Source: Thermococcus gammatolerans EJ3 (GTDB taxonomy: Archaea > Methanobacteriota_B > Thermococci > Thermococcales > Thermococcaceae). Taken from it: a stretch of DNA of 64,000 nt. The notes below the pieces were generated by a model. The model ran no database searches. It had not been told where the DNA came from and was given only the letters and a program-made list of their open reading frames with translations. The DNA lies in the NCBI RefSeq assembly GCF_000022365.1, contig NC_012804.1, positions 1,922,001 through 1,986,000 of the forward strand, written 5' to 3'. A program made the translations under genes and the position numbers. Positions 1-64,000 of this stretch are shown here, in pieces. The stretch's first letter is position 1. Each line of letters starts with the position of its first letter.

Positions 1-5
1 CCACC

Positions 6-518
6 TCAGAGGCTCATTGCTCCAAGGAGCTCACCAGTCTCTATGTTGATTATCGTGACTTCCCTCTTCCTCGTGTCGAGCAAGGCGACGCTCTTAACGC
101 CGGTAAGGTAACCGCAGACCTCGCCGGGGTTGACGAGTATCGTCCTCCCCTCTTCCCTTATCTCGTAGTGGTGGGTGTGACCAACGATAACCACGTCGTA
201 GAGCCTGCTGCGGGCCAGGGCACGAACGATCCTCTCATCGGTGCCGTGTGTCACGGCTATCTTCATTCCATCGGCCTCAATTTCTAAGATCTCATCGCAT
301 ATACCCAGGGCTTCGTAGAGGCCTTTCCTCTCGCCGTCGTTGTTACCGAAAACACCCTTGAGGGGAGCCTTTAGTTTCCTCAGCTCTCCCGCGACGAACG
401 GGGCAACGTAGTCGCCGGCGTGGATCACGAGATCAACGTTCCTCTCGTTGAGGAACTCCACAGCCTTCCTTATAGCAGGGAGGTTATCGTGGGTATCGCT
501 CATTATTCCAATCAGCAT
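6..518 (-). CDS. YfcE/MJ0936-type metallophosphoesterase
   Basis: A 170-aa single-domain calcineurin-like phosphodiesterase. Visible metal-binding motifs are the N-terminal SDTHDN, HAGDYV, GNND in FGNNDGER, and the C-terminal GHTHHYE, the order expected for the YfcE/MJ0936 family, which hydrolyses phosphodiesters in the cytoplasm using two divalent metals. Length is typical. The ATG start at 518 lies at the family N-terminus. It is divergent from gins23 and an AT-rich element sits between them. The physiological substrate cannot be told from sequence. Confidence 0.9.
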   Translation of the reverse strand: MLIGIMSDTHDNLPAIRKAVEFLNERNVDLVIHAGDYVAPFVAGELRKLKAPLKGVFGNNDGERKGLYEALGICDEILEIEADGMKIAVTHGTDERIVRALARSRLYDVVIVGHTHHYEIREEGRTILVNPGEVCGYLTGVKSVALLDTRKREVTIINIETGELLGAMSL

Positions 519-645
519 GATACCACCTTGATGAAAATAGTCGGGCCGGTTTATTAGGATTATCCCGGAGAATGATCAAATGGACACAGCCGTCGTACTG
601 CCAAGGTTTATTAGGGGGAGGGGGTACTTGGTGAAAGGTGGTGGG

Positions 646-1140
646 ATGTTCAGCGGAAGGGCCCTCATACCAGTCAAGATCATCAAGCCCTTCGAGGACT
701 GGAAAACCGGTGACATAGCGCTCCTTGAGGACTGGAAGGCCAAGGTACTCTGGGAGACGGGCATAGGGGAGATAGTGGACGAGACGGACAAGATAATCGG
801 TGAGATAGACAAGATGATAGCAGAGGAGAGGGAGAGCCAACCCCTCGTTCCGATTCCGGCAGGGCTATATGAGAGGGCCGAGTTTTACATATATTACCTC
901 GAGAACTACGTGAGACAGAACCCGGGCGAGAGCATTGAAGTGTTGAGTGTGAAAATGACCAAACTCGCCAACCTAAAGAAGAAGTACCGCTATCTCAAGG
1001 AAATGCGCTTTAAGAAAATACTTGAAGCGGTAAGGCTGAGACCCAACAGCCTTGAAGTTCTAGGCAGGCTTTCCCCGGAGGAGAGGAGGATCTACCTGGA
1101 GCTTTCTAAAATCAGAAACGAATGGCTGGGTGAGGGATGA
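646..1140 (+). CDS. gins23: GINS complex subunit Gins23
   Basis: Predicted archaeal GINS subunit, which joins MCM (and GAN/Cdc45) in the replicative helicase. An ATG at 646 preceded by a GGTGGTG ribosome binding site gives 164 aa, beginning MFSGRALIPVKII; an in-frame ATG at 580 has no such site and would add 22 unlikely residues. The protein shows the small N-terminal beta domain (IPVKIIKPFEDWKTGD) followed by the helical region. Its stop overlaps the mcm start by 4 nt (ATGA), so the two are translationally coupled. In Sulfolobus and Pyrococcus the GINS gene next to mcm is Gins23; the choice of Gins23 over Gins15 rests on that synteny. Confidence 0.82.
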   Translation: MFSGRALIPVKIIKPFEDWKTGDIALLEDWKAKVLWETGIGEIVDETDKIIGEIDKMIAEERESQPLVPIPAGLYERAEFYIYYLENYVRQNPGESIEVLSVKMTKLANLKKKYRYLKEMRFKKILEAVRLRPNSLEVLGRLSPEERRIYLELSKIRNEWLGEG

Positions 1141-4100
1141 TGGATAGGGAGGACATGATATCCCGCTTCGCAACGTTCCTCCGTGAGTACAAGGACGACG
1201 ATGGAAACCCCATCTACTTAAACAGGTTGAAGGATCTGCTCACGGTCGTCCCGAAGAGATCGCTGACCATAGACTGGGCCCATCTGAACTCATTCGATCC
1301 CGAACTAGCACAGGAGCTTCTTGAGAACCCCGAAGAGGTTCTGATGGCCGGAGAAGACGCCATACAAATAGTCCTCCGCGAGGACCTCATGTACTCGGAA
1401 GAGCTCAAGATACACGCGCGCTTTTACAACCTCCCCCACACGCTACTCGTTAAGGAACTGGGGAGCGAGCACATAAACAGGCTGATTCAGGTCGAGGGGA
1501 TCATCACGCGCATCAGCGAGGTCAAACCCTTCGTCCAGAGGGCGGTTTTCGTATGCAAGGACTGCGGGAACGAGATGGTAAGGCTTCAGAGGCCCTACGA
1601 GAACCTTGTCAAGCCGGCCAAGTGCGACGCCTGCGGCTCAAGAAACGTCGAGCTCGACGTCGAGAAGAGCCGCTTCATAAACTTCCAGAGCTTCCGCCTC
1701 CAGGACAGGCCGGAGAGCCTTAAAGGCGGTCAGATGCCCCGCTTTGTGGACGCAATACTTTTGGATGATCTCGTCGATACCGCTCTGCCGGGCGATAGGG
1801 TTCTCGTGACCGGAATCCTGCGCGTCATCCTCGAGCAGAGGGACAAGAGGCCGATTTTCAAGAAGGTTCTTGAGGTGAACCACATAGAGCAGCTCAGCAA
1901 GGAGATAGAGGAGCTCGAGATTTCGCCGGAGGACGAGCAGAAGATCCGCGAGCTGGCTAAGAGGAAGGACATCGTTGACGCGATAGTGGACTCGATAGCT
2001 CCGGCCATCTGGGGGCACAGGATAGTCAAGAAGGGAATCGCTTTGGCGCTCTTCGGCGGTGTGCAGAGGGTTTTGCCAGACGGGACGAAGCTGAGGGGAG
2101 AAAGCCACGTTTTGTTGGTTGGAGATCCTGGAGTAGCGAAGAGTCAGCTCCTCCGCTACGTGGCCAATCTGGCGCCGAGGGCGATTTACACGAGCGGTAA
2201 GAGTTCAAGCGCCGCCGGTTTGACCGCTGCAGCAGTCAGGGACGAGTTCACGGGCTCGTGGGTGTTGGAGGCTGGTGTTCTCGTCTTAGCGGATGGTGGG
2301 TTCGCCTGCCTGCACCCGGATTCACGGGTTCTTGTAGATGGGAAATACCAGAGAATTGAAGACCTCTTCGAGCTTGAGAAGTCATACAAGGCGCTCTCCG
2401 ACGGCCAAATCGTGGACATTCAGGAGAAGGAGATGGAAGTTACGGCCCTCGACCTCGGAAGCATAAGGACAAAGACTTCTAAGGCCACAATAATCCGCAG
2501 GAAGCCCTGGAAGGGAGAGCTGTTAAAGCTCAAGTTCCGCTCGGGCAACGAGGTAACCCTAACTCCCGACCACCTTCTCATAGATGGTAAGACCCTTGAG
2601 TGGAAGGAGGCGGAGAGGTTTAAGGTTGGAGAGAGTGTCATCGGACTTGATGAAAACTTCAACCCCCGCCCAGATGAAATCGTCTCCATTGAGCGCGTTC
2701 CATACGAGGGCTACGTTTACGACCTCTACGTGCCGGGTGAGCACAACTTCCTGGCCGAGGGAATCATAGTTCACAACTGCATAGATGAGTTCGACAAGAT
2801 GAGCGACCGCGACAGGAGCGCGATACACGAAGCGTTGGAGCAGCAGAGCTACCACTACGACTTCGAGCTTCTCTTAGCGGACGGCAGGAAGGTGAAGATA
2901 GGCGAGCTGGTGGATTCTCTCATAGAGGCCAACCGGGATAAAGTGATAATCGGCAAGGACACCGAAATACTTCCTGTTGATGATATTGAGCTTTTGGCCT
3001 ACGATCTCGAACGGAAGGAAATCGTGAAGGTTAAGGCAGACCGCGTGAGCAGGCACAAAGCGCCGGATAAGTTCATACGGCTGAGGTTTTCAAACGGCAG
3101 GGAGATAGTTGTCACGCCCGAGCACCCGATTATGGTGTGGGAAGACGGCGAGATAAGGGAGAAACCTGCCGAGAATGTTACTGTGGACGATGTCGTGCTC
3201 GGAGTTGCAAGGTACCCCATTGAGATCGAGCAGTTCGACGAACCGCTCAGGGACGAGAGGGCGGCCTGGAACAGGCAGGACTACCTCTACTCCCTGGGAA
3301 TAGTGTCAAAAATAAAGAATGCCCCAGGCCGCTACGAGGTGAAGCCCACCGAGAGAACCTTCCCGGGGGAGCTTTTGAAAAAGCTCGGTGAGGCAGGTAA
3401 AAACATCCACTTCAAGCTCTCAAGCAGGTACTATGCCAAGAGGCCCCTAGTTTCCAAATCTATTCTGAGGAAGGAAATAAGGCGGCTGATAGAGCACCTT
3501 GAAAGGGTGAGAGAACTGGCCAGCAAAGAGCCCCCGAAGGCACTCAAGTACCTCAACAAGTCGAGGATATCCTTCAAATATGGCCTTAATGCAATAACCC
3601 TTCGGAACAGGATAGAGAGAGGCGATCCAACCGCCCTGTCCATACTCAGAACAGAGGTCGAGAGGGAAGCCGAGAGAATAGAGCGCGTAATAGAGGAGGT
3701 CGAGGAGCTCCTAAACGGCAACGTTAATTTCCTGAGGGTCACAAAAGTCGAAAAACTTCCTAACGACCGCTGGGAGTGGGTCTACGACGTAACCGTCGAG
3801 CCGTATCACCTCTTCGTCTCTCACGGGCTGGTTCTCCACAACACAATAAGCATCTCCAAAGCGGGCATAACCGCAACTCTGAACGCGAGAACTACCGTTA
3901 TAGCCGCCGCCAATCCGAAGTTCGGCCGCTTCAACCGCATGAAGTCCCTTCCAGAACAGCTCGACCTCCCACCAACGCTCCTCAGCAGGTTTGACCTGAT
4001 ATTCCTCCTGCTCGATGAACCAGACGAAAAAATTGACGCGAGCATAGCGGAGCACATACTGCGCGTCAGGCGCGGTGAGGCCGAAGTGGTCACTCCAAAG

Positions 4101-4652
4101 ATTCCCTACGACCTGCTCAAGAAGTACATAGCCTACGCGAGGAAAAACGTCCATCCCGTCCTGAGCAGAGAAGCTATGGAGGAGATCAAGCGTTACTACG
4201 TTAAGATGAGGAAGGGGCTGAGAAGGAGCAGTGATGACGGTGTCCAGCCAATTCCAATAACCGCTAGACAGCTTGAAGCCCTAATACGTCTCAGCGAGGC
4301 CCACGCGAGAATGAGGCTGAGCGAGACGGTAACGCGCGAAGACGCCAGAGCGGCGATAGAGCTCATTGAAGCCATGATGAAAACCATAGCCGTTGACGAG
4401 GAGGGCAACATAGACGTCTCGATACTGGAAATAGGAAAGAGCTCGAAGAAGCTCAACAAGATAGAGAAGCTGGTTGATATAATCAAGAACCTCGAGCCGG
4501 AGGGTGAATACGGAGCGCCGGCCGACAGGGTGATAGAAGCAGCGAAACAGGCTGGAGTTGGAAGCAAACGCGAAGTCGAGAAGCTCATCGAGGAGTTAAA
4601 AGCAGACGGCAGAATCTACGAGCCGAGGGCAGGATTTTACAGGGTGCTCTGA
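1137..4652 (+). CDS. mcm: Replicative DNA helicase MCM, with two inteins
   Basis: A 1171-aa precursor of the ring-shaped replicative helicase. Removing the two inteins leaves 682 aa, the normal archaeal MCM length. The N-terminal domain has a four-Cys zinc site (CKDCG near residue 140 and CDACG near 163). The AAA+ core has Walker A GDPGVAKSQ near 328, Walker B LADGGFA/CIDEFDKM split by intein 1, and the arginine-finger segment LSRFDLIFLL. The C-terminus ends in a winged-helix-like region. It overlaps gins23 by 4 nt and is followed by aIF2-beta from its own promoter. The helicase cannot be active until intein 1 leaves Walker B and intein 2 leaves EALEQQ/TISISKAG. Confidence 0.97.
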   Translation: MMDREDMISRFATFLREYKDDDGNPIYLNRLKDLLTVVPKRSLTIDWAHLNSFDPELAQELLENPEEVLMAGEDAIQIVLREDLMYSEELKIHARFYNLPHTLLVKELGSEHINRLIQVEGIITRISEVKPFVQRAVFVCKDCGNEMVRLQRPYENLVKPAKCDACGSRNVELDVEKSRFINFQSFRLQDRPESLKGGQMPRFVDAILLDDLVDTALPGDRVLVTGILRVILEQRDKRPIFKKVLEVNHIEQLSKEIEELEISPEDEQKIRELAKRKDIVDAIVDSIAPAIWGHRIVKKGIALALFGGVQRVLPDGTKLRGESHVLLVGDPGVAKSQLLRYVANLAPRAIYTSGKSSSAAGLTAAAVRDEFTGSWVLEAGVLVLADGGFACLHPDSRVLVDGKYQRIEDLFELEKSYKALSDGQIVDIQEKEMEVTALDLGSIRTKTSKATIIRRKPWKGELLKLKFRSGNEVTLTPDHLLIDGKTLEWKEAERFKVGESVIGLDENFNPRPDEIVSIERVPYEGYVYDLYVPGEHNFLAEGIIVHNCIDEFDKMSDRDRSAIHEALEQQSYHYDFELLLADGRKVKIGELVDSLIEANRDKVIIGKDTEILPVDDIELLAYDLERKEIVKVKADRVSRHKAPDKFIRLRFSNGREIVVTPEHPIMVWEDGEIREKPAENVTVDDVVLGVARYPIEIEQFDEPLRDERAAWNRQDYLYSLGIVSKIKNAPGRYEVKPTERTFPGELLKKLGEAGKNIHFKLSSRYYAKRPLVSKSILRKEIRRLIEHLERVRELASKEPPKALKYLNKSRISFKYGLNAITLRNRIERGDPTALSILRTEVEREAERIERVIEEVEELLNGNVNFLRVTKVEKLPNDRWEWVYDVTVEPYHLFVSHGLVLHNTISISKAGITATLNARTTVIAAANPKFGRFNRMKSLPEQLDLPPTLLSRFDLIFLLLDEPDEKIDASIAEHILRVRRGEAEVVTPKIPYDLLKKYIAYARKNVHPVLSREAMEEIKRYYVKMRKGLRRSSDDGVQPIPITARQLEALIRLSEAHARMRLSETVTREDARAAIELIEAMMKTIAVDEEGNIDVSILEIGKSSKKLNKIEKLVDIIKNLEPEGEYGAPADRVIEAAKQAGVGSKREVEKLIEELKADGRIYEPRAGFYRVL
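2307..2777 (+). other. Intein 1 in MCM (CDC21-a site), mini-intein
   Basis: A 157-aa in-frame insertion (residues 391-547 of the precursor) inside the Walker B motif, between GGFA and CIDEFDKM. Block A starts with Cys1 (CLHPDSRVL), block B has TPDHLL with the TxxH histidine, block F is YVYDLYVPGEHNF and block G ends in HN with Cys+1 in the extein. The length leaves no room for a LAGLIDADG homing endonuclease, so it is a mini-intein that should splice but not home. Pyrococcus CDC21 inteins are known at the same site. Confidence 0.95.
2847..3842 (+). other. Intein 2 in MCM (CDC21-b site), Ser1 type
   Basis: A 332-aa in-frame insertion (residues 571-902) between EALEQQ and TISISKAG. It starts with Ser1 rather than Cys (SYHYDFELLLADG), has block B VTPEHPIMV, block F YDVTVEPYHLF and block G GLVLHN, followed by Thr+1. 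About 190 residues separate the splicing halves, but I see no LAGLIDADG (DOD) dodecapeptide; the closest text is YLYSLGIVSKIKN. The central part is rich in Arg and Glu and looks like a decayed or unusual endonuclease/linker domain. Confidence 0.93.
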
Positions 4653-4664
4653 TAACGCCAAAGG

Positions 4665-4672
4665 TTATAAAG
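4665..4672 (+). promoter_or_regulatory. TATA box for aIF2-beta
   Basis: TTATAAAG within AAAGGTTATAAAGCG lies just after the mcm stop and about 32-39 bp before the aIF2-beta ATG, followed by a GGGGGTGA ribosome binding site. It is a good match to Thermococcales promoters and suggests independent expression of aIF2-beta. Confidence 0.65.
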
Positions 4673-4703
4673 CGAAGGGGAAACCTATGAGGGGGGTGAG
4701 AAG

Positions 4704-5132
4704 ATGAGCGAGAGCATTGACTTTTACGACTTCGAGAGGCTCCTAGATAAGGCTTACGAGGAGTTGCCCGAGAACGTGAAGTCCCACAAGTCCCGTTTCG
4801 AGGTTCCGCCGGCGGTCGTTACGATAGCCGGTAACAGGACGATCATCGAGAACTTCGTTGACATAGCTGAGGCCATGAACCGCGACCCAAGCCACCTGCT
4901 CAAGTTTATACTGCGCGAGGTGGCAACGGCAGGAACGCTCGAGGGCAGGCGCGTAATCCTGCAGGGACGCTTCACTCCCTACTTAATAGCCAACAAGTTG
5001 AAGAAGTACCTCAAGGAGTACGTCATCTGTCCGGTCTGTGGAAGCCCGGACACAAAGATAATCAAGAGGGACAGGTTCTACTTCCTCAAGTGTGAGGCCT
5101 GTGGTGCCGAGACACCAATCCAGCACCTCTGA
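4704..5132 (+). CDS. eif2b: Translation initiation factor aIF2 subunit beta
   Basis: A 142-aa subunit of the heterotrimeric initiation factor that delivers Met-tRNAi to the 30S subunit in a GTP-dependent way. The N-terminal gamma-binding helix ([15 protein letters not shown]), the central domain with RFEVPPAVV, and a C-terminal zinc ribbon (CPVCGSPD and CEACGAE) are all present. The length matches the archaeal family. The ATG at 4704 has GGGGGTGA upstream. A T-rich stretch follows the stop. Confidence 0.97.
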
Positions 5133-5136
5133 GGCC

Positions 5137-5158
5137 TCCTTTCTTTTTTGCTCCTTTG
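5137..5158 (+). terminator. T-rich terminator after aIF2-beta
   Basis: A pyrimidine tract containing TTTCTTTTTTG directly after the aIF2-beta stop. Oligo-T runs end transcription in Thermococcales without needing a hairpin, and a separate promoter for the decarboxylase operon follows. Confidence 0.5.
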
Positions 5159-5205
5159 TGGACAAATTATCCACTATTGGATGAAATTCCGCTCCTCAAA
5201 AACCC

Positions 5206-5213
5206 TTTTAAAC
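5206..5213 (+). promoter_or_regulatory. TATA box of the decarboxylase operon
   Basis: TTTTAAAC within CAAAAACCCTTTTAAAC lies about 43-50 bp upstream of the ATG at 5256. The expected transcription start is near 5235, leaving a short leader with the GAGGGGG ribosome binding site. Confidence 0.6.
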
Positions 5214-5255
5214 TTTACAAACTACAACCCCCAAGAAACCGAGGGGGTTACTCTT

Positions 5256-6824
5256 ATGAGCATGGAGGAGAAGCTCAACGAGCTTTACGAAAGGAGGAAA
5301 AAAATTCTCGCAATGGGCGGCGAGAAGGCCGTCGAGAAACAGCACGCCAAGGGCAAGCTCACCGCCCGAGAGAGGATTGAGAAGCTCCTCGACCCCGGAA
5401 GCTTCGTGGAAATCGGCATGTTCGTCAGGCACCGCGGAACCGAGTTCGGAATGGACAAGAGGGAACTTCCGGCGGATGGCGTTATCACTGGCTACGGAAC
5501 CATTGATGGTCGCCTCGTCTTCGTCTACGCGCAGGACTTCACCGTTATGGGCGGTTCTCTCGGCGAGATGCACGCGGCGAAGATTAAACGCGTCATGGAG
5601 CTGGCTTTGGAGGCGGGCGCCCCGGTCATAGGCCTCAACGACTCCGGTGGAGCGAGGATTCAGGAGGGTGTTGACTCGCTCAAGGGTTACGGTGAAATCT
5701 TCAAGATGAACACGATTCTCAGCGGTGTTGTTCCGCAGATTACCGCGATAATGGGGCCGTGTGCCGGTGGAGCCGTTTACAGCCCGGCAATAGGTGACTT
5801 CATTCTCATGGTGGACAACCCCGCGAGCTTCATGTTCATCACGGGCCCGCAGGTCGTCAAGGCCGTTACAGGCGTTGAAGTAACTCCGGTTCAGCTCGGC
5901 GGAGCGATGGTCCACGCCCAGAAGGCCGGTCAGGCGCACCTCATAGGCAAGAGCGACGAGGAAGTTTTGACTTTGATAAGGCGCCTCGTGAGCTACCTGC
6001 CGTCCAACAACATGGAGAAGCCTCCGAGGGTTAAGACGAGCGACTTGCCCTTCAGGAAGAGCGAGAGGCTCTATGAGATTGTCCCGGACGACCCAAACAA
6101 GCCCTACGACGTCAGGGACGTCATCTACGAGATAGTGGACAGAGACGAGAACGGCAACCCGGACTTTCTGGAAATCCTCCCCTACTTCGCTCCGAACGCG
6201 GTTGTGGGCTTCGGAAGGATGAACGGCCAGACCGTCGGTATAGTCGCCAACAACCCCAAGTATTTCGCAGGCGTTCTCGACATAGACAGCTCAGATAAGA
6301 TTGCTAGGTTTGTTAGAACCTGCGACGCCTTTAACATTCCGATAGTCACGCTCGTGGACGTTCCCGGCTATTTACCTGGCGTTGACCAAGAAAGCCGGGG
6401 AATAATCAGGCACGGCGCGAAGGTTCTCTACGCCTACGCCGAAGCAACCGTCCCGATGGTAACAGTGATTCTGAGGAAGGCCTACGGTGGAGCCTACCTC
6501 GCGATGGGAAGCAAGCACCTTGGAGCGGACTTCGTCTTCGCCTGGCCCACCGCGGAAATAGCAGTCATGGGTCCGGAGGGAGCGGCGAACATCATATTCA
6601 GGAAGGAAATCGCAGCGGCTGAGAACCCGGAGGAAGTGAGGCAGCAGAAGATAGCCGAGTACCGCGAGAAGTTCGCCAACCCGTACGTCGCCGCCTCGCG
6701 CGGCTACATCGACGACGTCATCGACCCGGCAGAGACGAGGGGCAAGGTCATAATGGCGCTTGAGGCCCTCGAGAGCAAGCGCGTCAAACTCCCGCCGAAG
6801 AAGCACGGCAACATACCCCTGTGA
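5256..6824 (+). CDS. mmdA: Methylmalonyl-CoA/propionyl-CoA carboxyltransferase alpha subunit
   Basis: A 522-aa acyl-CoA carboxyltransferase with both crotonase-like halves: N-terminal NDSGGARIQEG and GPCAGGAVYSPA, C-terminal VDVPGYLPG, RKAYGGAYLAM and AVMGPEGAANI. In the family this subunit moves CO2 between acyl-CoA and biotin. The start at ATG 5256 follows GAGGGGG at 8-nt spacing; upstream in-frame codons run through the promoter. It leads an operon with a gamma-like membrane subunit, a biotin carrier and a beta-type Na+ pump subunit, so the likely complex is a sodium-translocating methylmalonyl-CoA decarboxylase. Acting as part of an acyl-CoA carboxylase with a distant partner is the alternative. 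Confidence 0.92.
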   Translation: MSMEEKLNELYERRKKILAMGGEKAVEKQHAKGKLTARERIEKLLDPGSFVEIGMFVRHRGTEFGMDKRELPADGVITGYGTIDGRLVFVYAQDFTVMGGSLGEMHAAKIKRVMELALEAGAPVIGLNDSGGARIQEGVDSLKGYGEIFKMNTILSGVVPQITAIMGPCAGGAVYSPAIGDFILMVDNPASFMFITGPQVVKAVTGVEVTPVQLGGAMVHAQKAGQAHLIGKSDEEVLTLIRRLVSYLPSNNMEKPPRVKTSDLPFRKSERLYEIVPDDPNKPYDVRDVIYEIVDRDENGNPDFLEILPYFAPNAVVGFGRMNGQTVGIVANNPKYFAGVLDIDSSDKIARFVRTCDAFNIPIVTLVDVPGYLPGVDQESRGIIRHGAKVLYAYAEATVPMVTVILRKAYGGAYLAMGSKHLGADFVFAWPTAEIAVMGPEGAANIIFRKEIAAAENPEEVRQQKIAEYREKFANPYVAASRGYIDDVIDPAETRGKVIMALEALESKRVKLPPKKHGNIPL

Positions 6825-6833
6825 GGTGAAAGC

Positions 6834-7202
6834 ATGAGCCAGTTTGCCGAGGGCGGATGGATTACAATCATAGGAATCACCGTCGTCTTCGCCATACTCG
6901 CGATACTCGCGATAGTGATGTACGCCATAGGCGCCTTCGAGCGCGGGATGACGAAGAAGGTCGAGAAGGAAGAGAAAGCCGTCGAGGAGACGAAGGAGGA
7001 GGTTGAGACCCCGGAGGAGGAAATTCCCCCAAGGGATTTGGCGGTCATAACCGCCTCAATCCTCGCCTACCTCGCGAAGAAGGCCGAGGTGGTTCGTCCT
7101 TTACCCTTCAGGAGGAAGGTTTCCGACGCCTGGCGCCTCTACGGTTTGCAGAGCGGTATGGATGAGGTTGAGAACTTCAACTACGAGATGAGGAAGTGGT
7201 GA
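6834..7202 (+). CDS. OadG/MmdD-like small membrane subunit of Na+ decarboxylase
   Basis: A 122-aa protein with one N-terminal membrane helix (about residues 9-30, [19 protein letters not shown]), a charged Glu/Lys-rich linker and a cytoplasmic tail. This is the layout of OadG/MmdD subunits, which hold the carboxyltransferase and pump together. Sequence in this family is poorly conserved, so the call rests on topology plus position between the carboxyltransferase and the biotin carrier. It starts 9 nt after the previous stop and ends two codons before the biotin carrier ATG. Confidence 0.8.
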
Positions 7203-7204
7203 AG

Positions 7205-7663
7205 ATGAAGGTTAAGGTCATCATCGATGGAAGGGAGTACGAGGTCGAGGTTGAGGAGCTCGGTGGTGGAAAGTTCAGGGTCAGCTTCGAGGGCAAGAGC
7301 TACGAGGTCAAGGCTGAAGGACTGGGAATAGCGCTTCCGAGCGTTCCCGAAACTACCAGCGCTCCGGTTTCTGCTCCAGCTTCTGTGTCGGTTCCTGCTC
7401 CCGCCCCTGTGAGTGCTCCTGCGCCCTCGCCCGCTCCTGCGAGTGCTTCGCCGAATACTGTTACGGCTCCAATGCCGGGTAAGATTCTCAGGGTTCTTGT
7501 TAGTGAGGGGCAGGAGGTTAAGGCTGGTCAGGGTTTGCTTGTGCTTGAGGCCATGAAGATGGAGAACGAAATTCCCGCTCCGAAAGACGGTGTTGTTAAG
7601 AAAATCTACGTGAAAGAAGGCGACGCCGTAAACACCGGCGACCCACTAGTAGAACTCGGGTGA
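7205..7663 (+). CDS. Biotin carboxyl carrier protein
   Basis: A 152-aa carrier with a C-terminal biotinyl/lipoyl domain; the modified lysine is in EAMKMENE. A Pro/Ala/Ser-rich flexible linker (about residues 55-85) separates it from an N-terminal segment, as in MmdC and the oxaloacetate decarboxylase biotin domain. ATG 7205 is preferred over the GTG codons at 7196 and 7199, which overlap the upstream stop. It shuttles the carboxyl group from the carboxyltransferase to the membrane beta subunit encoded 6 nt downstream. Confidence 0.92.
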
Positions 7664-7669
7664 TGGGGC

Positions 7670-8809
7670 ATGACGAGCTTCGTGGACTTCCTGAGCACAA
7701 TGGGTCTGCTCCACCTCACGGTAGGGAACATCATCATGATTGCAGTGGGCCTGACGCTGGTTTACCTTGCGATACGCTACGAGATGGAACCGCTGTTGCT
7801 TTTGCCCATAGGCATCACGGCGGTTCTCGTTAACCTCCCCCTCAACGGCATAGCCAACTGCCCGACCGTTGGGCCCCTCTGCAGTCACCCGGGCCTGCTC
7901 GACATAGTCTACCACTACCTCATCAAGACCGAGATAGTGCCCCTGCTCATCTTCTTCGGCCTTGGAGCAATGACGGACTTCGGGCCGATGATTGCAGATC
8001 CTAAGACCGCCCTTATGGGCGCCGCGGCACAGATAGGTGTCTTCGTGGCGATGCTAACTGCCTTGGCCCTGGGCTTCAACCTCCACCAAGCGGCTTCGAT
8101 AGGAATCATAGGCGGTGCGGACGGACCGACGACGATATATCTGACCACCAAGCTGGCCCCTGAAATCCTCGCCGCCACCGCCGTCGCCGCTTACAGCTAC
8201 ATGAGCCTCGTCCCGCTGATCCAGCCACCCATCATAAAGGCCCTCACAACGCCAGAGGAGAGACGCATAAGGATGGAACAGCTCAGGCCCGTATCCAAGA
8301 GGGAGAAGATCCTCTTCCCGATAATCAGCATGATCGTCATCGGTCTCCTCGTCCCCAGTGCGGCTCCGCTTATCGGAATGCTCATGATAGGTAACCTCTT
8401 CCGCGAGAGCGGCGTGGTTCCAAGGCTCACCAAGGCAGCGCAGGAGGAGCTCATGAACATCGTCACGATATTCCTCGGCCTCGGCGTCGGCTCAACCATG
8501 AGAGCGGAGAGCTTCCTCACGGCGCAGACCCTCATGATTCTTGGCCTTGGCGTCGTTGCCTTCGCCAGCGCTACCGCTGGAGGAGTGCTCTTCGGAAAGC
8601 TCATGATGAAAATCTCAGGAGGAAAGATAAACCCAATGATTGGAGCGGCTGGAGTTTCAGCGGTTCCAATGAGTGCCAGGGTTGTTCAGAGGATAGCCAG
8701 CGAAGAAGATCCGGGCAACTTTATCCTCATGCACGCGATGGGGCCGAACGTCGCTGGAGTTATTGGAACGGCTGTCGTCGCCGGAGTCTTTCTTGCCCTT
8801 CTCGGCTGA
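7670..8809 (+). CDS. mmdB: Sodium-pumping decarboxylase beta subunit (OadB/MmdB family)
   Basis: A 379-aa multi-pass membrane protein with about ten hydrophobic segments. The conserved family stretches [37 protein letters not shown] and the C-terminal [17 protein letters not shown] are clear. Family members decarboxylate carboxybiotin and couple this to Na+ export; the Asp in GGADGPT is the expected key residue. It ends the four-gene operon and a T-rich stretch follows the stop. In a Thermococcus this would turn methylmalonyl-CoA decarboxylation into a sodium gradient. Confidence 0.93.
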
Positions 8810-8811
8810 CG

Positions 8812-8830
8812 TTTTTTCTGTTTTCTTTTC
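8812..8830 (+). terminator. T-rich terminator of the decarboxylase operon
   Basis: TTTTTTCTGTTTTCTTTTC directly after the mmdB stop is an oligo-T terminator of the archaeal kind, followed within 10 bp by the next promoter. Confidence 0.55.
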
Positions 8831-8836
8831 TAAAAC

Positions 8837-8844
8837 CTTAAATA
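8837..8844 (+). promoter_or_regulatory. TATA box for the CBS-domain gene
   Basis: CTTAAATA in AAAACCTTAAATAGGGG lies about 36-43 bp before the ATG at 8880, followed by GCGGTGGT as ribosome binding site. Confidence 0.55.
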
Positions 8845-8879
8845 GGGGAACACCGTCTTAGGTTAAGCGGTGGTAGAAC

Positions 8880-9725
8880 ATGAGGGTAAAGACAATAATG
8901 ACCAAGGACCCTGTGGTTATCGAGCTTCCGGCGACGCGGGGTTATGCACTTGAACTGTTTAAAAAGTACAAGGTAAGGTCTTTTCCCGTCGTGAGCAAGA
9001 AAACCGGCCAGCTGGCCGGGATAATAAGCATAAAACGCGTTCTTCTCCATCCGGATGAGGATCAGCTTGCCATGCTCATAAGGAGGGAAGTACCGATTGT
9101 TAAGCCCAATGACGATCTGAAGAAGGCCGTCAGGAAGATGCTTGAGATGGACTATCGCCGCGTTGTTGTGGTTGACGATGACGGCAAAGTTGTGGGTATA
9201 CTTACCGTTGGGGACATCGTGCGAAGGTATCTGGCCAAAAACGAGAAGCTCAAGGACATAACGATTGAACCTTACTACCAGAGAAACGTCAGCGTCGTGT
9301 GGCAGGGAACACCGCTCAAGGCCGCGCTCAAGGCTCTCCTCCTGTGCAACGCCATGGCCATTCCAGTTATAGACGACGAGGGCAACCTCGTCGGAATGGT
9401 GGATGAGACGGACATCCTCAAAGATAGCGAGGTTATTCGCGTCATGAAGCAGACCGCACTCTCTGCTTCGAGCGAGGAGGACTGGATCCTCGAGAGCAAC
9501 CCCACCTTGCTATTCGAAAAGGCGGAGCTCCAGCTTCCAAAGAAGCCCGTCAAGGAAATCATGAACCCCAACCTCATTGTCGCGACGCCTCACATGAGCG
9601 TCTACGACGTTGCCCAGAAAATGGTTCAGTACCATATCGAACAGCTACCCGTTATCAGGGGCGAGGGCGAGCTCGTCGGCATAGTCAGAGACATGGACAT
9701 AATCAAGGTAATCCTCAACAAGTGA
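8880..9725 (+). CDS. Four-CBS-domain protein
   Basis: A 281-aa soluble protein made of four CBS repeats arranged as two Bateman modules. Typical repeat ends are visible: LAGIISIKRVL, VVGILTVGDIV, LVGMVDETDIL and LVGIVRDMDII. CBS pairs bind adenosyl ligands (AMP, ATP, SAM) and act as sensors. No catalytic or DNA-binding domain is attached, so the partner is unknown. It is transcribed alone from its own TATA box. Confidence 0.88.
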   Translation: MRVKTIMTKDPVVIELPATRGYALELFKKYKVRSFPVVSKKTGQLAGIISIKRVLLHPDEDQLAMLIRREVPIVKPNDDLKKAVRKMLEMDYRRVVVVDDDGKVVGILTVGDIVRRYLAKNEKLKDITIEPYYQRNVSVVWQGTPLKAALKALLLCNAMAIPVIDDEGNLVGMVDETDILKDSEVIRVMKQTALSASSEEDWILESNPTLLFEKAELQLPKKPVKEIMNPNLIVATPHMSVYDVAQKMVQYHIEQLPVIRGEGELVGIVRDMDIIKVILNK

Positions 9726-9761
9726 TTTAAGCCCCTTTCCCCTTTCTATTCTGGTGATAGG

Positions 9762-10763
9762 ATGGAGGTAAAGGTTGGGCTCTTCGGCTTTGGGAACGTC
9801 GGAAGGGCCGTTGCGCGGGTTCTGCTTGAGAAGGAGCGCTTTTTCAGAGAGAGATACGGCTTATCATTCCGGGTCGTCAGCATCTCCGACACGAGCGGAA
9901 CCGTCTGGCTTCCAGAGGGAATAGATTTGAGCGAGGCCCTCCTCGTCAAGGAGAACTTCGGGAAGCTCTCGGCCTGGACGAACGACTACGAGGTCTACAA
10001 CTTCTCCCCGGTTGAGGCCGTGAAGGAAATTGAAGCCGACATCGTGATTGACGTGACCAACGATAAAAACGCCCACGAGTGGCATCTTGAGGCGCTGAGG
10101 GACGGGAAGGCCGTCGTTACGAGCAACAAGCCTCCGTTAGCTTTCCACTACGCGGAACTTACTGACGAGGCCGAGCGGAGGGGCCTGCCATACCTCTTCG
10201 AGGCGACCGTAATGGCGGGAACGCCAATCATCGGGCTCCTCCGCGAGAACCTGCTCGGCGATACTGTAAGGAAAATAAAAGCCGTCCTGAACGCAACGAC
10301 GACCTTCATCCTCAGCAGGATGGAGCAGGGGATTGACTTCGAGAAGGCCGTAAGGCAGGCTCAAGAGCTTGGCATAGCCGAGAGAGACCCGAGCGGAGAC
10401 GTCCTCGGAATTGACGCCGGCTACAAGGCGACGATACTCCACTGCGTTGCCTTTAAGCCGATTACCTTCGATGAGATTGCCGTTAAGGGCATCGCTGAGG
10501 TTACGGTTGACGAGGTTAAGAGGGCCCTCGCAAAGGGGAAGAGGATTAGGCTCGTCGCGACAATCGAGGAGAAGAACGTTAGAGTCACTCCCGAGGAGGT
10601 TTCCGGCCCACTCACGGTTTCGAGCAACGAGAACGTTGCCCTAATCGAGACTGACCTTTTGGGAGAGCTCCTCGTTAAAGGGGCCGGCGCCGGGCTGAAG
10701 GAGACGGCGAGCGGGGTTGTAAGTGATTTGGTTAAGGCGTCGCTGAAACTCAGGGCAGGGTGA
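9762..10763 (+). CDS. hom: Homoserine dehydrogenase
   Basis: A 333-aa NAD(P)-dependent enzyme reducing aspartate semialdehyde to homoserine in threonine/methionine synthesis. The Rossmann motif GLFGFGNVGRAVARV is N-terminal, and the catalytic segments TSNKPPLA, EATVMAGTPIIG and GDVLGIDAGYKATIL follow. No aspartokinase or ACT domain is attached, so feedback control is not built in. Its 3' end overlaps the convergent membrane-protein gene by 14 bp. Threonine synthase is encoded 40 kb away. Confidence 0.95.
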   Translation: MEVKVGLFGFGNVGRAVARVLLEKERFFRERYGLSFRVVSISDTSGTVWLPEGIDLSEALLVKENFGKLSAWTNDYEVYNFSPVEAVKEIEADIVIDVTNDKNAHEWHLEALRDGKAVVTSNKPPLAFHYAELTDEAERRGLPYLFEATVMAGTPIIGLLRENLLGDTVRKIKAVLNATTTFILSRMEQGIDFEKAVRQAQELGIAERDPSGDVLGIDAGYKATILHCVAFKPITFDEIAVKGIAEVTVDEVKRALAKGKRIRLVATIEEKNVRVTPEEVSGPLTVSSNENVALIETDLLGELLVKGAGAGLKETASGVVSDLVKASLKLRAG

Positions 10764-11163
10764 TTTCTTTTCCTTCGGCCTTTATTCTGAGTTCCACTTT
10801 GCCAAAGCGATGCTTAATCACACGGATTTCCAGCGTTCCACAGGGAGTTTCGAGAGTTTTCTCCTCAAAGAGGGGGAAGAAGTCCCTTGCGAGAACCTTT
10901 CCCTCCGTGTCCTTGAGGGTTATGGTGGACGTCGCGCAATCCGGAACGAGGAGGAGCGTTTTTCCATTGCACTCTATCTTGAGGGCATGAAAGCGGTTTG
11001 CCAGGGCAAGAAAACCGAGGGCTACAAAAACGTTCATCAGCGGTAGGACTTGCCATCTCTCAATTAATCCAACCGCGAGGAGAAGGAGTGAGAGGGCAAG
11101 GTAGGACAGACCAAACTTCCAGAGGCGTTCGTTTCTTAAGGTGATTTTTTGGAGCTTGCTCAT
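10750..11163 (-). CDS. Small two-helix membrane protein, unknown
   Basis: A 137-aa protein starting at ATG 11163. Two close hydrophobic helices (about residues 15-50, LSYLALSLLLLAVGLI and LMNVFVALGFLALA) are followed by a soluble beta-rich C-terminal half (TITLKDTEGKVLARDFF). I do not recognise the family. Longer in-frame extension upstream runs into the divergent ASCH gene and is unlikely. The 3' end overlaps hom by 14 bp in convergent orientation. Confidence 0.65.
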   Translation of the reverse strand: MSKLQKITLRNERLWKFGLSYLALSLLLLAVGLIERWQVLPLMNVFVALGFLALANRFHALKIECNGKTLLLVPDCATSTITLKDTEGKVLARDFFPLFEEKTLETPCGTLEIRVIKHRFGKVELRIKAEGKEITLP

Positions 11164-11223
11164 CAACACGATTTCATCCAAAACTCTTTTTAACTCTTCT
11201 TCGAGGGTTCGCCAGGTGAAAGC

Positions 11224-11748
11224 ATGGAGCACGTCATAGCGCTCCACCAGGTTTACGCCGAGCTGATATTCAGGGGCCTCAAAACGGTTGAGGTCAGGAA
11301 GAGGAAGGCCTTCGACGAAGGAGACTTGGTGTTCCTCTACATAGCGCGGGGAAACCCCTACGAGCTGAGGGACACGCTGAGGAGGCTCAACCTTCACGAG
11401 GAGCAGACGCTGACCCAGAGGGGAACCATAGCTGGAGGCTTCGAGGTCGGAGAGGTGATAAAGGCTGACCTCGAGACCCTCTGGGAGATGGCGAAGGAGG
11501 CGAGCGGTTTAACCCTTGTCCACGGTGAGAACGGGAAGAACTGGCTGGCCAACTACATCAAGGACTACGGCTACGTCTTCACCATCGAGAGGCCGTTCCT
11601 CTTCAAGGAACCGATGAGCAGGGAGGAGATGAAGGAGCGCTATGGAGTCCACGTCGAAGGGGTAATACACCTGTCAAGAAAGACGAGGAAACCCTGGGTC
11701 AAAGCTCTAATTGAAGATCTGCTGGCAAGGGATTACTTTTATCCCTAA
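11224..11748 (+). CDS. ASCH/PUA-like (DUF365-type) protein
   Basis: A 174-aa protein whose first 60 residues (HQVYAELIFRGLKTVEVRKR, GDLVFLYIARG) match the ASCH/PUA-like fold that binds RNA or modified nucleotides. It resembles the archaeal DUF365 proteins. Start at ATG 11224 after GGTGAAAGC. It is divergent from the membrane-protein gene and its 3' end overlaps the ZPR1-like gene by 4 bp. The substrate is not known. Confidence 0.72.
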   Translation: MEHVIALHQVYAELIFRGLKTVEVRKRKAFDEGDLVFLYIARGNPYELRDTLRRLNLHEEQTLTQRGTIAGGFEVGEVIKADLETLWEMAKEASGLTLVHGENGKNWLANYIKDYGYVFTIERPFLFKEPMSREEMKERYGVHVEGVIHLSRKTRKPWVKALIEDLLARDYFYP

Positions 11749-12449
11749 GCCTCTTTGTCCCCACTTGCTTTCTCTGAAAGGGCTTCTTCTGATCCGTTTT
11801 CAGAGCTCTCAAGCTCCTCCGGGTTAACTATCTGGTACGGCCCGAGGCTCAGCTTCCGGATTTCCTCCTCTGTCAAAAGCCTGCTCCTGACCTTCTCGCC
11901 TATGAGCGCGCTGTTGCCGAGGGGGTCTGCTATCTTTACCGTCAGCGGTTTCTTTCCTTCCTTGACGTCCTCGATGTACTGGAGTATTTCGTCGGCCTTC
12001 TTTACTGCTTCTTCGTCACCCTCCTGCTTCCTGAACTCCCTCGCCATCAGGAGCGTTTCGCGGACGCGCTCAAGGACACCTTCAACGTTGGTGATGAAAC
12101 CCTCAGATGCCGGCCCGGGCTCAACTTTAACACCTATTTCCTCGAGCTCTATCGTCCCGCTCTTGCTTCTCACAACGCGCGTGAACAGGTCTCTCTCATC
12201 CTCGACCCTCACCGTGTAGAGCTTCGGCGGCCTGTCCTCGAGTATCATGACGTCCGCGTTTCTGTAACCACAGCGCTCGCAGATTATCGTGCTCTCCATG
12301 ACCTTGCCGAAGTAAGGAATCTCGTGGATGTGCTGGATGGCCTTAAGAGTGTTCTTGCCGCCGCAGATGGGGCAGTCACCGAGGCTTATGACCTGAACCT
12401 CGCCGAGCTCCGGCTTAACCTCAACCTTCTCGCCTTTCTTCTCGCCCAT
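11745..12449 (-). CDS. ZPR1-type zinc finger protein
   Basis: A 234-aa protein with the ZPR1 four-Cys zinc finger: CPICGGKNT near residue 26 and CERCGYRNADV near 57, followed by the ZPR1 beta domain (VRSKSGTIELEEIGVKVEPG). Eukaryotic ZPR1 binds and helps fold eEF1A; archaeal members have one copy of the module. A GGTG site at 6-nt spacing favours the ATG at 12449 over the ATG at 12455. The last 20 residues are Glu/Ser-rich and low complexity. A TATA-like TTTATAAAC lies upstream near 12480. Confidence 0.88.
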   Translation of the reverse strand: MGEKKGEKVEVKPELGEVQVISLGDCPICGGKNTLKAIQHIHEIPYFGKVMESTIICERCGYRNADVMILEDRPPKLYTVRVEDERDLFTRVVRSKSGTIELEEIGVKVEPGPASEGFITNVEGVLERVRETLLMAREFRKQEGDEEAVKKADEILQYIEDVKEGKKPLTVKIADPLGNSALIGEKVRSRLLTEEEIRKLSLGPYQIVNPEELESSENGSEEALSEKASGDKEA

Positions 12450-12527
12450 GAGCATCACCGAGAAGAGTAGCAAAACCGGTTTATAAAGGTGAGGTAGCAG
12501 AAAAATCGAAGAAATCCGGGACGGGGA

Positions 12528-12941
12528 TCATTTGGCGATCTTAACGTCCTCAGGGGTAAGGAGAAGCCTTATCTCACCTTTACAAACCTTGACAACCTGT
12601 CCGCCGAGTGCAGCCGTCATGCCCTTGATCTGCTCGACGACTTTCTCCAGTATCTCAGGTTTTATCTCGAGGGGAGTCAGATCGACGAGGACGAGGTTGC
12701 CCTCCTGAAGCTCCTCGGAAATCCTCTCAAGATCGGAGTAGCTCGTGACTACTATCTTCTTCACGTATTTAAAGTGAGGTTTCACGATTTCCCTGGCGAG
12801 AACGTCCTCCTCCAGTGGAACAACTTCGACATCCCTCGGAAGGGGCTTCTCCTCCTTCTTCGTTACGGCCTCCTTGACGGCCTCGGGTTTCTTCTTGGGT
12901 TTTTTCTCCTCCTTTTTGAGAATGCTATCGAACAGGCCCAT
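12528..12941 (-). CDS. sepF: Archaeal SepF-like cell division protein
   Basis: A 137-aa protein starting MGLFDSILKK, a likely amphipathic membrane-targeting helix, then a Lys/Glu/Pro-rich linker (about residues 12-40) and a C-terminal domain (VVTSYSDLERISEELQEGN, VLVDLTPLEI) of the SepF/DUF552 fold. In euryarchaea SepF anchors FtsZ to the membrane. ATG 12941 follows GGGGTG at 6 nt. It appears to be transcribed alone; two TATA-like sequences lie upstream near 12980-13010. Confidence 0.85.
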   Translation of the reverse strand: MGLFDSILKKEEKKPKKKPEAVKEAVTKKEEKPLPRDVEVVPLEEDVLAREIVKPHFKYVKKIVVTSYSDLERISEELQEGNLVLVDLTPLEIKPEILEKVVEQIKGMTAALGGQVVKVCKGEIRLLLTPEDVKIAK

Positions 12942-13031
12942 ACCATTCACCCCGGGGTTTGATCATAACGAAGGCTGAACTTTTATGCACCTCAATGTTT
13001 ATATCTCTTTCCCAAAGGAAAAAGTTGGAAA

Positions 13032-13853
13032 TCAGGAAGCTGAACCAACGGCCTCGAGTAGGATCTTTCTGAGTTCATCGGCCTTTTTCAGTGCCGTGTC
13101 AATGGCGTACATGACCTCCTCAAGCTTGAAGCTTCCCCCCTCACCCTTCTGAACGGCCGAGATGTGACCTGTCTCGTCGGTGGTTATGGTTAGCCTGCTG
13201 TCCATTACCGTCTCTTCGTCGAGGTTTGGATCGACGATGATGCTCGAACCGATCTTCGCAAAGGTTACGGGGATCGGGACGTGCTTCACGGGCAGGGGCT
13301 CGTATTCGTCGAGCTTGATTATCTCCCCGGTCTCCTCGTTGTACTCAACCTTGGGTATTTTAGTTGTCATCAGGGCGGCCATCGCGGCCAAGCCAGTTGC
13401 GTCGAAGAGGTTTCCATCGTGATCTAGTACGTGGACGTCTATGAAGACGACCCTGACGAGTTTTCCGGGCACGATGACGAGCTTCTCAAGCTCAACGGCT
13501 TGGCTCTCCCTTATCCCCCTGTCAATAACGCGGGCCAGCTCTATTGCCCTCTCGTCAGGCGGGCCTGGCTCAAACGTTGGCGAGGCAAGGGGAACGAGCT
13601 CCACGTTGGTCGTCATGACGCCCCTGTCGGGGAGATCGGGGAAGGGCTCCCCAACGTCGACCTTTATGCCGACGAGAACCCTCGTGCCACCGAGCCTGAC
13701 CCATGCGGAGCCCTCGGCCTTCTCAATGAAGCCGGTCTTTATCTCGATGTCTCTGTACTCCTCGAAGGAGCGGCCGTCGATTCTCTTCCCTTCCTTGAGG
13801 AGGTTGAGTATCCTGTCCCTCATTATCCCGGCCATGATCTCAACGTCACTCAT
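13032..13853 (-). CDS. rrp42: Exosome RNase PH-like subunit Rrp42
   Basis: A 273-aa RNase PH-fold protein that pairs with Rrp41 in the hexameric ring of the archaeal exosome. It has the Rrp42 start ([15 protein letters not shown]) and IVDPNLDEE but lacks the phosphorolytic site carried by Rrp41; it helps bind RNA. It overlaps rrp41 by 8 nt and is the last gene of the rrp4-rrp41-rrp42 string. Confidence 0.96.
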
Positions 13854-14595
13854 CTCCAGCCACCTCCTGGGCGATCTTGAGGTACTTCTCTTTGAGCGCT
13901 TCCCTCTGCTTCTGGTAGACTGCCTTCGCTCCCTTTATCGCGAGTTTCACTGCCTCTATGAACTCCTCCTTGGTGAGATAGCCATCCATCTGGAGGAGGG
14001 TTATGTCGTTCTTGAGGGGCATTATGGCAACGGGAACGTCGGCTTCACCGTAGTTGTCTTCGTCCTTGTTGAGGTCGAGGACTATCTCACCATCGATCTT
14101 TCCAGCGGCACAAGCTGCCACGAGATCCCTCATCGGAACTCCCGCATCGGCCAAAGCGAGCGATGCTGCGGTTATTCCGGCAACCCTCGTTCCAGCGTCG
14201 GCCTGGAGAACCTCGATGAAGACGTCAACGACTGTCCTCGGGAACATTTCAAGGATCAAAGCAGGCTCAAGCGCGCCCCTTATGACCTTGCTTATTTCAA
14301 CGCTCCTCCTGTCGGGACCGGGCTTTTTCCTCTCCTCCACGCTGAACGGGGCCATGTTGTAGCGGACGCGCAGGACTGCCGTGTCAGGCCTCTGAAGGTG
14401 TTTTGGGTGTATCTCCCTCGGACCGTAAACGGCCGCGAGTATCTTGTTCTTACCCCATTCGATATACGCGGATCCGTCTGCGTTCTTCAGAACACCGACT
14501 TCCATGTGGATTTTCCTCAGCTCATACTTCCTCCTTCCGTCTATTCTCCTGCCGTTCTCATCGATGAGCTTTAAACCCTCTGGCCTACCCATCAT
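13846..14595 (-). CDS. rrp41: Exosome catalytic subunit Rrp41
   Basis: A 249-aa RNase PH-like phosphorolytic 3'-5' exoribonuclease. It shows [15 protein letters not shown], the [15 protein letters not shown] segment, [11 protein letters not shown] and [17 protein letters not shown], which form the phosphate and RNA site in this family. Tandem ATGs at 14595 and 14592 are both possible starts. The gene overlaps rrp4 by 4 nt and rrp42 by 8 nt, consistent with coupled translation and equal subunit supply. Confidence 0.97.
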
Positions 14596-15356
14596 TTTCC
14601 TTCACCCTCGTTATTCTCCTCAAGCTGGGGTATCTCCTCGATCACTCCCCTCTCCTTGAGCTCCCTGAGCCGGGAGAGGAGGAACTCCTTAACCCTGTCT
14701 GTGAGCCCCTGGGTGTGGCTTTCACGATCAACCTTGAGGATCGCTTCCACCGCCAGCTTCTCAAGCTCATCGTTCTTGCCGCTCACCCAGACCCATCCGT
14801 TCTGACCCACTATGATCCTCGTTCCGGTCAGCCTCTTGATCATGTTGATCATCGAACCTCCCTTACCGATGACCCTCGGAACCTTGGAGGGGGTTATCGT
14901 GACGAGCTGGCCTCCCCTGAGGGGACCGCCCTTGAAGGGCATTCCCTTGGTAGTCAGGTCGATCTGGTTGACCTCGTTGTAGGCCTTTATCTTGGCGTAG
15001 ATTATATCGCCGATGTCGTAGATCTTCCTCAGGTCTGTTTTGAGAAGGTCTATGCGCTCCTCCACAGCATCCTGAACGCGGAGGTTCGCCTGATACGGCG
15101 CGCCTATGTCCACAGTCCAGTTGGAGAACCGGACGTCCACGATCTTTCCAAGAACGTTGTCCCCAACCTCCGGTATGTATGGTCCCTCAAGGGGTATAAC
15201 CCGTATAAGGTCCCCCCTGATCTCGACCAGTCCTACCACAGTCGAGTATATCCTGTTCCCTTCTCTGAAGGTTCCTCTTCCGTTCTTAAAGGGCCCCTGG
15301 GCCAAAAGTGTCCCGGGAACCACTAACTCCCTTGGTTTTACAAAAATCCTCCTCAT
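14592..15356 (-). CDS. rrp4: Exosome RNA-binding cap subunit Rrp4
   Basis: A 254-aa cap protein with an N-terminal domain, an S1 domain ([17 protein letters not shown]) and a KH domain carrying the GKGGSMIN loop ([17 protein letters not shown]). It recruits RNA to the Rrp41/Rrp42 ring. It overlaps SBDS and rrp41 by 4 nt each. Length and domain order are standard. Confidence 0.96.
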
Positions 15357-16063
15357 AGGCCCTTCCTCTCTACAAGTTTGGTAATCGCGGTGCCCTTGGT
15401 AAGGGCGTTGAGTTTCTCATAAAACTCCTCCTCTATTCCTCCGGGAATCTCGATCAGGAACATCCACGAGCCGTCGCTGGCCCACTCCTCCCTCTTTATG
15501 CTGCCGAACTTTCTGACCTCCCCGTAGGCCCTACCGACATAGTCGCTCGGTATCTTCACCGCTATGACCTTGACTTCAAGCTTTATTGGGAGAAGCGGCC
15601 TTATGGCCTTGATCACCTGTGGAACCTGTGCCTCGGCGTCCTTGAAGAGATCCACGTGGACCCCTGCCTCCTCCATCGCCCTGAGGATCCTATCGACAGG
15701 GTGGGGATATCCAGTCCTCGGATCGACGGCATGTCTGTGGATTATCGTCGCTATGTACTTCTTCTTGTCCTCGAGCATCTGTCTCCTCTGCTCCGCCGTC
15801 AGCTGAACTTCTCCCTTTCTGAGGATTATCTTGGCGACCTCGTAGGGATCGCTCGTCCCGAATATCTTCTCCATCTCGTGCTCGCTCGCCTTGTCACCCT
15901 TGTGTGCATCTTTGAAAACGTAAGGCGTTGCAAGGATCTCCTCTATGGGAACATCCTTGCCCTCTTTGAAATCCCTGGCTAGGTAAGGGTCAACGAGTAT
16001 TTCAAAGGTCTCGCCGTGAGTTTTAAGACGGGCGATAACGGCTTTATCTACACTGATGGGCAT
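15353..16063 (-). CDS. SBDS-family ribosome assembly factor
   Basis: A 236-aa orthologue of Shwachman-Bodian-Diamond syndrome protein with the N-terminal FYSH domain ([21 protein letters not shown] is its start), a central helical domain ([18 protein letters not shown], [16 protein letters not shown]) and a ferredoxin-like C-terminus. In eukaryotes it acts with EFL1 to release eIF6 from 60S. Its place between the exosome genes and psmA is the conserved euryarchaeal superoperon order. Confidence 0.95.
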
Positions 16064-16074
16064 CGCCCGTCACC

Positions 16075-16857
16075 TCAGTAGTTCTGGTCAAGCTCGGAGT
16101 AATCCTCTTCCCGCTCCTCGACTTCCTCTTCCTTGATCTCCTCGAGGATCTCATTGAGGTACTTTGCAACCTCTTCCTTATCAAGCTTTTTCCAGCGCTT
16201 CTCGTCAAGGGTTATGTAGGCGACCTCGATGCTCTCAGGGCTGGGTTCCTCAAGGGTCTTTGCAAGGGCCAGTATGGCGAGCTTTATCGCTCCTTCCATA
16301 TCGATATCGTCGCTGTAGTGCTCTTCAAATATCGCCATCGCTGTGTTCCTGCCGCTTCCTATAGCGACAGCCTTCCACTCAAAGTAGGCGCCGCTCGGGT
16401 CTGTTTCATAGAGCTCGGGCTTCTCGTTAACGCCCGCCATCAGCAGAGCTGCACCGAAGGGCCTCACACCGCCGTACTGGGTGTGGGCCTGCTTGAGGTC
16501 GCATATCTTCTTCACCAGAACGGTGAGCGGGACGGGTTCGCCGTATGTCAGGCGGTATATTTGAGCCTCCAGCCTTGCCCTATCCACGAGAACCCTCGCA
16601 TCAGCTATTATACCGCTTGGGGCCGCGGCTATGTGGTCATCTATCTGGAAGATCTTCTCGTAACTGCTGGGTTCTATCAGCCGACTTGTTATCCTCTTCT
16701 CCACGGCTAGGACAACGCCACCCTTCCACTTAACCCCGACTGCGGTCGCTCCGCGCTTCACTGCCTCCCTCGCGTAGTTGACCTGAAAGAGCCTCCCATC
16801 CGGGCTGAAAACTGTTATAGCCCTGTCGTAACCTGCCTGCGGCGGTACAAATGCCAC
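16075..16857 (-). CDS. psmA: Proteasome subunit alpha
   Basis: A 260-aa 20S proteasome alpha subunit with the N-terminal gate residues [20 protein letters not shown] and the family signature [16 protein letters not shown]. The GTG at 16857 sits 6 nt after GGAGGTG and gives the usual N-terminus MAFVPPQ; the ATG at 16863 touches the ribosome binding site and is less likely. The C-terminal tail is acidic and low complexity. It is the first gene of the proteasome-SBDS-exosome string on the minus strand. Confidence 0.96.
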
Positions 16858-16894
16858 CTCCATCACCTCCAACACTCATTTTTCGGCCCAATAA

Positions 16895-17134
16895 TTAAGC
16901 TTTTCTATCGACGCCACCGAGCGCAATGAGGGCCATTCTCTGGGCTGTCCTCCTGGCCAGTTCAAGGGGAATCATTGCCACAGGAAACAGAATCGCTCCC
17001 AGAACGAGCGACGCCGAGCCAAAGGGCCTCAGGATGAGCAGGGCAAAGGCAGCGAGAAGCGTTGCGAGTCCTATCATCATCAGCTTTCGGTACGTCTTCT
17101 GGAGTCCAGCTATCCTCTCATCGGTATCACTCAC
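16895..17134 (-). CDS. Small membrane protein, unknown
   Basis: A 79-aa protein, read from the GTG at 17134 after GGTGGTG. It has two hydrophobic helices (LMMIGLATLLAAFALLIL and SASLVLGAILFPVAMIPL) flanked by charged ends. I do not recognise a family. It lies directly upstream of psmA on the same strand (about 37 bp apart), so it could share a transcript. Confidence 0.6.
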   Translation of the reverse strand: MSDTDERIAGLQKTYRKLMMIGLATLLAAFALLILRPFGSASLVLGAILFPVAMIPLELARRTAQRMALIALGGVDRKA

Positions 17135-17193
17135 GTTCACCACCGAAGACAAGGGTTAAATACACCGGTTTTAAGCCTTTGGGGGGATGTGCC

Positions 17194-17652
17194 ATGAGGT
17201 GCCCGTTCTGTGAGCCGAAGAAAGAGAACGTTCTCTACGAGGGCGAACTCATCAGGATCCTCATAGACTCCTATCCGGCAAGCAAAGGCCATCTTCTCGT
17301 CGTTCCGAGGAGGCACGTTGAGAAATGGGAGGATTTAAGAGAGGAGGAGAAAACTGCCCTCCTGAAGGGAATGGAGCTGGCCATGAAGGCCCTCCGCAAG
17401 GCACTAAATCCTGATGCCTTTAACGTTGGTATGAACCTCGGAAGGGAGGCGGGCCAAACAGTTCCGCACCTGCACCTCCACGTCATCCCACGCCGAAAGG
17501 GCGACAGTAAAAATCCGAGGGGCGGAGTCAGAAAGGCCGTTCTCGATCTGGAGGACGAGAACCTGAACCTTAAAGAGAGGTGGATGAGAAACAGGATGAG
17601 CGAGGAGGAAAAGAAAAAACTTCGAGAGGTATTTAATTCAATAACCCCATAA
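17194..17652 (+). CDS. HIT-family nucleotide hydrolase
   Basis: A 152-aa histidine-triad protein: N-terminal CPFCEP zinc-like pair, GHLLVVPRRHV, and the catalytic HLHLHVIPR. Family members hydrolyse or transfer nucleotide monophosphates. The ATG at 17194 follows GGGGGG by 7 nt; the in-frame extension to 17062 reads through the divergent gene. The C-terminal 40 residues are highly charged, a common archaeal extension. Confidence 0.92.
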   Translation: MRCPFCEPKKENVLYEGELIRILIDSYPASKGHLLVVPRRHVEKWEDLREEEKTALLKGMELAMKALRKALNPDAFNVGMNLGREAGQTVPHLHLHVIPRRKGDSKNPRGGVRKAVLDLEDENLNLKERWMRNRMSEEEKKKLREVFNSITP

Positions 17653-17743
17653 ACGACATGAAATGCATCGCAACGGCCCGGATTATACATCGCCTTCATA
17701 AAGCACAACAAAGAATGAGGAAAGTGGGCTGGAAACCAGAAAA

Positions 17744-18328
17744 TCAGGCCTTAGCAAGTTCCTCCCCACGCTCAAAGGCCCTGAAGTTCATCTCCCAGAG
17801 CTTCTCGCGGAGGGTCAGCCTTATTCCCTCAAGAAGGCTCTCGCGCTTAAGGGGTATCAGGCCCTTCCCGTAGGCGTAGCCGAGCATCAGGACGCCCAAA
17901 GTTCTGGGGTTTATCTTGTCTGCCTCGCGCTGGAAGTTCATCATGTGGACGGGGCAGATTCTCCCTATCGCCTTTTCGATTTCATCGAGCTCCGGGTAGC
18001 GCTCCTTCCCGACGAGGGTCGTCGCTGTGTGGATGGGATAGGCGTTCACTATGGCAACGCTGTTCTTTCCGAGAAAGCGCGCGTTCCTTAAAGCCTCGGC
18101 AGGCTCAAGGGCGAGCATGAGGTTGGCCTTGCCCTCTTCGATGAGGGGCGAATAGACCCCCTCACCGAAGCGGAGGTAGCTGAGCACGCTCCCGTAGCGC
18201 TGGCTCATTCCGAGGGTCTCGCCGATGCGAACGTTGTAGCCCTCGACCATGGCCGCGTTTCCGACTATCCTCGAAAGGGTAAGACCTCCCTGACCGCCGA
18301 CTCCGGTAATGATGAGGTTGAACTCCAT
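17744..18328 (-). CDS. iorB: Indolepyruvate ferredoxin oxidoreductase subunit beta
   Basis: A 194-aa gamma-type 2-oxoacid:ferredoxin oxidoreductase domain with GVGGQGGLTLSRIVG, GMSQRYGSVLSYLRFG and LGYAYGKGLIP. It matches IorB, which pairs with the TPP- and FeS-bearing IorA to oxidise aryl pyruvates to aryl-CoA. ATG 18328 follows GGTGGTG. No iorA is found next to it: the flanking genes are HIT and a methyltransferase on the other strand. It may be a second, orphan copy or its partner may be encoded elsewhere. Confidence 0.85.
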   Translation of the reverse strand: MEFNLIITGVGGQGGLTLSRIVGNAAMVEGYNVRIGETLGMSQRYGSVLSYLRFGEGVYSPLIEEGKANLMLALEPAEALRNARFLGKNSVAIVNAYPIHTATTLVGKERYPELDEIEKAIGRICPVHMMNFQREADKINPRTLGVLMLGYAYGKGLIPLKRESLLEGIRLTLREKLWEMNFRAFERGEELAKA

Positions 18329-18474
18329 GAGCACCACCTTGGGGAGTTGGAGGGGGAGAATAAAAAGCTAAGCTCAAAAAAATTCGGCAGGACCTCTAGA
18401 AACCCAAAAATCTCCAAAGTTTTCAGCGCCAAGCTTGCACTATGCCCATCCCTTGGAGGACACCAGCGGGATAC

Positions 18475-18484
18475 CTATTTAAGG
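18475..18484 (+). promoter_or_regulatory. TATA box of a probably leaderless mRNA
   Basis: CTATTTAAGG is centred 25 bp before the ATG at 18505, and there is no ribosome binding site in between. This spacing puts the transcription start at or next to the start codon. Confidence 0.6.
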
Positions 18485-18504
18485 ACTCGTGAGGACTCAA
18501 AAAC

Positions 18505-19191
18505 ATGACGTTTGAAGAGTACTACTCCGCATTCAAAGCCTACAGCGACATCTATTCCGACGAGTACAGGAAGAGAATTGAGAACCTTGAACCGCTCCTG
18601 ATGAAGTTCATGAAGGAAAAGGGGAAAGTCCTCGACCTCGGCTGTGGCGCTGGAGGCTTCTCGTTCCTGCTTGAGGATTTGGGCTTTACCGTCGTTGGCG
18701 TTGACAACAGCGAGTACATGCTCTCCCTCGCGAGGGGTTTTGCCAAAGAGAAGGGCTCGAAGGTGGAGTTCATCAAAGCCGACGCCAGAGAGTTGCCCTT
18801 TGAAGATAACACCTTTGACTACGTTCTCTTCATCGACAATCTCGTTCACTTCGAACCCCTCGACCTCGGAAAAGCGTTCCGCGAGATGGCAAGGGTCCTG
18901 AAGCCCGGCGGAAAGCTAATCCTCCAGTTCACCGACCTGAGGGCGCTCCTCCCGGTTCTCATGAACGGGCAGGTAATCGGCGCTGAATACTGGATTAGCA
19001 AGGTTTTGCCGGACAAGGACGAGAAAACAGTCCTGATAGAGTTCCAGAGCGAGGAGAAGTCATTCAGGGTTCGCTTCAACGTCTGGGGAAAGACGGCAGT
19101 GGAACTACTCGCGAAGCTCTACTTCCAGAAGGTCGGGGAAGAAAAGATAAACGAACACACTTACCTCCAGGTCTACCTACCGAAAAAATGA
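18505..19191 (+). CDS. Class I SAM-dependent methyltransferase
   Basis: A 228-aa Rossmann methyltransferase with motif I VLDLGCGAGGFSFLLE (near residue 40), motif II VVGVDNSEYMLSLA and FDYVLFIDNLVHF. The C-terminal part (VLPDKDEKTVLIEFQSEEK) is family specific and could bind a small molecule. The substrate is unknown. Its promoter spacing indicates a leaderless transcript. Its stop is 1 bp from the convergent lysS stop. Confidence 0.85.
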   Translation: MTFEEYYSAFKAYSDIYSDEYRKRIENLEPLLMKFMKEKGKVLDLGCGAGGFSFLLEDLGFTVVGVDNSEYMLSLARGFAKEKGSKVEFIKADARELPFEDNTFDYVLFIDNLVHFEPLDLGKAFREMARVLKPGGKLILQFTDLRALLPVLMNGQVIGAEYWISKVLPDKDEKTVLIEFQSEEKSFRVRFNVWGKTAVELLAKLYFQKVGEEKINEHTYLQVYLPKK

Positions 19192-19192
19192 A

Positions 19193-20770
19193 TCAGGCCT
19201 CCAGGCGGAGCCTTTTGACCACGAACTCCTTATCAAGGGAAGCTAAGAACGGGGCCAGCCTCGGCCCGCGGTCCTTTCCTATGAAGAGGTTGTAGAGCGC
19301 TTTGAACCACTCCTTGCTCGGGATTCCGCGCTTCTTGGCGACGTCGAAGATTGCGTTGTTGAGCTCATCAACGGTGAAGGCATTGGCCTCAATCCAGTCC
19401 GCCAGCTCTCTCATCGCCTCCCTGATTTCTGGCCTGAGTTCGAGCTCTGGCACCTCCTCAAGCAGGCTGAACTTGACGTTCTCAGGGGCATACTTCTCGA
19501 CCCAGTTCTTGGCGAGCCTGATGCGGAGCCTTATTCTCTCAATGTCCTCTTCGCTCAGGTTCTCGGGAACGTGGCCCTGCTCCTTGAGAACCCTGATTAT
19601 TCCCTCCTCGTCGAGGTGAGGCATCTGGACGAGCGTGACCAAAAACCTGAAGGGCGCCTGAGCGATAAGCCTCTCCGGAACCTTCGGCATCGACAGCTCG
19701 TAGGTTCTCTTGAGTTCCTCTTCCTCCTCGGGGTTCTTTGCATGCTCAAGGCCGAAGTAAATCCTCTCGACCTTGTCGAACTCGTCGTAGAGGTTGAGCA
19801 GGCCGAGACCGAGGTCTATCTTGAGTTCCTTGTTGGGCCTCGCCTTGGCATAGATGAAGCGGATTATTCCCGGCTCGAGAACCTCGTAGAGGTCGCTGAG
19901 GAGGATAACGTTGCCCTTTGAGCCACTCATCTTGCCCTTCTGTCCCTTGATTCCGACGAACTCGTACATGAGGGTCATCGGGGCCTTCCAGCCGAAGACC
20001 TTCTCCGAAATCTCCTTTCCTGTATCGTAGGAGCTGCCCGCGGCGAGATGGTCTTTGCCGGCAGGCTCGAAGTCTACCCTGAAGTGCGCCCAGCGCATCG
20101 GCCAGTCGACACGCCAGCGGAGCTTAACGTTGCCCTCCCTTATGTCGGTCTCGCCTTCGCTCCCGCAGTGCTCACAGCGGTATTTAACCTTCCACCCGCC
20201 GTCCCACGAGACGAACTTCGCCTCTTTTCTGCACTTCGGACAGTAGATCATGACCGGCTGCCAGTCGTCCTCGAGGGGCGGTTGCTTGGCCCTCTCACGG
20301 TACTTGTCGAGAACGGCCTTAATATCGTCGCGCTTTTCGAGGGCGAGCCTTATCTCGTTGGCATACTCGCCGGACTTGTACAGCTCGCTCGCGTAGAGGA
20401 AGTCGGCCTCGATTCCGAGCCTTTTCACTTCCTCCTCGAACTTCTCTATAAAGTGCTCCGCGTAGCTGTCGTGACAGCCCCAGGGGTCGGGAACCTCGCG
20501 GACGGGCTTCGTGAGGTGCTCCCTCCACTCCTGCGGGACGTTCTTGGGCACCTTTCTAAAGCGGTCGTAGTCGTCCCACATGTGGATGTGCCTGACCTTC
20601 TTTCCCCTGTCCCTCAGGGCGTGGCCCACTATGTAGGCCGTGAAGAACTCCCTGAAGTTGCCTATGTGAACGTAACCGCTCGGGGTTATTCCGCTCTCGA
20701 CCACGTACTCCTCCTTGTCGCCCCTTTCGCGGATTATCTTTTCGGCCATGTAGTCAGCCCAGTGAACCAT
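19193..20770 (-). CDS. lysS: Lysyl-tRNA synthetase, class I
   Basis: A 525-aa class I LysRS, the archaeal type. The HIGH signature is [13 protein letters not shown] and the KMSKS signature is [11 protein letters not shown] zinc ribbon ([20 protein letters not shown]) is inserted in the catalytic domain. The C-terminal alpha-helical cage domain is complete. ATG 20770 follows GGTGGTGAGA. It charges tRNA-Lys with lysine. Confidence 0.97.
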
Positions 20771-20845
20771 TCTCACCACCGCGCTTAGCTCCTCGAAAGG
20801 GCTTTTAAGGTTAGCCTCCAGTTGAACAACTTTTCGAGAGAAACA

Positions 20846-20853
20846 TTTATAAG
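20846..20853 (+). promoter_or_regulatory. TATA box for the gene at 20897
   Basis: TTTATAAG in GAGAAACATTTATAAGTGC is a strong Thermococcales TATA element with an A-rich upstream flank, 44-51 bp before the start. Confidence 0.65.
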
Positions 20854-20896
20854 TGCAAAAAGTAAAAACTACCGAACAATGTAAAAGGTGAACGCT

Positions 20897-21775
20897 ATGG
20901 AGTTTGAACTGAGGAGAATGAACGTATTCTTCCCGGCGTCGCTGGAAATTCAGGAGGAGCTGTTGAAGGCGGGCTTTAAGGTGCCTTACGACAAGGAAAC
21001 AGGGAGGAAAACTCCCGTTCCTGTGGTTTCAAGCTCGATGGAAGGGCGAAAGCTGAGGCGCGGTAGACTGTTGAAGGCCAAAGATGTTGAAATGAAAGAT
21101 AAGTTCGCGGTGATTCCCGAGGAGAGGGTCCTCATCGAGTTCGAGGTTACAGAGAAGGACTTCCTGATGATAAGACCGAAGCCCCTGGAGTACCACCTCG
21201 AGGAGCTCGGGTTCCTATCAGTCCCACCAAGGATTTGGGGAACGTGGGCGAGCTTCTCACTGCCCTTCTCAGCCTACGATGCGCTCCTTTCAGAGCTGGA
21301 GGAGTTTAAAGGAGAGAACAAAGGATTCTACACGGCCTCAAAGGGTTCGAGGGGAAGGATTGAGGTCTACGCCTACAAGGGGAGAACGAGGAAGGACCTC
21401 GGGATTCCCCTTTTCGGCTACTCGCTGGGACTTCACGGCTTAACCCTGACGGAGGAGTACCTCATGGAGAAGGCGGAAGAAAACGGCGTCCCCGAGGAGA
21501 GACTCCGCTACCTCAAGCTCGGCTTGAGGAAGAGGAAGGAAACTAAGGCCGGCCTTAAGGTCGGAATCGTCTGGGAGAACGGAACGCCCGTTGAGGTCAC
21601 CCTCAAGCTCTCGACGACTGAACCGAGGGTCAGAATTCGGGGCCTCTACGGCGAGCTGGTTGGAAAGTCGAGGGGAGAACTGACGAGAACGGACGACTGG
21701 TACATCGTGGTTCATGCGGGAGATTTTATCAGCGCACTCCAGAGTGTGAGGGGAGTGTTCGGTGGAAACGTCTAA
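20897..21775 (+). CDS. Conserved archaeal protein of unknown function
   Basis: A 292-aa soluble protein. I do not recognise the family. It has no membrane segment, signal peptide, zinc site or P-loop. The N-terminal part is basic ([19 protein letters not shown]), the middle aromatic-rich ([17 protein letters not shown]) and the C-terminal half is beta-rich with many Arg/Lys. Basic surface plus lack of catalytic motifs would fit nucleic-acid binding, but that is a guess. ATG 20897 follows AAAGGTG at 6 nt and a strong TATA box precedes it. Confidence 0.7.
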
Positions 21776-21847
21776 CGTCGAAGATCCTTTTAGCTTTCAC
21801 CGAAAGATTTTTACTTGTTCATTCTTTATTCACCCTCGGTGAAATCC

Positions 21848-22456
21848 ATGCTGGAATGGTTCCCGTATACCTGTCTCGCCGCTGGCTTCATAATCATAGC
21901 CATAGCAGTAACCAGAAAGCTCGGACCTGAATGGGCGTGGATAAACAGGAAGATAATTCACTTCAGCATCGTTCCGGCGATTTTGATGTTCTACTACGGA
22001 AAAATCCCAGTTGAAGTTTTTGGCGTTTCCGCCTTTATCTTCGGCGTCGTTCAGCTTTGGCCCCACCTCAAGAGACATGAGCTGTCTTGGTACCAGATAA
22101 AGCACAACTACGGCGAGGTGTTCTTTTCATTCTCGGCCTCGGCAGTCGTTCTGTTGTTTCCCAGAGAGTACGCAACGGCCCTGCTGTTGGCTATGGCGAT
22201 CAGCGACGGCGTTACTGGAGTTGTAAGGCACTACTACTTCAAGAAAAACGGGTTCAACGTGAAGCTCAAGAAGCACTGGACAGGGAGCTTGGCCTACCTG
22301 ATAACGGCCATAGCGATAGGGCTTTACCTCCTTGAGGGGGGTGTTGTTGGAAAACTGGCGTGGGCGACAACACTAATGCTAGCGGAGTACCAGCCCTGGG
22401 TGGACGACAACTTGGCCGTTCCGCTGGTGGGAAGCCTGCTGTTCCTCCTCTACTGA
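21848..22456 (+). CDS. Dolichol kinase/CDP-diglyceride synthase-like membrane protein
   Basis: A 202-aa integral membrane protein with about six hydrophobic segments. The stretches NRKIIHFSIVPAILMFYYG, AISDGVTGVVRHYYF and KKHWTGSLAYLITAIAIG resemble the DGxA(D)-type cytidylyltransferase/polyprenol kinase family that acts on isoprenoid alcohols or phosphatidate. ATG 21848 follows GGTG at 6 nt. A role in archaeal polar lipid or dolichol recycling is inferred from the family. Confidence 0.72.
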   Translation: MLEWFPYTCLAAGFIIIAIAVTRKLGPEWAWINRKIIHFSIVPAILMFYYGKIPVEVFGVSAFIFGVVQLWPHLKRHELSWYQIKHNYGEVFFSFSASAVVLLFPREYATALLLAMAISDGVTGVVRHYYFKKNGFNVKLKKHWTGSLAYLITAIAIGLYLLEGGVVGKLAWATTLMLAEYQPWVDDNLAVPLVGSLLFLLY

Positions 22457-23016
22457 GCCCACCTGACCTTCAGGCTGTCCTTTTTCACCTTTTTGAACTC
22501 CTCAACGAGGGCCCTTCCGGTTCTTTCCATGAACTCCTCAACCTCGGTGATTCTGAGCTCTTTCAGTCCGATTGCCTCCACTCCCTCGGGAATGCCCTTG
22601 GCCTCGACGTTTATCCCGATGTGGATTTTGACGCTCACTGGGGAAACCGTTGCTATCGAGATGCTGAGCTTTCTCCCGTTCACGTAGATGTCGTCTCCCT
22701 TTCTAACGGTCTTCACTCCGTACTCGCCGAGAACCTCGCAGAGCCTCGCTATGAAGAGCTTTTGCAGAGTTGAGGCGAAGAGCGTGTTGACCAAGTCGAA
22801 GACCTCGATTATGTAGTGCACCATGTCGTCGCTCCTGATTTCCTTGCTCGCGCGGAGGTCCTCTATGTCAATCATTTCCTCGACCTTGACGTCGCACTTT
22901 CCGCGGAAGACGACGAGCGAGTTTCCAAGGATTCCGAAGTTCCTGTAGGCCCAGTGGCTCCCTATCGCGGAGCCGTCGTAGTCTATGCGCCTATCCTTCA
23001 CGATGAGCAACTCCAT
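22450..23016 (-). CDS. DUF366 family protein
   Basis: A 188-aa protein matching the archaeal DUF366 family (RRIDYDGSAIGSHWAYRNFG, FRGKCDVKVEEMIDIED, RSDDMVHYIIEVFD). ATG 23016 follows GGGGTGATAGC. The gene overlaps the convergent membrane kinase-like gene by 7 bp and follows the HAD phosphatase gene by 4 bp on the same strand, so those two are likely co-transcribed. Function is unknown. Confidence 0.78.
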   Translation of the reverse strand: MELLIVKDRRIDYDGSAIGSHWAYRNFGILGNSLVVFRGKCDVKVEEMIDIEDLRASKEIRSDDMVHYIIEVFDLVNTLFASTLQKLFIARLCEVLGEYGVKTVRKGDDIYVNGRKLSISIATVSPVSVKIHIGINVEAKGIPEGVEAIGLKELRITEVEEFMERTGRALVEEFKKVKKDSLKVRWAQ

Positions 23017-23020
23017 GCTA

Positions 23021-23497
23021 TCACCCCAGCTTTTGGAGTAGTTGTCTAAGCTCCTCAAAACTCTTTACATCTACCCACATGTGGATGAAGTCAACGCCAG
23101 GAACGGCCATTTTGACACCATCGATGTGAATGGCCCTGTCGTCAATGTAGATGATGTCGTCGATATCATAGCCGATTGAACGAAGCTCTTCAATGGTTCT
23201 CCGAATCATGTCACCCTTGTCAGGATGGCCCTCAATTTTCGGGAAGACAAAGTAGTCCCATAGACCAAAGCCCTCGAGAATCGGCCTTACCCTCTCCTCG
23301 ATGTTCCAGCTCGCAATGCTTAGAACAAACCTTTCGCTTGCCCATTCGAGGAACTCGCGGACGCCAAGGAAGAGGCAGAGCTCTTGGCCAAGGGAGTCTG
23401 TTAAACAATCACCGCTGAACTCGTAAGGCGGAACTAAGGCAGAAGAGTCCTCATGGTCCCAGAGGGTGCCGTCCAAATCGAGAACGAGCAGTCTCAT
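23021..23497 (-). CDS. HAD phosphatase, magnesium-dependent phosphatase-1 type
   Basis: A 158-aa HAD enzyme. The nucleophile motif is LVLDLDGTLWDH, motif II is IASWN, and motif IV is IIYIDDRAIHIDG. The DGTLWDH form is that of MDP-1, a tyrosine/sugar phosphatase family. ATG 23497 follows GGTGAG. It is the first gene of a two-gene unit with DUF366 and lies just downstream of the 23S gene on the same strand. Confidence 0.85.
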   Translation of the reverse strand: MRLLVLDLDGTLWDHEDSSALVPPYEFSGDCLTDSLGQELCLFLGVREFLEWASERFVLSIASWNIEERVRPILEGFGLWDYFVFPKIEGHPDKGDMIRRTIEELRSIGYDIDDIIYIDDRAIHIDGVKMAVPGVDFIHMWVDVKSFEELRQLLQKLG

Positions 23498-23572
23498 GAA
23501 ACTCACCAGGAAAATGTATCACGGAGAATTTTAATTTTTGCGGGTTGAAACTTGCAGAAGAGTTAAGTTAAG

Positions 23573-23605
23573 TCATGATGAGGGCCGTGCATAGGCGAGC
23601 TGGTC
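23573..23605 (-). repeat. Pre-23S processing stem, 3' arm
   Basis: 33 nt that are the reverse complement of 26661-26693 except for one wobble position. Together they enclose the 23S gene and form the long stem cut by the archaeal splicing endonuclease (EndA) to release pre-23S. Confidence 0.9.
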
Positions 23606-23611
23606 TCTCAG

Positions 23612-26654
<3,043 letters not shown>

Positions 26655-26660
26655 TTTCTG

Positions 26661-26693
26661 GACCAGCTCGCCTATGCACGGCCCTCATCGTGA
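26661..26693 (-). repeat. Pre-23S processing stem, 5' arm
   Basis: Partner of 23573-23605. Between this arm and helix H1 lie TTT and a CTG that pairs with CAG on the other side, giving two 3-nt bulges around a 3-bp helix, close to a canonical bulge-helix-bulge. Confidence 0.9.
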
Positions 26694-26754
26694 CCCCTGT
26701 TCGGAGTCTCAGGCCCTTCCACCCCGAGCTGGGCTCGGGATGTGCACCTCTTCG

Positions 26755-26831
26755 TGGTGGACCGGCCGGGATTCGAACCCGGGGCCTCCGGCTTGCAAAG
26801 CCGGCGCTCTCCCAGGCTGAGCTACCGGCCC
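26755..26831 (-). tRNA. tRNA-Ala (UGC)
   Basis: On the minus strand GGGCCGG (5' acceptor) pairs with CCGGTCC, including the G3:U70 pair that marks alanine tRNAs. The anticodon arm is CCGGC-TTTGCAA-GCCGG, giving anticodon TGC, and the T arm is CCGGG-TTCGAAT-CCCGG. Discriminator A is at 26758 and a CCA end appears encoded (26757-26755). It sits in the 16S-23S spacer, the standard euryarchaeal position. Confidence 0.97.
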
Positions 26832-26835
26832 ACTG

Positions 26836-26854
26836 AAGGCAGGCCCGACATCCC
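26836..26854 (-). repeat. Pre-16S processing stem, 3' arm
   Basis: 19 nt exactly complementary to 28444-28462. A second helix, 26862-26872 with 28426-28436 (11 bp), continues the stem toward 16S after short unpaired stretches, giving a bulge-helix-bulge-like site for excision of pre-16S. Confidence 0.88.
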
Positions 26855-26883
26855 TTAAACCCCCCGGACGGGTTTCCGGCGAT

Positions 26884-28372
<1,489 letters not shown>

Positions 28373-28758
28373 TGAGCAAGGAGTACGGCCGGTGGGACTT
28401 CCCTCTGCGGGGAAGTACCAAAATTCCCGTCCGGGGTTTGGTCGGGATGTCGGGCCTGCCTTACCCCCGAGGGGTCCGCCTTTCGGCGTTTCCTCGGGAG
28501 CGCACCTTTTTGTGACCCGGGCTGGAGGGCGGGGTTCATCTTTGGGTGCTTTGCACCCGTTCCCCCCGACGCCGCCGTCTTGGCGCCCGGGTGTTTCGCC
28601 CCCTCTTCGGGGGCTCCACCCAATAGGGTGGAACTCCACCGATACAAAATTTTTGCAAAAGCCTCGAGCGCGGATATTTTTGAAAAAGAATCCGTCAAAA
28701 AGGAGAACAAAAATGGACAAATTTGAACATAAAAATGTCAAAATTTTTGCAACCTGCC
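28373..28758 (-). promoter_or_regulatory. rRNA operon leader and promoter region
   Basis: 386 bp between prs and 16S with no gene. The 16S-proximal part holds the GC-rich right processing arm (28426-28462) and several short hairpins, for example GGTGGA-GT-TCCACC near 28626-28642. The prs-proximal part (28640-28750) is sharply AT-rich; on the minus strand TTTTTATG (about 28725-28732) and AAAAATATCC (about 28672-28682) are candidate TATA elements. I cannot decide which is used. Confidence 0.5.
28444..28462 (-). repeat. Pre-16S processing stem, 5' arm
   Basis: Exact 19-nt complement of 26836-26854, located in the leader upstream of 16S. Confidence 0.88.
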
Positions 28759-29598
28759 TCAGAGACGAAGTATCTCGGGAACAATGCTTATCTTCGAAAC
28801 GGGAGTAGGTATTGTATTAGTAACCGCGAGCTCATCGACTGCTTTACTCACCCTTTCGACAGCCCCCTCAGCAAAGACCCCATGGGTAACACCGACGAAG
28901 ATCTTCTCCGCGCCAAGCTTCCTGAGTATGCGGGCAGCCTTTACCATGGTTCCCCCGGTACTTATTATGTCATCGACTATGAGTACGTTCTTGCCCCTGA
29001 CGTCTATATCTACTGGTCTAATCTCAACCTCGGTTGGGGAGATGCGCCTTTTCTCAAAGTGGCTGTACTCGAGGCCAAGCTCCATTGCAACGGCCCGAGC
29101 CCTCCCAAGAGCACCCCTGTCCGGAGCCAAAACTATTCCTTCACCGAGCTTCTCGCGGAAGTAGTCAGCTATGATCCGTGCGGGGGAGACGTTTATCCCC
29201 TTGCCCGGAAAGTACTTTATCGTTTCCGGATTATGGAGATCAAAGATGTAAAGTTCATCGTAGTAGAGGCCGAGGGCCCTCATCACTGCCCTAACGCTTA
29301 TAGGCTCGCCTTCCTTCGTAACTCGATCCTGCCTGCTGTAAGCAAAGTACGGAACCACCGCGCGGAGCTTTTCAAAGCCTTTCTCCCTGAGCGCATCCCC
29401 AATGAGGAGTAGCTCAAGGATTTTCTCATCTTGGGGAGCGAATGTCGAGCTGATGACGGTAGCCTCTCTCCCGAAACCGAGGACTCGGACGTACTTCTCC
29501 CCGTCGGGGAATTTCCTGAGCTCGATCTCAATGACCTCTCCGCCGAGTTCCCTGAGCTCGTCTTCGAGGTGTTTCCCACCGCTCCCGATAACGAACAT
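28759..29598 (-). CDS. prs: Ribose-phosphate pyrophosphokinase
   Basis: A 279-aa PRPP synthetase making 5-phosphoribosyl diphosphate from ribose 5-phosphate and ATP for nucleotide, His and Trp synthesis. Visible motifs are [10 protein letters not shown], the flexible-loop [26 protein letters not shown] and the PRPP loop [17 protein letters not shown] 29598 follows GGAGGTG; the extension to 29673 is not needed. Archaeal length. A TATA-like TTTATAAGG lies near 29637. It is upstream of, and on the same strand as, the rRNA operon. Confidence 0.97.
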
Positions 29599-29653
29599 GA
29601 GCGCCACCTCCTTTGACGGTTTTCTGTCGAAGCGGAGCCTTATAAACCCACCG

Positions 29654-30355
29654 TTATACCAGAAGAACGGCAATTATCCCCGCGAGGAAGATTCCGTCGA
29701 AGGTTCCTGCTCCACCGATGCTGACCATGGGAGCCCCGAGATATTTGAGCTTGCCCCAGTTCATCAGATCGGCTCCAATGAGAACCCCCAAGGTACCGCT
29801 GGCGTAGGCTATTATGGGCTTGTGGTCACCTCCAAAGAGAAGGGCCAGGATAACGGCTATGATCGGGGGCACAAAGCTCGGTATGGCTACGCCCACACCC
29901 CGGACAGGCTTGGAAACGGCGTAACTGAAGAGCGACGCTATACCCACAGCTATCCCCATGTTGATGAGCACATCCACCCTTCCAATGGAGGCCAATCTCA
30001 AAACCTCGTAGAGGACGATACTAAGGGGAACCAGCGCACCCCCGACGTTAATAGCGATTATCATCTTCTGCTCTTCAAGATCAAAGTATGGGACAGGATA
30101 AGGAATTCCAAAGAACCTAACCTCCCTCACTTTCACGACGGGGACGTATGTTCTTTCCTCCGCCACTGGAATGTTAACGAAACTCCCAAATAGCGACGCA
30201 AGGAAAAGGGTGTAGGCAACGGCCGGAGGTATGCCGAGTTTCTGAAAAGCAGCTGTAACTATGCCCGAGAATATCGTAAAGAAAACAACGAACATGAGAA
30301 AAAGCAGGAAAAAGAAGGGAAGGCCTATTGGGGGTAAGAGATACCTATACCTCAT
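29654..30355 (-). CDS. DUF1614 family membrane protein
   Basis: A 233-aa integral membrane protein with about seven helices, starting at ATG 30355 ([19 protein letters not shown]). The layout and stretches such as [33 protein letters not shown] and [18 protein letters not shown] match the DUF1614 family. Its start overlaps the end of the ASCH gene by 11 bp on the same strand, so it belongs to the psmB-ASCH-DUF1614 unit. Function unknown. Confidence 0.8.
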
Positions 30356-30713
30356 CCTCCTCCCCCAACTCAACGTTGGCCCAGACCTGAACGCCCCTTT
30401 TGAGCTTCACTTCTAAGGGTCTTTCGAACTTCGTTGCGTTTTTGAAGACCCAAGCGTAGAGAGGCTTTCCGTTGGAGTACTCCTTTAGAAACTCCAGGCT
30501 CGCGTGATGTTTGTCCCCATGTTCTGCGAGCTCCTCCGGAGTGAAGGGGCCGAGGACATCAACTAGCTCTGCCTTCCCTATCGCCTTTCCGTTGCTTATT
30601 ATGAGTACCTCACCCCTTATGCGGGTCCGGGACTTCCTTATCTCCCAGACCTTTTTACCCTCAACTATCCATCCAGCGTAGGGCTGCCGTATTATAAGCC
30701 CCCTCAAGGTCAT
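30345..30713 (-). CDS. ASCH domain protein
   Basis: A 122-aa single ASCH domain: LRGLIIRQPYAGWIVEGKKVW starts the fold, followed by EIRKSRTRIRGEVLIIS and GKAELVDVLGPFTPEELAEH. ASCH proteins resemble PUA domains and are thought to bind RNA or hydrolyse modified nucleosides. It overlaps the psmB stop by 1 nt and DUF1614 by 11 nt, indicating one transcript. Confidence 0.85.
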   Translation of the reverse strand: MTLRGLIIRQPYAGWIVEGKKVWEIRKSRTRIRGEVLIISNGKAIGKAELVDVLGPFTPEELAEHGDKHHASLEFLKEYSNGKPLYAWVFKNATKFERPLEVKLKRGVQVWANVELGEEDEV

Positions 30714-31324
30714 CACTCCTTGAACTCAACGAACTCCTCCTTCATGCCGTCCTTGGTGATAACAACCACCTGGACTTTTCTCTCACCGGTGTACACATCC
30801 CTTTTACCGGCAGTTTTGACGGCCCTCACAGCCAGCTCTTTGGCCTCCTCTATGCTCATGTCCTCACGGTAGCCGTCCTCTATTATCGCAATGGCGAATG
30901 GACTGCCCGAGCCTGTGGCAGTGTACTTCTCAAACACAAGCCCACCAAGCGCGTCAACGCTCGCCAGTTCCGGTTTATCCACGTAGCCACCTATGATGAT
31001 CTGCACCATGTAAGGGAACCACTTGTTCTCGTTGAGTATGTTGCTCAGCAGGTTCGCCATAGCCCTCGTTGTCATAGGTCTCCCCCAAGTGAACTGATAA
31101 TACCTCGCCTGAGCCTCGAGCATTCTCGCCAGAGCCTGGACATCACCAACGCTCCCAGCCGTCGTTATCGCTATCCTGTCCGTGATTGGGAGTATTTTCC
31201 TGATGTTGAGGGTTTCAACCATGTTGCCGAGTGAGGCCTGTGTATCGGCCGCAAGTACAACACCTTCCTTGACCTTTATACCAACGGTGGTTGTCCCGGT
31301 TTTCTTTTCCTCCACTATAATCAC
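30713..31324 (-). CDS. psmB: Proteasome subunit beta
   Basis: A 203-aa 20S proteasome beta subunit. A short propeptide [10 protein letters not shown] precedes the catalytic threonine in [12 protein letters not shown]; the Lys33 region and the C-terminal [15 protein letters not shown] and [13 protein letters not shown] are present. Thermococcales carry two beta paralogues; this one has an active-site Thr and a cleavable pro-region. It heads a unit with ASCH and DUF1614 genes. psmA lies 14 kb away. Confidence 0.95.
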
Positions 31325-31367
31325 CCCCAGAACTAACTTCTCGCCATGAATTTAAAGGTTTGGTAGC

Positions 31368-32087
31368 TCACAGAGAGGACAACACAGCTGTTCCAAAACG
31401 GCCCCGAACAAATTCAACTTTAACCCCGTAGACTTCCTCAAGAATTTTGGGCGAAAGGGCTCCGACGCTACCCTCCCAGACTTTCTCACCGCCCTTAAGA
31501 ATCAGAAGCTCGTTGGCATACCTGAGAGCTAGGTTGAGATCGTGAAGAACCGCGATCACAACTTTCTCCTCCCTGAGTTCCCTTAAGAGCTCCATTATCC
31601 TGAGGGCGTGGTTTACGTCAAGATGGCTCGTCGGCTCGTCTAAGAGTATGACCCTTCCCCCCTGAGCCAGTGCCCTGGCCAGTAGTACAAGCTGGTATTC
31701 TCCCCCTGAAAGTGAAAGCACGGAGTCCTTTCTCCTGTCCCAGAGACCCACCTTCCTGAGGGCATTTCTAACACTGCCTTCCGTAAAGTACGTGCCCATT
31801 TCCACGAACTCCTCGATGGTGAAGTTGAACTCCGGAACCGATGCCTGAGGCACGTAGGAGACAAACCTAGCCCGCTCCCTCGGGTTCATGTGGAGCAGAT
31901 CAACACCATCGAGTTCAACCTTACCATCAGGCCTTAGGATTCCAGCGATGCACTTGAGTAGCGTGCTCTTACCGGCCCCGTTGGGTCCTATTATGGCGAG
32001 CAAACTACCCCTGCGGGCTTCAAAGGAGACTCCCTTGAGGACCTTCCTCTTCCCGTACGAGAAGGAAACGTTCACCCGGAGGATCAT
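31368..32087 (-). CDS. ABC transporter ATPase, iron-siderophore/cobalamin type
   Basis: A 239-aa ABC ATPase of the FecE/BtuD family: Walker A GPNGAGKST, Q-loop YVPQASVPE, signature LSGGEYQLVLLARA and Walker B VILLDEPTSHLD. It overlaps the permease gene by 4 nt. The substrate is iron complex, haem or cobalamin by family; no substrate-binding protein gene is adjacent. Confidence 0.92.
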   Translation of the reverse strand: MILRVNVSFSYGKRKVLKGVSFEARRGSLLAIIGPNGAGKSTLLKCIAGILRPDGKVELDGVDLLHMNPRERARFVSYVPQASVPEFNFTIEEFVEMGTYFTEGSVRNALRKVGLWDRRKDSVLSLSGGEYQLVLLARALAQGGRVILLDEPTSHLDVNHALRIMELLRELREEKVVIAVLHDLNLALRYANELLILKGGEKVWEGSVGALSPKILEEVYGVKVEFVRGRFGTAVLSSL

Positions 32088-33088
32088 GTAAGGGCCTCCC
32101 CCCTCTTGTGCTTTCGGAGGAGATAAAGGAAGAACGGCCCGCCCATCATCGCCGTGACAATGCCCACGGGAATCTCCGTTGGTCTGGCGATCGTTCTGGC
32201 GAGCAAGTCAGCCAATACCATCAAAATTCCACCGAGGAGGGCCGCGTTCAGTGTCAACCTTTTGTGATTGGGCCCAACGAGGATTCTGGCAATGTGGGGA
32301 CCGATAAGGCCCACGAAACCTATGATCCCTGCCGATGCCACGGAAACGGCACTCATAACGGCTATTACTATCACAACAAACTTGCGGAAGGTATCAACGT
32401 CCAGCCCGAGGGCAAGACCCTCCTCTCCAAGGAGAAGAAGATTCAGCTCCTTCCATTTCCAGAGAAGAAAGCTGAGGCCAAAGAGGGAAGCGAGAAACAC
32501 GTTTCTGACTTTCTCCCAGTCCGCACCGTTAAAGCTCCCCATGAGCCACATGTAGGTCAGGTGAGCCCTTGGCCCGAGGGTTAATACGAGATACGATGTT
32601 ATGGCCCCAGCCATAAAGCCAAAGGCAACCCCCGAGAGTAGGAGCGTATCAACGGGTATCCTGCCGTCCACCTTGGCAACTGTGTAAACGATATAAACGG
32701 AGAGGATGGCGAAGGCAAAAGAAAGCAATGAAACGTGATCGGGGAAGTATATGAGGCCCAAAGCCGCGCCGATGCTTGCGCCCCCGCTTATTCCGATGAT
32801 GTAGGGATCGGCCATTGGGTTCTTGAAGAGGGCCTGGCTTGCCACACCTGCACTCGCCAGGGAGAGGCCAACGAGATAAGCCAGCAAAACCCTAGGCAGG
32901 CGGAACTCCCAGACGATAATGAAGTACCTCGGCTTTTTCCCCGGGTGCTCACCCAGGAAGCTCGTTTTCAGCCCATAAATTATCGAGCTGGTGACATCGG
33001 AAGGACTCAGCTTGACGGAGCCAACGTAAACGCCGAGGAACAGTACGGCAATTGACAGGAGGAGTAAGGCGGGGAACCATTTCCGCAT
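32084..33088 (-). CDS. ABC transporter permease, FecCD/BtuC type
   Basis: A 334-aa membrane permease with about ten helices. Family stretches are RLPRVLLAYLVGLSLASAG, ADPYIIGISGGASIGAALG, GFVGLIGPHIARILVGPNH and RPTEIPVGIVTAMMGGPFF. It precedes the ATPase with a 4-nt overlap. A TATA-like CTTTAAAAG lies about 20 bp upstream of the start, just after the C/D sRNA. Confidence 0.93.
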   Translation of the reverse strand: MRKWFPALLLLSIAVLFLGVYVGSVKLSPSDVTSSIIYGLKTSFLGEHPGKKPRYFIIVWEFRLPRVLLAYLVGLSLASAGVASQALFKNPMADPYIIGISGGASIGAALGLIYFPDHVSLLSFAFAILSVYIVYTVAKVDGRIPVDTLLLSGVAFGFMAGAITSYLVLTLGPRAHLTYMWLMGSFNGADWEKVRNVFLASLFGLSFLLWKWKELNLLLLGEEGLALGLDVDTFRKFVVIVIAVMSAVSVASAGIIGFVGLIGPHIARILVGPNHKRLTLNAALLGGILMVLADLLARTIARPTEIPVGIVTAMMGGPFFLYLLRKHKRGEALT

Positions 33089-33124
33089 ATGCTGGAGTTT
33101 TTGTCCAGCCTTTTAAAGTTGATG

Positions 33125-33182
33125 TATCAGCCAGGAATCCGGTCATCATCCCTGGGTCAGGTTCGAGAGTGCTCATCACGAA
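33125..33182 (-). ncRNA. C/D box small guide RNA
   Basis: On the minus strand, in order: C box GTGATGA (33179-33173), 12-nt D' guide GCACTCTCGAAC, D' box CTGA (33160-33157), short spacer, C' box TGATGA (33148-33143), 12-nt D guide CCGGATTCCTGG and D box CTGA (33130-33127). This is the archaeal methylation-guide layout with the usual 12-nt guides. Ten bases of the D guide (CGGATTCCTG) are complementary to the 23S RNA of this window; the D+5 rule points at the nucleotide opposite 24244. The D' target is not found. A TTTTTAAGG upstream near 33210 could be its TATA box. Confidence 0.88.
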
Positions 33183-33241
33183 CGGGTGCTCAACGTAGAG
33201 AGCTCCTCAATCCTTAAAAACTTTCGTGCTTAGTAATAAAC

Positions 33242-33742
33242 ATGAGCGTTTCAGTAAAGCAACTGAGCGGAAAGATTCCCCTGGCACTCGTCACGATAAG
33301 ACCCGCAAGGCTTTTTGATATAAGTGAGATAATGCGGATCGAGAGGGAGTCCTTCCGCGAGGCCTACCCTAGAGGTCTCTTCCTAGTCTTCCTCGAGAAC
33401 AATCCGGAGACGTTTCTCGTTGCAGAATACAACGGCAAGGTAATCGGCTACGTCATGGCCTATCTCAGGCCCGACCTTGAGGGCCACATAATGAGCATAG
33501 CCGTCGACGAACGCTACCGGGGGAACGGCATAGGCTCCGCTTTGCTAACCGAGGCGATAAACAGGCTCATCGCAAGGGGGGCAAGGTACATAGGCCTCGA
33601 AGTCCGCGTGAGCAACGAAAAGGCCATAAAGCTCTACGAGCGCTTTGGCTTCCGGAAGGTGAAGCGGATTATCGGCTACTACTCGGACGGCGAAGATGCC
33701 TACTACATGCTCCTGCCTGCTGAGGAATGGAGGGGAAGCTGA
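33242..33742 (+). CDS. rimI: Ribosomal-protein-alanine N-acetyltransferase RimI type
   Basis: A 166-aa GNAT enzyme with the acetyl-CoA loop VDERYRGNGIGSALL and the RimI/Ard1 segments IERESFREAYPRGLF and EVRVSNEKAIKLYERFGF. Archaeal members acetylate protein N-termini and some act broadly like NatA. Its stop overlaps the endA start (TGATG), so they are coupled. Confidence 0.92.
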   Translation: MSVSVKQLSGKIPLALVTIRPARLFDISEIMRIERESFREAYPRGLFLVFLENNPETFLVAEYNGKVIGYVMAYLRPDLEGHIMSIAVDERYRGNGIGSALLTEAINRLIARGARYIGLEVRVSNEKAIKLYERFGFRKVKRIIGYYSDGEDAYYMLLPAEEWRGS

Positions 33743-34248
33743 TGATAGTCTTTTACCTGAGCGGGGACAGGGTCTTTTCAACCGACCAGAACGCGATAAA
33801 CGGCCTTTACAACAAGCGCCACTTCGGAAAGCTGGTGGAGGGCAAGCTCTTCCTCTCGTTGCTCGAAGCCACATACCTCGTCGAGAGGGGCAAGATAGAG
33901 GTCAGGGAGGGAAAGAGAAAACTAACCGTCGAGGAGCTCATGAACCTCGGAAGAGAGAGGGACGAGCTGTTCGACGCTAAGTACCTCGTCTACAAGGATT
34001 TGCGCGACAGGGGCTACACCGTCAAGTCAGGTTTAAAGTTCGGCTCGCACTTCCGCGTTTACAGGCGCGGAATGGACGAGCACTCCCAGTGGCTCGTGTG
34101 GGTTCTCCCAGAGAACTCCCGCCTGAGCCCGAACGACATAACGGCGAGGGTTAGGGTTGCCCATGGCGTCAGGAAGAACATGATTATGGCGATAGTTGAT
34201 GAGGACGCCGATGTTACCTACTACAAGGTCGAGTGGGTGAGGTTTTAG
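33742..34248 (+). CDS. endA: tRNA-splicing endonuclease
   Basis: A 168-aa EndA. The catalytic Tyr (YRRGMDEHSQWLVW context), His in GSHFRVY and Lys in VAHGVRKNMIMA are all present, as is the N-terminal domain (FYLSGDRVFSTDQNA). The length fits the homotetramer-forming type. It cuts bulge-helix-bulge sites in introns and rRNA precursors, so the two rRNA stems in this window are its likely substrates. ATG 33742 overlaps the rimI stop; GGAGGGG precedes it. Confidence 0.96.
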   Translation: MIVFYLSGDRVFSTDQNAINGLYNKRHFGKLVEGKLFLSLLEATYLVERGKIEVREGKRKLTVEELMNLGRERDELFDAKYLVYKDLRDRGYTVKSGLKFGSHFRVYRRGMDEHSQWLVWVLPENSRLSPNDITARVRVAHGVRKNMIMAIVDEDADVTYYKVEWVRF

Positions 34249-34259
34249 GAGGATGTCCT

Positions 34260-34781
34260 ATGAATGAAACCCTCCTAGTTACCATATTCTTCCTTGCCGG
34301 ATGGATTTCCTCCGGTGTCCCCTGGCTGATTTTAAGAGCAATGTATCATGTACTCCATCTTAAATCACCTCTTACCGCAAGAGTGCTCTTGACTTTCTTA
34401 GGGCTCTCCTTGGCAATCGCCCTAATCGAGTACTCCCCCCTAATAGTTAGCGTGTTTTATAAATCCAGCTTCCTTCTGGTTGGGTTCATAATATCCGCCG
34501 TGATCTCACTAATTTTCAGAATCGTCCTCATCCCTGTGCTTGACAATAGGTTGATGGTCAACGCTGGGATTTACGGTCTAAGCGAGGCTCCAGAGAGAAA
34601 GAAAGAGCTAATGATAGTTAGTGTTAGCGGATACTTGTTCACATGGATCATCTGGGATTATTTCGATAATACTAACAGCGTTTTTCCTCATTATTTTTGG
34701 ATACTGGGCTGGAGCGATTTAAATGCCCCTTTAAGAGTTGTGATGTATTTGATCATTATATTGATCGCTGATCTTAAATAA
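34260..34781 (+). CDS. Multi-pass membrane protein, unknown
   Basis: A 173-aa protein with about five hydrophobic segments (VTIFFLAGWISSGVPWLIL, VLLTFLGLSLAIALIEY, SSFLLVGFIISAVISLIF and others). I do not recognise the family. ATG 34260 follows AGGAGG at 6 nt. Base composition drops toward AT along the gene, marking the left edge of an AT-rich patch. It may be co-transcribed with endA (11 bp apart). Confidence 0.62.
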   Translation: MNETLLVTIFFLAGWISSGVPWLILRAMYHVLHLKSPLTARVLLTFLGLSLAIALIEYSPLIVSVFYKSSFLLVGFIISAVISLIFRIVLIPVLDNRLMVNAGIYGLSEAPERKKELMIVSVSGYLFTWIIWDYFDNTNSVFPHYFWILGWSDLNAPLRVVMYLIIILIADLK

Positions 34782-34936
34782 TTGATGATCATGTATTTTG
34801 GCACTAGCAATTATACCTATGCATACCTATGGATTAACTTTTTAATACATCTACTACATCCTATATTGGAAATCTCATTAGGAATAAAGAAAATAAAGAT
34901 TGTAAGAAAAATAAAAACTTAAAAACGGTGATTGAG

Positions 34937-35431
34937 ATGATAGTAGTAGATAACAACATGTTACAAGCTATTTCAACAGTACTCCTAGCCGCTTCAGTTA
35001 TATATGCTGCTCTTCAAGTTCGAGAAAATAGTTATCAACGGGAACTAGCAGTTATGAAAGAAGCGTACGATTACATAAGAGAAACTAGAAAATATCGTCG
35101 TATGATCTATCAAAACAAAGAAATAATTCTTAAAACAAAAACAGTCGAAGAATTAAAAAAACTGGAGAAAGAATACCCTGATTTGTATGATGCAATCCAA
35201 GAGGTATTTAATTGCTATCACTATGTAGGATTTTTAATAAAACTTGGATTTATCACAAAAAAGAAAAAAGAATTCATTGATGAAATTCATGAACCAGTTT
35301 TAAGAATAAATGAAATTGCCGGTCATATAATTGATTTAGAAAATAAAAAAGCAGGATATAAAGGCTACAAAAAGTACTTCCTGTATCTAATTCAAGAAAT
35401 TAAGCAAGAACTAGATGTCAGGACTGATTAG
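34937..35431 (+). CDS. DUF4760-like protein with N-terminal membrane helix
   Basis: A 164-aa protein with one N-terminal hydrophobic helix (LQAISTVLLAASVIYAALQVR) and a long helical, Lys/Glu-rich body. This is the layout of DUF4760 proteins, whose role is unknown; the match is by appearance only. Codons are strongly AT-rich (AAA, GAA, ATA), unlike the flanking genes, suggesting acquisition from a low-GC source. ATG 34937 follows GGTG at 6 nt. Its 3' end overlaps the convergent DUF835 gene by 14 bp. Confidence 0.6.
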   Translation: MIVVDNNMLQAISTVLLAASVIYAALQVRENSYQRELAVMKEAYDYIRETRKYRRMIYQNKEIILKTKTVEELKKLEKEYPDLYDAIQEVFNCYHYVGFLIKLGFITKKKKEFIDEIHEPVLRINEIAGHIIDLENKKAGYKGYKKYFLYLIQEIKQELDVRTD

Positions 35432-36260
35432 ATAAAACTTCAAACTCCCTGGTCAAGAGCCTAAATTCCTTCTCCCCTATAGACTTGGGGTCTATCGGAA
35501 CTAGAATAACAGTGTTGCTTATTACGGCATGATCCTTGATGTTCGCCAGAAACTTAAAGACAGGGATAAACCCATTTTCGGTTATTAGGTATTCCACCCC
35601 ATCAAGGTATATCACCTTTTCCGCATCATTCCTTCGCATAAACTGAACTAAAAGATGGGTAAGATACTCAAGTCTTCGGGGATGAACCGTATCTTTTCCT
35701 CCAATTGGAGTCAACCAGAGAACAGGACTTTTCTCAATCCCGAGGGTATTTTTGAAGAAAACTGGAGGGGTTCTTGATATTATAACAACTGCCCTCCCCC
35801 CAATGAGTTTCTTAAGAAGTGACAAGCCGTTTTTAACACCTACTATGTAGAGTCCGGGTACCATTTTCTCGGTTCCTCCATCTCCGCTAAGCTCCACAAC
35901 GGGAACGAGCTCATAGTGCACCAGCATCTCCTTGAGTAGATGAAACCACCCATAGGTCAAGAGAGCCAGTGCAACACCACAGATGATGTTACACAAGGCT
36001 TCAAGCTGGTGCACTGTAGAATTAGAGAGATTTAGCAGGTCTCCTTCCATAAGTTCAACCGGGAGAACAGTAAACTTTGCCAGAGAGAATCCAAGCCATG
36101 CCAAAATCATCCAATCGTAAGCACTTGCCAGTCTTGGATAATGTTCCCTAAACTCACGTCTGTATTTTACACTCATTATTAAGAGCGTAAACATAACAAT
36201 GAGCACTACTATGGCTGTAATTACATTAAAGTAAGCTACACTTTCACTCACTGTTATCAC
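35418..36260 (-). CDS. DUF835 family membrane protein
   Basis: A 280-aa protein with three N-terminal membrane helices (about residues 10-115) and a cytoplasmic C-terminal DUF835 domain (GLYIVGVKNGLSLLKKL, SPVLWLTPIGGKDTVHPRRLE, VIYLDGVEYLITENGFIPV). DUF835 proteins are common in Thermococcales and may be signalling or sensor proteins; the domain resembles a degenerate KaiC/RecA-like fold. Moderately AT-rich compared with the neighbours. Confidence 0.8.
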   Translation of the reverse strand: MITVSESVAYFNVITAIVVLIVMFTLLIMSVKYRREFREHYPRLASAYDWMILAWLGFSLAKFTVLPVELMEGDLLNLSNSTVHQLEALCNIICGVALALLTYGWFHLLKEMLVHYELVPVVELSGDGGTEKMVPGLYIVGVKNGLSLLKKLIGGRAVVIISRTPPVFFKNTLGIEKSPVLWLTPIGGKDTVHPRRLEYLTHLLVQFMRRNDAEKVIYLDGVEYLITENGFIPVFKFLANIKDHAVISNTVILVPIDPKSIGEKEFRLLTREFEVLSNQS

Positions 36261-36425
36261 TCCAATATGGTTAATACTTAATTAGAATATTTAAACTTTT
36301 TGAGAAAAAAGATGAAAAAACCTTCTATAAAAGATCAAAAGGATCTAATCATCGATTATCCAATTTTCAACGATCTCCAAACTCAAAAATTTGAAAAGAA
36401 ACCCAAAAAAGATTGAAACAAATAC

Positions 36426-37613
36426 TCACTTCAAGAACCCTGTCTTCTTCCCCAAATCCTCGAAGGCATCTATGACGTACTGGAGGTCCTCCTTGCTGTG
36501 GGCCGCTGACGGCTCGAGCCTTATCCTGGCCGTTCCAAGCGGGACGGTCGGATAGACGATGGCCTGCGCGAAGATGTTGTACTCGTCGTAAAGCCTCCTG
36601 CTGAACTCCTGGGCGAGCTTCTCGTCGTAGAGCATAACAGGCGTAATCGGGTGCTTGGTGTTTCCGAGGTCGTAGCCGAGGTCTCTCAGCCCGTTCTGGA
36701 GGAAGTGGGTGTTGTCCCAGAGCTTCTTGACCAGCTCGTCGCTCCTCTGGAGAATCTCAACGGCCGCTATGGCCGCCGCGACGTCAGGTGGGTTGGGAGC
36801 GCTTGAGAACAGGAACGGCCTCGCCCTCTGGCGGAGGTACTCAATGGCCTCCTCGGGACCGGCAACGTAACCGCCGATGACACCGAAGGCCTTGCTCAGC
36901 GTTCCCATCTCGAAGTCAACCCTGTCGTGGAGCTTGAAGTGGTCAACTATACCCCTTCCGCTGTCACCGAGGACACCCTCACCGTGTGCGTCGTCTATGT
37001 AGAGTATGGCATCGTACTGCTCGGCCAGCTCGGCCATTTCAGGAAGCGGGGCGAGGTCACCGTCCATTGAGAAGACACCGTCGCTGACGATGATTTTCTT
37101 CTTCTTGTCCTTGTTCTCCTCCAGCCTCTTCTTGAGGTCCTCCATGTCGATGTGCTTGTAGATGACCTTCGGCGCACCGCTGAGGCGCATTCCGTCTATT
37201 ATGCTCGCGTGGTTGAGCTCCTCACTGATAAAGACTCCGTCTTCCCCTTTCTTGAGGAGGGCGCTTATTGCCCCGAGGTTCGCGTTGTAACCGCTCTGGA
37301 AGAGGATAGCGGCTTCCCTCTTCTTGAACTTGGCGAGCTTCTCCTCGAGCTCGACGTGGAGCTCCATCGTTCCCGCTATCGTTCTCACGGCTCCAGCGCC
37401 AACGCCGTAGTCGAGGATGGCCCTTATGGCCGCGTATCTAATCTCAGGATGCGCGGCAAGGCCGAGGTAGTTGTTGGAGCACATGTTGAGAACCTTCTTG
37501 CCATCAACGATGACCCACGGGCCCTGGGCACTTTCGAGCTTTCTAATGGTCACGTAGAGGCCCTTATCCTTGAGCTCCTGGAGCTCTTCCCTAATCCAGT
37601 CAAGCTTCCCCAT
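36426..37613 (-). CDS. kbl: Glycine C-acetyltransferase-like PLP enzyme
   Basis: A 395-aa alpha-oxoamine synthase-family enzyme. It has NNYLGLAAHPEI, GVGAGAVRTIAGTMELHVELE, YIDDAHGEGVLGDSGRG and the PLP lysine in MGTLSKAFGVIGGY. This family includes 2-amino-3-ketobutyrate CoA ligase (threonine breakdown), 8-amino-7-oxononanoate synthase and serine palmitoyltransferase; the overall sequence is closest to the first. ATG 37613 begins MGKLDWIREEL. It appears to be transcribed alone. Confidence 0.85.
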   Translation of the reverse strand: MGKLDWIREELQELKDKGLYVTIRKLESAQGPWVIVDGKKVLNMCSNNYLGLAAHPEIRYAAIRAILDYGVGAGAVRTIAGTMELHVELEEKLAKFKKREAAILFQSGYNANLGAISALLKKGEDGVFISEELNHASIIDGMRLSGAPKVIYKHIDMEDLKKRLEENKDKKKKIIVSDGVFSMDGDLAPLPEMAELAEQYDAILYIDDAHGEGVLGDSGRGIVDHFKLHDRVDFEMGTLSKAFGVIGGYVAGPEEAIEYLRQRARPFLFSSAPNPPDVAAAIAAVEILQRSDELVKKLWDNTHFLQNGLRDLGYDLGNTKHPITPVMLYDEKLAQEFSRRLYDEYNIFAQAIVYPTVPLGTARIRLEPSAAHSKEDLQYVIDAFEDLGKKTGFLK

Positions 37614-37668
37614 GAGAACCACCGTTTACACATGGTCATCGAGGTATAAAAGTTTTGCACTGAACCTG

Positions 37669-38127
37669 TTAGTTCAGTCTAATTATTGCCGTGAAGATTG
37701 CCAAAAGGGTGAGCGCGAAGCTTCCGCCGATTTCAAGCCTGTAGTCGTGCTTTCTGTTAGGATATCTTTCGATTAGTCTGAGCTCAATCCTAAAATTTCT
37801 CGGCCCTGTGACGATGATTGACAACCCCCAGCCCCTCCTCGACAGCGGGTAAGCAACGGGCACGACGCCGGTGAAGAAGTCGAGGAAGAGATGGCTTCCC
37901 CAGCCGAGGGCGAAGAGGAGGAAGGGACCTTCGAGGTGTAGGCCGAGGAGAAGGGCCGGGAGAAAGGGCAGGAGGGAGTGGAGGTATGAGCGGTGCTCCT
38001 CAGCCAAAGCATCGAGGTCGGGGAAGACCGCGCCGAGGACGAGTGCTGTTAGTCCCGTCAGCGTCGGCTCGTTTGAGAGTGCGAGGTAAACGAGGCTCGG
38101 AATCGAGGCGTGCTCAAGCGGGTCCAT
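37669..38127 (-). CDS. Membrane-bound metal-dependent hydrolase (YdjM/DUF457 type)
   Basis: A 152-aa protein with about four membrane segments and the metal-binding His/Asp pattern of the YdjM family (MDPLEHASIPSL, GAVFPDLDALAEEHR, LHSLLPFLPALL, GWGSHLFLDFFTG). ATG 38127 is preferred; the in-frame extension to 38271 would run into the divergent rfcS gene. The substrate is unknown. Confidence 0.78.
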   Translation of the reverse strand: MDPLEHASIPSLVYLALSNEPTLTGLTALVLGAVFPDLDALAEEHRSYLHSLLPFLPALLLGLHLEGPFLLFALGWGSHLFLDFFTGVVPVAYPLSRRGWGLSIIVTGPRNFRIELRLIERYPNRKHDYRLEIGGSFALTLLAIFTAIIRLN

Positions 38128-38175
38128 GGCAAAGCCCTTAAACTCTTGGCTCTCATAAAGGTTTAGGTGGAATAC

Positions 38176-39168
38176 ATGGCCGAGGAGATTAGAGAAGTTA
38201 AGGTTCTCGAGAAGCCCTGGGTTGAAAAGTACCGCCCTCAGAGGCTCGATGACATCGTTGGTCAGGAGCACATAGTCAAGAGGCTAAAACACTACGCTAA
38301 AACCGGTTCGATGCCCCACCTGCTCTTCGCTGGACCGCCGGGCACGGGAAAGACCAGTGCGGCTCTGGCCCTTGCGAGGGAGTTATTTGGCGAAAACTGG
38401 CGTCATAACTTCTTAGAGCTGAACGCGTCGGATGAGCGCGGGATAAATGTCATCCGCGAGAAGGTCAAGGAGTTCGCAAGGACGAAGCCGATAGGCGGGG
38501 CGAGCTTCAAGATAATCTTCCTCGACGAGGCCGACGCTTTAACCCAGGACGCCCAGCAGGCCTTGAGGAGAACGATGGAGATGTTCTCCAACAACGTCCG
38601 CTTTATCCTGAGCTGCAACTACAGCAGTAAGATAATCGAGCCGATACAGTCGAGGTGTGCAATCTTCCGCTTCAGACCCCTCAACGACGAGGACATAGCG
38701 AAGCGTATAAGGTACATCGCCGAGCAGGAGGGGCTTGAGCTCACCGAGGAGGGCCTTCAGGCGATTCTCTACGTTGCCGAAGGCGACCTGAGGAGGGCCA
38801 TCAACGTCCTCCAGGCGGCGGCCGCTCTGGACAAGAAGATAACCGACGAGAACGTCTTCCTCGTTGCCAGCAGAGCTCGTCCCGAAGACGTTCGCGAGAT
38901 GATGACCTTAGCGTTGGAGGGCAACTTCCTGAAGGCGAGGGACAAGTTGAGGGACATACTCCTCAAGCAGGGCCTCAGCGGTGAGGACGTGCTGATTCAG
39001 ATGCACAAGGAAGTCTTCAACCTGCCGATTCCGGAGGACAAGAAGGTCGCTCTGGCGGACAAGATAGGCGAGTACAACTTCCGCCTAGTTGAAGGCGCCA
39101 ACGAGATGATACAGCTTGAAGCTTTACTCGCCCAGTTCACGATTATGGGTGACAAGAAGGGCAAGTGA
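38176..39168 (+). CDS. rfcS: Replication factor C small subunit
   Basis: A 330-aa clamp-loader subunit: RFC box [14 protein letters not shown], Walker [10 protein letters not shown], Walker [10 protein letters not shown], and SRC motif [17 protein letters not shown]. Four copies join one RfcL to load PCNA. Unlike several Thermococcales homologues, no intein interrupts the P-loop. ATG 38176 follows AGGTGG. The large-subunit start lies 6 bp after the stop. Confidence 0.97.
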
Positions 39169-39173
39169 TTGCC

Positions 39174-40688
39174 ATGACCGAGGTTCCCTGGGTTGAGAAA
39201 TACCGCCCGAGGAAGCTGAGCGAGATAGTGAACCAGGAGAAGGCAATAGAGCAGGTGAGGGCCTGGGTCGAGGCCTGGCTTCACGGCAACCCCCCGAAGA
39301 AGAAGGCCCTAATTCTCGCCGGACCTCCAGGCGTCGGCAAGACGACCACAGTCTATGCTTTGGCGAACGAGTACGGCTTCGAGGTCATCGAGCTGAACGC
39401 GAGCGACGAGAGAACCTACGAAAAGATAGAGCGCTACGTTCAGGCCGCTTATACGATGGACATCCTCGGAAAGCGCAGGAAGCTAATCTTTCTCGACGAG
39501 GCGGACAACATAGAGCCGAGCGGTGCGCGAGAGATAGCGAAGCTCATAGACCGAGCCAGGAATCCCATCATAATGAGCGCCAACCACTACTGGGAGGTTC
39601 CCAAGGAGATTCGCAACAGGGCCCAGATAGTCGAGTACAAGCGGCTAACGCAGAGGGACATCATAAAGGCCCTCGTGAGGATTCTCAAGCGTGAAGGAAA
39701 GACCGTTCCGAAGGAAATACTCTATGAGATAGCCAAGCGCGCGAACGGCGATTTAAGGGCGGCGATAAACGACCTCCAGACGGTGGTTACGGGTGGTGTC
39801 GAGGACGCAAAGGAAGTTTTGGCCTACCGCGACGTCGAGAAGAGCGTCTTCCAGGCTCTGGCCCAGGTCTTCGCGACCGACAACGCCAAGAGGGCGAAAA
39901 TAGCTGTCCTCGGCGTGGACATGTTCCCCGACGAGCTCCTCCTCTGGATTGACGAGAACGTGCCCTATGTCTACTACAAGCCCGAGGACATAGCGAGGGC
40001 TTACGAGGCCCTCAGCAGGGCCGACATATACCTCGGCAGGGCGAAGAGGACGGGCAACTACTCGCTCTGGAAGTACGCCACCGACATGATGACAGCTGGA
40101 GTGGCGGTTGCAGGAGTCAAGAAGAAGGGCTTCGTGAGGATTTACCCGCCGAAGACGATAAAGCTCCTCACCGAGAGCAAGACTGAGAGAACGCTCAGGG
40201 ACTCGATAGTCAAGAAGGTCATGAAGGAGATGCACATGGCCAGGCTCGAGGCCCTGGAGACCCTCCATTACCTCCGCGTCATCTTCGAGAGCAACCCAGA
40301 TTTGGCCGCTCATTTCACGGTCTTCCTCGACCTCAGCGAGAAGGAGGTTGAATTCCTCGCTGGAGACTCCGAAAAGGCAAAAACAATCTGGGGCAAAGCC
40401 ATGAACATCGAGAAGAAGCTTAAGGAGCGGGGCAGGTTGGAGACGAGCGTTCGCGAGGGCCTCAGGAAAGCGAAGGAGAAGGAAGAAGAGGAGATGGAGT
40501 CGGAAGGGGCCGAAGAAACCGGGGAGACTGAGGAAGTCCCTCAAGGAGAACCTGAGGAAGGGGAGGAACTCAGCGAGGAAGAGCTTGAGGAGGCCGAGAG
40601 GGAGATAGAGCCCGTGGGGAAGAAGGAGAAGAAGCCCGAAAAGAAGAAGGGCAAGCAGGCGACGCTGTTTGATTTCTTGAAGAAGTGA
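39174..40688 (+). CDS. rfcL: Replication factor C large subunit
   Basis: A 504-aa clamp-loader large subunit with [14 protein letters not shown], Walker [10 protein letters not shown] and Walker [10 protein letters not shown]. The C-terminal 100 residues are acidic then basic, and end in the PCNA-interacting box [13 protein letters not shown] 39174 is preferred over the GTG at 39165. It is co-transcribed with rfcS and no intein is present. Confidence 0.97.
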
Positions 40689-40787
40689 GTTTCGCCTTTT
40701 GTATTCTTTGCAATACAAATCTTTGCAATTTTTATATTCCGAAAGATATAAAATCTCAAGTATTCTATACTCCTTTGGTGGGAAGAA

Positions 40788-42107
40788 GTGCTCACAAGGG
40801 AGGAGATAGTTGAGGTTTTAGCGCCCTACAACCTCTGGGGCGGTAGAAAATGGAACGCCATACCGAGGGACGAATACCTCTCAGAAATTGAGAGGAAACT
40901 CTCCGCAGGTGTTGTTGCGCTTGTGGGGACCCGACGTTCTGGGAAAACTACTCTCGCGGGGCTTTTCCTGAAGAAAGCCATAGATGATGGCCTTCCTCCA
41001 GAGGGGACGCTCTACGTGAACCTCGAAGACCCGCGCTTTTCCCCCTACCTCTCGCCCGAGTTCCTCGAGGAGGTGTTTTCTGCCTACAGGACGTACGTTT
41101 ACGACGGCGATGGCCCCATCGTGGTTCTCGACGAGGTTCAGAACGTTCCGGGCTGGGAGAAGTGGGTCAGAAAGGTTCTCGACCTCAGCGAGGCGAGGGT
41201 CATAGTTACGGGCTCTACCTCCTCACTCCTTCGCTCCGAGCTCTCAACGCTCCTGACAGGCAGGGTTCTTCCGGTGGAGGTTTACCCGCTTAGTTTTAGG
41301 GAGTTCTTGATATTCAGGGGATTTTCCGCTGACTTCAAACGCTTACTGGGTAAACGGAGAAAGGTCGAGGCCCTCATGAGAGAGTACCTCGAGTTCGGCG
41401 GCTTTCCTCAGGTTGTTCTCACGGAGGATGATGCCCTCAAGCTCGAACTCCTGAGGGAGCTTTTTGAGGGCATAGTCCTGAGGGACATTGTCTATAGGCA
41501 CGGCTTCCGTGATGCGAGGGCTGTTAAAATAGTCGCCGAGCTGGCACTGAGCAGGTTTTCCTCACTGGTGAGCGTTTCAAGGCTGAGGAACGAGCTGGCT
41601 GGAATACTGAGTAGGAAAGTCTCTCCGAACTTCGTTGATGGTGTTCTTGACGCGATGGATGAAGCTTATCTGAGCTTCCGCGTTCCAATCCTCTCGCCGA
41701 AAGTTAAGGACGCAATGCACTACCCGAAGAAGATGTACGCGATTGACACTGGAATAGCGAACATCGTGGGGATACACTTTACAGGAAACATTGGAAGGCT
41801 CGCCGAAAACGCCGTCGCGAGGCATCTCCGCCAGCGCTTCCGTGAGGTCTACTATTACCGCGGAAAGGGAGAGGTTGATTTCATCGTTAAGGAGGGCCTC
41901 AGGGTAACGCGTGCCGTTCAAGTGACCTGGGACATCGACGAGAGCTGGGAGCGGGAAGTTGAAGGCCTCTTGGAGGCTATGGACGTCTTCGGCCTGAAGG
42001 AGGGCGTAATAGTTACTGGCTGGCGTTCCTGCGAGGAGAGGTTTGGGGAGAAAACTGTGAAGTGCGTCCCGCTGTGGAGGTTTTTGATATGGTTATGGAA
42101 TTTGTAA
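40788..42107 (+). CDS. ATPase with DUF4143 domain
   Basis: A 439-aa protein of the archaeal AAA/DUF4143 type: P-loop [12 protein letters not shown] (near residue 47), Walker [17 protein letters not shown], sensor [11 protein letters not shown], then the C-terminal DUF4143 nuclease-like half with [16 protein letters not shown], resembling a PD-(D/E)xK core. It starts at GTG 40788. These ATPases are mobile, lineage-specific genes of unknown role. It is convergent with, and overlaps by 15 bp, the hepT gene. Confidence 0.87.
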
Positions 42108-42437
42108 ACTTTCATATAGTCTTTCCATTTTCTCTTTAAGTTCCGGGAGCTTGTTTTGGATAAGGTCCCAGATTAGCTCGACGTCAATTCCGAAGTACTG
42201 GTGGATTAGTATGTTTCTCAGTCCAATTATCTTGCGCCACTCTACCTCTGGGTGTTTCTCCCGGATTTCAGGAGGGATTGCCCTGCACGCTTCTCCGATT
42301 ATCTCGAGGTTTCTCACGACGGCATCTACGACCATCTTGTTTATCCTGAACTCCTCAAGCGTCATCCCATCAGTGTACTCCTCGATTTTCTCTATGGCTT
42401 CTAAAATGTCCTCAATGTAGATTCTATAGTCCCTCAA
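42093..42437 (-). CDS. hepT: HepT-type HEPN toxin
   Basis: A 114-aa all-helical HEPN/DUF86 protein with the RX4HXY motif ([12 protein letters not shown] near residue 74). In type VII systems such as Shewanella HepT/MntA this RNase is silenced when MntA AMPylates the motif tyrosine. The tyrosine is present. It overlaps mntA by 14 nt and follows it, the expected order. Confidence 0.9.
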
Positions 42438-42732
42438 CGCTCACCGCCTCGCGCCATACGTACTTCCGGACCCTCGGCTTCAGCGCCTCGACCGTTATCA
42501 GGTCAACTTCCACTCCGAGCAGGTCTTCGAGAAGGAACTTCAGCTCCATGTAGTTGTCGAAGGTCTTCTTGCCCTCTTCAAACTCCACGAGGACGTCGAG
42601 GTCGCTGTCCTCTCTCGCATCACCCCTCACGTAAGAACCGAAGAGCCAGAGCCGTTTAACACCTAACTGCCTCAGCTCGTTAGAGTGGCTCTGCAGGCGA
42701 CTCATGATGCGTTTAAGTTTTTCGTTCTCCAT
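42424..42732 (-). CDS. mntA: MntA-type nucleotidyltransferase antitoxin
   Basis: A 102-aa minimal nucleotidyltransferase with [19 protein letters not shown], the GSX10DXD catalytic motif, and a third Asp in [12 protein letters not shown]. Start at ATG 42732 ([10 protein letters not shown]); the upstream in-frame ATG would enter the promoter. It is predicted to AMPylate and neutralise the adjacent HepT. Confidence 0.9.
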
Positions 42733-42765
42733 CACTTTAAATAACCGGGCAGAGGTTAAAAGCAT

Positions 42766-43815
<1,050 letters not shown>

Positions 43816-44742
43816 TCACTTCCAGTAGGGCTCGCGCATGAAAATGGCCCTTTTGAGGATATCGACGAGCTCCGCGTCGCTTGCACCGTTTCTCATCGCG
43901 CTCAGGAAGTCTATCAAATCATCGTTCCTCAGCAGGCAGGTCTTGAACTTCCCGTCGGAGGTGACCCTCAGCCTCGTGCAGTTGGCGCAGAAGACCGTGT
44001 TGTGCATTGCCCTCACGACCTCGACCTCGGCCACGCCGTAGTCGGTCGGGATAAAGTACTTCCTCCGCCTGTGCATCGTTCTCTCACGGATTTCAACGGC
44101 TTTCCTTTCGAGCTCCCGCTCGACGGGCTTGAGCGGATAGAAGTACTTCCTGAAGAAGGCCGTCTCAGTCATCTCCCTCGGCGCTTCGAGCTCTATCAGC
44201 TGGAGTATCGTTCCCGTTTTGGCGGAGAAGTCTATCATGTCCCATATCTCTCCCTCGTTGAGGCCCTTCATGACCGTCATGTTGAGCTTGACTGGCGAAA
44301 GATACTTTACCGCCTCCTCGATGCCCTCAAGGACGTCGTTGAGCGCGTCAACGCCGGTAATTTTTTTGTAAACCTCCGGTTTAAGGCTGTGGAGCGAGAC
44401 GTTGACCCTATTGAGACCGGCCTTCGCAAGGGGCTTTGCCAGCTCCTTTAAGCGACTCCCGTTGGTCGTCATGCTCAGGTCGATCACGTAGGGCTTTATT
44501 CTGCGGACGATTTCAAGGATGTCCTCCCTGACCGTCGGCTCACCGCCAGTAAGCTTGACCTTTCTTATTCCAAGACGAGAGGCTATTCTAACGATTCTCT
44601 CTATCTCCTCGGGCGTCATCTCGTTTTTGGCTAAAAACCGCTGGCCCTCGCGGTGGCAGAAAAAGCATCGGAAGTTACACTCCTGCGTGAGCGAAATCCT
44701 GAGGTTCGTTACAGGCCTTCCGAAGCGGTCGTAGAGGGGCAT
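43816..44742 (-). CDS. moaA: GTP 3',8-cyclase (molybdenum cofactor synthesis)
   Basis: A 308-aa radical SAM enzyme turning GTP into 3',8-cyclo-dihydro-GTP, the first step of molybdopterin/tungstopterin synthesis. N-terminal cluster motif [11 protein letters not shown] motif TGGEPTVR, and C-terminal cluster cysteines in [19 protein letters not shown]. Thermococcales use tungsten enzymes that need this cofactor. Length is typical of archaeal MoaA. No other moa gene is adjacent. Confidence 0.95.
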
Positions 44743-44860
44743 TCAACCACCAAGATGATGAACTCTTCAGCTTAAAAAAACCTTTTGGTTAAATTGAAGT
44801 GCTTAACAGGAGAAAAGGTAAAGTAGTTGCAGGAACAAAATGAGAGCCCGGGGTGAAAAC

Positions 44861-45616
44861 ATGAAGACCGAAAGGGTTCGGGAAATTCTGGCAAGGATAG
44901 AGGGCCTTCACAGGGAGTTCGAATCCAAGTTCCCCCTCCTTTATGAAGAGGAAGGCCTTGAAGGGCTCTATCGCACCGTTAAATCTCTCTACTCACTGTC
45001 AGTGGAAAAGATGGATCTCATCAGCGAGCTGTACCGTGAAATTGCACCGGTAAGTGGAGATGTTGAGGGCATCCTGAAGGAAGTCCAGAAAAGCGAACAC
45101 CAGATGAAGTTCCGCCTTGAGGAACTCCTCGGCATTCTCTCAAAGCCAGACCACTATTCCGAAAGAACCAGACTTAAGGCCTCACTCGACAGGCTCGTAC
45201 ACTTCCACCGCATATACGACTACACCATGAGGAAGGCACTTCAGGCAATTGGAAAGGAGATCGAGAGCATAGAGTTTCTCGAGCGGGTCGGGGGAAGCGA
45301 AAATCAGAAAAAGGTCCCCACTGGTATAGTTGAGAGACTGAAAAAAATTGACGAAATAGAGAAAGCCCTCGAGACGTCCCTGGTGTTCATGAGGAGACTC
45401 TACCTCCATCCCGGGGACGTGTACCGGGTCGAGGAGGCTCTAATCAGATGGCACAGGATGGGACTGCTGTGGGTTGAGGCGAGAAACGTTGAAAAGCTCA
45501 GCGGCGTCAGGAACGCCGGCGAGATCCTTGAGGGGCTCACGCTCATTGGAGTAGTGGAAAGGAAGGAACGGGGGGGTGAAAGTGTCTACAGACACAGGAG
45601 TTTCAGTTCGGGTTAG
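44861..45616 (+). CDS. Helical protein of unknown function upstream of FAU-1
   Basis: A 251-aa, largely helical, Glu/Arg-rich protein. I do not recognise the family. The first 190 residues look like long helices with coiled-coil character ([38 protein letters not shown]). The last 60 ([39 protein letters not shown]) resemble a winged-helix fold. It overlaps the FAU-1 gene by about 35 bp, so the two are likely co-expressed and may work together on RNA. ATG 44861 follows GGGGTG. Confidence 0.65.
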
Positions 45617-46997
45617 GGGAATATACAGCACGGCCCTGACGAAACTCTTCCTCGACAGGGGGTTTAGGATCAGCCAGCCCAGCCAGAAGATAGCCGAAAG
45701 GCTCGGGATCGAGAAGACCTACGACGAGTTCGACGTGGACATCTACGACAAGAGGGATCATCACGGGGTGATTCTCGTCGGTACCGAGGTTGAGAAAGTT
45801 AAGGAAGTTTTTGAGGAGGAGTTTATAGACGTCCTCTTCCGGAAGCTTCCGTATCAGCTCTACGGCATTTACAAAGGGCTTGTTATAAAGAGGGACGAAC
45901 GCTACGTCTACGTCGATATAGGGAACGCGATAGGCACGATTCCGGTGGAGGAGGGAAAAAACCTTCACGAGGGCGACGAGGTCCTTGTCCAGGTCAAGAA
46001 GCACAACCTCCTTCCTCACCTGAGCACGATGCTGACGATCCCCGGTGATTACGCTGTGCTAATACCGAAACCCGTCGGCGTTCAGAGGCACGTCAAGATC
46101 TCCCGGAAGATACGGGACAGCTCTGAAAGAGAAAGGCTCAGAATACTCGGCCTGAGCATAGACATGGGTGAGTGGGGAATCCTCTGGAGGACTGCCGCCG
46201 CTTACAAGGACTGGAACACCCTCAGGGACGAGATAATACGCCTCTCCAAGATCGCTGACAGGCTCAAGGAAGCCGAGAAAAAATCCGCCCCGGAGCAGAT
46301 CGTTGAAGGAAGGAACATATACGAGGTCGAGTTCGGAGGAGGGGCGAAGAAAAAGCTTGACGAAATAAGAAACAGGGTTGTTCCAACGGTCGAGGGACAC
46401 CACATGCTCAAGGCCTACGACGTGGAGTTCAGCTTTGCCGTTGAGATAGCCGAAGGGATCCTCGCGAAGGTGCCCGGCCAGAGAATTAAGGTCAATCAGG
46501 GCTTCTGGGAGGCTTTGCTCGACTCAAAGGGGCCAAAGAAGGGGTGGCTCTTCTTCCTCGAACACAACAAGCCGGACGGCCAGAGGTACAAACTCGGACC
46601 GGGAGAGATAGTTGAGGTAACGTTCAACCCGCTCAGGATAACCCTGAGGAGAAACCTCAAACCCGGCAAGTTCTACGACGGCCTCGACCTGCCCATAGAG
46701 TTCGGCGACTACGCCATAACTGAGATCGAGGCCGGCAAGTGGTGGTTCGTTCACCGCTACTACGACAGGAACGGCAACCTGAAGGGGGAGTACTACAACA
46801 TCAACACACCGGTGGAGATCTACCCAGACAGGGCCCGCTACATAGACCTCGAGATCGACATCGTGAAGTGGCCGGACGGGGAGAAGGAGATAATAGATAA
46901 AGACAAGCTCAGGGAGCACTACGAGGACGGGATTATCAGCGAGAAGCTATACAAGGCCGTACTGAGGATCACGCAGGAAGTCTACGAGAGGATTTAG
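45582..46997 (+). CDS. fau-1: FAU-1-type RNA-binding protein (RNase E/G-like)
   Basis: A 471-aa protein of the archaeal FAU-1 family, reported in Pyrococcus furiosus to bind AU-rich RNA and to have RNase E/G-like features. An N-terminal S1-like region ([20 protein letters not shown]) follows [17 protein letters not shown]; the C-terminal DUF402-like domain has [18 protein letters not shown] and [17 protein letters not shown] 45582 after GGGGGGTG is favoured; GTG 45576 is possible. It shares a transcript with the preceding helical protein. Confidence 0.87.
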
Positions 46998-47380
46998 GGA
47001 AGCAAGTCTATCCCGAGCCTCTCTGCATCCCTTCTTAACTTTTTGTCATACGTGACGAGCCTACCGAACTCTTGGGCGGTTGCGAGTATTACCATGTCGT
47101 TAAAGCGTTTAGGATTTTTGGCCAGTTCGAGCGCGCGTTTTGTGTACTTCCCGCTGTCGCCCACTACCTTCGTCCTTGGGCTCTCCAGGATTGAGGATAT
47201 CACGGCGTTTATTTCCTCCACTCTATAGCCTTCCCCCCTGAAAAACCAGTAGAGCTCATACAGAACTATGCTCGGCACAACCCACCGTTCCAAGGATGCG
47301 AGCAGTTTCCTTGCCTCTTCGTTAAACTCAGAATCCCTCAGGACGGCATAGACGAAGACGTTGGTGTCTATGACAGTCAT
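46994..47380 (-). CDS. vapC: VapC-type PIN domain toxin
   Basis: A 128-aa PIN RNase with the acidic site residues in [29 protein letters not shown] and [11 protein letters not shown]. It overlaps the AbrB-type antitoxin gene by 4 nt, giving a typical VapBC cassette. The target is probably tRNA or rRNA by analogy. Its 3' end overlaps that of FAU-1 by 4 bp. Confidence 0.93.
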
Positions 47381-47601
47381 TCTTCCTCACCAAGTCCTTT
47401 GAGAATTTTCTTCTCGATTTCTTTAACGGTCAGCCCCTTTCCTCCCGGGAGCATTGGGAGCTCAAGATCGCTCTTTTTGAGGACTATTTTTCCATTCTCC
47501 ACCTCAACTATGAGCACGTCTCCAACATTAATCCCGAGCTTTTTCCTAACCTCGCTTGGTATAGTAATCTGGTAATTTCTAGTTACCTTTGTCAGTCCCA
47601 T
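47377..47601 (-). CDS. vapB: AbrB/VapB-type antitoxin
   Basis: A 74-aa protein with an N-terminal SpoVT-AbrB DNA-binding fold (VTRNYQITIPSEVRKKLGI, GDVLIVEVENGKIVLKK) and a C-terminal toxin-binding tail. It should repress its own promoter and neutralise the VapC encoded downstream. Confidence 0.93.
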   Translation of the reverse strand: MGLTKVTRNYQITIPSEVRKKLGINVGDVLIVEVENGKIVLKKSDLELPMLPGGKGLTVKEIEKKILKGLGEEE

Positions 47602-47668
47602 AGTCTCACCATAATTAGTAGGTTTGTAAAGCTAAAAAGTTTTTGGAAAAATTCCTGAGTGCCCCCCA

Positions 47669-47789
47669 ATGGCAGGAAGGGAAGAAAGCTGAGTCTCGAA
47701 GAGCTTGAGCACGTTTACAGGGTAGTAGGAATTATCAAGCGACGATCGAGCTTGTGAAGGAGCTTGAGAAAATAGAGCCGAAGTTTTGA
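47669..47789 (+). pseudogene. Degraded small gene remnant
   Basis: Coding-like text split by two frame changes: ATG GCA GGA AGG GAA GAA at 47669, then KLSLEELEHVYRVVGIIK in a second frame, then ATIELVKELEKIEPKF with a TGA at 47787-47789. Codon choice is like neighbouring genes, but no intact frame exists. It lies between VapBC and radB and may be a relic of a small helical protein. Identity unknown. Confidence 0.5.
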
Positions 47790-47807
47790 GTTTCTTCTCC
47801 TTAAATT

Positions 47808-48473
47808 TTAATCGCTAACGTCCTCAATGCCCTTCTCAGTAATCTTGAAGTAGACCATGCCGCCCTCCGGTCTAAAACGATGCCTTTCGAGAATGGCCAC
47901 CCTCTTTCCAGGTGTTGGGAGCTTGTCGAGGCGGAGGATGTCTTTGCAGCGGTAGCCAAGGGTCTGCTCCGCTACGGGCCTTGTCCGTTCAGCCCGTGCA
48001 TCGAAGTGCACCTGGTTGATCACGAGAACGGGAATTCGGTGCTTCCTTGCTATCCAAAGGAGAACCTGAAGCTGTTTGCCGAGCTCAGAGGTAAGGGAGC
48101 GCCAGTCCTCCTCAGCCCGGTAGTGGGCGGTTATCGAATCGACGACCACGAGGCTGAACTCCGGGGTAATAAGCCTCTTAAGCGAGCCAATGACGCGCCT
48201 CTGCTCCCTGATGTCGCCAGGGGTGAAGAGGAGAAAACGAGAAAGGGCCTCCTCAGGATCAAGGCCCCTTGCAGAAGCCATCTGGGACAATCTCTCTGGG
48301 GAAAAGCCACCCTCCGTATCGACGTACGCAACCTTCTTCCCGCTCAGGAGACCCGTCTGAACGGCGAGGGTCGTCTTTCCGGTGGCATAGGGGCCGTAAA
48401 TCTGGGTTAGGACGCCCTCCCCAAAACCGCCACCGAGCAGTTCGTCGAGCGATTTTACCCCTGTACTCAACAT
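47808..48473 (-). CDS. radB: DNA repair and recombination protein RadB
   Basis: A 221-aa RadA/RecA paralogue found in euryarchaea. Walker A is GPYATGKTT, Walker B is LVVVDSI, and it lacks the N-terminal helix-hairpin-helix domain of RadA, as RadB should. It binds DNA and modulates RadA and the Hjc resolvase. The next gene upstream (UlaG-like) is 9 bp away on the same strand. Confidence 0.95.
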   Translation of the reverse strand: MLSTGVKSLDELLGGGFGEGVLTQIYGPYATGKTTLAVQTGLLSGKKVAYVDTEGGFSPERLSQMASARGLDPEEALSRFLLFTPGDIREQRRVIGSLKRLITPEFSLVVVDSITAHYRAEEDWRSLTSELGKQLQVLLWIARKHRIPVLVINQVHFDARAERTRPVAEQTLGYRCKDILRLDKLPTPGKRVAILERHRFRPEGGMVYFKITEKGIEDVSD

Positions 48474-48482
48474 GCTCTTCCC

Positions 48483-49118
48483 TCATAGGTTGAACTCTTC
48501 TCCGGGTTTGAGCACCTTGACGAAGGCGAATATCCTGTTCTTTCTGAGCTCGTTTATGAGCTTCTCGGGATCGCCGTTTCCATAGGTACCGTAGTGCATT
48601 GGAATGACTATCCTCGGCCGTATGTCCTCAACTATCTGAGCCGCTTCACGCTCGTTCGCCGTTGAACGACCGCTTATGGGCACGAGAAGGACGTCCACCT
48701 TACCGCGAAGCCTCTGGAGTGAGGGGAAGGAGTAAGTGTCACCTGTGTGGAAGAGCCGTTTATCCCCCTCGATGAGATAGCCGAGCGGGTACTGGCTCGA
48801 GGGATGCTCCATAAAGAAGGCAGTGACCTTTACACCCTCACCAAGCTCTATGGTTTCACCCTCAGAGATCTCCCGAACCCTCGTGACCCCGTCGGCGATT
48901 GCCATCAGGTAAACGGGCTTGGGGCCGATCACAGTTGCACCCCGGAGGCGGGAGAGAAGCTCGACCTTCCCGTAGTGGTCCGTGTGCTCGTGCGTTATCA
49001 GAATGTAGTCCACATCCCCTATCAGATCATCGTCCACGTCCGGGTACGGGTCTATCAGTATCTTAACTCCCCTCGTCTCGATCCAAAAGCAGGAGTGACC
49101 GTACCATATGATTCTCAT
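48483..49118 (-). CDS. UPF0173/UlaG-type metallo-beta-lactamase-fold hydrolase
   Basis: A 211-aa hydrolase with [10 protein letters not shown], the metal motif [30 protein letters not shown] and [10 protein letters not shown]. The UPF0173 family resembles UlaG (ascorbate-6-phosphate lactonase), but the substrate here is unknown. ATG 49118 follows GGTGAG. It is upstream of and close to radB, probably one transcript. Confidence 0.9.
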
Positions 49119-49215
49119 CACGTCTCACCGGTAGGTGAGTTGGAGACTGAGAACTTAAACGTTTCCCAAGAAAAGCGTTTAAGGTTTCCCCTGGAAATAA
49201 GGTCTGGAGGTTAGA

Positions 49216-50394
49216 ATGGAGAAGAAAGACCTCAAGAAAACCCTCACCTCACTGGTGCTCGTCTTGATAATCCTCGTGAGCCTAGCCGCGGCCAGCACGA
49301 ACACGAGCAACGATGTCCTCTCCCAGGTGAACTCCATCCTGAAGAAGGTCGAAGAGATCAGGGGATTGACTTTCAAAGAACATCCGGAGATAGTGGTTCT
49401 CACACGGGAAGAGGCCAGAGAAAGATTCAGGCCTGGAAGGCCAGACATAAAGCGAATGAGGCTTGAGGAAGACGTCTATAAGATGAGCCTCCTCCTGCCC
49501 CCCAACTACCCCTACGTCCACGAGAAGGTCGAGCAGAGCGTGGGATGGATAGCCGTCACGATCGGTAACACGATCTACATCATAGCGGAGAACTTTCTCT
49601 CCGATCCGGACACGGCCAGGAGAGTCATTGCTCATGAGTCCGTTCACGTTCTCCAGAAGCAGTGGTTCAATGCCCCCTACGGCGGGCCGACCCTCGACAC
49701 CACAAAGGCGATACAGGCGGCGATAGAGGGCGATGCCGACCTCGTCGCGGACATCTACTGCAACGAAACGGGGATCCCGATCCACAAGATAACGGACCTC
49801 TACACCAGGGATCCTGTAACGGCACTGGGCATCTTCCCTTACGTCTTTGGTGACAGGTTCGTCGCATACCTCTATCGCACAGGGGGATGGAGGCTCGTTA
49901 ACGAGATGTACAGCCATCTGCCGAATACGACCAAAGTCGTGATGTTTCCCAGCTTCTACCTCCAGAACTGGACGCCCATCGACGTCAGGGCCGATGTAGA
50001 AAGGCTGGTACCAAAGAACGCAACAATAAGGTACTCCGACAGGATGGGGGCCTACTACGTGTTCCTGATCTACTGGGGACACAACGCCACCAGGGAGAAA
50101 GGAATGGAGATGGCCAAGGGCTGGTACGGAGACTGGCTGATCATGGGGGACGTCAACGGCACCAACGGAACCGAGCGGTTCCTGGTGTGGGAGGTTCTCT
50201 TCGACACCCCCGAGCACGCGACAACCTTTGGGAACTTCCTTGAGAGAATTGCAAAAAACGACGACTACGCCACATTTACAGTTAAAACCAGCGAACAGAG
50301 GGTTACACTCCTGGCCAAAAAGACCCTCTCGGAGGGGAAAACCGATGAAAGTGAAGGGGAAGTTGAAGTGCTCAATCTGTGGAAAGACATATGA
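49216..50394 (+). CDS. Secreted gluzincin-like metallopeptidase
   Basis: A 392-aa protein with a signal peptide or anchor (about residues 10-27, LTSLVLVLIILVSLAAA). A zinc-peptidase motif HESVH lies at residues 140-144 and a downstream Glu in AIEGDADLVAD (Glu171) fits a gluzincin third ligand. Several NxT/NxS sites suggest an extracellular, glycosylated protein. I do not recognise a characterised family. Its 3' end overlaps thrC by 50 nt in another frame. Confidence 0.7.
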   Translation: MEKKDLKKTLTSLVLVLIILVSLAAASTNTSNDVLSQVNSILKKVEEIRGLTFKEHPEIVVLTREEARERFRPGRPDIKRMRLEEDVYKMSLLLPPNYPYVHEKVEQSVGWIAVTIGNTIYIIAENFLSDPDTARRVIAHESVHVLQKQWFNAPYGGPTLDTTKAIQAAIEGDADLVADIYCNETGIPIHKITDLYTRDPVTALGIFPYVFGDRFVAYLYRTGGWRLVNEMYSHLPNTTKVVMFPSFYLQNWTPIDVRADVERLVPKNATIRYSDRMGAYYVFLIYWGHNATREKGMEMAKGWYGDWLIMGDVNGTNGTERFLVWEVLFDTPEHATTFGNFLERIAKNDDYATFTVKTSEQRVTLLAKKTLSEGKTDESEGEVEVLNLWKDI

Positions 50395-51484
50395 CAAACC
50401 GCTTCAAAGATGTGGATGCGGTGAGCCCGTCGAGTTCGAGCTCTTCGAGGGAGAACCCTACATAGGGAAGAGCGTCTGGGAGCGGTTCTGGGACTTCTGG
50501 CCGCTCGAGCCCGCGCTTGACTTTTCCCTTGGCGAGGGCGACACTCCGCTGGTTAAGTCAAGGCTCGGCGACGAGTTTGGAATAAAGCTCTACCTCAAGA
50601 ACGAGACTGTGAACCCGACGTGGAGCTTCAAGGACAGGGGAACTTTTCTGGCGATGAGCTATGCCCTCAAAGCCGGCTACAAAACCGTTGGGACGGTCTC
50701 GACTGGAAACATGGCGGCGAGCGTCTCTGCCTACGCCACCCGCTTCGGACTTAAAGCTAAAATTCTCGTCTCCGAGAGCGCGGGCGACGAGAAATTAAAG
50801 GCCGTCTCGGTCTACGGCGGAGAAGTGATAAGGGTTCACGGCGACTACGGGAGGCTCTACTTCGAGAGCCTCAAGCTGGGAGAAAGGCTCGGGGTCTATT
50901 TCATGAACTCGGACAACCCCCTCAGAATAGAGGGCTACAAGAGTATCGCATTTGAGATAGCCGAGGAGATAAGCCCGGACTACATTCTGATTCCGACCAG
51001 CTCGGGCGGTCTTTTCAGGGGAGTGGCAAAGGGCTTCATCGAGCTTTACAAGAGCGGTCTCATTGAAGGCCTCCCAAAGCTGATAGCCGTCCAGGCCGAG
51101 GGCTGTTCTCCGATATGCATGGCCTTCCGCGAGGGGAGGGAAAAGGTGGAGCGCTTCGAGAACCCGAGAACGATAGCGAAGGCAATAGCGAACCCCTACC
51201 CGCCGAGCGGCAACGCGCTTCTGAAACTCCTGAGGGAGTTTGGCTGGGGTTGCGTTTCAGTTTCGGACGATGAAATCAGAAAAGCTCAGGAAAGGCTCGC
51301 CCGCGAAGGCCTCTTCGTCCAGCCAGCGAGCGCAACGGGGATAGCGGCTCTGGAAAAGCTGAACCTTCCAGAGGGGGCTAAGGTCGTCTCGGTTCTCACG
51401 GGTTCTGGGCTGAAGGTTCTTGGCGACGTACCTAAGAGAGACATAAAGGAGTGTTCGCTTGAACGTCTGACCGAGTGTTTTTAG
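50345..51484 (+). CDS. thrC: Threonine synthase
   Basis: A 379-aa PLP enzyme converting O-phosphohomoserine to threonine. An N-terminal zinc-ribbon-like Cys set (CSICGKTYDKPLQRCGCGE) precedes the PLP lysine motif TWSFKDRGT and GTVSTGNMAASVSAYA, IPTSSGGLFRG. ATG 50345 has GGAGGGG upstream and lies inside the end of the peptidase gene. Together with hom at 9.8 kb it serves threonine synthesis. Confidence 0.94.
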   Translation: MKVKGKLKCSICGKTYDKPLQRCGCGEPVEFELFEGEPYIGKSVWERFWDFWPLEPALDFSLGEGDTPLVKSRLGDEFGIKLYLKNETVNPTWSFKDRGTFLAMSYALKAGYKTVGTVSTGNMAASVSAYATRFGLKAKILVSESAGDEKLKAVSVYGGEVIRVHGDYGRLYFESLKLGERLGVYFMNSDNPLRIEGYKSIAFEIAEEISPDYILIPTSSGGLFRGVAKGFIELYKSGLIEGLPKLIAVQAEGCSPICMAFREGREKVERFENPRTIAKAIANPYPPSGNALLKLLREFGWGCVSVSDDEIRKAQERLAREGLFVQPASATGIAALEKLNLPEGAKVVSVLTGSGLKVLGDVPKRDIKECSLERLTECF

Positions 51485-51537
51485 TCTCTTTGAATCCCAG
51501 TTTTACTCAGGCAAGTGTATACATCAAGCCACAAAAT

Positions 51538-51548
51538 ACTTATATATG
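51538..51548 (+). promoter_or_regulatory. Strong TATA box for the secreted protein gene
   Basis: ACTTATATATG with an A-rich flank, 42-52 bp before the ATG at 51590, followed by GAGGTG as ribosome binding site. One of the best promoter matches in the window. Confidence 0.65.
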
Positions 51549-51589
51549 TTAAAAGCACTAGACTATCATGAATCACGAGGTGACTCCAC

Positions 51590-52834
51590 ATGAAGAAGAG
51601 TAGAACAAAGATAGCGGCAACAGCACTACTACTGGCAGCAGTGATCCTAGTGATCCCGGCCGTGTACGGAGTCCAACCCGACAACGCGGGTACCCTTTAC
51701 TCTGCATATCTTGACTGGCTTCAGGGAAAGCCAGTCGGACTCGCGAAGATTAACATCCAGACCCCCGAAAAGCTGAGCGGAGCCAAGATAGTTGTAATTG
51801 ACATGACCTCCCAGAAACCGCGCCAGCTCTATTCCGGAGACCTCTACACACCTACCGTCAAGATAGAAAGGAAGCCCATGGGCACGTATCTGGAAACCAA
51901 AGTCGAGAACGGCAGAGTAGAAAGTGTTGAAAAAGTCAGATTCATGCCGGTTACCCTGCTCATAATAGTCGCAAACGAGAACTACTGGGGCGTGAAGACC
52001 ATAACCTTCGAGCCGAACAAACCCATGACAACCCTAAACTTAAAGGTACCACTCCACAAGGGGAAGGCCAGAAGAGGCGGCATCCACGTTGAGAGCATAC
52101 GAACTGAAGACCATGGGGAAATCACTATCAATGGCATAAAAACGGCCATCATAAGGAGCCTACCCGGAACCACCGTCAGCTGGGTTGTCGGCAGGGACGA
52201 CGCGATAGCATACGAGAGCTTTTCCCAAGATTGGGTAGACAAACCTGACCCAACAATGTGGCAGGATTCAGGGTCAACTCTAGTGAAAGATAAAGAAATA
52301 TCTTGCGCAATCTCCGCCTCAGACGGAGAAGTTCGCCTTGTGACTTCAAACGTTGCTTATAGAGTAACCGAAACTGAGATCTGCACGTGGCTCTGGTGCA
52401 GGGACATCTGGACTTTAGTCCCAATAAGAATAGAGAACTTCCACGTAACTTCCATAGGTCACTACAGCGGGGAAATACCCGCAGGAATGCCCGTTAGGTA
52501 CCGGGACAGAAGCGAAAACATAAACTCTTTTGACATACTGTTCGATGGATCCTCTGACAACGGAGGGGTTTACTTCACGACCACTATCTCAACGCAGGTC
52601 TGCGGTGGAGCCGGCGTTCAGGTGTGCTTTACAGGAAACGTGGACACATACCGTGAAAGTGCCACTGGTTACAGACCTCACTACCACGTAACCATAAACA
52701 ACTGGGGACATCACACACGGCTCTACTACGCTTACAAGGACGGAAACGGAAGAAACTACTACGAGATCTACCTGAAATGGGGGCCGGCCGACGATTCAAT
52801 GCCCCAGCCCCTCACGGCATCCGACAAGGAATGA
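51590..52834 (+). CDS. Secreted protein of unknown function
   Basis: A 414-aa exported protein. The signal peptide spans about residues 1-27 (TALLLAAVILVIPAVYG). The mature part is beta-rich with paired cysteines (EICTWLWCRD, QVCGGAGVQVC) that could form disulfides. No membrane anchor or CGP-CTERM tail follows, so it may be released. I do not recognise the family. It stands alone between thrC and the LigB-like gene behind a strong promoter. Confidence 0.75.
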   Translation: MKKSRTKIAATALLLAAVILVIPAVYGVQPDNAGTLYSAYLDWLQGKPVGLAKINIQTPEKLSGAKIVVIDMTSQKPRQLYSGDLYTPTVKIERKPMGTYLETKVENGRVESVEKVRFMPVTLLIIVANENYWGVKTITFEPNKPMTTLNLKVPLHKGKARRGGIHVESIRTEDHGEITINGIKTAIIRSLPGTTVSWVVGRDDAIAYESFSQDWVDKPDPTMWQDSGSTLVKDKEISCAISASDGEVRLVTSNVAYRVTETEICTWLWCRDIWTLVPIRIENFHVTSIGHYSGEIPAGMPVRYRDRSENINSFDILFDGSSDNGGVYFTTTISTQVCGGAGVQVCFTGNVDTYRESATGYRPHYHVTINNWGHHTRLYYAYKDGNGRNYYEIYLKWGPADDSMPQPLTASDKE

Positions 52835-52876
52835 GAGAATTTTTATTTCGCTTTTCTCACCCTTTTCTGTGGTACC

Positions 52877-53668
52877 ATGCTCGTCGGAATAGGCATGATG
52901 CCCCACGGGAACCCGGTTCTTGAGCCCCCAGACGAGGAAACCGAGAGGCTCGCGGAAGTCCTGAGGAGAATCGGTGAGGAGTTCAAAGATGCAGACTCCT
53001 ACGTCCTGATAAGCCCGCACAACGTCAGAATGAGCGACCACCTCGGCGTCGTCCTTGCTGAAAACCTCGTCTCGTGGCTCGGCTTCGAGGGAAAGGAACT
53101 GCCAGGGGAGTGGAAGACCGACAGAGAGCTGGCCGAGGAAATTTACGAGGCCGAGAAAAATGCGGGAATGCCCGTCGTTGACCTGAACTTTGCATCACTC
53201 CGCGGTGAGTACTCTCGCTGGCCGCTGAGCTGGGGTGAGCTGATCCCGCTCCAGTTCCTCGAAAGGAAACCGCTCGTCCTGATGACGCCGTCGAGGGGAG
53301 TTAGCAGGAAAACGCTCGTCCGCTTCGGCGAAATCCTCAGCGAAGTCCTTGAGCTGGAGGAGAAGAGGGTTGCGCTGATAATCAGCGCGGATCACGGGCA
53401 CGGTCATAGCGAAAACGGCCCCTACGGGAAGGTGAAGGAGAGTGAGGAGTACGACAGGCTGATAATGAAGCTCATCAACGAAGACCGCCTTGAGGAGCTT
53501 CTCAGCATCCCCGAGGACCTCGTTAGGAAGGCCCTCGTGGACAGCTACTGGCAGATGTTAATAATGCTCGGGGCGATGAGAAAAGCGGAGTTCGAGTTAA
53601 AGGCGAGTGCCTATGCCTGTCCGACATACTTCGGCATGGCAGGGGCGCTGTGGGTGAGAAAAAGCTAA
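52877..53668 (+). CDS. Class III extradiol dioxygenase/MEMO-like protein
   Basis: A 263-aa protein of the LigB/MEMO superfamily: GIGMMPHGNPVLEP, LISPHNVRMSDH, the metal-site-like ISADHGHGHSENGPYG and a C-terminal CPTYFGMAGALW. Bacterial relatives cleave catechols, while archaeal relatives include the AmmeMemoRadiSam group. His residues at metal positions are kept, but the substrate is not known. It overlaps the alaX remnant by a few bases at its 3' end. Confidence 0.8.
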   Translation: MLVGIGMMPHGNPVLEPPDEETERLAEVLRRIGEEFKDADSYVLISPHNVRMSDHLGVVLAENLVSWLGFEGKELPGEWKTDRELAEEIYEAEKNAGMPVVDLNFASLRGEYSRWPLSWGELIPLQFLERKPLVLMTPSRGVSRKTLVRFGEILSEVLELEEKRVALIISADHGHGHSENGPYGKVKESEEYDRLIMKLINEDRLEELLSIPEDLVRKALVDSYWQMLIMLGAMRKAEFELKASAYACPTYFGMAGALWVRKS

Positions 53669-53993
53669 ACGACTCCAAAACTAGTCTCCAAAAGCCCCCT
53701 GCTCCTCCTGAAGCGAACCTTTCCGATTTTTATCCCCCAATTCCGCCCGTCGTCCTCGTGTGCTCCTTATTGCACGCGTTGACGTTCCAGCCCTCGATGA
53801 CGACCACCTTGAGGGTTTTAACCTCCTCCGGAACGGGAAACAGGTCGTACATGTCCTCTCCGAAGTGCTTCTCCGCTTCTTCGCGCGGAAGCTCGTAAAC
53901 CTCAACTGGAGCGTTCTCCTGGACTTTCTCATTGGCGAGGCGCTCTATTTCCTCTACCTCCTCGGGCGTTGGCTTCCGATTGAACTTGACGGT
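53665..53993 (-). pseudogene. alaX remnant (tRNA-Ala editing), 5'-deleted and frameshifted
   Basis: The minus strand codes for the C-terminal two thirds of a small AlaX editing protein: [38 protein letters not shown] and the zinc-site region [19 protein letters not shown]. The N-terminal part with the HxxxH motif is missing: homology stops at about 53993, where the ybaK remnant begins. After TTGGIG the frame shifts at a G run; the next frame continues [20 protein letters not shown]. Two lesions indicate a dead gene. Confidence 0.82.
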
Positions 53994-54246
53994 CAGCCTT
54001 CCGAAGCTGGAAAAGAAATTCGGAAAGTGCAGGTTTGCAAAGCCAAAAGAGGTCAAAGAACTTACAGGCTACGAGGTCAGTGGCGTTTCTCCCGTCGGCG
54101 TGCCGCTCAGGACAATAATTGACCCAAGGGTTCTGGAGAACGAGCACGTCATCGGCGGGGGAGGGGCCGTTAACAAACTCATCAGGATAAGGCCCGAGAG
54201 AATCGTCGAGTACCAGCGGGCGGAGATAATGGACGTTAGAGAATAA
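53986..54246 (+). pseudogene. ybaK/proX remnant (tRNA editing), 5'-deleted
   Basis: The plus strand codes for the C-terminal half of a YbaK/ProX-type aminoacyl-tRNA deacylase: [39 protein letters not shown] and HVIGGGGAVNKLIRI. The first half of the domain is absent and no sensible start exists; the open frame upstream is alaX text read antisense. It abuts the alaX remnant head to head. Confidence 0.82.
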
Positions 54247-54374
54247 TCGGGCCAGTTATCAACCCCACAGGTAAATTCAAACGGGGAATATTCAGCCGTG
54301 TTTGGATGTTTTTCAGTTCAATAATAGCTTTATCGAATAAATCCCGCTTAGAGCTTGTATTATTAAACGAAAAC

Positions 54375-54382
54375 CGTTATAA
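54375..54382 (+). promoter_or_regulatory. TATA box for the cDPGS-family gene
   Basis: GTTATAAG in AAAACCGTTATAAGTG, about 50 bp before the ATG at 54431. The leader holds a GGGGTGA ribosome binding site. Confidence 0.6.
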
Positions 54383-54430
54383 GTGTAAAGCTCGATACGT
54401 CAGCGGACAAAGTTTTAGGGGTGAACAAAA

Positions 54431-55777
54431 ATGGCCGAGAAGAAAAAGAAGAGGGTCCTGATTCTCGGAGCGGCCGGAAGGGACTTCCACAACTTCAACG
54501 TGTTCTTCAGGGACAACCCTGAATACGAGGTCGTTGCCTTCACCGCCACTCAGATTCCGGACATCGAGGGCAGGCTTTACCCGCCCGAGCTCGCCGGCGA
54601 GCTCTACCCGAACGGAATCCCGATATGGAGCGAGGATGACATGGAGAAGATAATCAAGGAGCACGACATTGATATAGTCGTCTTCGCCTACTCCGACGTC
54701 TCCCACGAGCACGTCATGCACCTCGCCAGCAGGGCCCACAGCGCTGGTGCCGACTTCTGGCTCCTTGGACCCAAGAGCACCATGCTCAAGTCCAGCAAGC
54801 CTGTCGTTGCGGTCACCGCCGTCAGAACCGGCTGTGGAAAGAGCCAGACCTCAAGAAAGGTCGCCCAGCTCCTCCAGGAGATGGGGTACAAGGTCGTTGC
54901 CATAAGGCACCCGATGCCCTACGGTGATTTGAGGAAGCAGGTCGTCCAGCGCTTCGCCACATTCGAGGACCTCGACAAGTACGAGTGCACCATCGAGGAG
55001 AGGGAAGAGTACGAGCCCTACATCGAGCGCGGTATGGTGGTTTACGCGGGCGTTGACTACGAGAAGATTCTCCGCGAGGCCGAGAAGGAAGCCGACATAA
55101 TCCTCTGGGACGGAGGAAACAACGACTTCCCGTTCTACGAGCCCGACCTCTGGATAGTTGTCACCGACCCGCACAGGCCCGGCCACGAGCTCAAGTACCA
55201 CCCCGGTGAGACCAACTTTAGAGCCGCTGACGTCATAATCATCAACAAGATCGACACCGCTAACAGAGACGACATCCAGAAGGTCCGCGAGAGCATCGAG
55301 AAGGTCAACCCGAACGCCACCGTCATCGAGGCCGCTTCACCTATATTCGTGGACAACCCCGAGCTCATCAAGGGCAAGCGCGTTCTCGTCGTCGAGGACG
55401 GTCCGACCCTCACCCACGGCGGCATGAAGTACGGAGCCGGGTACGTTGCAGCGAAGAAGTTTGGAGCGAAGGAAATCATCGACCCGAGGCCCTACGCCGT
55501 CGGCTCCATCGTCGAGACCTACAAGAAGTACCCGCACCTCGACGTCATCCTCCCTGCTATGGGCTACGGCAAGAAGCAGATTAAGGAGCTCGAGGAGACC
55601 ATCAACAGGGCCGATGCCGACGTCGTCATCATGGGCACCCCAGTTGACCTGCGCAGGTTCATGAACCTCAACAAGCCAGCCGTTCGCGTCCGCTACGAGC
55701 TCGAGGAAATCGGCCAGCCCAAGCTCAAGGACATCCTCGAGAACTGGGTCAAGAACTGCGAGAAGCTTAAGAAGTGA
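54431..55777 (+). CDS. Cyclic 2,3-diphosphoglycerate synthetase-family GTPase
   Basis: A 448-aa COG2403 protein with an N-terminal Rossmann-like domain (LILGAAGRDFHNFNV) and a SIMIBI-type NTPase core: VRTGCGKSQTSRK as P-loop, ILWDGGNNDFPF and INKIDTANRDD. The Methanothermus enzyme of this family makes cyclic 2,3-diphosphoglycerate, an osmolyte and thermoprotectant. Whether Thermococcus makes it is unclear, so another acyl-phosphate ligase role is possible. Codon usage is strongly biased, which suggests high expression. Confidence 0.85.
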   Translation: MAEKKKKRVLILGAAGRDFHNFNVFFRDNPEYEVVAFTATQIPDIEGRLYPPELAGELYPNGIPIWSEDDMEKIIKEHDIDIVVFAYSDVSHEHVMHLASRAHSAGADFWLLGPKSTMLKSSKPVVAVTAVRTGCGKSQTSRKVAQLLQEMGYKVVAIRHPMPYGDLRKQVVQRFATFEDLDKYECTIEEREEYEPYIERGMVVYAGVDYEKILREAEKEADIILWDGGNNDFPFYEPDLWIVVTDPHRPGHELKYHPGETNFRAADVIIINKIDTANRDDIQKVRESIEKVNPNATVIEAASPIFVDNPELIKGKRVLVVEDGPTLTHGGMKYGAGYVAAKKFGAKEIIDPRPYAVGSIVETYKKYPHLDVILPAMGYGKKQIKELEETINRADADVVIMGTPVDLRRFMNLNKPAVRVRYELEEIGQPKLKDILENWVKNCEKLKK

Positions 55778-55835
55778 TTCCCGGAACGGGAAACCCTTTT
55801 ATTCTCTTCTTTCGTAATCTTGTACAGGTGATCCT

Positions 55836-56096
55836 ATGGCAATGGTACTCGCATTTGTCGGGATAGTTTGGTTGTTGGGCATACTCAGCCTGATAGCAGT
55901 GATTTGGGTGATATACGATATCGTGACAAAACAGAAGCGCATGCCGGATACGGAAAAGTTGATATGGATCCTTGTGGCCCTCTTCCTTAACATAATCGGG
56001 GCGATAATATATTATCTCGTTGTCAAGGCCAGCGGCAAATACGAGGAGGCTCCGGAGGAAAGGTTTGAAGGCCTAGATAATCCGATTGAGATCTGA
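55836..56096 (+). CDS. PLDc_N domain small membrane protein
   Basis: An 86-aa protein with two membrane helices (VWLLGILSLIAVIWVIYDIV and LIWILVALFLNIIGAIIYYL) and the RMPDTEKLIW link typical of the phospholipase D-nuclease N-terminal (PLDc_N) module. No catalytic PLD domain follows. The role of stand-alone PLDc_N proteins is not known. ATG 55836 follows CAGGTGATCC. Confidence 0.82.
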   Translation: MAMVLAFVGIVWLLGILSLIAVIWVIYDIVTKQKRMPDTEKLIWILVALFLNIIGAIIYYLVVKASGKYEEAPEERFEGLDNPIEI

Positions 56097-56103
56097 CCGG
56101 AAG

Positions 56104-56193
56104 CCTTTTATGTTGAAACGCCTAACCCAAATCGCCCGGGGAGCACCGCCGAGGGCGGAGTCAATGAACTCGGGCGGGTTATTACCCCCTTTT
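56104..56193 (+). ncRNA. Candidate structured RNA with own promoter
   Basis: A TATA-like CTTTTATG (56104-56111) lies about 25 bp before a compact fold. GCCCGGG (56134-56140) pairs with CTCGGGC (56169-56175), enclosing hairpin CCGCC-GAG-GGCGG (56146-56158) and an asymmetric internal loop. A hairpin GGGT-TATT-ACCC (56176-56187) and TTTT (56190-56193) follow. No ORF explains the pairing. I do not recognise the RNA family; H/ACA-like or regulatory are options. Confidence 0.4.
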
Positions 56194-56226
56194 ACGGCGT
56201 TTTTGGAGGTTCAATACTGGAACTGA

Positions 56227-56316
56227 GGGCGTCTCTTTGGAATTATTCCTGAGAAGCGCATCTTCACCATCCAGCTCAAGAAGAGCAACAAGGCAGAGAT
56301 ATCAATCAAGATTTAA
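56227..56316 (+). pseudogene. C-terminal gene remnant
   Basis: 30 codons opening just after a stop and ending at TAA 56314-56316, reading GIIPEKRIFTIQLKKSNK then AEISIKI. Codon choice (CGC, ATC, TTC, ACC, CAG, CTC, AAG) is that of a well-expressed local gene, but there is no start. It looks like the tail of a deleted gene. The parent is unknown. It overlaps the 3' end of the convergent DUF3368 gene. Confidence 0.45.
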
Positions 56317-56800
56317 GCTCTCCAGCGCTTTTCAATATTTTTCGCACGATTTCATCGGAGATTCTGAACCCGTGCTTCCTCAGTTCTTCTACATAGGGTC
56401 CAATTTCACTAATCAGACCCTTCCTTTTGGCAAAAAGCAGAATTCCAAGTGTCCCGGTTACTCTCAGTTCAAAGCTCCTCGCGACCTTCCTCGGTTCCTT
56501 ATCATCGAGAACGACCAAATCAACGTCCTTTTCAATGGCAAACGATATTGTCTCGGCCTCTCCGTAATCAACCAGCTCAAGCAGGAACCTAACGAGTCGC
56601 TGATTCGTGGGTGAGACCTTTTTCAAAAAGTTCGCCTTCGCTATATCCACAGCCTCCTCATGCGCGACTCCTTCCACAACGGTTTCGTAGTAGACTGCAT
56701 TGGTAATGTAGACCTCGTCAAAGAGTTCATCGAGAATGTGGAGCAGTCCAAGCTTGGCGAGAAATATGAGTGGCGATGAGTTTATGGCAACTCTTATGAT
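56306..56800 (-). CDS. DUF3368 PIN-like toxin, standard start codon missing
   Basis: Homology runs from 56800: codons ATC ATA AGA GTT then VAINSSPLIFLAKLG, the DUF3368 N-terminus, continuing through VVLDDKEPRKVARS and LRVTGTLGILLFAKRKG. The ribosome binding site GGAGG sits correctly before the ATC, but there is no ATG, GTG or TTG upstream of GTG 56677. Using GTG 56677 would give 123 aa and lose the first 41 residues including the catalytic strand. It overlaps the UPF0175 gene by 7 bp. Either a rare start (ATC/ATA) is used or the toxin is dead. Confidence 0.7.
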   Translation of the reverse strand: MIRVAINSSPLIFLAKLGLLHILDELFDEVYITNAVYYETVVEGVAHEEAVDIAKANFLKKVSPTNQRLVRFLLELVDYGEAETISFAIEKDVDLVVLDDKEPRKVARSFELRVTGTLGILLFAKRKGLISEIGPYVEELRKHGFRISDEIVRKILKSAGELKS

Positions 56801-57045
56801 AGCTCCTCCAGGACTTTGAGGTCGTTCTTAAGCTCCTCCTCGTCGTAAGGAATCCCTTTGCCTTCCCGCGCAAGAATCTCGAGAAACTCCCACTTGCTCA
56901 GCCCAGCCAGCTTTCTCGCTTGGCCAAAAGAGAGTATTCCCCTCTCATATAGCCTTATGGCCAACTCAACCTTGACCCTCTCTTCTATCTCGTCCTCGGG
57001 CAGTTTTACTATTTCAGGAAGCTCAACAACTATCCTCTTTCCCAT
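56794..57045 (-). CDS. UPF0175 family antitoxin
   Basis: An 83-aa protein of the UPF0175 family: VELPEIVKLPEDEIEERVK and LYERGILSFGQARKLAGLSK, a helix-turn-helix-like segment, ending LKNDLKVLEELS. UPF0175 genes usually sit just before DUF3368 toxins, as here. A TATA-like TTTATATA (57132-57142, minus) precedes it, flanked by repeated GAGTTCTCA elements that may be its operator. Confidence 0.85.
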   Translation of the reverse strand: MGKRIVVELPEIVKLPEDEIEERVKVELAIRLYERGILSFGQARKLAGLSKWEFLEILAREGKGIPYDEEELKNDLKVLEELS

Positions 57046-57111
57046 TCTCCCACCGTTCCCCTTTTGCGTTCCAAACCTATTTAACGCCTTCGCATCGGGC
57101 GTTATGAGTTT

Positions 57112-57166
57112 TGAGAACTCACACTTTTCAAGGTATATAAATTAGGTGAGAACTCGAAGTTCTCAC
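57112..57166 (-). promoter_or_regulatory. UPF0175 promoter with flanking inverted repeats
   Basis: The minus-strand TATA (ATTTATATACC) is bracketed by GAGTTCTCA-containing sites. A perfect 8-bp inverted repeat GTGAGAAC-TCGAA-GTTCTCAC lies at 57146-57166, and TGAGTTTTGAGAACTCA at about 57114-57130. Their placement each side of the TATA box fits an autorepressor operator. The 57146-57166 palindrome also overlaps the yjbQ stop and could form a 3' hairpin on that transcript. Confidence 0.55.
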
Positions 57167-57573
57167 TCCCCCATAACCTGCACTATTACCCTTCTTTGCC
57201 TCGGCCTGACGTCGAGTTCGACGAAGAAAATCTGCTGCCAGGTTCCACGAACGAGCCTGCCGTCAACGATTGGGAAGCACTCACTCGCGCCGAGGAGCGT
57301 CGCACGCAGGTGGCTGTGGGCGTTGTCATCTATCCTGTCGTGGAGGTAGCCGGCGCCTTTTGGTATCAGCTCCCGTAGAGTGCGCTTGAAGTCCTCCAAG
57401 AGACCCGACTCGTGCTCTATCGTGACTATAGCGCCCGTAGCCCCGGGCACGAAAACGAGAGCAATGCCGTTCTCGATTCCGCTCTCCTCGACGACCCTTT
57501 CAACCTCGGCCGTTATGTCCACGAGGTCGATCTCTCCCCTCGTAGAAAACCGGAGCTCCCGGGTGTAAATCAC
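57163..57573 (-). CDS. yjbQ: YjbQ/UPF0047 family protein
   Basis: A 136-aa protein of the YjbQ family: LVFVPGATGAIVTIEHESG, GAGYLHDRIDDNAHSHLRAT and GTWQQIFFVELDVRPRQR. E. coli YjbQ has weak thiamine-phosphate synthase activity. Here it overlaps by 4 nt a thiamine-type regulator gene, which supports a link to thiamine metabolism in this organism. Confidence 0.92.
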   Translation of the reverse strand: MIYTRELRFSTRGEIDLVDITAEVERVVEESGIENGIALVFVPGATGAIVTIEHESGLLEDFKRTLRELIPKGAGYLHDRIDDNAHSHLRATLLGASECFPIVDGRLVRGTWQQIFFVELDVRPRQRRVIVQVMGE

Positions 57574-58469
57574 CTTCTCACCCCCAGCTCGTTAATCAGA
57601 AGTTCAACCTTTTTCAGCACATCGAAGGGATCCCTGCCGAAGATGTAAACGAGGGGCTCAACACCGTGACCGCCTTCATCAACAACGACATCGTAGAGAG
57701 CATCGGCAAATGGTCTGGCTATCTCCTTAATTGCCTCATCCTCCGGCATTCCCTCTGTTTTTACCCGTGCGACCCTGAAGTTAAGCCTCCGGAGGGCCTC
57801 CCTGATCCTATCACTGTAGCGAACGTTGAGAACGCTCCGTACTTCCGGACGAAGCCTGCCAACCTCAACGAGAATACCTGCGGTGAACCTGCTGGCCCCG
57901 AACTCAGGAGGCAGTGCGTAGGGCTTCCCCTTGGCTATCGTTATCCTCCCCGGAACCGCTGCCACCTCCTCCGGACCTTTGGGAGAAGGCAGGGCATAGG
58001 CAAAGTTGCTCCTGACCTCAGGGATGAGCTCCTTAAAACCATCCATTTCCACCAGCCTCTTCAGGGCGACGGCAAGTTCCTCAAGGACTTCTGTGCCAGT
58101 CCTGTCGGAGTATATGGAGTTGCAGGCCTCCTCGCTAATCCCCGCGTACTTGGAGTAGAACTTACAGAGAAAACCGCTCCTGAAGAGTTCCACGAGACGC
58201 TTTGAAACCAAGACCACAGCTTCTTCTCTCGTCCCGCCGTAGAGGATGAACCTTCCGATTTCCTCCGCCAGTTCATCGAGCTTTCTCGCCAGCTCCCCAG
58301 GGGGCCTTTTGTACCTGCCGGCGAGATACTTGCTCACCATTGCCTGGGTAACTCCTAAGTAATCCGCAATCTCAGCCTGTCTGAAGCCCCCTCGATAGAG
58401 GACTTCAGCAACCTTCGCCCGCAGATAAGGCATGACCTCTTCTGCCAGATAAACGGCGGGAGTCCTCAT
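57570..58469 (-). CDS. thiR: ThiR-type thiamine regulator (HTH + ThiN domain)
   Basis: A 299-aa protein with an N-terminal helix-turn-helix (RQAEIADYLGVTQAMVSKYL) and a C-terminal ThiN-like domain (RSNFAYALPSPKGPEEVAAV, GKPYALPPEFGASRF, FADALYDVVVDEGGHG). ThiN domains make or bind thiamine phosphate; HTH-ThiN fusions without ThiD act as archaeal thiamine repressors (ThiR). ATG 58469 follows GGTG at 6 nt. It is transcribed before yjbQ, with which it overlaps. Confidence 0.88.
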   Translation of the reverse strand: MRTPAVYLAEEVMPYLRAKVAEVLYRGGFRQAEIADYLGVTQAMVSKYLAGRYKRPPGELARKLDELAEEIGRFILYGGTREEAVVLVSKRLVELFRSGFLCKFYSKYAGISEEACNSIYSDRTGTEVLEELAVALKRLVEMDGFKELIPEVRSNFAYALPSPKGPEEVAAVPGRITIAKGKPYALPPEFGASRFTAGILVEVGRLRPEVRSVLNVRYSDRIREALRRLNFRVARVKTEGMPEDEAIKEIARPFADALYDVVVDEGGHGVEPLVYIFGRDPFDVLKKVELLINELGVRR

Positions 58470-58550
58470 AACCATCACCAGCCAGAGCATAATCGACTTA
58501 TAGCCTAAAGGTATTGCGGTTTTTACTGAACAAAATTATGTCAAAAAAGA

Positions 58551-59651
<1,101 letters not shown>

Positions 59652-60107
59652 ATGCCCGAGCTGAAGGTTGAGGTAATCCCCGAAGGGACAGTCATAGACC
59701 ACATTCCGGCCGGAAAGTGGCTCAAGGTCATCGAAATCCTTGGATTAACCAAGCCGAACGGGGGAACGCTGCTGATAGCCTCGAACGTCCCCAGCAAGAA
59801 GCTCGGAAGGAAGGACATCGTAAAAGTTGAGGGAAGGTATTTGAGCGAGGAAGAGGTCAACAAGATTGCCCTCATCGCGCCTGACGCCACCGTTAACATC
59901 GTCAGGGACTACAAGATAGTGGAGAAGTTCAAGGTCTCGATTCCAGACGAGATAGTGGGAATCCTCACCTGCCCAAATCCAAACTGCGTCAGCAACCACG
60001 AGTACGTGAGGCCGCGCTTCAAGGTCGAGAGCAGGGAGCCGCTCAAGCTCCGCTGCCACTACTGCGAGAGAACGATTGAAGGGGAAGAGATAATCGGGAA
60101 CCTTTAG
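59652..60107 (+). CDS. pyrI: Aspartate carbamoyltransferase regulatory subunit
   Basis: A 151-aa allosteric subunit that binds nucleotides and holds the PyrB trimers together. N-terminal nucleotide-binding domain (EGTVIDHIPAGKWLKVIEIL) and a C-terminal four-Cys zinc domain (CPNPNCVSNHE, CHYCERT). The ATG at 59652 directly follows the second copy of the 14-nt repeat; the GGGGGTG inside that repeat is its ribosome binding site. Confidence 0.97.
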   Translation: MPELKVEVIPEGTVIDHIPAGKWLKVIEILGLTKPNGGTLLIASNVPSKKLGRKDIVKVEGRYLSEEEVNKIALIAPDATVNIVRDYKIVEKFKVSIPDEIVGILTCPNPNCVSNHEYVRPRFKVESREPLKLRCHYCERTIEGEEIIGNL

Positions 60108-60137
60108 CTTTTTAACCTCCTCGTCTTTTCTATTTCG

Positions 60138-60950
60138 ATGATTCCCCCAACGGTCGAGGACGTATCAAAATTAGTTCGGGAGATAAGGCTTGAGCACGGC
60201 CTTCCAGAGAGCCCCTTCAGGATAGACGAGGTTCGCTACGACCCAAGGGGGGACAAGCTCTTCATAATAGCCCACGACAGGACTGACAAGAGCGTTATCA
60301 TCGGCAACAGCCTCGTCATCGGAAAGCTCCGGGAGAGGCTCGGAGTCAAGCAGGTTACGGTTTACTCAAACCTCGACCTTGAAATTAAGAGGAGAAAGCT
60401 CAATGAGGTGGAAAAACTCGTAAAGGGGACGGAGCTTGGGTTCCTAATGCCGATAATCGAGGCAGAGCGGAGGTTTCCACCGAGGGAATGGCCTGAAGTT
60501 AGAGGAAACCTGAAAACGCTCGTCTTCCTGAGCTTCTCCGCCAAACCACTCCTCGGCTTTGCCAGGGCTCTCAAGCTCCCCTACGAGGCAGTCGGACTGA
60601 GATATACTTTTCCAAGGCTCGAGTATGAGGCCGTTGAAGGGAACCTTAGGGAGCTGTTCTTCCCGGACGAGGACAAGCTCGTGAGAATCGCGGGGGAAAG
60701 GGGCGCAAAGCTTGTCTTAGCGGATTTTCCATTCTCGCTAAACGAGAGGGAGGAGGTTTACCTCCTCAATCCTTTCAGGCTTCTCCACATCGGCTTCTTC
60801 GAGCTGAAATATCTTTTTGGCTTCGAATTCCCCACGATGGTCGATGAGGAAGCCCTCCTTGAGTTCGTCGCGAAACTCACCTACGACGGCCTCATGGAGT
60901 CCACAGATGGGGCCAAGGTTGTATGGCGCTACTGGAGGCGGAGGAGATGA
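60138..60950 (+). CDS. Conserved archaeal protein, possible KH-like domain
   Basis: A 270-aa soluble protein. I do not recognise the family. Residues about 45-80 (HDRTDKSVIIGNSLVIGKLR) resemble the VIGxxGxxI loop of KH RNA-binding domains, as seen in some archaeal tRNA-modification proteins. The rest has no catalytic motif I can name. Its stop overlaps the start of the following P-loop kinase gene (ATGA), so they are coupled. Confidence 0.7.
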   Translation: MIPPTVEDVSKLVREIRLEHGLPESPFRIDEVRYDPRGDKLFIIAHDRTDKSVIIGNSLVIGKLRERLGVKQVTVYSNLDLEIKRRKLNEVEKLVKGTELGFLMPIIEAERRFPPREWPEVRGNLKTLVFLSFSAKPLLGFARALKLPYEAVGLRYTFPRLEYEAVEGNLRELFFPDEDKLVRIAGERGAKLVLADFPFSLNEREEVYLLNPFRLLHIGFFELKYLFGFEFPTMVDEEALLEFVAKLTYDGLMESTDGAKVVWRYWRRRR

Positions 60951-61522
60951 TAATCGGAGTCGTTGGAAAGATTGCCGCTGGGAAAACTACCGTTGCCAGG
61001 TTTTTCGAGGAGAAGGGCTTCTGCAGGGTCTCGTGCAGTGACCCTCTTATAGACCTCCTTACTCACAACGTTTCCGACTACTCCTGGATTCCGGAACTGC
61101 CCGAGAAGGCCGAGCCGACGCGCGAGAAACTCATAGAGTTCGGGAAGTACCTGAAGGACAAATACGGCGGGGACATATTGATTCGCCTCGCCGTTGACAA
61201 GAAGAGGAACTGCGAAAAGGTCGTCATAGACGGCGTCCGCTCGCGGGAGGAAATCGAGGCGATAAAAAGGCTCGGTGGAAAGGTCATCTACGTCGAAGCC
61301 AAACCCGAGATAAGGTTCGAACGCCTGATGAGGAGGAAGGCCAGCAAGGACAAGGGAATCAAGACATTCGAAGACTTTAGGGCGATGGACGACGCCGAGG
61401 AGAGGCTTTATCACACGAGCGAGCTGAAGGAATTGGCTGACTATGTCATAGTCAACGAGGGAACCCTTGAGGAGCTGAGGGAGAAGGTGGAGCGGATTAT
61501 TGAGGAGCTGAGCAAGGCTTAA
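60947..61522 (+). CDS. UPF0200/dephospho-CoA-kinase-like P-loop kinase
   Basis: A 191-aa P-loop protein: Walker A GVVGKIAAGKTTVARFFEEK, then CSDPLIDLL, VVIDGVRSREEIEAI and RFERLMRRKASKDKG. This is the archaeal UPF0200 group of nucleotide-kinase-like proteins, related to dephospho-CoA kinase and adenylate kinase. ATG 60947 overlaps the upstream stop; an in-frame ATG at 60923 is less likely. The substrate is not certain. Confidence 0.8.
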   Translation: MIIGVVGKIAAGKTTVARFFEEKGFCRVSCSDPLIDLLTHNVSDYSWIPELPEKAEPTREKLIEFGKYLKDKYGGDILIRLAVDKKRNCEKVVIDGVRSREEIEAIKRLGGKVIYVEAKPEIRFERLMRRKASKDKGIKTFEDFRAMDDAEERLYHTSELKELADYVIVNEGTLEELREKVERIIEELSKA

Positions 61523-61555
61523 AGGGAGTTAGGGGTAAAGGAAGTTAGTGGGAAC

Positions 61556-61747
61556 ATGGAGGTTGTTGAGGCGGTTTACGAGAACGATGTGCTGAGGCCT
61601 CTGAAGAAGCTAAACCTGCCGGAACACACGAGGGTGAGGATAGTAATAACTCCCGACATTGACGAGATAATCGACTCCATGCTCATCAGAAAGGTCGAAA
61701 AAATCAACTACAAGCGCCTTAAGGAGGCGTACTATGAGTCGCTCTGA
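61556..61747 (+). CDS. DUF104/AF2212-type antitoxin
   Basis: A 63-aa protein starting VVEAVYENDVLRPLKKLNLP, the hallmark of DUF104 antitoxins, which pair with PIN toxins. The following gene, overlapping by 14 nt, is a truncated PIN domain, so the antitoxin now appears to lack an active partner. Confidence 0.85.
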   Translation: MEVVEAVYENDVLRPLKKLNLPEHTRVRIVITPDIDEIIDSMLIRKVEKINYKRLKEAYYESL

Positions 61748-61880
61748 GATTGAGGGGAAGTATCAACTGCTTCCCAACGATGCCCCCATCGTTGCAACCT
61801 GCGTGGAACACGAGATTGAGCGCATTCTAACCTTTGACTCGGATTTCGAGAAGGTTCCTCTGATAAAAGTTATCGGGTGA
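61734..61880 (+). pseudogene. Truncated PIN (VapC-like) toxin
   Basis: A 48-codon frame from ATG 61734 with AAGGAGG upstream. Residues 14-47 (LPNDAPIVATCVEHEIERIL, TFDSDFEKVP) match the C-terminal end of PIN toxins, including the last acidic residues. The N-terminal two thirds with the first catalytic Asp are missing. The intact start region next to the C-terminal text suggests an internal deletion. RNase activity is not expected. Confidence 0.72.
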
Positions 61881-61885
61881 TTACC

Positions 61886-62461
61886 GTGAACCTCCTAATC
61901 ATCGCCCCCTGCCTGTTAAGCCCGTTCTACGTCTACCGCGGGCCGAAGGAGAAGGAATACATGACGGCAAGAGAGCTAAGGAAGCTGGTTGGAGAGCTCG
62001 GCGACGAGTGGCATGTTCTGGCTTATCCATGCCCCGAGTTCGAGCTAATCGGCTGGCCAAGGCCCCCGATGGGAAGGGAGAGCTTTGAGAGACTCGGCAT
62101 GCGCGAGAGAGTTCAGGTCGTAGCGGACTTCATAGGGAGGGTTCTAACTGAAGAAAAGCCGGAGCGGGTGGTCTTCGTCGGCGTTAAGGGCTCCCCAACC
62201 TGCGGTGTCTTCCACACGACCTCGAACGACCCCGATTCCTTCGACTACGGCCTGATTCCGGCGTTCTTCTACATGGACAAGGGGAAGAGACTTGATGAGA
62301 GTAGGAAAGTCGTTGAGAAATTCGGATTTGAAGTTAAGACAGGGCCAGGACTGCTCTTCGAGGAGCTCATGGAGCGCTTCCCGGAGGCTGAGTTCATGGA
62401 GTTCGACAAGGACGACATCGAGGGAAGTACGGAAAGGCTCAGGAGAGCCATAATGGGTTAA
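61886..62461 (+). CDS. Conserved protein with Cys motifs (COG5418-like)
   Basis: A 191-aa protein with conserved cysteines in [26 protein letters not shown] and [12 protein letters not shown]. The pattern recalls DUF523/TudS proteins, which bind a 4Fe-4S cluster through three cysteines and remove sulfur from thiouracil, but the match is partial. The GTG at 61886 after GGGTGA is preferred to GTG 61877. It overlaps the convergent mutase gene by 4 bp. Confidence 0.65.
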
Positions 62462-63807
62462 GCCCTCCTCACAGCCTCTTTTACCAGCTTTTCAGCCTTC
62501 TCCATCAGCTCCTTTGCCTTATCCTCCGTGTGGGCCTCGAGGGTTATGCGCATTATCGGCTCGGTTCCGCTCGGCCTGAACAGAATCCACCAGTCGGAGT
62601 TCTCAATCCTTATTCCATCAATATCAATCAGCTTCTCATAGTCGAAGCTCTTCAAAGCCTCCTTCGCTATGATTTCCATCGCCTTAGCTTTCTTCTCGTT
62701 GGGGCAGGGTACCTTCGCCCTTAGAGTTACGTAGCGTGGAACTTCCCGGGCGAGCTCGCTTATAGGCCCGAGCCTGTCTATCATCTCGAGGACGAGTGCC
62801 CCCGCGAAGATTCCATCGGGGGTTAAGTTCCACTGGGGGATTATCCACGTCCCGCTCGGCTCGCCACCGAAGATTCCCCCGTGTTTAGCCAGTTCATCGG
62901 CTACTGCCACGTCTCCAACGCGCGTCCTTATAACTTCCCCGCCTAAAGGCCGGACGTAGTCGTCCAGAGCGAAGCCGGCATCGACGGTGGTGACTATTTT
63001 GCCCTTCCCGAACTTTCTGAGCATGTAGCCGGCTATGAGGGAGAGCATGACCTCGTACTCGACGAAGTTTCCCTCGTCGTCAACGACCCCAATCCTGTCG
63101 GCGTCCCCGTCGTGCGCTATCCCAACGTCCGCTTTCATGACCCTAACGGTTTTCGCCAGCCCTGAGAGGCTCTTCGCGTTCGGCTCGAGCTCCCTCACAA
63201 AGAAACCGCTCGGGTGGGAGTTGAGCGAAATAACTTTATTGCCCAGCTCGCGCTGGAGGTAGGGACTTAAAATGCTCCCAGCACCGTTGCCGGAATCAAC
63301 GACAACTGTGTAGGAATCGTTGAGCTTCACCATCTCGAGGGCCTTCCTTATGTACTCCTCCCTGGGGTCGGCCCTTCTGAGCGTCCCAATCTCGTTCCAG
63401 GGAACTTTTCTAAAGTTTCCGGATTCGAGAATTCTCTCAAGCTCGGCCTCCATGTCGGGGGTGTAGGCCATTCCGTTGGACTGCCACACCTTTATCCCGT
63501 TGTATTCCGGCGGGTTATGGCTTGCGGTTATCGTAACGCCCGCATCGGCTTCGTAGAGCTTTATTGCAAAGCCCGTGAGCGGTGTGGGGGCGAGGCCTAT
63601 GTCTATCACCTCAACGCCCGTGCTGAGAAGTCCGCTGATTAAAGCCGACTTGAGGGTCTCACTGCTCGTTCTCGTGTCCATTCCAACGACGACCCTTCCT
63701 CCCCCAAGATAAGTCCCGACAGCCTTTCCGACCTTCAGTGCCAGCTCGGGGGTAACGCACTCGTTGAAGAGTCCCCTGATTCCGCTCGTGCCGAAGTATC
63801 TGCCCAT
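62458..63807 (-). CDS. glmM: Phosphohexomutase (phosphoglucosamine/phosphomannomutase type)
   Basis: A 449-aa alpha-D-phosphohexomutase with all four family loops: catalytic serine [11 protein letters not shown], metal loop [14 protein letters not shown], sugar loop GGEPSGTWI and phosphate loop [10 protein letters not shown]. Archaeal relatives act on glucosamine, glucose or mannose phosphates, so the substrate is not fixed by sequence. ATG 63807 ([12 protein letters not shown]). A TATA-like TTATATTT lies upstream near 63853. Confidence 0.9.
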
Positions 63808-63893
63808 GGCAACCACCCGTGAGAGTGATGATACTCACTGGGGATGGAGAAATATAACGTTTTCTCACGCCACTTCATATTCAGGGAAATTCC

Positions 63894-64000
63894 TCATCTC
63901 CTCCGAGTTATTGTAGCCACCAGCAGCGCGAGCAGGGCAATTATCCCGGGCCCACAGATCACGTCAACCGAAAACCCATCCTCTGTGCCCGTTTCCCCGT
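63894..64000 (-). CDS. C-terminal end of a CGP-CTERM surface protein (partial)
   Basis: The minus strand from the window edge reads GETGTEDGFSVDV then ICGPGIIALLALLVATITRR and a TGA at 63894-63896. CGP followed by a hydrophobic helix and Arg residues is the Thermococcales CGP-CTERM sorting signal, preceded by a Thr/Gly linker. The protein is exported and anchored; its main domain lies outside the window. Confidence 0.85.
   Translation of the reverse strand, partial: GETGTEDGFSVDVICGPGIIALLALLVATITRRR

Follow-up and report, generated by a model that had tools for sequence, protein, structure and literature searches.

Loss of the 5' ends of two divergent aminoacyl-tRNA editing genes in Thermococcus gammatolerans, very probably through a single deletion

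Two truncated frames, transcribed divergently, lie in Thermococcus gammatolerans between an intact LigB-like and an intact cPGS-like gene (Table 1) and correspond to parts of the aminoacyl-tRNA editing genes alaX and ybaK/ProX. This arrangement raises the question of whether one event disabled both genes, and of what it means for an organism to lose both. We analyzed the locus within the window, that is, the whole stretch of 64,000 nucleotides to which all coordinates refer. The locus upstream of cPGS was also extracted from 53 other Thermococcus genomes and both genes were mapped in each, giving 54 loci with that of the window included. The minus-strand remnant runs from the junction down to the original alaX stop (CTA, 53665-53667), and the plus-strand remnant starts at the junction and ends at the ybaK stop (54244-54246); both frames continue uninterrupted through the junction (104 aa on the plus and 108 aa on the minus strand).

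Table 1. Features of the alaX-ybaK locus of T. gammatolerans, in window coordinates
Feature	Position	Strand	Remarks
LigB/MEMO-like protein gene (PF02900), intact left neighbour	52877..53668	+	Stop overlaps the alaX stop
alaX-S pseudogene remnant, codons 42-153 of the ancestral 153	53665..54003	-	From alignment with relatives
Second alaX lesion, one-base deletion, frameshift	53734..53738	-	G5 run (C run on +) vs GGGGAG in relatives
Deletion junction, 13-mer GGTCAGCCTTCCG, surviving direct-repeat copy	53991..54003		About 376 bp missing here
ybaK/ProX-like pseudogene remnant, codons 62-145 of 145	53993..54246	+	From alignment and PF04073
Right neighbour, 448 aa, intact, own upstream region also intact	54431..55777	+	Product presumably cyclic 2,3-diphosphoglycerate synthetase-like (cPGS)

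The initial annotation had proposed that one deletion removed the 5' halves of two head-to-head genes. Relatives with the intact divergent pair upstream of the cPGS-like gene do exist, at 10 of the 54 loci (G001, G007, G014, G018, G019, G021, G024, G029, G042 and G051), and the same order is found in G061, which belongs to another genus of the family, so the divergent arrangement probably predates the genus. When the window was aligned with seven intact relatives, a single gap was observed, with colinear sequence on either side. The missing length was 375-383 bp (376 bp relative to G001, G018, G021 and G024) and comprises codons 1-41 of the 153 of alaX, codons 1-61 of the 145 of ybaK and the intergenic region of about 60 bp with its conserved TTATTAA element. 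The single deletion, its coordinates and its content were thus confirmed, but "halves" overstates the loss, which amounts to 27% of the alaX codons and 42% of the ybaK codons, at the 5' end in both cases.

Both remnants could be assigned to their families, and neither retains what a functional member would need. The alaX remnant is orthologous to AlaX-S by identity (74-91% with intact orthologues from some 40 genomes) and by its position upstream of cPGS, and is classed as a pseudogene: the full-length domain of about 150 aa and the complete set of HxxxH and CxxxH motifs of a functional AlaX-S are lacking. The HxxxH and CxxxH residues have a zinc-site role in AlaX proteins; HTALH, the HxxxH half of the presumed site, was deleted and CNKEH, the CxxxH half, was kept. 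The ybaK remnant matches PF04073 with an E value of 1e-14, spans positions 43-120 of the 123 of the profile, occupies the position of the intact genes and is classed as a pseudogene of the INS superfamily. A complete tRNA_edit domain with the conserved lysine is absent, as the region of this residue (K41, which aligns with the YbaK lysine) lies in the deleted part.

The shared upstream region was lost as well. A TTATTAA sequence is located between the two breakpoint sites in nine of the ten intact pairs, G007 having CTATTAA, and it is retained upstream of alaX in seven of the eight ybaK-less genomes inspected; it was removed with the deletion, and nothing corresponds to it in the window remnant. 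Its position and conservation suggest a promoter element, so that the deletion took the start codon and the probable promoter from both genes at one stroke. In the approximately 60 bp between the divergent starts there is one TTATTAA (for instance in loci L086, L102 and L106), as if one core promoter worked in both directions. Taken together, these results make us highly confident that a single deletion took the 5' ends of both head-to-head genes along with their shared promoter region and left a pair of pseudogenes.

How the deletion arose is suggested by the sequence at its ends. The junction reads GGTCAGCCTTCCGAAGC, and the intact ybaK of the sister genome G050 has the identical GGTCAGCCTTCCGAAGC there (13/13). 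On the alaX side, the breakpoint reads GGCCAGCCTTCCG in G008 and G021 and GGTCAGCCTTCCA in G010 and G058, both of which match the 13-mer at 12 of 13 positions. The exact 13-mer was absent from the alaX side of every relative with alaX sequence there, the best match being 12/13; it was presumably exact in the direct ancestor. The sequences of G050 ybaK and of the alaX of the relatives therefore place both breakpoints in copies of one direct repeat of 12-13 bp, of which one is left at the junction, the pattern that defines a deletion between short direct repeats. In the G021 locus, 159,330 pairs of positions are separated by 200 bp or more and only 4 of them agree at 11 or more of 13 positions, so a chance landing of the breakpoints on such a pair is unlikely. 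To judge from the junction, slippage or annealing between short direct repeats probably caused the deletion, although replication slippage and post-break annealing would leave an identical scar. According to this model, the ancestor would have carried alaX-S on the minus and the ybaK/ProX-family gene on the plus strand, transcribed divergently from an intergenic region of about 60 bp with one TTATTAA. Each gene would have contained one copy of GGTCAGCCTTCCG, and slippage or annealing between the two would have removed about 376 bp, that is, the stretch between the repeats plus one repeat copy. In the same step, both genes would have been deprived of their start codon, their probable promoter and some of their active-site residues. 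A single base near the 3' end of alaX was lost either before or after this deletion.

That single-base loss bears on whether the two genes were lost at once, as had been claimed. The frameshift reported at the G run stands, the window having GGGGG, one base fewer than the GGGGAG of its relatives, and it leads to a premature TAA at 53730-53732. Hence, alaX might already have been dead when the deletion took ybaK, by then the only functional gene of the two. This stepwise loss, which we regard as possible but doubtful, is favored by the independent one-base deletion itself and by the fact that alaX is missing or broken through other lesions in the close relatives G050, G006 and G008. However, no lesion of G050 or G008 is common to the window, and the constraint on the alaX remnant is that of functional orthologues (dN/dS of 0.07 against the functional G012 gene, like functional pairs). 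Between the ybaK remnant and its G050 counterpart there are 5.5 synonymous and 4.5 non-synonymous differences, two of the latter type converting the otherwise conserved GGVPPVG motif into SGVSPVG. The low dN/dS of alaX and the few changes in ybaK indicate that the decay is recent and that both genes were probably functional not long ago. Simultaneous death of the two genes is likely, but it falls short of proof because alaX bears the second lesion, acquired before or after the deletion. We keep the single deletion as the preferred reading; the T. gammatolerans remnants form a clean, recent pseudogene pair, which is probably no longer expressed, and the whole looks like ordinary gene decay, given that some quarter of the related species compared have likewise lost the pair.

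The loss of both genes had been considered unusual. This expectation of an exceptional double loss can now be corrected: among the 54 Thermococcus loci, 10 have both genes, 26 only alaX, 4 only ybaK and 14, about a quarter and including the window, neither in functional form. The lesions differ: alaX is interrupted by a stop codon in G016 and lacks its 3' part in G044, a 5' loss occurs in G025, and absence is complete in G003, G011, G015, G017, G022, G046 and G057. Genome-wide searches of the genomes lacking functional copies found no replacement for either gene. No linked loss of alaX and ybaK was detected over the 54 genomes (Fisher p 0.75, kinship ignored), and the count of independent losses is rough, since the gene tree was that of cPGS alone. 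The window is thus one more case of loss, set apart by a single event striking both genes.

Several individual loci add to this picture. G050, the closest relative (96.5% identity to the window in cPGS), lacks most of alaX through a deletion different from that of the window; an alaX lesion common to both was considered and rejected, as none is shared. G050 (L056) and G008 (L063) have a one-base alaX deletion in common, yet the cPGS tree does not place them as sisters; this allele may have been exchanged between species, or the gene tree may be unreliable. The near relative G006 (L057) has no alaX, and its ybaK is frameshifted near codon 69, a double loss independent of that in the window. At other ybaK-less loci, L058, L060, L066 and L068 among them, ybaK is cleanly absent and alaX is kept with its upstream TTATTAA, which indicates other routes of ybaK loss in most species. 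Besides, several species have ORFs, named by eye, in the interval from the LigB-like gene to alaX: a PIN-like (toxin-antitoxin-like) pair in L027, L033, L037 and L039 and an ATPase-like one in L031, L036 and L040, so the site gains genes as well. One could imagine that selection drove the repeated independent erosion of the alaX-S/ybaK pair, for example because some niches permit or reward less stringent aminoacyl-tRNA editing, with short direct repeats making the site prone to deletion, but we consider this improbable.

Two further explanations are weaker still. Reads can err in short G runs such as the one with the frameshift, and direct repeats are able to collapse assemblies, but the genome is finished, from large-insert libraries with about tenfold coverage and a low error rate (less than 2.4e-5; PMC2718504). 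Moreover, reads are far longer than 13 bp, which makes a repeat-driven collapse over 376 unique bases implausible, and SGVSPVG in place of GGVPPVG fits a gene already out of use, so that a misassembly or sequencing error is very unlikely. Just as remote is a retained product, for instance a short protein of one domain or a pair of antisense transcripts: the frames stay open over the junction, which makes a translated fragment possible, and the ybaK remnant keeps its PF04073 match, but start codon, probable promoter element and active-site parts (the AlaX HxxxH; the lysine aligned with that of YbaK) are gone.

The consequences of the loss depend on the editing genes that are left. The initial annotation had warned that fidelity could suffer unless other copies existed, and the outcome differs between the two genes. 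AlaRS with its SAD editing domain (a 917-codon frame) is intact, as are an AlaX-M (213 aa) and an AlaX-L (405 aa), labels given by length and by NCBIfam matches that fall short of the curated cut-off. Both Ser- and Gly-tRNA(Ala) are reported substrates of AlaX-M and AlaX-L, whereas AlaX-S is reported to act on Ser-tRNA(Ala) alone (PMC11295145). With these three genes intact, editing of Ser/Gly-tRNA(Ala) is probably covered and the effect on alanine fidelity is, as far as gene content tells, probably buffered. In contrast, no other PF04073 or ybaK-like sequence was found in the whole T. gammatolerans genome, so the INS-type (ybaK/ProX) function is gone.

In the open-access literature searched, neither this locus nor a loss of AlaX in Thermococcales is described, and the genome paper of T. 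gammatolerans does not report frameshifts or pseudogenes in any notable number (PMC2718504). In this published model archaeon, the locus records a natural loss of two accessory tRNA-proofreading genes that is exact, recent and clearly delimited, and the genus-wide table shows that alaX-S and ybaK are both dispensable in Thermococcus. Whether hyperthermophiles need editing of the AlaX-S and ProX types can thereby be tested directly, by removing the genes from a laboratory Thermococcus.

Among known systems, the intact Thermococcus AlaX-S orthologue (153 aa) matches AlaX-S (AlaXp-S) of Pyrococcus horikoshii (PDB 1V4P, 1V7O, 1WNU and 1WXO) over its full length with an E value of 5e-76. AlaXp-S is reported to hydrolyse Ser-tRNA(Ala) without tRNA specificity (PMC11295145). 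Compared with it, the window copy is devoid of the first 41 codons and frameshifted at its 3' end. The intact ybaK-like orthologue matches PF04073 at 1.7e-27, APE2540 (1WDV) at 6e-22, TTHA1699 (2CX5, the ProXp-x representative) at 9e-18 and YbaK (1DBU) at 7e-5. It scored 59.2 bits against the YbaK equivalog TIGR00011, whose cut-off is 153.25, so it is not YbaK proper and the name "YbaK" is a label at the superfamily level. YbaK proper is a Cys-tRNA(Pro) deacylase, and ProXp-x deacylates Abu-tRNA and Ala-tRNA(Pro). The plus-strand gene is best called an INS-superfamily member with ProXp-x as its nearest characterised family and, compared with the free-standing editing domains of that superfamily, the window copy is without codons 1-61. 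As for the deletion itself, events between short direct repeats, by slippage or single-strand annealing, likewise leave one repeat and remove the intervening DNA, and we saw no difference between them and the scar described here.
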